Virus record (IMG/VR): IMGVR_UViG_3300030107_007488
Coordinates: 1-30,918 of that record
Source of the DNA: a virus
Direction: 5' to 3' (one strand)
Length of the DNA: 30,918 nucleotides
Each line of letters starts with the position of its first letter. Positions within the stretch are counted from its first letter, which is position 1. Below are positions 1 to 30,918 of this stretch, piece after piece. Both the position numbers and the translations under genes were made by a program. The notes beneath the pieces are model-generated. The model was not told where the DNA came from. It searched no databases and was given only the letters and a program-made list of their open reading frames with translations.

Positions 1-119
1 TTAGCACCCCAACCTGCAATTTCATCTGCAAGAGAATTTTTAAATTCATCTAAAAATTTATCAGTATCCACTTCTATAACAAAAATATATTTATCTATTT
101 TAAAAGCACTAAACCATGA
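1..119 (-). pseudogene. C-terminal-side coding fragment entering from the left edge, start unresolved
   Basis: One minus-strand frame stays open from 119 down to base 3 and runs off the left edge. It reads as plausible protein, for example DKYIFVIEVDTDKFLDEF followed by ADEIAGWGA. A stop lies at 122-120 and no ATG follows it in frame. The only standard start is GTG at 71; an ATA sits at 98. The nearby ATG at 117 is in the neighbouring frame and stops after two codons (ATG GTT TAG). Removing one T from the GTTTAG run would join that ATG to the open frame. This is therefore either a gene with an unusual start or one broken by a single-base indel. The function is not recognised, and chance openness over 117 bases is possible. 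Confidence 0.35.
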
Positions 120-178
120 CTACAGTTGAAACTAAAGGTTGACACTGGTAAGCTAATCAAAGGATCAAAACTTAAGTT

Positions 179-619
179 ATGTTGTATCAGTATCGAGTTA
201 CCGGTGGTCTTGTAGAAAAAATATCTCAACATGGAGAAGGCGTAGTCATGTGCTTAGACGCACAAGATGAAGTTATTTACGTAGACGAGTCTGACTTAAC
301 TCCTCATCTAGCTGCTACAAATGAAAAAGCTCGCGCAGAGGAGAAGTTTACTGCTGAGTTAGCATCTGAAGGTGTTAAGCCTGCCAAATTAACTACTCGT
401 GAAACTTTCCCAGTTGATATGCGAGTAAATATTAATACTGCTACTGCCCGTCAAATTGCTGATGCATTACCAGGAGTTGGTCTTAAAACGGCAAGAGATA
501 TTAAGGATTTACAAACGTCCCAATCTGGTGAAAGATTTCAAAGATTAGAGCAATTGAAAAGTATTAAACGTGTTGATTGGGATGAAATATTTAAGGAGAA
601 CTTAGTGCGGGTAGACTAA
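179..619 (+). CDS. Helix-hairpin-helix protein, probable virion or neck-region protein
   Basis: 146 residues. Residues 83-112 form a ComEA-type helix-hairpin-helix unit: VNINTATARQIADALPGVG, then a second helix with KTARDIK. The GVG turn at 99-101 is the hairpin that in this family contacts the DNA backbone without sequence specificity. The N-terminal 45 residues look like a small beta domain and the middle is charged and helical. There is no signal peptide or membrane segment. It is the first gene of a plus-strand series leading into structural proteins, which suggests a virion or packaging-related role, but a DNA-handling role cannot be excluded. The ATG at 179 is the first in frame; I see no strong Shine-Dalgarno. 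Confidence 0.75.
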   Translation: MLYQYRVTGGLVEKISQHGEGVVMCLDAQDEVIYVDESDLTPHLAATNEKARAEEKFTAELASEGVKPAKLTTRETFPVDMRVNINTATARQIADALPGVGLKTARDIKDLQTSQSGERFQRLEQLKSIKRVDWDEIFKENLVRVD

Positions 620-647
620 GAGTTAGGCTAATTCTGTTTATTAGTTA

Positions 648-1127
648 ATGAAGCTTGATACCTTTTTACAATCCAAAGTACGTTGGCATTTAGGTTATAA
701 CTTAACTTCTGTACCTGCTGGTGATCAGGCTCGTCTTGAAGAAGCTATAAATAATATCCAAGATTCTTTCTGGTACGACAAGATTGTTGAACAAATCAGT
801 CGTTGTGATGAGGCTGAAAAACGTACTGATATGACTGGTAGTGTCAATAATGACTCTGTACCAAAAAGTCGTATAGAAAGTATTCTTGGTGACGTTGATC
901 GTACAATTTCAACTTCTGATTTTAAGGAAACACTTAAAACTTGGACTCAAATTTATTTGTATGAAACTGATCGATTAGCTTTACATCTTTATGTCCCGAA
1001 CTATCGAAACCCAGAGCAGGCCAGATATCGTTTCAATCGAGAAGGTGCTGAATTTATTCAAGCTTTACCTGGTCCAGCCGACGTTGCTGTTGGTACTCGT
1101 CTTATTCTTGAAACAACCTATCGTTAA
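648..1127 (+). CDS. Hypothetical soluble protein in the structural block
   Basis: 159 residues, with no signal peptide or membrane helix. The N-terminal half is helical and charged (LQSKVRWHLGYNL, then DQARLEEAINNIQDSFWYD). The C-terminal half reads as mixed alpha/beta and ends with ALPGPADVAVGTRLILETTY. Size, composition and place between the HhH gene and small beta-rich genes fit a neck, head-tail connector or tail-completion protein of a T4-like cyanophage. I do not recognise a defined family, so that role is inferred from position only. Confidence 0.7.
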   Translation: MKLDTFLQSKVRWHLGYNLTSVPAGDQARLEEAINNIQDSFWYDKIVEQISRCDEAEKRTDMTGSVNNDSVPKSRIESILGDVDRTISTSDFKETLKTWTQIYLYETDRLALHLYVPNYRNPEQARYRFNREGAEFIQALPGPADVAVGTRLILETTYR

Positions 1128-1175
1128 AAAAACATTTCCCCCTGCTATTCTTAATAAGAGAACACCCTTTTAATC

Positions 1176-1520
1176 ATGGCGATAAATTACTTCCAAGATA
1201 CAATATTTAGTACTGAAAGTACATTAACTGCACCAGCTGTTGGCTCAGCTTTACAGGTAGCTGTTAACAATACTTTCTCTACTGGTAACTATACATTTAT
1301 TGTCACAGTTGCTTCTGTAGATACTAATGTAATTGTACGTTTAGAAGGTAGCATTGATGGTACAAATTATGCACCTATAATAGCTAATCAAACTATAACT
1401 TCTAACGGCACAACAATTTATAGTGTTTCTGATCGTCCTGTTAAATGGATTAGAACTAACTGGGTTAGTGAGGCTGGTGGAACAGCAGCGACAGTAACAT
1501 TTAGTGTTGCAGCTGCATAA
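1176..1520 (+). CDS. Small beta-rich structural protein
   Basis: 114 residues, rich in Thr, Ser, Val and Ala, with alternating hydrophobic residues typical of a beta-sandwich (NYTFIVTVASVDTNVIVRLEG, quoted in part as FIVTVASVDTNVIVRLEG). It contains SIDGTNYAPI, a phrase common in small virion surface or decoration proteins of marine phages. There is no signal peptide. The stop is followed after one base by the next ATG, so the two genes are probably co-translated. Role inferred as a virion component; the exact family is unknown. Confidence 0.7.
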   Translation: MAINYFQDTIFSTESTLTAPAVGSALQVAVNNTFSTGNYTFIVTVASVDTNVIVRLEGSIDGTNYAPIIANQTITSNGTTIYSVSDRPVKWIRTNWVSEAGGTAATVTFSVAAA

Positions 1521-1521
1521 T

Positions 1522-1809
1522 ATGTCAGTTTTACCTACTACTAGGTTAGGTTACATGTTTGGGGCAAGGAGAAATGATATTCCTTGGGAGCCAAGCGGTG
1601 AACAAGGTACACGAAATTTTGAAGCTGGTAGAAGTGAAAGAAAGCGTATGGCTGGAGATCTAGATTTAAGTGGTTTAATTGCAGGAAAGAAAGCATCCCC
1701 TCATGGCATAGGTTTTGGTAAAACACCAGATACTAGTACTCCGTGGGAACGGTTCTTAAACAAACTGGATTACGAGCAGGAAGAAGAGTACGAACAAGAA
1801 GAGATTTAA
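1522..1809 (+). CDS. Hypothetical small acidic-tailed protein
   Basis: 95 residues from ATG 1522, one base after the previous stop. A start at 1504 would add six residues inside the upstream gene and is less likely. The body is basic and flexible (FEAGRSERKRMAGDLDLSG) and the C-terminus is strongly acidic (DYEQEEEYEQEEI). There is no recognisable domain. The charge split and low complexity suggest a scaffold-like or disordered linker protein, but this is speculation. The intergenic stretch after it (1810-1855) contains AATAAG and CTTATT as a short inverted repeat with a 7-base loop. Confidence 0.6.
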   Translation: MSVLPTTRLGYMFGARRNDIPWEPSGEQGTRNFEAGRSERKRMAGDLDLSGLIAGKKASPHGIGFGKTPDTSTPWERFLNKLDYEQEEEYEQEEI

Positions 1810-1855
1810 AAAAACCTTCAGTTATAATAAGTTTTAAGCTTATTTGTAAATAAAC

Positions 1856-2644
1856 GTGTCAAGCAGTAGTTCAAACAAACAACCGTTAATGGTTGATAGA
1901 CCAGCAACGAGCTCCACAGAAATAACTGTTGCGTCGGGACAGGAGTTTAGTACTAGCTTAATTCCTACGGCGGTTGGTAACTCTACAAAAGTATTTGATG
2001 TAGATGCAGCCTTAACTGATACTTCTATTAGTGGTGCTTATGTTGACGAGATTTGGCTCAGATATAAGAAACGTGTGATAGAGAAAATTGATGCTAAGAC
2101 TGCTACTACTGGAACTTATTCTGCTAACTCGACTACGGTCACAGTAACTATTACTGGTGGTCACAATTTAGAAGTTGGTCAAAAGGTTTTTCTTGATTTC
2201 ACTACTTACAGTAGTGGAGCTGTTCCTATTGATTTAGTTGCTACTGTTCTTACTATTACCCCGACTACTTTTACTGCTACGATTCCTTCATTAGGCGGTA
2301 CTATTACTGGAAATGTAAGTGTTTATTTACCTGTTGATTTTTGTTTTTACTTAGTCAGTGCTGGCTCAGTTACCAATATTAATCAATATTTTCCTTTATT
2401 TGTTGCTAGTGTTCCATCTATTGCGGAATATCAAGATTATAGTTTGACGCTAAACAAAATTTTACCTTTTATCAATCATCCTGTTGTTCAAGCAGGCGCT
2501 AACTTTACCAGTGCTAATAACGCTTTAGCTCCAAAACAACGCGGGTTAATGATAAAGCGAGGTCAGTCTTTATATTGTTCAGTTAATGGTACGAGTGCAT
2601 TGACTAACGGTTTCTATTGCAATGTGCAAGGAGGTTTTTATTAA
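1856..2644 (+). CDS. Virion structural protein with one inserted HGL-type beta domain
   Basis: 262 residues from a GTG start. The flanks (1-84 and 160-262) look like a compact virion protein with DEIWLRYKKR and a C-terminus ending VQGGFY. Residues about 85-160 are an insertion: TGTYSANSTTVTVTITGG, then HNLEVGQKVFLDF and a beta-rich tail ending GNVSVYLP. The same pattern occurs three times in the next gene. It resembles the E1-FCCH/Ig-like modules often embedded in phage structural proteins. The next gene starts 9 bases downstream, so the two are probably made together and may sit in the same virion substructure. Confidence 0.75.
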   Translation: MSSSSSNKQPLMVDRPATSSTEITVASGQEFSTSLIPTAVGNSTKVFDVDAALTDTSISGAYVDEIWLRYKKRVIEKIDAKTATTGTYSANSTTVTVTITGGHNLEVGQKVFLDFTTYSSGAVPIDLVATVLTITPTTFTATIPSLGGTITGNVSVYLPVDFCFYLVSAGSVTNINQYFPLFVASVPSIAEYQDYSLTLNKILPFINHPVVQAGANFTSANNALAPKQRGLMIKRGQSLYCSVNGTSALTNGFYCNVQGGFY

Positions 2645-2653
2645 ATATTTATT

Positions 2654-4966
2654 ATGCCATTTGGTATTCGTGGCTTTAGTAGTTCATCAAAATTAGGTTT
2701 TGATAAGAAGTTTTCTAAAAAATTAGAGGATGAAGAGCAGTTTAATAAGACTGCAAGCTGGAAAATAGCTAAGAGCCCATTCAATATAAATGGTAGTGGT
2801 AAGGGAGGTAGACATTATGAACATAGTGAGGTTACTTTTTTTAATACTGATTCATTATGGTCTCGGTGGAGACGTGGTTATGAACTATATGTAGCTACTC
2901 AAAGTTTTTTTGGTTCTTTAGCTAGTGAAAGAAAGCGAAGAGGTGATTATAGAGTTTACTTTACCTTTCAACAATTTCCTGGAGTTTTTATTCCAGCTCG
3001 AATTTATACTTTTCCTTCAGTTAATCAAGAATCTGGTGAGCAGATGGTTGGTATGCGGGATACTGATGCGTTTAGTTTTTATGATTTCGGACTTCCTATT
3101 CTAGCTGTTCGTTATTTAGATGATGTAGTTAGCGCTTCATACAGCCAGTCAGGAACTTCTCTAGTCGTTACTAAGGCTGATCATGGTTTATATCCTGGAG
3201 AGAGTGTCTTTTTAGATTTTCAAACTGGGTCTGGAATTGATGAGACTCTTTCAATTGTTAGTACTACTCAAAATAGTTTTACTGTTACAGCTTCTAATTC
3301 TATTACTACAAGTGGGAATGTCTCTTATTACTTGTCAACTACTTTTTCTGACTCAAGATGGACTACTACTAGAGTCCGTCTTCGTTCATTGCCTACTGAT
3401 GTTTCTTTCTTCACTGGTGAACGTTTGGCTGATCGTATTGTTGAGAAGGACCCAGGAATTTCGTCAACTTATTCTAGAAGTGGCTCAACAGTTACTATTA
3501 CGTGTTCTTCAGCGCATGGTTTATCCTCGAAGAATAAAATATTTATTGATGTCACAAGTGGAGATGTACCCTCTGGTAGATATGTAGTTACTGTTACTAG
3601 TACTACACAATTAACTGTAACTACTATAACCAGTGGTTCAACTTCTGGGAATTTAACTCTAAGTCGCTTATTGAGGGGTCGTCGGTATGATGATTATGTT
3701 GGGTATACAGTTACAGGTTCAGATGCATCGACAAATGAATTAATTTTTCAAAGGGCTGATAGTTATGGTGCGAAGACAACTGATACGGTTACTAAAACTG
3801 TAGTTCCTGCTCACAGAGGATTTTCTGTTGGTCGGTTCTTAACTACTGAGTTACGTTGGCAGTGCTCCTGTCAAGATTTTTCTAGGCGTGATAGTTATGA
3901 TTTATATAGTGAATTGACGAGTCGTAGGTTTCCAAGAACTACACCTCGCTCACTAAAACCAGGCGGTGTGATTCAAGAAGATGGAACCGTAAACGATGTT
4001 CGAGATGATCCAGGTACGTTTAGAGATTTAGGTTATGTCACTATAAACAATTTTTATCAATTACCAGATTACGAAGATACAGAAAAATTTGCAGTCCAAA
4101 ATTTAATGTATTACCAACTTCGTTGGTGTAAGCATATTTACGCAGCTATGTTTGCATTGAAACATGATGAGGGAAATGATCCATTTAGTTTTACTGCCAC
4201 ATATTCTCAGTCCGGCCCTAATATAACTATCTCTTCTATTGGCCATGGATTAGCAATAAATACTAAAATTGACATTACTTTTACGAGTGGAAATGCAATT
4301 TCAGGAGAGTACTCAGTTAGTTCAGTCGTTGATGATGATAGTTTTGTCATTGTCTATCCTTTCAGTAGTACCACTAGTGGGTATTGTTCTGTTAGTAACG
4401 TAAAGAAACATGATTATGTTGATGCGTGGTTGCTGGAACCAAATGACAAACCAATTGGTGCTGGTTTAGATAAATTTGATAAGAGTTTTGAAAAGGAGAA
4501 AGAGAAGCTTCAATCAATTTTAGAAAGCGGCTTATTTTCTAGACAGAATACTCAATGGAGTGGACAAAAAAATGTTACTGGTAATAGAAATCAGCCACAG
4601 GATATTGCTGATTTTGATCCTTCTATACTTAGCATGTCATTGACAGACGCTATAAAAAGAGACGAAAACGGAAAGTTAAGCCGTTCTGGTAAGCAGGTAA
4701 ATACAACAAATAGAATGCTTACTTTAATCAATAAGTTATTTAATAGAATTCCTGCTCTTATTGGAGATATAAAATTTGGTGTTATTGATAAACCCTTGGA
4801 TGAATATGAGAAGGGATTTGAATCTGGTTTAGTAGATAATGGAGAGTATGTAAACGGAGTTCCTGTTGAGTCTTCATCAACAGTAAGTACAATAGATTGT
4901 GGTACTTACATACCTTTAACTGATCAAGATACAATCGTAGATTCTGATCTTTACATTAATACTTAG
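2654..4966 (+). CDS. Large virion structural protein with three HGL beta-domain insertions and a SWIM-like Cys/His motif
   Basis: 770 residues, with no signal peptide. Three related beta modules lie at about 161-228, 270-338 and 514-582. Each starts with (A/S)xYSxSG, has a central HGL or AHGL, and ends with a GNxS or GYCS strand. Between modules 2 and 3 is WQCSCQDFSRRD (Cys404, Cys406) and, 85 residues later, RWCKHIYAAMF (Cys492, His494). This is the CxC...CxH signature of SWIM zinc-binding domains with a long insertion. The last 190 residues are charged and then acidic. In the structural block it is best read as a baseplate, neck or tail component. Zn binding is inferred. Confidence 0.75.
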   Translation: MPFGIRGFSSSSKLGFDKKFSKKLEDEEQFNKTASWKIAKSPFNINGSGKGGRHYEHSEVTFFNTDSLWSRWRRGYELYVATQSFFGSLASERKRRGDYRVYFTFQQFPGVFIPARIYTFPSVNQESGEQMVGMRDTDAFSFYDFGLPILAVRYLDDVVSASYSQSGTSLVVTKADHGLYPGESVFLDFQTGSGIDETLSIVSTTQNSFTVTASNSITTSGNVSYYLSTTFSDSRWTTTRVRLRSLPTDVSFFTGERLADRIVEKDPGISSTYSRSGSTVTITCSSAHGLSSKNKIFIDVTSGDVPSGRYVVTVTSTTQLTVTTITSGSTSGNLTLSRLLRGRRYDDYVGYTVTGSDASTNELIFQRADSYGAKTTDTVTKTVVPAHRGFSVGRFLTTELRWQCSCQDFSRRDSYDLYSELTSRRFPRTTPRSLKPGGVIQEDGTVNDVRDDPGTFRDLGYVTINNFYQLPDYEDTEKFAVQNLMYYQLRWCKHIYAAMFALKHDEGNDPFSFTATYSQSGPNITISSIGHGLAINTKIDITFTSGNAISGEYSVSSVVDDDSFVIVYPFSSTTSGYCSVSNVKKHDYVDAWLLEPNDKPIGAGLDKFDKSFEKEKEKLQSILESGLFSRQNTQWSGQKNVTGNRNQPQDIADFDPSILSMSLTDAIKRDENGKLSRSGKQVNTTNRMLTLINKLFNRIPALIGDIKFGVIDKPLDEYEKGFESGLVDNGEYVNGVPVESSSTVSTIDCGTYIPLTDQDTIVDSDLYINT

Positions 4967-4968
4967 AT

Positions 4969-5670
4969 ATGGCTGTTCAAATTCTATGTCGTCGTTCTAG
5001 TGTTTTACGTGATAGACCTTTACCTACTCGTTTAGGAACTGCTGAACTAGCTATTAACAATAATGCAGACGAACCAGGTCTTTTCTTTGCTGACGATACA
5101 GATTCTCCTTCAACAGGTTTGATCAAAGTTGGTCCGACTCATGTAGGTAATACTGCGCCGAACACGTCTCCTGCTGGGTATTCTTCTTTAAGTAAAGGTG
5201 AATCTTGGTTAGATACTAATAGTACTCATATCTATAAGATTTTTGATGGCTCTTCTTGGCAGACTGCAAAAGCAGTTGTATCTAACTCTGCTGGTTATCC
5301 AGCTAATCCTATAGAAGGTCAATTACACTACAATTCTTCGACAAGTAAATTAACTGTTTACAACTTAGCTACTACCGCTTGGCTTACTCCATCAACGCCG
5401 ACCATATCTATAGGAACAGTCACTACAGGCGCGGCTGGATCTAGTGTAACCGTTGCAAATAGCGGAAGCAGTACAGCGGCAGTTTTTGACTTTTCAATTC
5501 CTACCGGAGCTACTGGAGCTGCTGGTGCCACTTTTTCTTCTAGTTCGACAACTTTGTCTGATGCCAATAAAGTTGATAAGTCCATAATCTACTATGACAG
5601 CAGTGCTGGTACTTATAAAGCTGATAACACTTGGACTGTCTCGACTATTGTGAAAGGAGGAAGTTTCTAA
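4969..5670 (+). CDS. Tail-fibre-like protein with Mtd-type N-terminus and short collagen-like stretch
   Basis: 233 residues starting two bases after the previous stop. The first 60 residues (RRSSVLRDRPLPTRLGTAEL, then DEPGLFFADD) match the pattern of the virion-anchoring N-terminal domain of Mtd-like fibres in marine phages: a basic RR-S start, G-ELA/ELAIN and a short beta element. Residues 60-135 read as beta-rich (WLDTNSTHIYKIFDGSSWQ). Around 175-187 is a Gly-rich GATGAAGA run like a collagen-type trimer linker. The C-terminus ends VKGGSF, similar to the GGTF end of the next gene. Likely a trimeric fibre or fibre adaptor. Confidence 0.8.
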   Translation: MAVQILCRRSSVLRDRPLPTRLGTAELAINNNADEPGLFFADDTDSPSTGLIKVGPTHVGNTAPNTSPAGYSSLSKGESWLDTNSTHIYKIFDGSSWQTAKAVVSNSAGYPANPIEGQLHYNSSTSKLTVYNLATTAWLTPSTPTISIGTVTTGAAGSSVTVANSGSSTAAVFDFSIPTGATGAAGATFSSSSTTLSDANKVDKSIIYYDSSAGTYKADNTWTVSTIVKGGSF

Positions 5671-5731
5671 ATTTTGTTTAAAAATTAGAGCAATTAAAAT
5701 AAGAGTGCTTTTCTAGCTAAAGACATATAAT

Positions 5732-7456
5732 ATGGCTAATACAATTCGGATCAAAAAACGATCATCAAGTGGTGACGCAGGTGCTCCCGGTACGTTAGCA
5801 CCTTCAGAAATTGCTTTTAATGAGAATAGTAGTGACTTAACACTTTGGTACGGGTACGGTGATGATGGTGATGGAACCTCCTCATCAGTAATTGCTATTG
5901 GCGGTTCAGGAGCCTTCTTTAATAAAACAGATACAAGAACAGCAAATACAATTCTTAGTGGGCCAACTACAGGAAGTGCCGCAGCTCCAACATTTAGAGC
6001 ATTAGTAGCTGCTGACATCCCATCAATAGCACATACAAAAATATCTGATTTTGATACAGGAGTCCAAGTAAATAGGCTTGATCAAATGGCCGCACCAACA
6101 GGTGCTGTAGGTTTCAACAGTCAGAAGATTACAGGTTTAGCCGATTGTACTGCTGACGGTGATGCAGCAAATAAGGGTTATGTCGATGGGGTTGCTCAAG
6201 GCTTAGATATTAAAGATTCAGTTAAAGCATCAACTACAGCAAATGGTACATTAGCAAGTGCTTTTGCTAACGGACAGACAATTGATGGTATTAGTCTTTC
6301 TACGAATGACAGGATTCTAATAAAAAATCAGAGTACGGCTTCAGAAAATGGTATTTATAAAGTTAACGCATCTGGCGCACCAACAAGAGCAACAGATTAC
6401 GCAACAGGTAGTGATGCTGCTGGAACATTTACTTTTGTTGAACAGGGCTCAACAAACGCAGATACAGGCTGGGTTTGCACTACTAATAAAGGGTCAGCAG
6501 TTGTAGGTACAAATGATTTAGCTTTTTCTCAATTTAGTGGCGGAGGTTCAGTTACTGCTGGGGATGGATTAGATAAATCAGGCAATACTCTTTCTTTAGA
6601 TTTAAAAGCTAACGGTGGTTTAGTTATTGAGTCCACTGAAGTTGCAGTTGATCTAGCTGCTAGTTCTATAACTGGAACGCTTGCTGTCGGAGATGGTGGA
6701 ACTGGTTCAACATCAGCAAGTGCAGCTCGAACTTCTCTCGGTTTGGTGATTGGTACGAACGTACAGGCATTTGACCAACAGTTAGCAGATGTCGCTGGTT
6801 TAGCTGTAACTGATGGTGGTTTTATTGTTGGTGATGGTTCTAATTTTGTTTTGGAAACGGGGGCAACCGCAAGAACTTCCATTGGCGCACAAGCATCAGC
6901 ATCAGATTTAACAAATTTATCTTCTTGTCAATCAGGAGGTTCTTCAGCCTTAGCTGCTCTAACTTCAACAGAGATTGAGATTCTTGACGGTGCCACTGTT
7001 TCGACTGCTGAATTAAATATTCTTGATGGTGTGACAAGTACAACTACTGAGCTAAATATTCTTGATGGTGTTACTTCTACGGCTACTGAATTAAATATTC
7101 TTGATGGTGTAACAAGTACAACTGCTGAATTAAATCTTCTTGATGGAGTTACTGCAACAACCTCAGAGTTAAATATTCTTGACGGCGTAACGAGTACCAC
7201 ATCAGAGTTAAATATCTTAGATGGAGTCACATCTACAGCAACAGAGTTAAACGTACTTGATGGTATTAATGCAACGACAACAGAATTAAATTTGATGGAT
7301 GGGGGTACTTCGGCTACCTCGACAACTCTTGCATCTGCTGATCGTTTTGTTTGTAATGACAATGGAACGATGAAACAGGTTGCACTGTCTGACCTTGTAA
7401 CTTATCTTGAGGATGGTTCGACTTCTGGTTTTGATGTAGATGGAGGAACCTTCTAA
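5732..7456 (+). CDS. Tail fibre protein with nine 13-residue ELNILDG repeats
   Basis: 574 residues. The N-terminus (ANTIRIKKRSSSGDAGAPG) is an Mtd-like anchoring module shared with neighbouring genes. A central region about 120-270 resembles the phage fibre module with GLADCTADGDAANKGYVDG and a following beta domain of the WVCTTNKG type. Residues 412-526 are nine tandem copies of a 13-residue unit, consensus STTTELNILDGVT, expected to form an extended trimeric shaft. The protein ends FDVDGGTF. TAATG couples it to the next ORF, whose Shine-Dalgarno GGAGG lies within this gene's last codons. Role: host-recognition fibre. Confidence 0.85.
   Translation: MANTIRIKKRSSSGDAGAPGTLAPSEIAFNENSSDLTLWYGYGDDGDGTSSSVIAIGGSGAFFNKTDTRTANTILSGPTTGSAAAPTFRALVAADIPSIAHTKISDFDTGVQVNRLDQMAAPTGAVGFNSQKITGLADCTADGDAANKGYVDGVAQGLDIKDSVKASTTANGTLASAFANGQTIDGISLSTNDRILIKNQSTASENGIYKVNASGAPTRATDYATGSDAAGTFTFVEQGSTNADTGWVCTTNKGSAVVGTNDLAFSQFSGGGSVTAGDGLDKSGNTLSLDLKANGGLVIESTEVAVDLAASSITGTLAVGDGGTGSTSASAARTSLGLVIGTNVQAFDQQLADVAGLAVTDGGFIVGDGSNFVLETGATARTSIGAQASASDLTNLSSCQSGGSSALAALTSTEIEILDGATVSTAELNILDGVTSTTTELNILDGVTSTATELNILDGVTSTTAELNLLDGVTATTSELNILDGVTSTTSELNILDGVTSTATELNVLDGINATTTELNLMDGGTSATSTTLASADRFVCNDNGTMKQVALSDLVTYLEDGSTSGFDVDGGTF
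6965..7309 (+). repeat. Nine tandem 39-bp units encoding ELNILDG repeats
   Basis: In-frame tandem repeat, residues 412-526 of the fibre gene. The first unit is diverged (STEIEILDGATV) and the last is degenerate (TELNLMDGGT). The protein units are nearly identical while codons differ between copies (aatattcttgatggt versus aatatcttagatgga). Confidence 0.9.
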
Positions 7457-7650
7457 TGGCTAACACCATTAAATTAAAAAGAGGTACTAGCACTCCATCA
7501 ACGAGTGATATCTCTAATGGTGAGGTTGCGATAGATACTTCAGCTCAAAAATTATATGTCAATGATTCTGGAACAGTAAAAGAAATCGGAGGAGGGAGTG
7601 GTTCGGGTGGTGGCTCTACTGACCTTCTTGAAATAATGTTATTTACATAG
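7456..7650 (+). CDS. Short Mtd-N-like fibre anchoring protein
   Basis: 64 residues, start overlapping the previous stop (TAATG). The first 45 residues are a stand-alone version of the fibre N-terminal module: ANTIKLKRGTSTPSTSDIS, then GEVAIDTSAQKLYVNDSG. After it come a Gly/Ser linker (GGGSGSGGGS) and a short hydrophobic end. The full-size neighbours carry the same module at the head of much longer proteins, so this is either a minimal adaptor or the surviving head of a fibre whose shaft was lost. Its stop codon TAG is part of the TAGGAGG Shine-Dalgarno of the next gene. Confidence 0.75.
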   Translation: MANTIKLKRGTSTPSTSDISNGEVAIDTSAQKLYVNDSGTVKEIGGGSGSGGGSTDLLEIMLFT

Positions 7651-7656
7651 GAGGTT
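7650..7656 (+). promoter_or_regulatory. Strong Shine-Dalgarno AGGAGGT overlapping upstream stop
   Basis: The stop codon TAG of the 64-residue gene forms the start of TAGGAGGT, which lies 4 bases before the ATG at 7661. It is one of the few near-perfect ribosome sites in the window. Confidence 0.7.
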
Positions 7657-7660
7657 TATC

Positions 7661-8023
7661 ATGGCATTAACTAAGAACGGACTAGGTGCGATTGTAACTG
7701 TAGCTGCTTCTGCCACTCAAACTATTACTGGAACAGTTGTTGCTTCTAATAAAAATGTGTATGTTAAAGGTTTATTGATATATAACACTTCAACCTCTGC
7801 TTCTCAAACTTGTGAGATACACGTTGTCCCTAATAGTGGAGGTAGCGTAGGTTCAGTAGCGGCTGCTAATAAAATAGGACGAATGACTTTAACAGCATCA
7901 GATACAGCCTTTTTTGAATTTTCTTATCCTTTAACATTAACTGATACAAATGATTGTATTCGCGTCGTAAACGGAAGTGGTAGTACCGTTAATGTTTTAC
8001 CTATAGGAGATGTGGAGTCTTAG
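7661..8023 (+). CDS. Small beta-rich virion protein
   Basis: 120 residues with a strong Shine-Dalgarno. Alternating beta strands with Thr/Ser/Val (AIVTVAASATQTITGTVV; YVKGLLIYNTSTSASQTCEI) and no signal peptide. It resembles in design the 113-residue protein at 10203 (a single beta-sandwich with a conserved T-x-N-x-D/E-I-x-x-V pattern), suggesting two members of one small family placed beside fibre genes. Probably a fibre accessory, hinge or decoration protein. The next gene follows two bases after its stop. Confidence 0.7.
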   Translation: MALTKNGLGAIVTVAASATQTITGTVVASNKNVYVKGLLIYNTSTSASQTCEIHVVPNSGGSVGSVAAANKIGRMTLTASDTAFFEFSYPLTLTDTNDCIRVVNGSGSTVNVLPIGDVES

Positions 8024-8025
8024 TT

Positions 8026-9039
8026 ATGGGTATCATTTCATTAAATGAAAAGAGAACCAGCAGTGCAAAGTTTATTACAACAGGAAAGGAGGTTTCTTAT
8101 CACGTAAGTGACCAGTTTGCTGAGCCTCCTGCTTTTGGTGGTATTACAACTGATTTAGAAGTTCATTATGACTTTAGTAGATCCGATTGTTGGAATAGAG
8201 GTCAAAGTGCTAATGCTGCTGATTATACAATTCATAATTTAGCTAAAGACTATGCAGATGCTCTTTTTAGAGATAGATCAACTGGCTCATGGGAAACCAA
8301 GTCATCATCTTCAGTTTGGAGTTATAATTCTTCGGAAGCAGGAGGATGTTTACAGACTGTACCTTCTAATATGAGTGATGATGATTCAGATGTTGCCATA
8401 CTGATACCAGGTGCTTATACAAGCACAACTGATACTAACGTTGCTCATGATTTACCTACTGTAAGTTCCACGTCGTCCCAAAATCTCTTTAATGGTGTTG
8501 GGACTGGTGCTTTTACTGTTGAATTTTGGGTACAAATATATGTAGATCATAGTAATGCCGGTGCGTTAGTATTGAGCTATATGCCAAATGTTCGAGTAGG
8601 TGGCAGCAGTACTGAACTTAAAGGTAATTGGTTTACTTATTATGACGAAGGTTGGTCTAGTGCAAGTAATAGAGGAGATATAAGATGGATAAAACATTCA
8701 GAGGCCAATAATTGGCATCAATCGTGGGGCTTTGTAGAATCGCCACTCCCTGGTGCGCCGACAAGTGGTGCTGGCTGGTCTGATTGGCTTCATATTGTAT
8801 TTTCTAGGGGTTCTGGTTCGTCTAATAATGTAAAATTATATTGTAATAATAGTCTCGAAGAGACATACTCCGATACTAATGATTGGGATTACTCCCAATA
8901 TGGAAGAATTATAGCTGTATTTGCGAGTACCACCCCTCCTGCTAGGATGGGAATATGGAGGTTTTATAAAGGAAAGGCATTAACATCAACAGAAGTAACA
9001 ACAAACTGGAATGATCAAAAAGCACGTTTTGGTCATTAA
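8026..9039 (+). CDS. LamG/concanavalin A-like lectin-domain virion protein
   Basis: 337 residues. A short N-terminal anchor (GIISLNEKRTSSAKFITT) is followed by DLEVHYDFSRSDCWNR and an interspersed Ser/Asp-rich part. From about 155 to 335 the sequence follows the LamG (Laminin_G_3-like) fold: FNGVGTGAFTVEFWVQIY, WLHIVFSRGSGSSNNVKLYC, and the typical end MGIWRFYKGKALTSTEV with NWN. Such domains in phage tails bind glycans. Placed among fibre genes, it is a likely receptor- or carbohydrate-binding virion protein. Binding specificity cannot be read from sequence. Confidence 0.8.
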   Translation: MGIISLNEKRTSSAKFITTGKEVSYHVSDQFAEPPAFGGITTDLEVHYDFSRSDCWNRGQSANAADYTIHNLAKDYADALFRDRSTGSWETKSSSSVWSYNSSEAGGCLQTVPSNMSDDDSDVAILIPGAYTSTTDTNVAHDLPTVSSTSSQNLFNGVGTGAFTVEFWVQIYVDHSNAGALVLSYMPNVRVGGSSTELKGNWFTYYDEGWSSASNRGDIRWIKHSEANNWHQSWGFVESPLPGAPTSGAGWSDWLHIVFSRGSGSSNNVKLYCNNSLEETYSDTNDWDYSQYGRIIAVFASTTPPARMGIWRFYKGKALTSTEVTTNWNDQKARFGH

Positions 9040-9040
9040 G

Positions 9041-9298
9041 ATGCAAAAACTATTTAATATTTTATCTGTAATATCACTATTATTGACTTCCAGTGTCATT
9101 GGTGGTGGTGTTTATTCTTATTTCTGGCTGAAAAATACAGATAATCAAAATATAATAAAAGAACAATTAATGAAAGAAATTAAGAAAGGTAAAAACGTTC
9201 CAGTAATGCCAATTACTCATAATAAATCTTTTCCTAATTGTCGATGTATTGAGGAGGAGAAACAAGTTTTTGGCGAATCCTTTAAACAAGTATTCTAA
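9041..9298 (+). CDS. Small membrane protein, paralogue of the one at 16977
   Basis: 85 residues from ATG 9041, directly after the previous stop; a start at 9011 would overlap the lectin gene and is not needed. Residues 3-30 form one membrane helix (LFNILSVISLLLTSSVIGGG), followed by a Lys/Asn-rich tail with a CRC pair. It aligns with the protein at 16977: both have (Q)K(L/I)(F/I)N(I/L)LS(V/I), a hydrophobic stretch with TS/S-V-(I/V)G, and a polar IIKE/IIDS segment then KE-(I/K). Role unknown; a single-spanning protein made with the fibre genes. Confidence 0.75.
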   Translation: MQKLFNILSVISLLLTSSVIGGGVYSYFWLKNTDNQNIIKEQLMKEIKKGKNVPVMPITHNKSFPNCRCIEEEKQVFGESFKQVF

Positions 9299-9332
9299 GA
9301 AAATCTAACTTACATTCTTAAAAATCATCATT

Positions 9333-9590
9333 ATGTATTATTTAGTTATAGGAAAAGAAGACAGCGCACCACTTAATAATACTTTTAAGTATTTCTTTGA
9401 AGGTAGTTTTACATCTGATGAATTAGAAAGTAAGGCGATACAAGCTTATAAAACAGAAAATGAATTAATTGAAGTAGTAGACCCAGACGACGAAGGATCT
9501 ATTAGTTTAATAAACAATGATGCAACAATGACTTTTGATTTAAGTGTTTGGTATGTCTTTAAGTCAGATCAACCTATAACACAAATTTAA
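9333..9590 (+). CDS. Hypothetical small protein
   Basis: 85 residues, acidic (pI low by inspection: EVVDPDDEGS), with YYLVIGKEDSAPLNNTFKYF at the start and an aromatic C-terminal strand (FDLSVWYVFKSD). It reads as a small alpha/beta fold. No membrane helix and no known motif. It occupies the position that the Zn-ribbon gene has in the second cassette (17239), but the sequences are not alike. Confidence 0.65.
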   Translation: MYYLVIGKEDSAPLNNTFKYFFEGSFTSDELESKAIQAYKTENELIEVVDPDDEGSISLINNDATMTFDLSVWYVFKSDQPITQI

Positions 9591-9599
9591 GAATAATGA

Positions 9600-9731
9600 A
9601 TGAGTGAAATACCAAGTATAGGAGTGGAGCCTATTCTTATTTATTCAGTTGAAGTACCTGTTGTTAATGTTCCAAACGTACCAATTAGTACTCCGATAGG
9701 TTTCCCAATTATTAAAATACACTTAGGTTAA
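9600..9731 (+). pseudogene. Truncated paralogue of the Pro-rich protein at 17436 (43 codons)
   Basis: ATG 9600 to TAA 9731. It encodes MSEIPSIGVEPILIY, then VPVVNVPNVPISTPIGFPII. This aligns with the start of the 251-residue protein at 17436: MSEI-(S/PS)-I-x-V, Ile/Val/Pro-rich linker, then (S/T)-x-(S/P)-IG-(L/F)-P-(V/I)-I. The rest of that protein (Cys-rich middle and C-terminal membrane part) is absent. The frame is intact up to the stop, so a short product is possible, but a decayed copy is the simpler reading given the next remnant. Confidence 0.6.
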
Positions 9732-9795
9732 CGCAGATAATAGTGGATTTAGAATCAGAGATAATCCAGATGGTATTAAACGATTAGGACAGTAG
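9727..9795 (+). pseudogene. Orphan C-terminal remnant ending IKRLGQ
   Basis: A 22-codon open stretch with no start codon, reading NSGFRIRDNPDGIKRLGQ and ending at TAG 9793-9795, immediately before the next ATG at 9797. It reads like the C-terminal end of a virion protein. With the truncated gene just upstream it suggests an internal deletion that removed the middle of one or two genes. Short length limits certainty. Confidence 0.35.
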
Positions 9796-9796
9796 T

Positions 9797-10201
9797 ATGG
9801 CAACCCAAGTTCAATTCCGAAGAGGCTCAACTAACGATACTGCCAGCTTCACAGGTGCTAACGGTGAAGTTACAGTTGATATTGATAAAAAAGTCTGCGT
9901 GGTTCACGATGCTTCGACTGCAGGGGGTGTCGCATTACTTAGAGAAGATGGTTCAAACTCATCTTTTCTACCAGGTTCTCTTGCAGATTGCGCTTTAAAA
10001 TTCCAAGGAGATCCAAATACTGGATTAATTTCTCCGTCAGCCGACCAGATTGGACTTGTGACAGGAGGTGTTGCTAGGCTTACAATAGATGGAGGTGGAT
10101 CTGTTTCTATTCCCGGTAACGTTTCTATAACAGGAGACGTGACGGTTTCAGGCAAGTTCACTTCTGATGACAACCTCGCTCTCATTGTTGCCTTAGGCTG
10201 A
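9797..10201 (+). CDS. Fibre-type protein with Mtd-like N-terminus
   Basis: 134 residues. ATQVQFRRGSTNDTASFTG and GEVTVDIDKKVCVVHD are the anchoring module seen in neighbours. It is followed by FQGDPNTGLISPSADQIGL and RLTIDGGGSVSIPGNVSITG, the standard T4-like fibre element in which a D-N/D-T-G-(L/F) segment leads into a beta shaft (the same phrase, DQDTGFFL, occurs in the giant fibre). Likely a short fibre subunit or fibre linker. It ends two bases before the next gene. Confidence 0.75.
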   Translation: MATQVQFRRGSTNDTASFTGANGEVTVDIDKKVCVVHDASTAGGVALLREDGSNSSFLPGSLADCALKFQGDPNTGLISPSADQIGLVTGGVARLTIDGGGSVSIPGNVSITGDVTVSGKFTSDDNLALIVALG

Positions 10202-10202
10202 T

Positions 10203-10544
10203 ATGGCTAATACCTTTAAACAAGCAACTAAATCGAATTTAGTTACAACAGCGATTAGTAGTACAGATACAAATATCTTAACTGTTGGATCTAGCGCAAC
10301 TTGTATTCTTCTGAGTTCTCTAGTTGCGAATAAAACAAGTACTAATGTCAACATTGACCTTTACATTGTTACCAATACTGGTGATGATACTTACCTATTG
10401 AAAAATGTGCCAGTTCCTGCAGGTTCTTCCCTAGAGTTAGTTAGTGGAAGTAAGATTATTCTGGAGTCAAGTGATATATTACGCTCAAGAGCTGATGCAG
10501 CCTCAGCTGCAGATATCACCGTTAGTTACCTTGAGCAGACTTAA
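10203..10544 (+). CDS. Small virion-associated beta protein
   Basis: 113 residues: ANTFKQATKSNLVTTAISST, then a Thr/Val/Leu-rich beta-sandwich (TSTNVNIDLYIVTNTGDDTY) ending IILESSDILRSRADAASAAD. The last phrase (DxLRxxA...A) is common in small cyanophage structural proteins beside fibre genes. No signal peptide. Possibly related in fold to the 120-residue protein at 7661. Confidence 0.7.
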   Translation: MANTFKQATKSNLVTTAISSTDTNILTVGSSATCILLSSLVANKTSTNVNIDLYIVTNTGDDTYLLKNVPVPAGSSLELVSGSKIILESSDILRSRADAASAADITVSYLEQT

Positions 10545-10592
10545 ATAGAGTCAAAATACAATAGAAGAAGATAAAAAATTACTAAATAACAA

Positions 10593-13500
10593 ATGTATAT
10601 CGGGAATGACTTGCAGGTAGCTTATCCAAGCTACCTGATTATTGATGATATAAGTTCTGGGTTTAATGGGAGCACAACTTCTTTTGCCTTACAAGTTAAT
10701 GGCGCAGTACCAGTACCATTCCCGATCAATGCTCAACAGTTAATGCTTTCGGTTAATGGTACTATCCAAGAGCCAGATCCTACGGGTTCTGCAGGGTTTA
10801 AACTGCTAGGTCAAAATATTGTATTCAGTTCGGCACCTGCTAACGGTCATGCTTTCTTTGGTGTTATTTTAGCCGGTTCTGATTACGTTACTGCTGGTAC
10901 TGAATTCCCTGATGGAACCGCCCCATTCCCCTCATTTACTTTCCAAAGTGATCAAGACACAGGGTTCTTCCTAATTGGTGCTGGGGATGTAGGCTACACT
11001 TCTAGCGGTACTCAGATACTAAATTACAACAGCACTGGATTAAATCTAGGAGATAATAAGAAAGTACTCTTAGGTACTGGTAGTGATTTTGAGTTATATT
11101 TTGATGGTACTAAAGCAATATTAGATTCTAATTCTGCATCGCTATTTTTAGACACTGGAAAGGTTGGTATCGGTGTAGTTCCATCTGCAAGTGAAGGAGC
11201 TGAGCTTTCTATAAAAAATAGTGATGGGCAAACTAATATTGCATTAATACCAAATGCAGATAGTGAGAGCTCTCAAATTAGCTTTTATAATGCAGCTAAT
11301 AACTCTTCACAAGGTTACATAAAATACGACAATAATGATAATTCTCTCCAATTTAGAGTTAATTTACAAGAACGCTTTCGCATACTCTCGACAGGAGCAG
11401 TTGGCATAGGTACAACTACTCCCACTGCTTCGTTACACGTTAAAGGCACAGGAACAGATATTTTAACAATCGAATCTACTACTACTGGTGCTGCAGGAGC
11501 TAATTTAAAGCTGCATCATAGCCCTGGTGCAGGAAATATGGCTGACAATGATGTTGTCAGCTTACTTCAGTTTTCTGGTGTAGATGATAGTAATAACGCT
11601 GTTACATACGCCTCAATTAGGACAATTGCAACTGATGTTTCTAATAATGCTGAAAAGGGTGATTTAACGTTCTTTACTCGTCGTAGTTCTTCTTTCTTAG
11701 AGAGGTTGCGTATCACATCAGATGGAAGACTTATAGCTGGTGCTAGTACTGCTGATTCTTCTGCGTTGCTTAGTATTTCTAATGATACTACTGAAGTTTT
11801 AGCAAACGATGAGCCACTTTATAACAATGCTAGTCCAGCGTTTTTAACTATATATAATAGTAATAATACTGGAACTGGAGAGGAAGCAGGCATAAATATT
11901 ATTCCTGCTGGAAGTGCTAGTGGTGCAATATCGATTTATGGAAAGAAAACTGGGAGTAATTCTGGTGATTTAATATTTAGATTTAGAAGTGGTGCTTCAA
12001 CAAGTGCAGAGAGGTTACGCATTACATCAGATGGTATACTGCGGGGTGGTTCTGATGCTCAGAATAATACAACTTTTGGAACGAATGCGGGTGATAGTTT
12101 TAGCGGAACAGATGCACAAGGTAATACTTTAATTGGTAAAGATTCAGGAACAGCACTAACTAGTGGAGATTATAATACTGCACTTGGAAGAAATACTTTA
12201 GCTGCTTGTACGACTTCAAGTTATAACACAGCTGTTGGTAATAGTGCTTTAGCTGTAACAACAGGTGCTGAGAATACTGCTGTTGGTGATAGTGCTTTAT
12301 TTACTAATTCAAGTGGCGGAGAAAATATTGCTATTGGCCGGTTTGCATTATATTCAAGTACTACTTCATCAAATAATACTGCTTTAGGAACTAACTCCCT
12401 GTATTCCAACACAACAGGGGCGAATAACGTTGCTATTGGTAGGCGTTCACTTTATACGTCTACAACTGCATCTAATAATGTTGCTGTTGGTTATCAGGCA
12501 TTGTATGCAAACACAACAGGAACACGGAACACAGCAGTTGGTTCTTTAACTTTAGATGCAAATACAGAAGGAAATGATAACACTGCAGTTGGTCAATATG
12601 CCATATCTGAAAATACTACTGGTTCCCAAAACACTGCTTTAGGAACTAACTCATTAGATGCAAATACAACTGCGGATAATAATACGGCTATTGGTTATAA
12701 TTCATTATCAGCAAATACAACAGGAGTTAGTAACACGGCGGTTGGTTCTCAAGCTTTAAATGCAAGTACAACTGCTAGTAATAATACAGCTATAGGAGCT
12801 AATACTTTATTATCAAATACAACGGGAGCATACAATATTGCTGTTGGAACATATGCTTTAGATGCTAATACTACTGGATCTGAAAATACTGGCATAGGTT
12901 ACGGGGCGTTGTCTACAAATACAACTGCTAACAATAATGTTGCTGTAGGGTCTAATTCTCTAAATGCAAATGACACGGGAGCTAATAATGTCGCTGTTGG
13001 TAATGACTCGTTAAAATTCAGTACTACTGGAGATAATAATGTTGCAATAGGATATCAGTCATTAACTTCAAATACTACTGCGGATTCTAACACTGGAATT
13101 GGACACCAAGCACTGAAATCAGTTACGACAGGTACAGGTAATGTCGCTGTTGGTACATATACATCTGATGCTTTAACAAGTAATAGTTATACAACAGCAG
13201 TGGGTTTTAATGCATTAACTGCTAATACAGCTAATAATAATTGTGCTATTGGTTCTTATTCATTAACTACTAATACGAGTGGTGACTACAATACTGCTTT
13301 AGGTTATTCAGCTTTAGAAAAAAACACTACAGCATCAAATAATACTGCTGCTGGTTATAAAGCATTAGAAGAAAATACAACAGGTGCTGATAACACTGCT
13401 GTAGGATTTGAATGTTTAACTGCGAATACGACAGGAATTAATAATGTCGCTGTTGGTAGTCTTTCTTTAGATGCAAATACAACTGGTAATCACAATACTG

Positions 13501-15902
13501 CTATAGGTAAATCTTCATTAAGTGCCAATACAGAAGGTATTGAAAATACAGCTCTTGGATCACAGGCTTTAGCTGCAAATACAACTGCGAATAATAATAC
13601 GGCTGTTGGTCGAGATGCTTTATACACTAATACAACAGGAGCTAAAAATACAGCGCTTGGCTCTCATTCTTTAAATTTAAATACAACTGCTAGTAATAAC
13701 ACTGCAGTTGGATATTATTCATTACGAGCGAATACTACTGGATCTGAAAATGTTGCCGTTGGTTATTATGCATTAAGTGCGAATACAGAGGGAGGCAATA
13801 ATTGCGCTTTTGGTAGAGCTGCTTTAGGTTCAAACACTACTACTCATAATAATTGTGCTTTTGGCGATTATACTTTACAGGCAGCTACATCATCCAGTAA
13901 TACAGCATTAGGTCATAGAGCTCAATATACAACAACAACAGGAGAACAAAACATAGCTGTAGGAATCAATACTCTGTATGCCAATACAACTGGATCACAA
14001 AATGTTGCAGTAGGAGCATATGCATTAGATAGTAATACAACAGCTTCATTTAACACTGCAATTGGAGCTGGTGCTTTAAGTGGTGATAATACAGGAAATA
14101 ACAATACTGCTATTGGTCATAATGCATTAATAACTAATACAAGCGGATCGGAAAATACTGCGGTTGGGAGGCTAAGTTTATATTCCTGTACCGCAGGAAA
14201 TAATAATATTGCAATGGGTTATTCAGCTCTTTGGGGTGTTACGGAAGGTACTTACAACGTAGCGATAGGTAATTATGCATTAGATGCTAACACCACAGCA
14301 TCTTATAACGTTGCTATTGGATCAAATGCGTTAGGTGCAAGTACAACTGCAGCAGAAAATACTGCTATCGGATATAATGCGATGACTGGGACAACCACAG
14401 GCGGATATAACGTAGCTGTAGGTGGATCTGCATTAGATGCAAATACTACTGGCGAACATAATGTAGCTATAGGTTCTTCTTGTTTAGGAGCTACTTCTAC
14501 TGCCAGCAGTAATACTGCTGTTGGTAGACAATCAATGCAACTTACTACTACAGGTACTCAAAATGTTGCTGTTGGTCGATTAACTTTACAAGCAAATACT
14601 ACGGCAAGCAATAGCGTGGCAATCGGATATGAAGCTTTAAAAGCTATTACTGAAATTGGTGGACAAACTGCTGTAGGTCATAGCGCATTAAAAGCTAATA
14701 CAACAGGACAAAATGGTGTTGCAGTTGGACAAGATGCTTTATTATCAAATACAACAGGAAGTTATAACGTAGCTATTGGTCATTCTTCATTAGATGCAAA
14801 TACAGAGGGAGGGAGTAATACTGCTTTAGGAACGTCTACTTTAGGAACAAACACAACTGGAAGTAGTAATACAGCAATAGGTCAAGGAACTTTATTTGCA
14901 AATACGACTGCTAGTAATAATACTGGCGTAGGCTATTTTGCCTTAAATGCAAATACAACTGGTCAAGAGACTACAGCTGTAGGAGCACGGGCATTAGAAG
15001 CTAATACTGTAGATTACAGTACTGCTGTTGGGTATGCAGCCCTGTTTTCTAATACATCAGGTGCGAGTAATTCTGCTTTTGGAAGAACAGCTTTATATAC
15101 GAATGCAACAGGAACCGATAATAATGCCTTTGGTAAAAATGCGTTGTATGCGAATACTGCTAATGACAATAATGCTTTTGGAGTAGCTGTTTTAGCAGCA
15201 AATACCACTGGTACTCAAAATACAGCAATGGGTCACGTTGCGTTAGATGCTAATACAACTGGTAGTTATAATACTGCTATTGGTGCCAATAGTCTCACAG
15301 CTAATATAACAGATAGTGATAATACTGCAGTCGGGCATGATTCATTAAGAGTATGTAATGGAGGAGCCCAAAATACTAGTGTTGGGTCTGCTTCTGGAGA
15401 GGCTTTATCTACAGGAGACAATAATAGTTTCTTTGGAGATTCAGCTGGAGATACCGTAACTACAGGGGATAATAATATTTGTCTTGGATATAATTCTCAA
15501 CCAACTGGAGCAACCGAAGATAATGAAATTACATTAGGTAATTCATCTAACGATGTTTTACGTTGTCAGGTTACCTCTATTACTTCATTATCTGACGAAA
15601 GAGATAAAACAGATATTGTAGATTTACCTATCGGAATAGATTTTCTAAATACTCTCCGCCCAGTTAAATTTACTTGGAAGACTAGAGAAGGAGTTCCTAG
15701 TAAAGATGGGACTCAAAAAGCTGGCTTTATTGCACAAGATTTACAAAAAGCTCAGAATGATGCAGGTGTCTCTGAGTACATGCGTTTAGTATTAGACACT
15801 AATCCTGATAAATTAGAGGCAAGTCCTGGGCATTTGATTCCTGTCCTTGTTCAAGCAATTAAAGAGTTATCAGCAAAAGTCACTGCCCTCGAAACTGCGT
15901 AA
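10593..15902 (+). CDS. Giant tail fibre: virion anchor, ~67 YadA-head-like repeats, C-terminal S74 autoprocessing chaperone
   Basis: 1769 residues, the largest gene. The N-terminal ~115 residues (DDISSGFNGSTTSFALQVNG) match the head of the protein at 16223 and are probably the virion-binding module. Residues 115-510 alternate fibre modules (FQSDQDTGFFLIGAGDVGY; LRITSDGRL and LRITSDGIL, two copies). Residues 511-1644 are about 67 units of 17 residues, consensus NTAIGxxALxANTTGSx, like trimeric YadA-head beta-rolls. The C-terminus carries a peptidase S74/EndoN-type intramolecular chaperone: Ser1667 and Lys1672 in SDERDK form the expected dyad, then KAGFIAQDLQKA and a coiled coil. Known chemistry: trimerisation, then self-cleavage before the Ser. 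Role: long host-recognition fibre. Confidence 0.92.
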   Translation: MYIGNDLQVAYPSYLIIDDISSGFNGSTTSFALQVNGAVPVPFPINAQQLMLSVNGTIQEPDPTGSAGFKLLGQNIVFSSAPANGHAFFGVILAGSDYVTAGTEFPDGTAPFPSFTFQSDQDTGFFLIGAGDVGYTSSGTQILNYNSTGLNLGDNKKVLLGTGSDFELYFDGTKAILDSNSASLFLDTGKVGIGVVPSASEGAELSIKNSDGQTNIALIPNADSESSQISFYNAANNSSQGYIKYDNNDNSLQFRVNLQERFRILSTGAVGIGTTTPTASLHVKGTGTDILTIESTTTGAAGANLKLHHSPGAGNMADNDVVSLLQFSGVDDSNNAVTYASIRTIATDVSNNAEKGDLTFFTRRSSSFLERLRITSDGRLIAGASTADSSALLSISNDTTEVLANDEPLYNNASPAFLTIYNSNNTGTGEEAGINIIPAGSASGAISIYGKKTGSNSGDLIFRFRSGASTSAERLRITSDGILRGGSDAQNNTTFGTNAGDSFSGTDAQGNTLIGKDSGTALTSGDYNTALGRNTLAACTTSSYNTAVGNSALAVTTGAENTAVGDSALFTNSSGGENIAIGRFALYSSTTSSNNTALGTNSLYSNTTGANNVAIGRRSLYTSTTASNNVAVGYQALYANTTGTRNTAVGSLTLDANTEGNDNTAVGQYAISENTTGSQNTALGTNSLDANTTADNNTAIGYNSLSANTTGVSNTAVGSQALNASTTASNNTAIGANTLLSNTTGAYNIAVGTYALDANTTGSENTGIGYGALSTNTTANNNVAVGSNSLNANDTGANNVAVGNDSLKFSTTGDNNVAIGYQSLTSNTTADSNTGIGHQALKSVTTGTGNVAVGTYTSDALTSNSYTTAVGFNALTANTANNNCAIGSYSLTTNTSGDYNTALGYSALEKNTTASNNTAAGYKALEENTTGADNTAVGFECLTANTTGINNVAVGSLSLDANTTGNHNTAIGKSSLSANTEGIENTALGSQALAANTTANNNTAVGRDALYTNTTGAKNTALGSHSLNLNTTASNNTAVGYYSLRANTTGSENVAVGYYALSANTEGGNNCAFGRAALGSNTTTHNNCAFGDYTLQAATSSSNTALGHRAQYTTTTGEQNIAVGINTLYANTTGSQNVAVGAYALDSNTTASFNTAIGAGALSGDNTGNNNTAIGHNALITNTSGSENTAVGRLSLYSCTAGNNNIAMGYSALWGVTEGTYNVAIGNYALDANTTASYNVAIGSNALGASTTAAENTAIGYNAMTGTTTGGYNVAVGGSALDANTTGEHNVAIGSSCLGATSTASSNTAVGRQSMQLTTTGTQNVAVGRLTLQANTTASNSVAIGYEALKAITEIGGQTAVGHSALKANTTGQNGVAVGQDALLSNTTGSYNVAIGHSSLDANTEGGSNTALGTSTLGTNTTGSSNTAIGQGTLFANTTASNNTGVGYFALNANTTGQETTAVGARALEANTVDYSTAVGYAALFSNTSGASNSAFGRTALYTNATGTDNNAFGKNALYANTANDNNAFGVAVLAANTTGTQNTAMGHVALDANTTGSYNTAIGANSLTANITDSDNTAVGHDSLRVCNGGAQNTSVGSASGEALSTGDNNSFFGDSAGDTVTTGDNNICLGYNSQPTGATEDNEITLGNSSNDVLRCQVTSITSLSDERDKTDIVDLPIGIDFLNTLRPVKFTWKTREGVPSKDGTQKAGFIAQDLQKAQNDAGVSEYMRLVLDTNPDKLEASPGHLIPVLVQAIKELSAKVTALETA
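12123..15524 (+). repeat. About 67 tandem 51-bp units (17-residue NTAxG repeats)
   Basis: In-frame array, residues 511-1644 of the giant fibre. Most units are exactly 17 codons; several are 16. Neighbouring units often alternate between an ANTTG ending and an NTTAS ending, giving a 34-residue higher-order period over parts of the array. Units differ at the DNA level. Confidence 0.92.
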
Positions 15903-15949
15903 AAAATAGATTACTGCTAAAATCTATATATATAATAACGGTTTTTGAC

Positions 15950-16198
15950 ATGGAAGAAAGAACTGCTGATGAAGTGGCAGCAATTTATGCCGCCGCTGGG
16001 AATAGCGTTACTCTTATAAATAGTGTTGCTGGGCAGTCAACAATCACAGATGAAGATAAGGCTACTCTTAAGAGAAACGTTGATCATCTTGAAATTATTA
16101 AAGCTTATAAGAAATTAGACGGTACAACATCTATTTGGGGCGGTGAGAATTTTACAGATATTGACTCTGCTGTCACTCTTGGTAAATCTAAATATTAA
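15950..16198 (+). CDS. Small protein co-encoded with fibres, possible fibre chaperone/assembly helper
   Basis: 82 residues, largely helical and acidic at the start (EERTADEVAAIYAAAGNSVT), with RNVDHLEIIKAYKKLDGTT in the middle and a short C-terminal WGGENFTDIDSAV. No membrane helix. Small proteins of this size right after a giant fibre gene are often fibre-assembly factors, but this is inferred only from place. The ATG at 15950 follows an AT-rich gap holding a TATATATAATAA stretch. Confidence 0.7.
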   Translation: MEERTADEVAAIYAAAGNSVTLINSVAGQSTITDEDKATLKRNVDHLEIIKAYKKLDGTTSIWGGENFTDIDSAVTLGKSKY

Positions 16199-16222
16199 TT
16201 ACTTATCTATATAGGAGATTGA

Positions 16223-16942
16223 ATGGCTTACATTGGAAGACAACTTGTACGAGGTGAGAATCGACAACTTGATGATATCTCAGGTTCTTTTAATGGATCA
16301 ACTACTACTTTTAGTTTATTAGTTGCAGGAGCTTCTTCAGCACCTGGGAGTATAAATCAATTGTGGATATCACTTGGTGGAATCATGCAGAAACCAAGTA
16401 CTGATTTTACTGTTGCTAATAATCTGATAACTTTTACTACTGCTCCTGCCTCTGGTTTGAGTTTTTGGGGGATGATACAGGGAGATCAAGTTGATACTAA
16501 TACTCCAGCTGATGCCACTGTTTCTCCAAGCAAGATAGCTACTTCCGGTAATTTTACTTTCCCAGGGGCCGTTAATTCTAGTTTAGAGTTAGTAGCTGCT
16601 TCTGATTCTGCCACTGTTTTAACTGCAGCTCAATCGGTAAATGGTCTTGTAGTTATGACTCCTAGTGCTGCTCGTAATTTAACAACTGCTACTGCTGCTC
16701 AAATTGTTACTGAATTAGGATCTAATGTGCAGGTTGGTACTATCTTTTCAATTATTGTTAGAAATCAAGCTGCCTCTACACATGCAATTACTCTGGTAGG
16801 AGGTACAGGTGTAACTTTAGATGGAGATAATACTAATACTATTTCTGCAACTAAAACTAAGCAATTTCTTGGTCGGGTTACAAATAAGACGTCTTCTTCT
16901 GAGGCCATAACTATTTATAGTTTAGGCGAGAGTGTTCATTAA
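16223..16942 (+). CDS. Fibre-type protein sharing the giant fibre's N-terminal anchor
   Basis: 239 residues with a good Shine-Dalgarno (AGGAGA before ATGG). The first ~105 residues (DDISGSFNGSTTTFSLLVAG, then LWISLGGIMQKPS) are homologous by eye to the head of the giant fibre. The rest, from DATVSPSKIATSGNFTFPG, is a beta-rich domain (SIIVRNQAASTHAITLVGG, VTLDGDNTNTIS) of the kind that ends many cyanophage structural fibres. No repeats and no S74 domain. Likely a short fibre competing with or attached at the same kind of virion site as the giant fibre. Confidence 0.8.
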   Translation: MAYIGRQLVRGENRQLDDISGSFNGSTTTFSLLVAGASSAPGSINQLWISLGGIMQKPSTDFTVANNLITFTTAPASGLSFWGMIQGDQVDTNTPADATVSPSKIATSGNFTFPGAVNSSLELVAASDSATVLTAAQSVNGLVVMTPSAARNLTTATAAQIVTELGSNVQVGTIFSIIVRNQAASTHAITLVGGTGVTLDGDNTNTISATKTKQFLGRVTNKTSSSEAITIYSLGESVH

Positions 16943-16976
16943 AGTTAGACTTTAGTGGCGTATCCTTTATTAAGTA

Positions 16977-17234
16977 ATGACTCAAAAGATAATTAATTTA
17001 CTTTCTATTGTTTCTTTTGTTGTATCTACATCTGTTGTAGGAATTGGATCTTATGTTTTTATAAATAAAGATACGATAATTGATTCTGCTAAAGAGAAAA
17101 TTATGGGTCAAGTTGGTGAGATTGCTGGTGATGCAGTTAAAGATATGATTCCTACTACTCCTGCACTACCTAGCTTAACTGGGCCCGTTGCTCCAAGGAG
17201 CGAAAGGAGTGGTTTAGGTATACCTCAATTTTAA
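16977..17234 (+). CDS. Small membrane protein, paralogue of the one at 9041
   Basis: 85 residues: one N-terminal membrane helix (LLSIVSFVVSTSVVGIGSYV) then a polar helix (DSAKEKIMGQVGEIAGDAVK) and a Pro-rich tail (IPTTPALPSLTGPVAPR). The first 45 residues align with the protein at 9041, also 85 residues. Both lie after a fibre or lectin gene and before a small protein and a Pro-rich protein, which marks a duplicated cassette. Function unknown. Confidence 0.75.
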   Translation: MTQKIINLLSIVSFVVSTSVVGIGSYVFINKDTIIDSAKEKIMGQVGEIAGDAVKDMIPTTPALPSLTGPVAPRSERSGLGIPQF

Positions 17235-17238
17235 AATT

Positions 17239-17433
17239 ATGAATTGTCTTTATTGTAATTCTTCTCTTATAGTTTCACAGACCACTAATTTACCTGTAGA
17301 AGCAGTAATTCTTGATGATGAAAGTTTTGATCTTTCAGAGGTAAAGTTAGAAGCTAATGAAGGTTATAGCGAGTTAACTTTGTTAGATTGTTCTAGTTGT
17401 AACTCTCATTTTGAAGCTTATAAAAAAAGATAG
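17239..17433 (+). CDS. Small Zn-ribbon protein
   Basis: 64 residues with two CxxC pairs, CLYC at residues 3-6 and CSSC near 51-54, separated by an acidic beta stretch (VILDDESFDLSEVKLEANEG). This is the layout of a small zinc ribbon. No catalytic motif. It sits between the membrane peptide and the Pro-rich protein with gaps of only 2-4 bases, so it is part of one operon. Partner and role unknown. Confidence 0.65.
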   Translation: MNCLYCNSSLIVSQTTNLPVEAVILDDESFDLSEVKLEANEGYSELTLLDCSSCNSHFEAYKKR

Positions 17434-17435
17434 TA

Positions 17436-18191
17436 GTGTCTGAAATATCAGATATAGCTGTTCAAGATATTAATGATATTAATATAGCTATCCCTTCTTT
17501 TATATTTAATGAGATTAATAACATTCCTAAGTCTCAACCAGTGAGTTTATCTATAGGTTTGCCTGTAATTGATATGCCTGGGTGTGTTGAATTTCACCCT
17601 GCTAATAAGAAATCAAATAAATTAAAAGAGAAAGACGATGGGGCTACGAAAATTTTATGTGATGGAACAGTACCTAGTTATACACCTCTTGATTATCAAC
17701 CTGATCAGTTAGTTTATACTAAGCCAGCTAAGGTACCGATGGTCCCTCTAGATAGTAACGAGGTAGTTGAACCTCCTACTCCGAAAGTACCTACTACACC
17801 TACTTCTAAAATCATTTGTCCTCCACCTAATGCTCCTACAATTGGCTCAAAGGTGCAGGGTAATAAAAAAATAAGTGGGTATGAGATACAGAATGGTAGG
17901 TGCGTTACTCTTTATGAAGAAATTCCAATTCTTGAACAAGTAGTGGATGCCTTACCAACAGCTGGAGCTGTGACTACTACGGCATCTATTGCTCTCGTGG
18001 CAACGACATCGGCAGTTCTAGCAAAACCTCTAGCTGATCTTGTTTTGAAGGCAATAAAGCCTTTGATAAAGACTGTAATGAAGAAGATTCAGAAACTTCT
18101 TGGGAAGACTCCGAGGCGTTTAACTTATTCTGAGACTCTTTCAAATCTTTATCGAGAGAAGAAGGGGTTACCTGCTTTAAAGGTAAAATAG
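17436..18191 (+). CDS. Pro-rich protein with Cys-rich middle and C-terminal membrane/basic segment
   Basis: 251 residues from a GTG start two bases after the previous stop. N-terminus: Ile/Pro-rich, then IGLPVIDMPGCVEFHPANKK. Middle: Pro-rich with DGTVPSYTPLDYQPDQLVYT, PPTPKVPTTPT and CPPPNAPTIGSKVQGNKKIS. C-terminus: TTTASIALVATTSAVLAKPL, a hydrophobic helix, followed by a basic KAIKPLIKTVMKKIQKLLGK helix. The layout looks familiar to me from T4-like cyanophages but I cannot name a role. A decayed copy of its N-terminus lies at 9600. Its last 206 bases overlap the convergent minus-strand gene. Confidence 0.75.
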   Translation: MSEISDIAVQDINDINIAIPSFIFNEINNIPKSQPVSLSIGLPVIDMPGCVEFHPANKKSNKLKEKDDGATKILCDGTVPSYTPLDYQPDQLVYTKPAKVPMVPLDSNEVVEPPTPKVPTTPTSKIICPPPNAPTIGSKVQGNKKISGYEIQNGRCVTLYEEIPILEQVVDALPTAGAVTTTASIALVATTSAVLAKPLADLVLKAIKPLIKTVMKKIQKLLGKTPRRLTYSETLSNLYREKKGLPALKVK

Positions 18192-18831
18192 AATGTTGAT
18201 GTTGAGGTATTACTCCATGTGGATTAGTAACAACAATATCTGAACAAATTTTGAAAGAGGGGCTGGAAGGATGGAAGGATACTCCAAGTCTTTTTTGTTC
18301 GGCACAATGTTTAAGTCTTGCAAATTCAAAGTCTAATCGTTTATTAGCTAATATTTGTTCAGTTAATTGTGTTTGTGTATTAGCAGCTTTTAAACAGCCT
18401 TCGTGATGACGTCTATCTAAAGGGATAGATATTGTTGCACTTAATCCTAATGACAAATTATTTGTTGCTTTTTGGCCAGTTCTAGTTGGAACATAATACA
18501 AAATAGATCCTGGATTATTTAAATTCCCCTCATCATCAGCAGTCATATCATAGACAGGAGTATCATAATAATCTTCATACGGATGACTCCATGAATTTGA
18601 GCCAGTTACAAATGGTGTGATATTTAGCGTAGGACCTTGACACGACACTCCATTTCCATAAGTATTACTTATATATGGACCTTGTAAAACCTGTATAGCT
18701 TGGTTGGTAACCGACCCGGAGGAATTCGCAATAGGACTAGCAGTAGCACTGACTCCACCAACAGTCTCTGCTTTACTAATTTGCGGAAATAAGCTAAATG
18801 TATTGATAAGTATTATTAATACATACTTTAT
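17986..18831 (-). CDS. Exported protein, third gene of a minus-strand secretion operon; probable ATA start
   Basis: 281 residues if started at ATA 18831-18829. From there it reads [M]KYVLIILINTFSLFPQISKA followed by ETVGG, a clean signal peptide with an A-type cleavage site. The mature part has AIQVLQGPYISNTYGNGVSC, a tandem of Gly/Asn/Ser beta segments, NNPGSILYYVPTRTGQ, LSLGLSATISIPLD and a C-terminal Cys-containing helical region (DFEFARLKHCAEQKRLG) with a Ser-rich tail. The in-frame ATG at 18999 would add 56 basic residues inside the upstream gene and bury the signal peptide. ATAA overlaps the upstream stop. The tail overlaps the convergent Pro-rich gene by 206 bases. Confidence 0.7.
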   Translation of the reverse strand: MKYVLIILINTFSLFPQISKAETVGGVSATASPIANSSGSVTNQAIQVLQGPYISNTYGNGVSCQGPTLNITPFVTGSNSWSHPYEDYYDTPVYDMTADDEGNLNNPGSILYYVPTRTGQKATNNLSLGLSATISIPLDRRHHEGCLKAANTQTQLTEQILANKRLDFEFARLKHCAEQKRLGVSFHPSSPSFKICSDIVVTNPHGVIPQHQHSILPLKQVTPSSLDKDLKESQNKLNASESSQEVSESSSLQSLSKALLPSKQDQLEVLLELPMSLPREQ

Positions 18832-19259
18832 TGACTGAAAGTTGAAACCGTGTCTGTCACTGAAGTTATATCTGTTGTACGAGTTATTACTGTGTGGCTT
18901 TTTAATCCAGGTTGACTTAATGAGGAGGTGAATTGCCAAGGCTTTGTATCGTCTTTTATTGTTACGTTTGGCATTGTATTTGCGTCCAAAGAAGTCCATG
19001 TAGAAATAATACCGTCAATGCTATTTGTGGAATTCACTGCTGATGGCAATAAACTCTCGCCATCTACAGATATATTATTTCCTGTTAAAGAAAGCTCCCA
19101 GCCACTCTGATACTCTACAACCGAAATTACCTCAGTCACTTTGCTAGTAGTCTCAGTATGGGACGTTAGAGACCCTTGTTGAAAATTTGGGACTACAGGC
19201 ACTGCAAATACAGGGTTTTCAAGGAATATAAACAGCAATAAAAGCCGTTTCATAGTCAT
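18828..19259 (-). CDS. Exported small protein, second gene of minus-strand secretion operon
   Basis: 143 residues. The ATG at 19259 overlaps the previous stop (TAATG); ATG 19253 is an alternative. Residues 3-19 (MKRLLLLFIFLENPVFA) are a signal peptide, cleaved before VPVVPNF. The mature part is Thr/Ser-rich with TSKVTEVISVVEYQSGWELS and GKLT-like beta strands, and a repeated Thr-rich C-terminus (TRTTDITSVTDTVSTFS). No catalytic motif. Grouped with two other signal-peptide proteins, it is probably exported to the host periplasm or surface. Role unknown. Confidence 0.75.
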   Translation of the reverse strand: MTMKRLLLLFIFLENPVFAVPVVPNFQQGSLTSHTETTSKVTEVISVVEYQSGWELSLTGNNISVDGESLLPSAVNSTNSIDGIISTWTSLDANTMPNVTIKDDTKPWQFTSSLSQPGLKSHTVITRTTDITSVTDTVSTFSQ

Positions 19260-19765
19260 TATTTAACGGTTATTTCGCTTACAAATTGCCCCACTGCAGA
19301 AGTGTTAGCGCCCCCGGCGACTATAGTCATAATTCCCGAACTCAAAATTGTACCTGCGAGATCGCCTGCCACACCTCCACTCTGTGTGACTGTGCTTCCA
19401 AAAGCTGGCATATCAGCGACGACTCCATTTGTAACGTCTACACCAGATCCAATTGCTGGTATAGCGTCTCCTTGAGTCCACGATTCTGAAAAACTAAAAG
19501 CTGATCCTGCAGTATTTACATCGTAAGCACCTACGTCTAAAGTTGCCGCTGTTGTTGCCGTACCCGCAGTTAATTTTCCAAAATGATTATCAGTAGCTAC
19601 TTTTATATTCGATCCAGAAACTGAATATGTTGAACCAATACGGTCTGCAGTTGTGCTTGCGCCGCCTACGGTAAGAGATGTACTTGTTGATAGTTTATGA
19701 ACAAGATCAGCTCTTACTGGTATAGGTGTAATTATTAATAATAAAAAAGAAATTAATTTCCACAT
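19259..19765 (-). CDS. Exported small protein, first gene of minus-strand secretion operon
   Basis: 168 residues. Signal peptide WKLISFLLLIITPIPVRA, cleaved before DLVHKL. The mature protein is low in charge and rich in Ala/Gly/Thr/Ser (STSTSLTVGGASTTADRIGS, VSGSNIKVATDNHFG), a beta-rich, adhesin- or curlin-like composition without a recognisable motif. It is first of three, followed by genes coupled through TAATG and ATAA overlaps. An inverted repeat lies in the divergent region upstream (19791-19814) and could control it. Confidence 0.75.
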   Translation of the reverse strand: MWKLISFLLLIITPIPVRADLVHKLSTSTSLTVGGASTTADRIGSTYSVSGSNIKVATDNHFGKLTAGTATTAATLDVGAYDVNTAGSAFSFSESWTQGDAIPAIGSGVDVTNGVVADMPAFGSTVTQSGGVAGDLAGTILSSGIMTIVAGGANTSAVGQFVSEITVK

Positions 19766-19790
19766 TTTAGTTTTTTCTTATTACTTAATG

Positions 19791-19814
19791 TAAGTTTACT
19801 AGAGGGTAAACTTA
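19791..19814. promoter_or_regulatory. Perfect 9-bp inverted repeat in divergent promoter region (operator or hairpin)
   Basis: TAAGTTTAC at 19791-19799, a 6-base spacer, and GTAAACTTA at 19806-19814, an exact inverted repeat. It lies between the start of the minus-strand exported-protein operon (19765) and the plus-strand gene at 19839. No T-run follows, so an operator or structured leader is more likely than a terminator. Confidence 0.5.
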
Positions 19815-19838
19815 ATAGATATTCCGGTTTATACCATA

Positions 19839-20138
19839 ATGGAAAATGTTGCTAAATCTAAAGAATTAAGTAAAAAAACTATTATTGAAGAGCCACCAGA
19901 TAGAGAGTGGCTTGCAGATTTAGTAAAAATAATTGTGTTGATTTGGTCTGCATCGCTCTTAACTTTTTCGTACGTTCGATTGCCAAATGGGCAGAAAATA
20001 CTAGATTTTGATCCCACATTTATCGCCTCAGTCTTCAGTGGCAGCCTAGCTTCTTGGGGATTATCTCCTTCTAAAAATGGTCGCCCTGGTGCTCCACAGC
20101 AAGCCCCTGAGATTCCTAAGAAAAAGGAAGATAGGTAA
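19839..20138 (+). CDS. Single-membrane-span protein, possible holin-type
   Basis: 99 residues. A polar N-terminus (KELSKKTIIEEPPDREWL) is followed by LVKIIVLIWSASLLTF, one membrane helix, then FDPTFIASVFSGSLASWGL, a second amphipathic or membrane-tending segment, and a short Pro/Lys-rich tail (PGAPQQAPEIPKKKED). One or two spans and the charged tail fit a small holin or holin-like protein. A cell-wall-active peptidase gene follows it. No direct evidence for lysis; alternative is an inner-membrane accessory protein. Confidence 0.55.
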   Translation: MENVAKSKELSKKTIIEEPPDREWLADLVKIIVLIWSASLLTFSYVRLPNGQKILDFDPTFIASVFSGSLASWGLSPSKNGRPGAPQQAPEIPKKKEDR

Positions 20139-20144
20139 TAAATA
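20137..20144 (+). promoter_or_regulatory. Candidate T4-like late promoter AATAAATA
   Basis: AATAAATA matches the NATAAATA late-promoter form described for T4-like cyanophages and lies 54 bases before ATG 20199. One short AT-rich match in an AT-rich genome is weak evidence. Confidence 0.35.
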
Positions 20145-20198
20145 TTGCATGATAAAGTAGTTCTGATTAATATCTATCTAAAGTTTTTTTCTATTTAG

Positions 20199-20990
20199 AT
20201 GAATTATGTTCACGTTACTTCGACATGCAATACTTGGTTAAAAAAACGTCCAGAGAAAATTAGTAAATTAGAGTCTGAGGAAAAAGCAAAAGTTTATTCA
20301 TCCAGAACTATTCGTCGTTGTGGAGTCATTGCTAGAGAGAAAAATCATACTCATTTGGCCACTCCTTTAGGAGATTGGTGGGTATTCGATCAACATTGGA
20401 CAGGTTTAGAGTCTCATCCCGTTTCTCAACCCTACGAAGTCCAAGATAGTTTAATTTATTTAAAAGATTTTCCTTATTTTTTCTGTGATCCTTTGAATTT
20501 AGAAAATAAATTAAGGAGTCAGTGTTATGCAGTAGCTATGTGTTTGAAATATAGCAAAGTCGAGGGTATTAATGATGTTATGGATTATATAAAGCTTGTT
20601 AGTAATTATGGGAAAGTTAATTCAAGAGGAGCCCATCGGGAGGTTTTAAAAGATTTAGGTACTTCTGTAAAATTTACTTTGTCTGCTGATCCAGAGGATA
20701 TAAAGACTCAGATAAGATTAGGTAATCCAGTAGCCGCTAGTATCGTTTCCGGCGGGTCAATTTCCTCTCCTGTAGGGAAAACACACTTCGTTGCTGTAAG
20801 CGGGTTTAATGAGCATTCTTGGCAGGTTCAGGACCCTTCTGGGGTGCTAGATTTAACTACTGGACAGTGGCTGGACCAACGAGAAGGAGCTGGCAAAGAT
20901 GTTTTCTACGATTTTGAACTTTTTAATAGACGTTTTTGTGTTAGTGGCGGCTCTAATGGTTGGTGTTGGGTGAATTTCCGTAAAAAATAA
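20199..20990 (+). CDS. SH3b-like plus C39-type cysteine peptidase, candidate cell-wall-acting enzyme
   Basis: 263 residues. Residues about 5-70 (TWLKKRPEKISKLESEEKAK to WWVFDQHW) resemble a bacterial SH3 wall-binding domain. Residues 100-225 match the papain-like C39 (peptidase_C39_2) fold: Gln108-Cys109 in RSQCYAVAM (oxyanion Gln and nucleophile), His196 in KTHFVAVSGF and Asp212 in VQDPSGV. The family cleaves peptide bonds, often in wall peptides or in exported substrates. No signal peptide. Position between a holin-like gene and later a GH24 enzyme supports a lysis or virion-entry role, but processing of a phage protein is also possible. The catalytic residues are all present. Confidence 0.75.
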   Translation: MNYVHVTSTCNTWLKKRPEKISKLESEEKAKVYSSRTIRRCGVIAREKNHTHLATPLGDWWVFDQHWTGLESHPVSQPYEVQDSLIYLKDFPYFFCDPLNLENKLRSQCYAVAMCLKYSKVEGINDVMDYIKLVSNYGKVNSRGAHREVLKDLGTSVKFTLSADPEDIKTQIRLGNPVAASIVSGGSISSPVGKTHFVAVSGFNEHSWQVQDPSGVLDLTTGQWLDQREGAGKDVFYDFELFNRRFCVSGGSNGWCWVNFRKK

Positions 20991-21050
20991 GGTTGATAAT
21001 AGATGTAGGATTGTTATTCTCTATAAGACGTCATTTTCACATTCTTTTCC

Positions 21051-21263
21051 ATGGCAGAAGAGACTCAAAAAACTCTTGTTGAGCAATTAGAAGATCAGAG
21101 GGACCAATTAGCGTCTCAAATTCGTTCTGGTGAAACTCAAGTAAATTCCTTAAAAGAACAATATTTAAAAGTTTTAGGTGCTCTAGAGTTTGCTTCGATT
21201 CAGAAGCAGCAGGAAGAGTTAAATAACACCTCATCTGCTGAATCTGAGGTCGTCAATCCTTGA
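21051..21263 (+). CDS. Small coiled-coil protein
   Basis: 70 residues, almost entirely predicted helix: heptad-like KTLVEQLEDQRDQLASQI and VNSLKEQYLKVLGALEFA, then a polar tail. No Cys, membrane helix or known motif. Small coiled coils of this kind are frequent in cyanophage accessory regions; role unknown. Confidence 0.7.
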   Translation: MAEETQKTLVEQLEDQRDQLASQIRSGETQVNSLKEQYLKVLGALEFASIQKQQEELNNTSSAESEVVNP

Positions 21264-21280
21264 TAATTTAATGGAGTGCA

Positions 21281-21505
21281 ATGTTAAAAGATATCACTAA
21301 AAATAGATATCAAGCATTACAGCTTTTAGCTGACCATATTCGCACTCCTTCGCGTGAATTAAAACTGGAGGCTATTCTTAAAGATATTAGTGACGAAGAT
21401 CTAAGATGGGTAACGGATAAGATTCATTATTATCTTTTGAAATTATTGCAAGATGTAGATTTTGAATTAATCGAAGATCCTATTCAGGATCTAATTTCTG
21501 GCTAG
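21281..21505 (+). CDS. Small helical acidic protein
   Basis: 74 residues: RYQALQLLADHIRTPSRELK, then LEAILKDISDEDLRWVTDKI and LLQDVDFELIEDPIQDLI. All-helical, acidic, with no known family. A short GGAG Shine-Dalgarno precedes the ATG. It is separated by 17 bases from the coiled-coil gene upstream and probably shares its transcript. Confidence 0.65.
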   Translation: MLKDITKNRYQALQLLADHIRTPSRELKLEAILKDISDEDLRWVTDKIHYYLLKLLQDVDFELIEDPIQDLISG

Positions 21506-21564
21506 GTTATTAGTTTGATAGAAGTTTCTTTATCTTACAGTTTTCTCAAGTTGATATGTAATTA

Positions 21565-21939
21565 ATGTTTACTTGTGAAGATGACCTTTTAACTAATTTA
21601 ATTGTTCTATCACCACAAACAGCTCGAAAAGAATTTAGATATTATATTTTTAACGATTGGACTTGGCGTTGTGCCTATTGTGATAAAAAATTAGACGAAT
21701 TTAGCGCCACTATTGACCATATTGTACCAAAATTTAAAGGAGGCCATAGCGTTAAATCCAATATGTGTTGTTCTTGTTCTAGCTGTAATTGCTCTAAAGG
21801 ATCGTTACCATTGGAAGAATGGTATACAGAAGAGAAGAGTTTCTTTAGTGAGGAGAGATTTGTTAAACTAAAAGAGTGGATGAAGCATAAATCTTTTTAC
21901 AGAAAACTATCTTCGTCTCATCCATTCGACGTTATTTAA
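21565..21939 (+). CDS. HNH endonuclease
   Basis: 124 residues. WRCAYCDKKL (Cys36, Cys39) and CSSCNCSKGS (Cys71, Cys74) form a zinc-binding frame around ATIDHIVPKFKGG (Asp51-His52) and Asn66 and Asn75: a compact HNH/HNN nuclease of the CxxC...IDHIVP...N...CxxCN type. The core lies in residues 30-80; the C-terminal helices carry basic and aromatic residues. A free-standing HNH of this size in a T4-like phage is often a homing or nicking enzyme; the flanking genes look intact, so no invasion of a host gene is visible here. Confidence 0.85.
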   Translation: MFTCEDDLLTNLIVLSPQTARKEFRYYIFNDWTWRCAYCDKKLDEFSATIDHIVPKFKGGHSVKSNMCCSCSSCNCSKGSLPLEEWYTEEKSFFSEERFVKLKEWMKHKSFYRKLSSSHPFDVI

Positions 21940-21943
21940 TCTA

Positions 21944-22141
21944 ATGGCCCTTGTTCAAGAATCGTCCAAGCCTAGTGAGGAAGAACTAAGGGCTTATCTA
22001 CGTAGTTATGCTGAAAGTATTCCTCAGAAAATGGAAGATCATATAAGCGAGCGTTCTACAAAAATTGGTGAGACTGATTTATATGGTAAGAAGCCTTCTA
22101 CTGTTGCAGAGAAGGTTAGAGATGGTGTTTTAGTATTTTAA
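21944..22141 (+). CDS. Hypothetical small helical protein
   Basis: 65 residues: SSKPSEEELRAYLRSYAESI, then EDHISERSTKIGETDLYGKK and VAEKVRDGVLVF. Charged and helical, no motif. It starts 4 bases after the HNH stop and overlaps the convergent 2OG oxygenase by 4 bases (22138-22141). Confidence 0.6.
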   Translation: MALVQESSKPSEEELRAYLRSYAESIPQKMEDHISERSTKIGETDLYGKKPSTVAEKVRDGVLVF

Positions 22142-22965
22142 TCAATTAAGCTCCAGCTTCTCCACCATTTCGTAAGTATGTATTTAGAACCGCTTTTTGG
22201 TGGTAATGCTTCGTGTGTCGTTTTATAGTTAGGTTCTCCATTTTTATAAAGATTGTTCCATGCTAATAATGTTCCTCTTTTCGGTTTTAATTTTAAATTT
22301 AGATATTTAAAGTAAGTTTCTCCTCCCTCTTCTACATCATTTAGGTAAAGCATTGTCGTCCAAGTTCTTTGTCCCATAAATTCACAATAAGTATCATATT
22401 CTTTTTTTGCTCTAGGGCAGAAAAAATCAAAGTGTTCTTTGTAATATTCTCCTATTTTATACTTTTGCCCTTGTGTAACCTCTCCTAATCCGAAGTCCAG
22501 TCCTAAAGCGCAGGATAATTTTGCGTCTAATATATCTATTAAATCTTTTTTCCCAATATGTATGTGCGCGGTACTACTAGTTCTGTAGTTAGTTATTAGT
22601 TGTTTATCTTGTTTATTAGCTACAGTTGATGGTATTGCGGTTTCATTAATATGTTCAATTATTTCGTCACAATCTTCTTTTGTCACAAACTTTTCTATTG
22701 TATACAACTGTACTAGGTTAGTATCTACTTTTTTTGCTAATTTTGTTATCCGATTGTTGTAAAATTTCTCATAGTCAATTTCTTTTGGTTTCGTTTTAAA
22801 ATTACATAACTCAAATAATTTTTTTATTTCTTTATTACTTAATTTAAAGTTATTCCTATAGGTTCTTTCTAATAGCGTCCTTGAACTACCAGAGGTTGCA
22901 GAGTTTATGCAATGTGGGATCAAATTCTCTATAGGGTAGGTAGTCATCTTTATTTTATGCTTCAC
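22138..22965 (-). CDS. 2-oxoglutarate/Fe(II) oxygenase, prolyl 4-hydroxylase-like
   Basis: 275 residues (ATG 22965; ATG 22947 is an alternative). Residues about 90-270 form the P4H-type double-stranded beta-helix: YTIEKFVTKEDCDEIIEHI, then NYRTSSTAHIHI, GQKYKIGEYYKEHFDFF with His178 and Asp180 of the iron-binding HxD, EEGGETYF, KPKRGTLLAWNNLY, and the distal His251 (NYKTTHEALPP) with Lys261 as 2OG ligand. The reaction is hydroxylation of a substrate with 2OG, O2 and Fe(II). Such genes are common in cyanophages. The substrate is unknown: a virion or host protein is most likely. The first 90 residues have no recognised motif. The catalytic set is complete. Confidence 0.85.
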   Translation of the reverse strand: MKHKIKMTTYPIENLIPHCINSATSGSSRTLLERTYRNNFKLSNKEIKKLFELCNFKTKPKEIDYEKFYNNRITKLAKKVDTNLVQLYTIEKFVTKEDCDEIIEHINETAIPSTVANKQDKQLITNYRTSSTAHIHIGKKDLIDILDAKLSCALGLDFGLGEVTQGQKYKIGEYYKEHFDFFCPRAKKEYDTYCEFMGQRTWTTMLYLNDVEEGGETYFKYLNLKLKPKRGTLLAWNNLYKNGEPNYKTTHEALPPKSGSKYILTKWWRSWSLID

Positions 22966-23042
22966 GTATAATAGTAGAGATATAGACTGGTGTTGTCCTT
23001 CAGTTCAGCACTGTTAAGATACATGTAAAGGTTTAACTTTTC

Positions 23043-23261
23043 ATGGATGCATCTATAGAGCTTCCAATTGATGTTGAGTTTTCAATTCAAGCTACTGCCT
23101 TAGCTATACGAACTTTAGATCGTGAGCAGCTAGAAGAGACTTTTATTGAAGTTTTTCATCAAAAAGCTTTGGATCGACAAATGTTTCTCAGCATTTTAAA
23201 AGATCATGGCATTGATGCCAACATCAAATATGACCTTTCTACGGTGGAGCAGATTTCCTAA
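23043..23261 (+). CDS. NblA-like phycobilisome-degradation adaptor candidate
   Basis: 72 residues. ELPIDVEFSIQATALAIRTL then DREQLEETFIEVFHQKAL and LKDHGID follow, without a gap over about 55 positions, the NblA pattern as I remember it: I-x-L-S-L-E-x-x-FS-(I/L), a helix with xx(R/H)EQ, a second helix with (L/V)-x-x-x-(Y/F)-x-Q-x-x-x-x-(R/D)-x-x-(F/Y)-x-x-x-L-K-x-(H/Q), and GID. NblA is a small helical adaptor that brings Clp protease to phycobilisomes in starved cyanobacteria; phage versions are reported. The Asp in place of the usual Glu and the C-terminal extension (NIKYDLSTVEQIS) differ from host forms. Remote homology; the call needs a search. Confidence 0.55.
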   Translation: MDASIELPIDVEFSIQATALAIRTLDREQLEETFIEVFHQKALDRQMFLSILKDHGIDANIKYDLSTVEQIS

Positions 23262-23266
23262 ATACT

Positions 23267-23650
23267 ATGGCTACGAGAACTATTGAAGGCACTTTAGACA
23301 CACTTGGAATAGATGCTGGTTCTGAGATTACCTATCTCGGATCTACAGCTGCGGCTAATCCTGGTGAAGCTATTAGAGGCTTCCGCGTCAATCCCGGTAG
23401 CACTGGGGATATTATTGTAACTCTTGATCGTTCTAGTAGCATTCAGTCTATTGAGATCTTTCAGGAAGATGATTATTCAGCAGCTAGTGCTCCTACTGGA
23501 TATAAAAAGTTTTTTGATATCTCAAAAGCAGGTAAGAATAAAGGTGCTGTTGGGTTAACAGTTACTAATGCTTCTAAAGACTACATTGTATTACTTCGTC
23601 TCAATGGTTATTCTGATGTAAGTTACAACGGTAGCGTTGTTGTCCCATAG
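23267..23650 (+). CDS. Hypothetical beta-rich structural-type protein
   Basis: 127 residues: ITYLGSTAAANPGEAIRGF, IIVTLDRSSSIQSIEIFQED, VGLTVTNASKDYIVLLRLNG and YNGSVVVP. A single beta-sandwich composition typical of minor virion proteins. No signal peptide. It starts 5 bases after the NblA-like gene, and its end overlaps the next gene's TTG start by 14 bases. Confidence 0.65.
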   Translation: MATRTIEGTLDTLGIDAGSEITYLGSTAAANPGEAIRGFRVNPGSTGDIIVTLDRSSSIQSIEIFQEDDYSAASAPTGYKKFFDISKAGKNKGAVGLTVTNASKDYIVLLRLNGYSDVSYNGSVVVP

Positions 23651-24356
23651 TAAGAATTCTTTTTTAACTTCAAAGGGATTAGAGATTGTAAAAAGGTATT
23701 CTTTACCACGTACTTACATAGGTATGGGTAAATATGCGGCTTATAAAGATTACGGAGAAGATATATGGAGAATTGGTTATGGAAGTACGAAAATTAATGG
23801 TAGATACCTCGCTTCGCGTGACAAAGCTACTGAAGATGAGATAAATAAGCAATTTGAAATAGATTTAAAAAGTTTTTCAGAATTAGTTCAACAGTATGTT
23901 TTTGTACCGCTTAATTCTAATAGAAAATCAGCTGTTCTAAGTTTCGCTCATAGTATTGGCATCTCTTCTTTTAAAACTTGTAAGCTTCTTGATTTAATAA
24001 ATTCTTCTGCCAGCAAAACTAAGATTATTAAAGAATGGAGTCCTTATATTAATCAAATTTGGATGTCGGGTGGTGATCTAATGCGAGATAGACGTCGCAC
24101 TGAATTGGATACTTATTATTCTGCTGATAAGGATATTCCAACGTTATTTCGTCACCGGTGTCACTTGAAACAATGCTTATTGAATCTCCCTGAGACGTAT
24201 AATGGGACTCCCAATCAGATAAAGGCGATTGAGTATTTGGAAAAGAAATTTCTGGAATGGGATCCTTCTGGTGAGGTTCTTCGTCGTTTTTTTCGTTATT
24301 GGAAAGAGAAACCCAAAGGTCTAGGGTCTTTGCCCCGTCAGGGTCATAATGTTTGA
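23637..24356 (+). CDS. GH24-type phage lysozyme-like protein with replaced catalytic Thr and a C-terminal extension
   Basis: 239 residues from a TTG start (23637; TTG at 23640 also possible). Residues about 10-150 follow the T4 lysozyme/GH24 order: Glu16 in KGLEIVKRYS, Asp38 in AAYKDYG, then WRIGYGST where the usual Thr of the TIGYGHT motif is Arg44, and a helical C-terminal lobe (NSNRKSAVLSFAHSIGISS). The Glu-Asp spacing is 22 residues against 9 in T4 lysozyme, so an insertion lies between them. The last 80-90 residues are an added basic region (GEVLRRFFRYWKEKPKG). Known reaction: cleavage of beta-1,4 bonds in peptidoglycan; activity here is uncertain because of the Thr replacement. Its last 308 bases overlap a convergent gene. 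Confidence 0.75.
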   Translation: MLSHSKNSFLTSKGLEIVKRYSLPRTYIGMGKYAAYKDYGEDIWRIGYGSTKINGRYLASRDKATEDEINKQFEIDLKSFSELVQQYVFVPLNSNRKSAVLSFAHSIGISSFKTCKLLDLINSSASKTKIIKEWSPYINQIWMSGGDLMRDRRRTELDTYYSADKDIPTLFRHRCHLKQCLLNLPETYNGTPNQIKAIEYLEKKFLEWDPSGEVLRRFFRYWKEKPKGLGSLPRQGHNV

Positions 24357-24423
24357 TTAGATCCAGAGCATCCCAGAATTGTAGCTCTGGCGTGTAATTG
24401 TCAATTATCAACTGATAATCCAT
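24049..24423 (-). CDS. Hypothetical acidic protein, last gene of a minus-strand operon, overlapping the lysozyme gene
   Basis: 124 residues from ATG 24423, which has a clear AGGAG Shine-Dalgarno and overlaps the preceding gene by 23 bases. The N-terminus MDYQLIIDNYTPELQFWDAL then ALDLIKHYDPDGAKTLDLWV reads as a compact helical domain. The remainder is polar and acidic (SSDTGDEITLEYPY). Bases 24049-24356 are antisense to the lysozyme gene, so the C-terminal part may be partly constrained by the other strand. No family recognised. Confidence 0.6.
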   Translation of the reverse strand: MDYQLIIDNYTPELQFWDALDLIKHYDPDGAKTLDLWVSLSNNEKNDEEPHQKDPIPEISFPNTQSPLSDWESHYTSQGDSISIVSSDTGDEITLEYPYQQNNKYPIQCDVYLALDHHPTSKFD

Positions 24424-24703
24424 CTTTTTCTCCTTTTTTATTCATACATATTTTAAGCAGTATTAAATATCCAATTAAATCTTGTATTATGTCTTCATCT
24501 TTGGCAATTAAACCAGCTCCTTTTTGAATTCTGTTTAATTTATCATCGATTCTTACTAATAATTGCTCTACATCACTCGCTTTGCTGAATATTCTGCAAG
24601 GATTAATTGCTGAGTCTCCGTATTTTAAATTTTTGTACAATAAAAGTTCTTTTATATCATCACAAACAGCGGCAATTTCTAATTGTGTTTGATTCATTTC
24701 CAT
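24401..24703 (-). CDS. Nmad1/DUF1599-like, MazG-type nucleotide modification-associated protein
   Basis: 100 residues (ATG 24703; ATG 24697 also possible). The pattern KNLKYGDSAINPCRIFSK, then LLVRIDDKLNRIQ and DEDIIQDLIGYLILLKI matches the DUF1599/Nmad1 family: KN-x-x-YG(D/S), R-(I/V)-F, VRI-x-DKL-x-R, and D-(I/L)-x-(D/G)-x-x-(G/N)-Y. These small helical proteins resemble the MazG-like nucleotide pyrophosphohydrolases and occur in phages with modified DNA or nucleotide pools. It follows a Dam-like gene in the same operon, which agrees with a nucleotide or DNA-modification role. Direct activity is not shown. Confidence 0.7.
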   Translation of the reverse strand: MEMNQTQLEIAAVCDDIKELLLYKNLKYGDSAINPCRIFSKASDVEQLLVRIDDKLNRIQKGAGLIAKDEDIIQDLIGYLILLKICMNKKGEKDGLSVDN

Positions 24704-24723
24704 ATTTAGGTTTCTTTAAAAGT

Positions 24724-25344
24724 TTAATTTATAATTGTCCCAATATTAGAGAAAATTTGTATAAATTTGTCAGTTTGCTCAAATCCATATTCTAATTTTG
24801 GTAAATAAATGAAATACCCCCAAAACATAGGGGTTTTTAGCGTATAAAACTTATTTCCATGAATTAAATTCGCCCTATCAAAAGGTATGCAAACAGGGAA
24901 ATCCCACATCTCTTGGCAAATTCTTATCATTTCTGGATATGTAGTAAAAAATAGAGCCTCTGGGATATTTCTTAATTTCCACTCTCTTACTAGTCTTTTA
25001 AACCAAATAACTGCTGGTGCTTTTGCCCCTGCTCCTGCTTTTTTACTCCATCTCCACGTTCCACGAGTTTTACTAAAGGAACAACGCCCATATGTGGGTG
25101 GAAATAGATAAGTTTTTCCAGTCCAAGGCTCTTCTATATTTAAGCCATCATCTTTCAATGTATATATCTTTCTTGCTCTAATAAATTGATTATTAGCATC
25201 GTATGTTGAACATGGATCTAGATCTATATCCTCTAATAATGCGCTTATATAAGGTATGTAATCAGCAGGTGTTAACCAATCATGGGTGACATGAGTTATT
25301 CTCCCTAGAATATTTTTGTAAGATAACCATTTCGATTTATTCAC
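24724..25344 (-). CDS. Phage Dam-like adenine-N6 methyltransferase with a variant PPTYG motif
   Basis: 206 residues. HDWLTPADYIPYISALL, then IDLDPCSTYDANNQFIRARK and YTLKDDGLNI followed by WTGKTYLFPPTYGRCSF match the phage Dam/DNMT (PF05869-type) layout: T-P-x-x-(Y/I), LDPCS, a DGL-x-x-x-W segment and the NPPY-like motif. Here the catalytic motif reads FPPTYG (residues 81-86) with an extra Thr in place of NPPYG. Further on: APAVIWFKRLVREWKL, NIPEALFFTTYPE and FPVCIPFDRANLIHG. Expected reaction: SAM-dependent methylation of adenine in DNA. The variant motif leaves activity open. Its start overlaps the preceding gene's stop as ATGA. Confidence 0.75.
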   Translation of the reverse strand: MNKSKWLSYKNILGRITHVTHDWLTPADYIPYISALLEDIDLDPCSTYDANNQFIRARKIYTLKDDGLNIEEPWTGKTYLFPPTYGRCSFSKTRGTWRWSKKAGAGAKAPAVIWFKRLVREWKLRNIPEALFFTTYPEMIRICQEMWDFPVCIPFDRANLIHGNKFYTLKTPMFWGYFIYLPKLEYGFEQTDKFIQIFSNIGTIIN

Positions 25345-25748
25345 ATCTGCACTAAGCTGACTCCCTCATTGTCATGTTTGTAGAGAATTAATGTCATTTT
25401 TTCTTTATCTTGAATGAGGAATAGAGATTCTTTATCAGGGCTTAGTGCTTCGGCTCGTGCTATAGCTTTCTGCATTACGTCTGCTGGCCCATCCATACTT
25501 CTACTATTAAAATCATCTAATGCTGCCATCATTTCATTTAAATTAAGATAAAACATTGTCTTTTTCTCATCTTTAGCGTCTGGAACATAAATCATTGCCC
25601 CTGGGCCTTCATTTGCGTAGAACTTTGAATAGTACTCGCACATATCTGCACATATTCTTTCAATAGTTAATTTCATTAATGTCGCCTCCTCTTCTCCCTT
25701 CACAGTTCGGAGTAATCGAGTTAACAATTTGTTTCTTCTGTTAGTCAT
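25341..25748 (-). CDS. Hypothetical alpha/beta protein in the modification operon
   Basis: 135 residues (ATG 25748; an internal ATG at 25676 is possible). N-terminal basic helix (NRRNKLLTRLLRTVKGEEEA), MKLTIERICADMCEYYSKFY, then ALDDFNSRSMDGPADVMQKA, and a beta-rich end with EKMTLILYKHDNEGVSLVQ. No recognised motif. Coupled to the methylase gene by ATGA, so probably co-translated; whether it is functionally tied to methylation is unknown. Confidence 0.65.
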   Translation of the reverse strand: MTNRRNKLLTRLLRTVKGEEEATLMKLTIERICADMCEYYSKFYANEGPGAMIYVPDAKDEKKTMFYLNLNEMMAALDDFNSRSMDGPADVMQKAIARAEALSPDKESLFLIQDKEKMTLILYKHDNEGVSLVQM

Positions 25749-25773
25749 AATTTTGTAAATCTAATTTATTTTA

Positions 25774-26367
25774 TCAAGTTTTTTTGTTATCAACATCTTT
25801 AACTTTTAATCTCGACTTAATTAAATGACCGAGTCCAGCATTTTTTAAAGTTTCTAGTAACTTTGGTAACGGTTGATAAAGAACTACAGCTTTTTGCATA
25901 TTTCCAATTTTTTTTATCAATTTTCCATCTTTGTCTCTTAATTTTGTTAACTCTCCTTGTCTTATTAGGTATTCTGCAACACAACGGTACCTTCTTTTTT
26001 CAGCCAGATTTATTTCTGGATAGCGATCACATATTGTACTTGTTTTCATATCACTAAATGTCAGTCGTATTTGATCTGCCAGTGACAATCCTAATATTAA
26101 GTCTGTTGAACTAGTCTCATAGGTGCAAACTAATTCTAAATATCTTTGTAAATCTGCTGTTTCAAAACTACCAGATGGAGGTATAAACATTTCTACTTGT
26201 TCAATAAGAGATTTTACTAAAACTTCAGCATAGTTTTTAACTGTTACAGATTTGATATCTAAATCTCTAAATCTGTAACTTTGGTATAAGTTCTCTTCGC
26301 GTTCAATTACTTCATAGTTATTCTCATTAATAAGATCTATCCAATTTGCATCGTATACTTCACTCAT
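25774..26367 (-). CDS. Hypothetical protein with possible winged-helix region
   Basis: 197 residues. N-terminus acidic (DANWIDLINENNYEVIEREE), middle helical (VLVKSLIEQVEMFIPPSGSF and LELVCTYETSSTDLI), and a C-terminal part (AEKRRYRCVAEYLIRQGELT, then LPKLLETLKNAGLGHLIKSR) that reads like a small helical DNA- or protein-binding domain. No Cys/His cluster and no known family. Starts 8 bases after the stop of the gene upstream in the operon. Confidence 0.6.
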   Translation of the reverse strand: MSEVYDANWIDLINENNYEVIEREENLYQSYRFRDLDIKSVTVKNYAEVLVKSLIEQVEMFIPPSGSFETADLQRYLELVCTYETSSTDLILGLSLADQIRLTFSDMKTSTICDRYPEINLAEKRRYRCVAEYLIRQGELTKLRDKDGKLIKKIGNMQKAVVLYQPLPKLLETLKNAGLGHLIKSRLKVKDVDNKKT

Positions 26368-26375
26368 TCAAAAAC

Positions 26376-26762
26376 CTAATCTTTGTTGATATTAGCTGAA
26401 TTTACATGAACGTCCCATTGTTTCTTATGATCGATTAATAGCACTAGTTCATAGTATTCTTTTTTACTTTTCATATGGTCTTTTATTGATGTAACCTCTC
26501 TCCATTTAGGGCCATGTATTTCGATTAATCTTTTTTTACACTTTTCTACTGATCCTCCATAATTCTCTGCTTCCCAAAGCGCTTCTGCGAATTTTTTTTG
26601 AATTGGATTCATCAATTCATTTAGTTCTTTCATAGACAGATCTGCTATAAGTTGGTTAAACTCATTAAGAAAAGGATATTTCTCCTCATGCGAAGACCTA
26701 TTACTTATGCTGAAGTGCTTTTGATCTTGGTTCTCTTGCCAGCAGGTTTCTTTGGTACTCAA
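26376..26762 (-). CDS. Hypothetical helical protein, first gene of the minus-strand modification operon
   Basis: 128 residues, mostly charged helices: FLNEFNQLIADLSMKELNEL, MNPIQKKFAEALWEAENYGG and YYELVLLIDHKKQWDVHV. No domain recognised. It is the promoter-proximal member of the six-gene minus-strand series; its upstream region is the divergent gap 26763-26820 facing the Hint gene. Confidence 0.6.
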   Translation of the reverse strand: MSTKETCWQENQDQKHFSISNRSSHEEKYPFLNEFNQLIADLSMKELNELMNPIQKKFAEALWEAENYGGSVEKCKKRLIEIHGPKWREVTSIKDHMKSKKEYYELVLLIDHKKQWDVHVNSANINKD

Positions 26763-26820
26763 CAGTTATATGGATTTGTTACAGATAGAATTAGTATAGA
26801 AGTGAAACTCAAGTAGTACA

Positions 26821-27795
26821 ATGGGTCAATTAATACCTGATATGGATATTCTTTTATCAGGAGGTGCAAAAAAACCTTTAAAAGAATTACAGGTAGGAGA
26901 TACAGTTCAGACCCTTCATCAAGATACTTTAGAAAAAAAAGATGCTAAAGTTAGCTATGTGAGGGTTATTGACTCTCCATTGCTTTCTTTAACTCTTTCA
27001 GGAAAAGAATTTATTTGTTCAGAAGAAGATAGGTTTTATGCCACTAATTTAAATAGATGGGTACATGCTTCAAGTCTATTAGAAGGCGATAAAATTTCTC
27101 AATTAGATGGAGAAGTCAAATTTGAAGGGAAGAAAAAGATAGGAAAAGGTGAATCAGTTGAGTTAACTGTTGATGATGCTCATACCTACGTATGTGATGG
27201 TATTTTAATGCATAATAAAGGGGGTAGACCATCTCCTCCAGTAGTTGTAATACCCCCTCCTCCTCCCCCTCCAGAAATTGTAGAGAACGTAACTCCTGCG
27301 GAAACTTATAAGATAGCTGCTGATTCTTTAAATAGAGCTAGAGAACAGTCGTTAGCTTATAGAGATAAATGGGACGCTATGGGTTTAGGTGCCGAGGATA
27401 TCGCTTTACGTAAAGCTCAAACCGAATATAGATCAGCCCAAAATGCTAGAGTATTAGAGGAGGCGCGTAATCCTTCCTTGAGAGGTCCATCATCAGGGGC
27501 TGGTTTCGCTGGATCTACAAATGGAGAAGGTGGTGTAGCTGGATATGACCGTTTAGCTGAAGCTGAAAAGGCTCTCTATGCAGCTCAGGATTACAAAACT
27601 CAAGCTGACGCAGATCAACGAGAGGTTAGATCTCAACGAGAACCTATTAAACCAGCTTGGGAAGATACTGATTGGCTGGAGATAAGAAAACCTTATGATG
27701 AATACAACATAGAAAATAAAATCCCATATGAAGATCCTGGCCCTGAAATATATGAAATAAGAGGTGGTAAAAAGCAACCAGTCGCTGAGGCATAA
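26821..27795 (+). CDS. Hint-domain protein lacking the N-side splicing residues, with Pro-rich and helical C-terminus
   Basis: 324 residues. Residues 1-132 follow a Hint/intein fold: IPDMDILLSGGAKKPLKELQ then VGDTV, LSGKEFICSEEDRFYATN, RWVHASSLLEGDKI, and DDAHTYVCDGILMHN, ending at His131-Asn132 followed by KGG. The usual Cys at the start is absent (the position reads Gln3), and the block B His reads Arg71, so normal splicing is not expected; the C-terminal HN pair and His121 are kept, which could allow Asn cyclisation and cleavage before Lys133. Then a Pro run (VVVIPPPPPPPEIVENV), a helical stretch rich in Ala/Arg/Glu (AREQSLAYRDKWDAMGLG, AEKALYAAQDYKTQ) and an acidic end. Virion or processing role is speculative. 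Confidence 0.75.
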   Translation: MGQLIPDMDILLSGGAKKPLKELQVGDTVQTLHQDTLEKKDAKVSYVRVIDSPLLSLTLSGKEFICSEEDRFYATNLNRWVHASSLLEGDKISQLDGEVKFEGKKKIGKGESVELTVDDAHTYVCDGILMHNKGGRPSPPVVVIPPPPPPPEIVENVTPAETYKIAADSLNRAREQSLAYRDKWDAMGLGAEDIALRKAQTEYRSAQNARVLEEARNPSLRGPSSGAGFAGSTNGEGGVAGYDRLAEAEKALYAAQDYKTQADADQREVRSQREPIKPAWEDTDWLEIRKPYDEYNIENKIPYEDPGPEIYEIRGGKKQPVAEA

Positions 27796-27811
27796 TAGTA
27801 AGTATTAATTA

Positions 27812-28003
27812 TTATTCTGTTTTGTTGGTTGGTTCTTTTAACCACTCTTTATATATACCTTTTAGTACCTCATAATCTTGAAAAGGAATGATTACCATAT
27901 CTATTCCGTCTTCATTAATATTTATATGTTTCTTATTGATATTTACTTCAGCAACTATATCATCTAGACCGAACTCCATATCTTGAAGTTTAAGGACTTT
28001 CAT
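27812..28003 (-). CDS. Small hypothetical protein
   Basis: 63 residues: KVLKLQDMEFGLDDIVAEVN, INKKHININEDGIDMVIIPF and DYEVLKGIYKEWLKEP. It reads as beta then helix. The VIIPFQDYEVL phrase looks like the antitoxin-type (V/I)-(I/V)-P-x-x-x-Y-x-x-L pattern, but there is no partner toxin gene, so no claim is made. Last gene of the minus-strand series. Confidence 0.6.
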   Translation of the reverse strand: MKVLKLQDMEFGLDDIVAEVNINKKHININEDGIDMVIIPFQDYEVLKGIYKEWLKEPTNKTE

Positions 28004-28035
28004 GCGTTTAGTTGTTTTTGTTAATTTTAACAGCG

Positions 28036-28710
28036 CTAAGTTATTTCTCCAAAGTTTAGTGAGTCAACGTTTCCGGTTGATACTTGTCCAAAATCGATAG
28101 AGGTTTCTATATCTCCTGATGTAGTACCCCAATCTAAAATATTTACATTTAATGATATGGAATACGTTGTCTCTAGATATTTAATATCATTTGTTATTAA
28201 AAATAAATATTCGCCAGCGCTTAGCTTTGTCGTTGGATAATCTTGAGTTGATAGATCTGTTTCTTCATCTAAGTAATCAATTGCTCCTTCATTAAATACG
28301 TATCCTAAGTCATTTATTGGAAGTTCCTCTCTTCTTTTATCCTCAGTTATTTTATAAAAAGCCAATAATGTATTTCTATTAGTAGATTTTTCATAAGAGA
28401 ATTGAGAGAGATTTTGTGTAAATTGTACTGATCTTGGGCTGTTCAATCTTATTTTATAAAAAGTGGTTTGTTTACGAGACAATCCTCCATGAGTGTTAGA
28501 TATTACAAAACTACGGAATACGGAAGAAAAGTCTCCTAAATCAATGGGGTTATTTAAGTTATCTCCTGTTTGCTCTGGTAAAGGACTACTTCCAAAATAA
28601 GATGTAGGACCATATGCTGTTGGTCCTGATCCTCCCGTTGGGTAAGCTTCAACTGTTCCTAGATTATAAAAACCTGTGTTACTTGGAATTGTTGCTAAAT
28701 ACCTGCTCAT
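28036..28710 (-). CDS. PPC-like beta-sandwich protein
   Basis: 224 residues from ATG 28710; the longer frame to 28779 would put a hydrophobic, unrelated-looking 23 residues inside the preceding gene. The start is SRYLATIPSNTGFYNLG. Residues about 50-205 resemble a bacterial pre-peptidase C-terminal beta-sandwich: GDNLNNPIDLGDFSSVF, TTFYKIRLNSPRSVQFTQNL, NTLLAFYKI, KLSAGEYLFLITNDI and TTYSISLNVNILDWG. The domain is usually a carbohydrate- or protein-binding module on secreted proteins. It has no signal peptide here, so in a phage it is more likely a virion protein. The upstream gene overlaps it by 32 bases. Confidence 0.65.
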   Translation of the reverse strand: MSRYLATIPSNTGFYNLGTVEAYPTGGSGPTAYGPTSYFGSSPLPEQTGDNLNNPIDLGDFSSVFRSFVISNTHGGLSRKQTTFYKIRLNSPRSVQFTQNLSQFSYEKSTNRNTLLAFYKITEDKRREELPINDLGYVFNEGAIDYLDEETDLSTQDYPTTKLSAGEYLFLITNDIKYLETTYSISLNVNILDWGTTSGDIETSIDFGQVSTGNVDSLNFGEIT

Positions 28711-29068
28711 ATTCTTCAGCCAGACCAGTGTAAATTGAATGGAGAGGATGATTAGGATCTGATCTTCCAGAATCCTCATATCTCTTATTCATTATTCTAA
28801 CTCGTTCCGTCATAGCTCTAACTCCATCTTTTCCTATGCTTTCCTCTTCTTTTGTTGGATAATTATGGTAATCAAGTGCAATTTCTAGATGATTTAATCT
28901 AGCGCGAGCTTCTTCTTTTGTGTCGCACCATGCACCAAAAGTTGTTTCACCATTGATAATAACCATGGGTGCATATTGTTTCTCTTCTAGATGGTAGTTA
29001 CTAGGAGTTACCTCACTCTTTTTTGATACTACTTTTTCTTTCTTTGTGGTGTTTAAAGATGTTGTCAT
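28679..29068 (-). CDS. Hypothetical protein
   Basis: 129 residues (ATG 29068). The first 28 residues are Lys/Thr/Ser-rich and possibly disordered; then YAPMVIINGETTFGAWCDTK, EARARLNHLEIALDYHNYPT and GVRAMTERVRIMNKRYEDSG. The start lies 56 bases inside the previous gene, so it is a nested start. A central beta-alpha segment with INGETTF resembles a small binding fold; no family named. Confidence 0.6.
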   Translation of the reverse strand: MTTSLNTTKKEKVVSKKSEVTPSNYHLEEKQYAPMVIINGETTFGAWCDTKEEARARLNHLEIALDYHNYPTKEEESIGKDGVRAMTERVRIMNKRYEDSGRSDPNHPLHSIYTGLAEEYEQVFSNNSK

Positions 29069-30137
29069 GATTTAACTTTACGCAAACAATTTCTTGTGGC
29101 GCAGGATAATTTTTTAGTTCTTTAATTGTAAGGTGTAATGGGTTACAACAAAAGGGTTTACATGAAGGTTTTGTAAAAATTCTGTATTTACCTGTATATC
29201 CTCTGCTTAACCAGAAAGCTATCCTTGATGCTGACTGGGTTTTAGCTGAATGAAATGGAGAAGGAAAGTAAGCGGTTGACTCGGTATTATTTTTTCTTGT
29301 TGCCCCAGTCCATTGCCAACATTCATTTTGCTCTTTTATATCAACCTGTTGCCAAAATCTACGTACTTGCCAGTACCACTTAAAATCAAAATTTCTTACA
29401 TCTATAACGCAGCGTCCCGCTTTCACTTCCTCCATACAATCTAGACATTCTCCCATTAGGCCAAAGTTACCTTTATGTGCTTTATGACCTTTTTGATGCC
29501 AAGGGCATTCGAGTTCGTTTTTCATGTGATAATTTAAGTTAAATTTTTTAGCTTCATCAGGATATTTTTTTGCTATTTCAGAACAGGTTAAAAATAGTTT
29601 ATCCCATATTTTGTTAATATCTTCAATTTCAAAAGATTGTTCTTTTGTTTCGTAAGTTTCATTACTACAAATACGTCTTACTGTTTGATATGGGATTTTG
29701 TAAGTTTTAGATAGTTTTAAACTACTCACACCCTTTGACTTCTCCTTCTTTAACTTGGTTATTAAAGAATAATTTATTCTAGTTTTCTTCTTTTTTGCTT
29801 TTTCGTAAGCAACGTCAGTTCTTGTTCCCCAGTAGGAATGAGATGGATTTAAACAGTATTTACTTTTACATATAGCTCTTGTAACTACTATTGGTTTCTG
29901 TGGCTCATGGTTTTGACCTACCATTGATAGTATTAGTGGTTTTGCTTCCCTGCCTTTATACATGAGTCTGTTTTTACTTGTTGTAAAACCTTGAAAAATA
30001 CTGTGGTTACATTTTTTTAAACACCAACAATTATCTCGACCTAGTAGTTGAGTGGCTATTTGGAAGGATTGAGCAAAGGCTATTTGATCGTAGGGTGTTA
30101 ATCCAGCCTCTAAAAATGGATTAAGTTCATCCGTCAT
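29013..30137 (-). CDS. Two-unit HNH-like zinc protein with central HTH
   Basis: 374 residues. Unit 1 (about 35-105): NCWCLKKCNHSIFQGF, later AICKSKYCLNPSHSYWGT, the C...CxNPxH end of an HNH_3-type fold. Centre: a helix-turn-helix (YSLITKLKKEKSKGVSSLKL, then TYKIPYQTVRRICSNE; about 122-160). A CxxH...CxxC cluster (CPWH, CLDC; 211-234). Unit 2 (about 270-340): CWQWTGATRKNN and SCKPFCCNPLHLTIKE, the same C...CNPxHL end. The distinct DH motif of active HNH is not visible in either unit, so it may be a DNA-binding regulator rather than a nuclease. First gene of the minus-strand series, with a possible late promoter upstream (30227-30234). Confidence 0.7.
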   Translation of the reverse strand: MTDELNPFLEAGLTPYDQIAFAQSFQIATQLLGRDNCWCLKKCNHSIFQGFTTSKNRLMYKGREAKPLILSMVGQNHEPQKPIVVTRAICKSKYCLNPSHSYWGTRTDVAYEKAKKKKTRINYSLITKLKKEKSKGVSSLKLSKTYKIPYQTVRRICSNETYETKEQSFEIEDINKIWDKLFLTCSEIAKKYPDEAKKFNLNYHMKNELECPWHQKGHKAHKGNFGLMGECLDCMEEVKAGRCVIDVRNFDFKWYWQVRRFWQQVDIKEQNECWQWTGATRKNNTESTAYFPSPFHSAKTQSASRIAFWLSRGYTGKYRIFTKPSCKPFCCNPLHLTIKELKNYPAPQEIVCVKLNHDNIFKHHKERKSSIKKE

Positions 30138-30190
30138 GAGTAGGGTTCCTTAGAGAGATACCTTAAACCCCTTCTGGCGGAATGACAATC

Positions 30191-30201
30191 ATTGAACAGT
30201 C
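30191..30201 (+). repeat. Motif ATTGAACAGTC, copy 1 of 3
   Basis: The same 11 bases recur at 30501-30511; the inverted form TGACTGTTCA lies at 30344-30353. Copy 1 is 54 bases upstream of the minus-strand HNH-like gene. On the minus strand it reads TTGACTGTTCAAT, which has a -35-like start. Confidence 0.5.
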
Positions 30202-30226
30202 AAATACCCTTTTTTTTAACGTATAT

Positions 30227-30234
30227 TATTTATT
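30227..30234 (-). promoter_or_regulatory. Candidate late promoter AATAAATA on the minus strand
   Basis: Minus-strand AATAAATA (NATAAATA form) about 90 bases before the start at 30137. AT-rich context makes chance matches common. Confidence 0.3.
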
Positions 30235-30243
30235 TCTAGGGAC

Positions 30244-30300
30244 TGTGAGGTTAGGTATCTGAGTGTACAACTCTTATGTACTCTCTCACACCTATCCACA
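30244..30300. other. Two-stem imperfect hairpin
   Basis: Outer stem: GGTTAGGT (30249-30256) with ACCTATCC (30290-30297), one T-T mismatch, extended by TGT/ACA outside a GA bulge. Inner stem: GAGTGTAC (30261-30268) with GTACTCTC (30278-30285), one T-T mismatch, closing a 9-base loop. No T-run follows, so it is not a standard terminator. It may be a structured leader or small RNA. Confidence 0.45.
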
Positions 30301-30343
30301 ACATGCACTCACCTAAGTAAAATCGCATTATTTTTTACGTTTT

Positions 30344-30353
30344 TGACTGTTCA
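30344..30353 (-). repeat. Motif TGACTGTTCA (inverse orientation), copy 2 of 3
   Basis: Inverse of ATTGAACAGTC minus one end base, so it points opposite to copies 1 and 3. On plus it reads TTTTGACTGTTCAT, followed 15-20 bases on by TGATATAAAA, a possible -35/-10 pair. Confidence 0.45.
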
Positions 30354-30500
30354 TAGGAAAAGTATTGATATAAAAGGTGTTTAGAGTAATTTAAGAAAAA
30401 TAAGTCTTTAACCCCTACCGAATTTGCCTTTATTTACCTGTATCTTAATAATTACTGATTTTTGGGTTAGGTTTCTGACTGGTGAAGAATTATCGTTAAG

Positions 30501-30511
30501 ATTGAACAGTC
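30501..30511 (+). repeat. Motif ATTGAACAGTC, copy 3 of 3
   Basis: Identical to copy 1, 310 bases away. It lies just outside the stop of the minus-strand gene 30524-30688. Confidence 0.5.
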
Positions 30512-30523
30512 CGATATCTAGTC

Positions 30524-30688
30524 TCATCTATATCTATAAAGTTCTTCGTAAAGGTCTGCAAAATTATGGGCTTGGTCTAAGTCATATGCGTAGCGACATA
30601 ACGCACCCCCAGGGGAGCAGACTAGATGGTGGTAATACCCATTATATTCTCTACTTTCTATTGTTGTTCCATGAGGTAAAGTTGTCAT
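30524..30688 (-). CDS. 54-residue conserved-looking small protein
   Basis: ATG 30688 to TGA 30524, below usual length cut-offs. It encodes MTTLPHGTTIESREYNGYYH, then HLVCSPGGALCRYAYDLDQA and HNFADLYEELYRYR. The composition (aromatics, balanced charges, paired Cys at 24 and 31) is that of a real folded protein, unlike the plus-strand frame over the same bases, which is a hydrophobic non-ATG frame. The Shine-Dalgarno is weak (AAGAAAA). No family recognised. Confidence 0.65.
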   Translation of the reverse strand: MTTLPHGTTIESREYNGYYHHLVCSPGGALCRYAYDLDQAHNFADLYEELYRYR

Positions 30689-30737
30689 TTTTCTTATTTA
30701 TCCTGATGTTATTATTATAAGAAATGTATTAATAGTA

Positions 30738-30918
30738 ATGAGTAAGAAAGATAGTGATAGAGGACCAGCAGCTAAGCAGTTTTTAGGCGACTTTTTAAAA
30801 TTTATGCTTACTGCAAGTGGTACTGCACCAGTTGCGGGTCTGTTTACGCGTGAGGCACATGAAGCAAGAAAAGATCAAAGCGGGGTTCTTCCTGTACTAG
30901 GTGTAGATGAAGGAATGC
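30738..30918 (+). CDS. Partial hypothetical gene leaving the right edge
   Basis: ATG 30738, open to the end of the window (60 codons). Reads SKKDSDRGPAAKQFLGDFLK, then MLTASGTAPVAGLFTREAHE and QSGVLPVLGVDEGM. Charged start, then a hydrophobic helix-like segment; no motif. The gap to the small minus-strand gene (30689-30737) is a divergent promoter candidate without a clear box. Confidence 0.6.
   Translation, partial: MSKKDSDRGPAAKQFLGDFLKFMLTASGTAPVAGLFTREAHEARKDQSGVLPVLGVDEGM

What the first reader, a model, noticed from the sequence alone, without database searches (positions are those of the whole stretch)
12123..15524. About 67-unit trimeric adhesin-like repeat array in a self-processed phage fibre
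Counted by eye, roughly 67 units of 17 residues (consensus NTAIGxxALxANTTGSx) make up two thirds of a 1769-residue fibre, followed by an S74 dyad (Ser1667, Lys1672). YadA-head-like beta-rolls are known from bacterial adhesins; an array of this length in a phage fibre with autoprocessing is unusual. Alternation of ANTTG and NTTAS endings suggests a 34-residue super-repeat created by past duplications. Repeat number may vary between relatives and tune fibre length or host range.
Basis: partly seen in the sequence, partly recalled or inferred. Interest (0 to 1): 0.7.

Follow-up and report, generated by a model that had tools for sequence, protein, structure and literature searches.

The report
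Long repeat fibre in marine phage
This is a long but otherwise ordinary member of a widespread family of virus fibres: a shaft built from about 67 copies of a 17-residue repeat, followed by a folding-helper domain predicted to cut itself off once the fibre has assembled.

Summary
One ORF (10593-15902, 1769 aa) carries 67 repeat units in exactly the stated interval (aa 511-1644): 65 canonical (60 of 17 residues, 5 of 16) plus one degenerate unit at each end. A Peptidase_S74/intramolecular chaperone domain follows, starting exactly at Ser1667, with Lys1672 five residues on.

An eight-unit slice is predicted as a regular solenoid, one coil per 17 residues. YadA_head (PF05658) is sub-threshold in the window but hits 2 of 43 related segments (best 2e-6), so "YadA-head-like, with 17- not 14-residue coils" is fair. 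Membership of the YadA family and trimerisation are not shown.

The claim that such a phage fibre is unusual fails. Array-plus-S74 matches three PHROGs, 130 phage records (SPO1, P-SSM2, pelagiphages), giant-virus proteins and bacterial genomes; a YadA-like plus S74 pelagiphage figure appeared in 2014. Sixty-six units ranks 7th of 82 complete viral ORFs (median 31, maximum 95). The 34-residue super-repeat is not supported. No exact repeat exceeds 21 nt and synonymous sites are strongly diverged: the array is old and assembly collapse unlikely. Repeat number varies from 0 to 95 behind one N-terminal domain.

The parts
10593..15902 (+). fibre gene, 1769 aa, self-processing tail/virion fibre
   Evidence: PHROGs 23837, 4636, 6002 (virion structural / tail spike) at 1e-178 to 1e-237
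10593..11048 (+). conserved N-terminal domain (MYIGNDLQVA..., about aa 1-152), probable virion-attachment end; shared by 44 IMG/VR loci whose downstream parts differ
   Evidence: attachment role inferred
11049..12065 (+). connecting region, aa 153-491 (aa 247-312 matches the start of PDB 8ojn, E 3e-5)
12066..12122 (+). degenerate first unit (NTTFGTNAGDSFSGTDAQG, 19 aa)
   Evidence: sequence
12123..15524 (+). repeat array, 67 units of 17 (five of 16) residues, aa 511-1644
   Evidence: fold model
15525..15590 (+). short cap between array and cleavage site (EITLGNSSNDVLRCQVTSITSL, aa 1645-1666), predicted tip of the mature fibre
   Evidence: sequence, alignment A3; tip role inferred
15591..15899 (+). 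Peptidase_S74 / intramolecular chaperone, aa 1667-1769; dyad Ser1667 and Lys1672; C-terminal helix from about aa 1745

Best explanation
A modular fibre of a marine tailed phage. The conserved N-terminal domain fixes it to the virion (inferred). The array folds as a solenoid with one coil per 17-residue unit (modelled), most likely as three parallel chains (inferred from the S74 domain), giving a rigid shaft of roughly 67 x 4.8 A, about 32 nm (spacing taken from the YadA-type roll of BpaC). The S74 domain trimerises through its C-terminal helix, sets the register of the three chains so that the roll can nucleate, then cuts itself off before Ser1667 (inferred from the conserved dyad and from homologues that do so), leaving a fibre whose distal end is the array plus a cap of about 22 residues. 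Core positions are held by selection while four positions per unit drift almost freely. Unit number and array content change by recombination between fibres over long times rather than by recent slippage.
For: Repeat and S74 anatomy. S74: Ser, Asp, Arg, Lys of SDxRxK invariant in 11 sequences; profile matches to solved S74/ICA domains 7dc3 (MyRF), 3gud (phage neck appendage), 6f45, 8jov, 6eu4; model matches 3gud and 7dc3 at probability 1.00, though at E 0.02-0.05; the 3gud chain begins at the residue aligned with Ser1667. MyRF S587/K592 and endoNF S911/K916 have the same five-residue spacing; in MyRF both residues are needed for cleavage, and cleavage needs a trimer (PMC8326128). Array: AlphaFold2 mean pLDDT 80, pTM 0.75, strands every 17 residues; 53 viral predicted structures with E <= 0.001, many named S74 or intramolecular chaperone proteins, including P-SSM2's fibre. 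Selection: mean pS 0.60, pN 0.00-0.18 at positions 1, 3, 5, 9, 13 but 0.66-0.68 at 6, 7, 10, 16. Recombination: L080/L083 share 98.4% over 2.8 kb of array plus C-terminus and differ upstream inside the array; L097/L128 share 99.0% over 1.8 kb and part inside the array.
Against: No trimer model could be made. No solved structure matches the array at E < 1 (best is the ryegrass ice-binding protein 3ult, E 1.2, probability 0.84, TM 0.59). The window's own match to YadA_head is below the curated cut-off (17.6 versus 25 bits). Abrupt breaks inside arrays of relatives could be assembly chimeras in metagenome contigs. Which structure of the virion the fibre belongs to is not shown.
Confidence: 0.8

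Rival explanations
1. The array is itself the receptor- or surface-binding part: a long multivalent adhesin face made of the freely varying positions, not a passive shaft.
For: Only about 22 residues lie between the array and the cleavage site, so no separate tip domain is seen (sequence). Positions 6, 7, 10 and 16 are about as variable at nonsynonymous as at synonymous sites. In YadA-type adhesins the roll is the binding head (established knowledge; PMC9543794).
Against: Free drift is also what a structural shaft with unconstrained surface loops would show; pN does not clearly exceed pS. Other fibres on the virion could do the binding (neighbouring tail-fibre genes).
Confidence: 0.3
2. The array is a left-handed beta-helix of the hexapeptide type (as in gamma-carbonic anhydrases, LpxA) rather than a beta-roll.
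For: Weak sequence matches to LbH domains: PF25084 E 0.07 and 11 of 43 segments; gamma-carbonic anhydrase E 0.084.
Against: Only two short strands per 17 residues in the model, not three; LbH chains give TM 0.15-0.24 whereas the ice-binding protein 3ult gives 0.59; YadA_head is hit at 2e-6 by a related segment.
Confidence: 0.1
3. The array length is an assembly artefact.
For: Repeats in a metagenome contig; many related contigs end inside this gene.
Against: Units are 56% identical in DNA on average, longest exact repeat is 21 nt, no repeated 25-mer; arrays of 60-95 units recur in independent contigs.
Confidence: 0.04

Closest known systems
PHROG 23837 / 4636 / 6002 phage fibres; P-SSM2 tail spike YP_214529, HTVC112P and HTVC111P tail fibres, Venkman gp55, SPO1 gp2.52
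   Same: Same 17-residue unit and C-terminal S74 motif
   Different: Cultured examples read here have 9 to 32 units (about 50 in the uncultured AG-345-L05); this one has 66-67 and a different N-terminal domain from the cultured ones
Pelagiphage tail fibres with YadA-like and S74 domains (Evidence for metaviromic islands in marine phages, 2014, PMC3909814)
   Same: Marine phage fibre with conserved N-terminus, repeats and a YadA-like domain; S74 listed among the domains of that figure
   Different: T7-like N-terminal domain PF03906 there; unit count not given in the text read
YadA-type left-handed parallel beta-roll heads of trimeric autotransporters (YadA, BpaC)
   Same: One invariant Gly per coil; similar G-x-N-x-(T/V)-A-(I/V)-G motif; long arrays exist (BpaC 42 coils, PMC9543794)
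   Different: 14-residue (UspA1 15) coils there, 17 here; autotransporter membrane anchor there, S74 domain here
MAT fibres of Bdellovibrio (PMC10769870)
   Same: Trimeric fibres, one group ending in a self-cleaving S74 domain with SDxxxK motif
   Different: Bacterial surface proteins with other beta-helical tips
Lolium perenne ice-binding protein (3ult)
   Same: Best solved-structure neighbour of the array model
   Different: Plant protein; E 1.2, 19% identity; no evidence of ice binding here

Membership tests
Peptidase_S74 / intramolecular chaperone autoprocessing domain | sequence match to PF13884 above cut-off at the C-terminus | tested here: met
   45.7 bits, cut-off 22, aa 1667-1725
Peptidase_S74 / intramolecular chaperone autoprocessing domain | Ser-Lys dyad five residues apart at the domain start | tested here: met
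   Ser1667, Lys1672; invariant in 11 sequences
Peptidase_S74 / intramolecular chaperone autoprocessing domain | fold of solved ICA domains | tested here: met
   3gud, 7dc3 at probability 1.00, TM 0.41-0.59, E 0.02-0.05; profile E 4e-11 to 4e-4
Peptidase_S74 / intramolecular chaperone autoprocessing domain | autocleavage and trimerisation | not testable with these tools
   needs bench work
17-residue repeat + S74 phage fibres (PHROG 23837, 4636, 6002) | array of 17-residue N(T/V)A(V/I)G units | tested here: met
   17 is the commonest spacing in 82 of 82 complete viral ORFs
17-residue repeat + S74 phage fibres (PHROG 23837, 4636, 6002) | array followed by S74 | tested here: met
   SDxRxK near the C-terminus in 66 of 82 complete viral ORFs, this one included
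YadA head (PF05658) | match above curated cut-off | tested here: not met
   best 17.6 bits versus 25; none in hmmscan of the array up to E 10; but 2 of 43 related segments match, best 2e-6
YadA head (PF05658) | 14-residue (15 in UspA1) coils | tested here: not met
   17-residue coils, five of 16 (PMC9543794)
YadA head (PF05658) | one invariant Gly per coil | tested here: met
   Gly5 in 60 of 60 17-residue units
YadA head (PF05658) | trimeric left-handed parallel beta-roll | tested here: inconclusive
   monomer model is a regular solenoid with about two strands per coil; handedness and trimer not tested

The most novel reading that the evidence does not exclude
The array is not a shaft but the binding surface itself: self-cleavage exposes a fibre whose whole length is a ladder of freely varying residues, exchanged between phages by recombination inside the repeats, so that host binding evolves by swapping blocks of coils.
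Probability: 0.2. Interest if true: 0.5.

Novelty: new member of a known kind. Interest (0 to 1): 0.25.

Why it matters
It puts numbers on a very common but little-studied fibre type: a unit length fixed at 17 residues across viruses and bacteria, unit number ranging from 9 to 95 in the array-bearing phage proteins measured, core and free positions defined, and arrays that look old and mosaic. That makes fibre length and block exchange testable in cultured phages such as P-SSM2, HTVC112P or SPO1.

Tried and rejected
34-residue super-repeat: no parity signal in protein or DNA identity, no neighbour effect for TTA units in the window. Recent tandem expansion: rejected, pS 0.60 and no repeated 25-mer. 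First alignment of overlapping slices (A1) slid out of register and was replaced by non-overlapping slices (A2). Profile scan of viral contigs with A2 failed for lack of a conserved stretch; a consensus-like 66-residue query worked. A 10-bp hairpin just inside the fibre gene folds well (z -4.2) but is absent from orthologues, so it was not pursued. No Rfam match and no tRNA in the window. Ice binding, suggested by the top fold hit, was not taken up: E 1.2 and no other support.

Full report
What is there. The window is a 30,918-base IMG/VR virus record. One ORF, 10593-15902 (+), encodes 1769 residues. Segmenting on the N-x-A-x-G core gives 65 canonical units at aa 528-1627, of which 60 have 17 residues and five have 16; one degenerate unit on either side inside the interval makes 67, as counted by eye. 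A further 19-residue unit precedes at aa 492-510. Position 5 is Gly in all 60 units of 17; Asn1, Ala3, Leu9 and Thr13 are nearly fixed.

Is it real and how old is it. Units share 46% of residues and 56% of bases on average; the longest exact repeat in the array is 21 nt and no 25-mer occurs twice. Tandem Repeats Finder therefore sees only a small part of the array. Mean synonymous difference between units is 0.60 against 0.38 nonsynonymous; nonsynonymous difference is 0.00-0.18 at positions 1, 3, 5, 9 and 13 and 0.66-0.68 at 6, 7, 10 and 16. The array is thus old, held by selection at its core, and unlikely to be miscounted by short-read assembly.

Super-repeat. Identity of units at even lags equals that at odd lags (permutation p 0.49 for protein, 0.35 for DNA). 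TTA units show no neighbour effect in the window. A looser test on residue 15 gives p 0.017, and four of the ten arrays tested avoid neighbouring TTA units at p 0.006-0.03, without correction for ten tests. A 34-residue duplication unit is not supported.

The C-terminal domain. Pfam Peptidase_S74 matches aa 1667-1725 at 8e-12, its first position on Ser1667. Ser, Asp, Arg and Lys of SDxRxK are invariant in the 11 sequences aligned. A profile of them finds solved S74/ICA domains, and the model of the C-terminal 162 residues finds 3gud and 7dc3 with probability 1.00 though E 0.02-0.05. In the match to 3gud, a phage neck-appendage chaperone, the chain's first residue aligns with Ser1667. MyRF S587/K592 and endoNF S911/K916 have the same spacing; mutation of either MyRF residue stops cleavage, and cleavage needs a trimer (PMC8326128). 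Cleavage before Ser1667 is therefore likely but is inferred here.

The fold of the array. Eight units, aligned with 42 non-overlapping segments from the window and relatives, give an AlphaFold2 model of mean pLDDT 80, pTM 0.75, with a strand of three at the start of each unit and a second short strand or bridge about nine residues later. Against solved structures the only fair match is the ryegrass ice-binding protein (TM 0.59, probability 0.84, E 1.2), which from general knowledge is a beta-roll; hexapeptide helices match badly. Against viral predicted structures 53 match at E <= 0.001, many annotated as S74 or intramolecular chaperone proteins, in phages and giant viruses. The YadA_head model scores 17.6 bits in the window, under its cut-off of 25, but two of 43 segments match it, best 2e-6. 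YadA-type coils have 14 residues with one invariant Gly (PMC9543794). By motif, G15-x-N17-x-T2-A3-V4-G5 here can be lined up with G1-x-N3-x-T5-x-x-G8 there, the extra three residues falling in the other half (my reading, not a test). A distant relative with a longer coil is the best description. Three-fold assembly could not be modelled.

How common it is. The protein matches three PHROGs at 1e-178 to 1e-237 and 130 phage records. Among records read here, SPO1 has 9 units, CRP-7 20, HTVC112P 27, HTVC111P 29, Venkman and P-SSM2 32, AG-345-L05 about 50. Over the loci fetched here, 82 complete viral ORFs have a median of 31 units, maximum 95; the window, with 66 by that counter, is seventh; 17 is the commonest spacing in all 82 and 66 have SDxRxK near the end. 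These loci were chosen by similarity to the query, include duplicates (68 after removal) and are not an unbiased sample. A marine phage fibre with a YadA-like domain, with S74 among the domains of the same figure, was published in 2014 (PMC3909814).

Variation. The N-terminal domain (MYIGNDLQVA...) occurs in 44 IMG/VR loci. Behind it stand 95 units (L018), at least 69 (L020, cut by the contig end), 34-41 in several, 17 or 18 (L046-L049), and none in 13 complete ORFs. No close relative of the window's array was found: DNA-level similarity to these orthologues stops about 320-475 nt into the gene. Elsewhere, L080 and L083 share 98.4% over 2.8 kb of array and C-terminus but not upstream, and L097 and L128 share 99.0% over 1.8 kb and part within the array; L128 also appears frame-shifted near its end. 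This fits recombination within arrays, but chimeric assembly is not excluded.

Working model. N-terminal attachment, a shaft of about 67 coils (about 32 nm at 4.8 A per coil, the layer spacing reported for BpaC), a 22-residue cap, and an S74 domain that trimerises, sets the register and cuts itself off. Shown: anatomy, S74 homology, selection pattern, variation in number. Modelled: solenoid. Inferred: trimer, cleavage, length, orientation. Open: whether the array itself binds the host, since no separate tip domain lies before the cleavage site.

Host and setting. Nearest named relatives of neighbouring genes are cyanophages (S-EIVl 58% identity; Synechococcus phages at about 40%), and the N-terminal region also meets cyanophages and pelagiphages weakly. 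The host is not settled.

Noticed in passing
window 6980-7291: A second protein repeat, 13 residues (TTTELNILDGVT type), in the 574-aa tail/virion protein 5732-7456.
   Followed up: no
window 9797-10201: 134-aa protein with the N-terminal domain of the major tropism determinant (PF18454, 8e-10); no sign of the rest of Mtd.
   Followed up: partly
window 10614-10637: Perfect 10-bp hairpin at codons 8-15 of the fibre gene, RNA fold z -4.2, not present in orthologues.
   Followed up: yes
window 26821-27795: 324-aa protein with a sub-threshold HINT-type match (PF07591, 25.3 versus 27.7 bits).
   Followed up: no
window 22138-22965: 2OG-Fe(II) oxygenase gene (PF13640); this kind is also listed among genes of the variable islands of marine phages in PMC3909814.
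   Followed up: no
L063 and L068: The P-SSM2 fibre gene is one ORF of 1098 aa but two ORFs (594 and 522 aa) in the nearly identical P-SSM5.
   Followed up: no
L149-L227: The same 17-residue repeats in many bacterial genomes, mostly Bacteroidota, SDxRxK near the end in 34 of 58 complete ORFs, up to 84 units (L170).
   Followed up: partly
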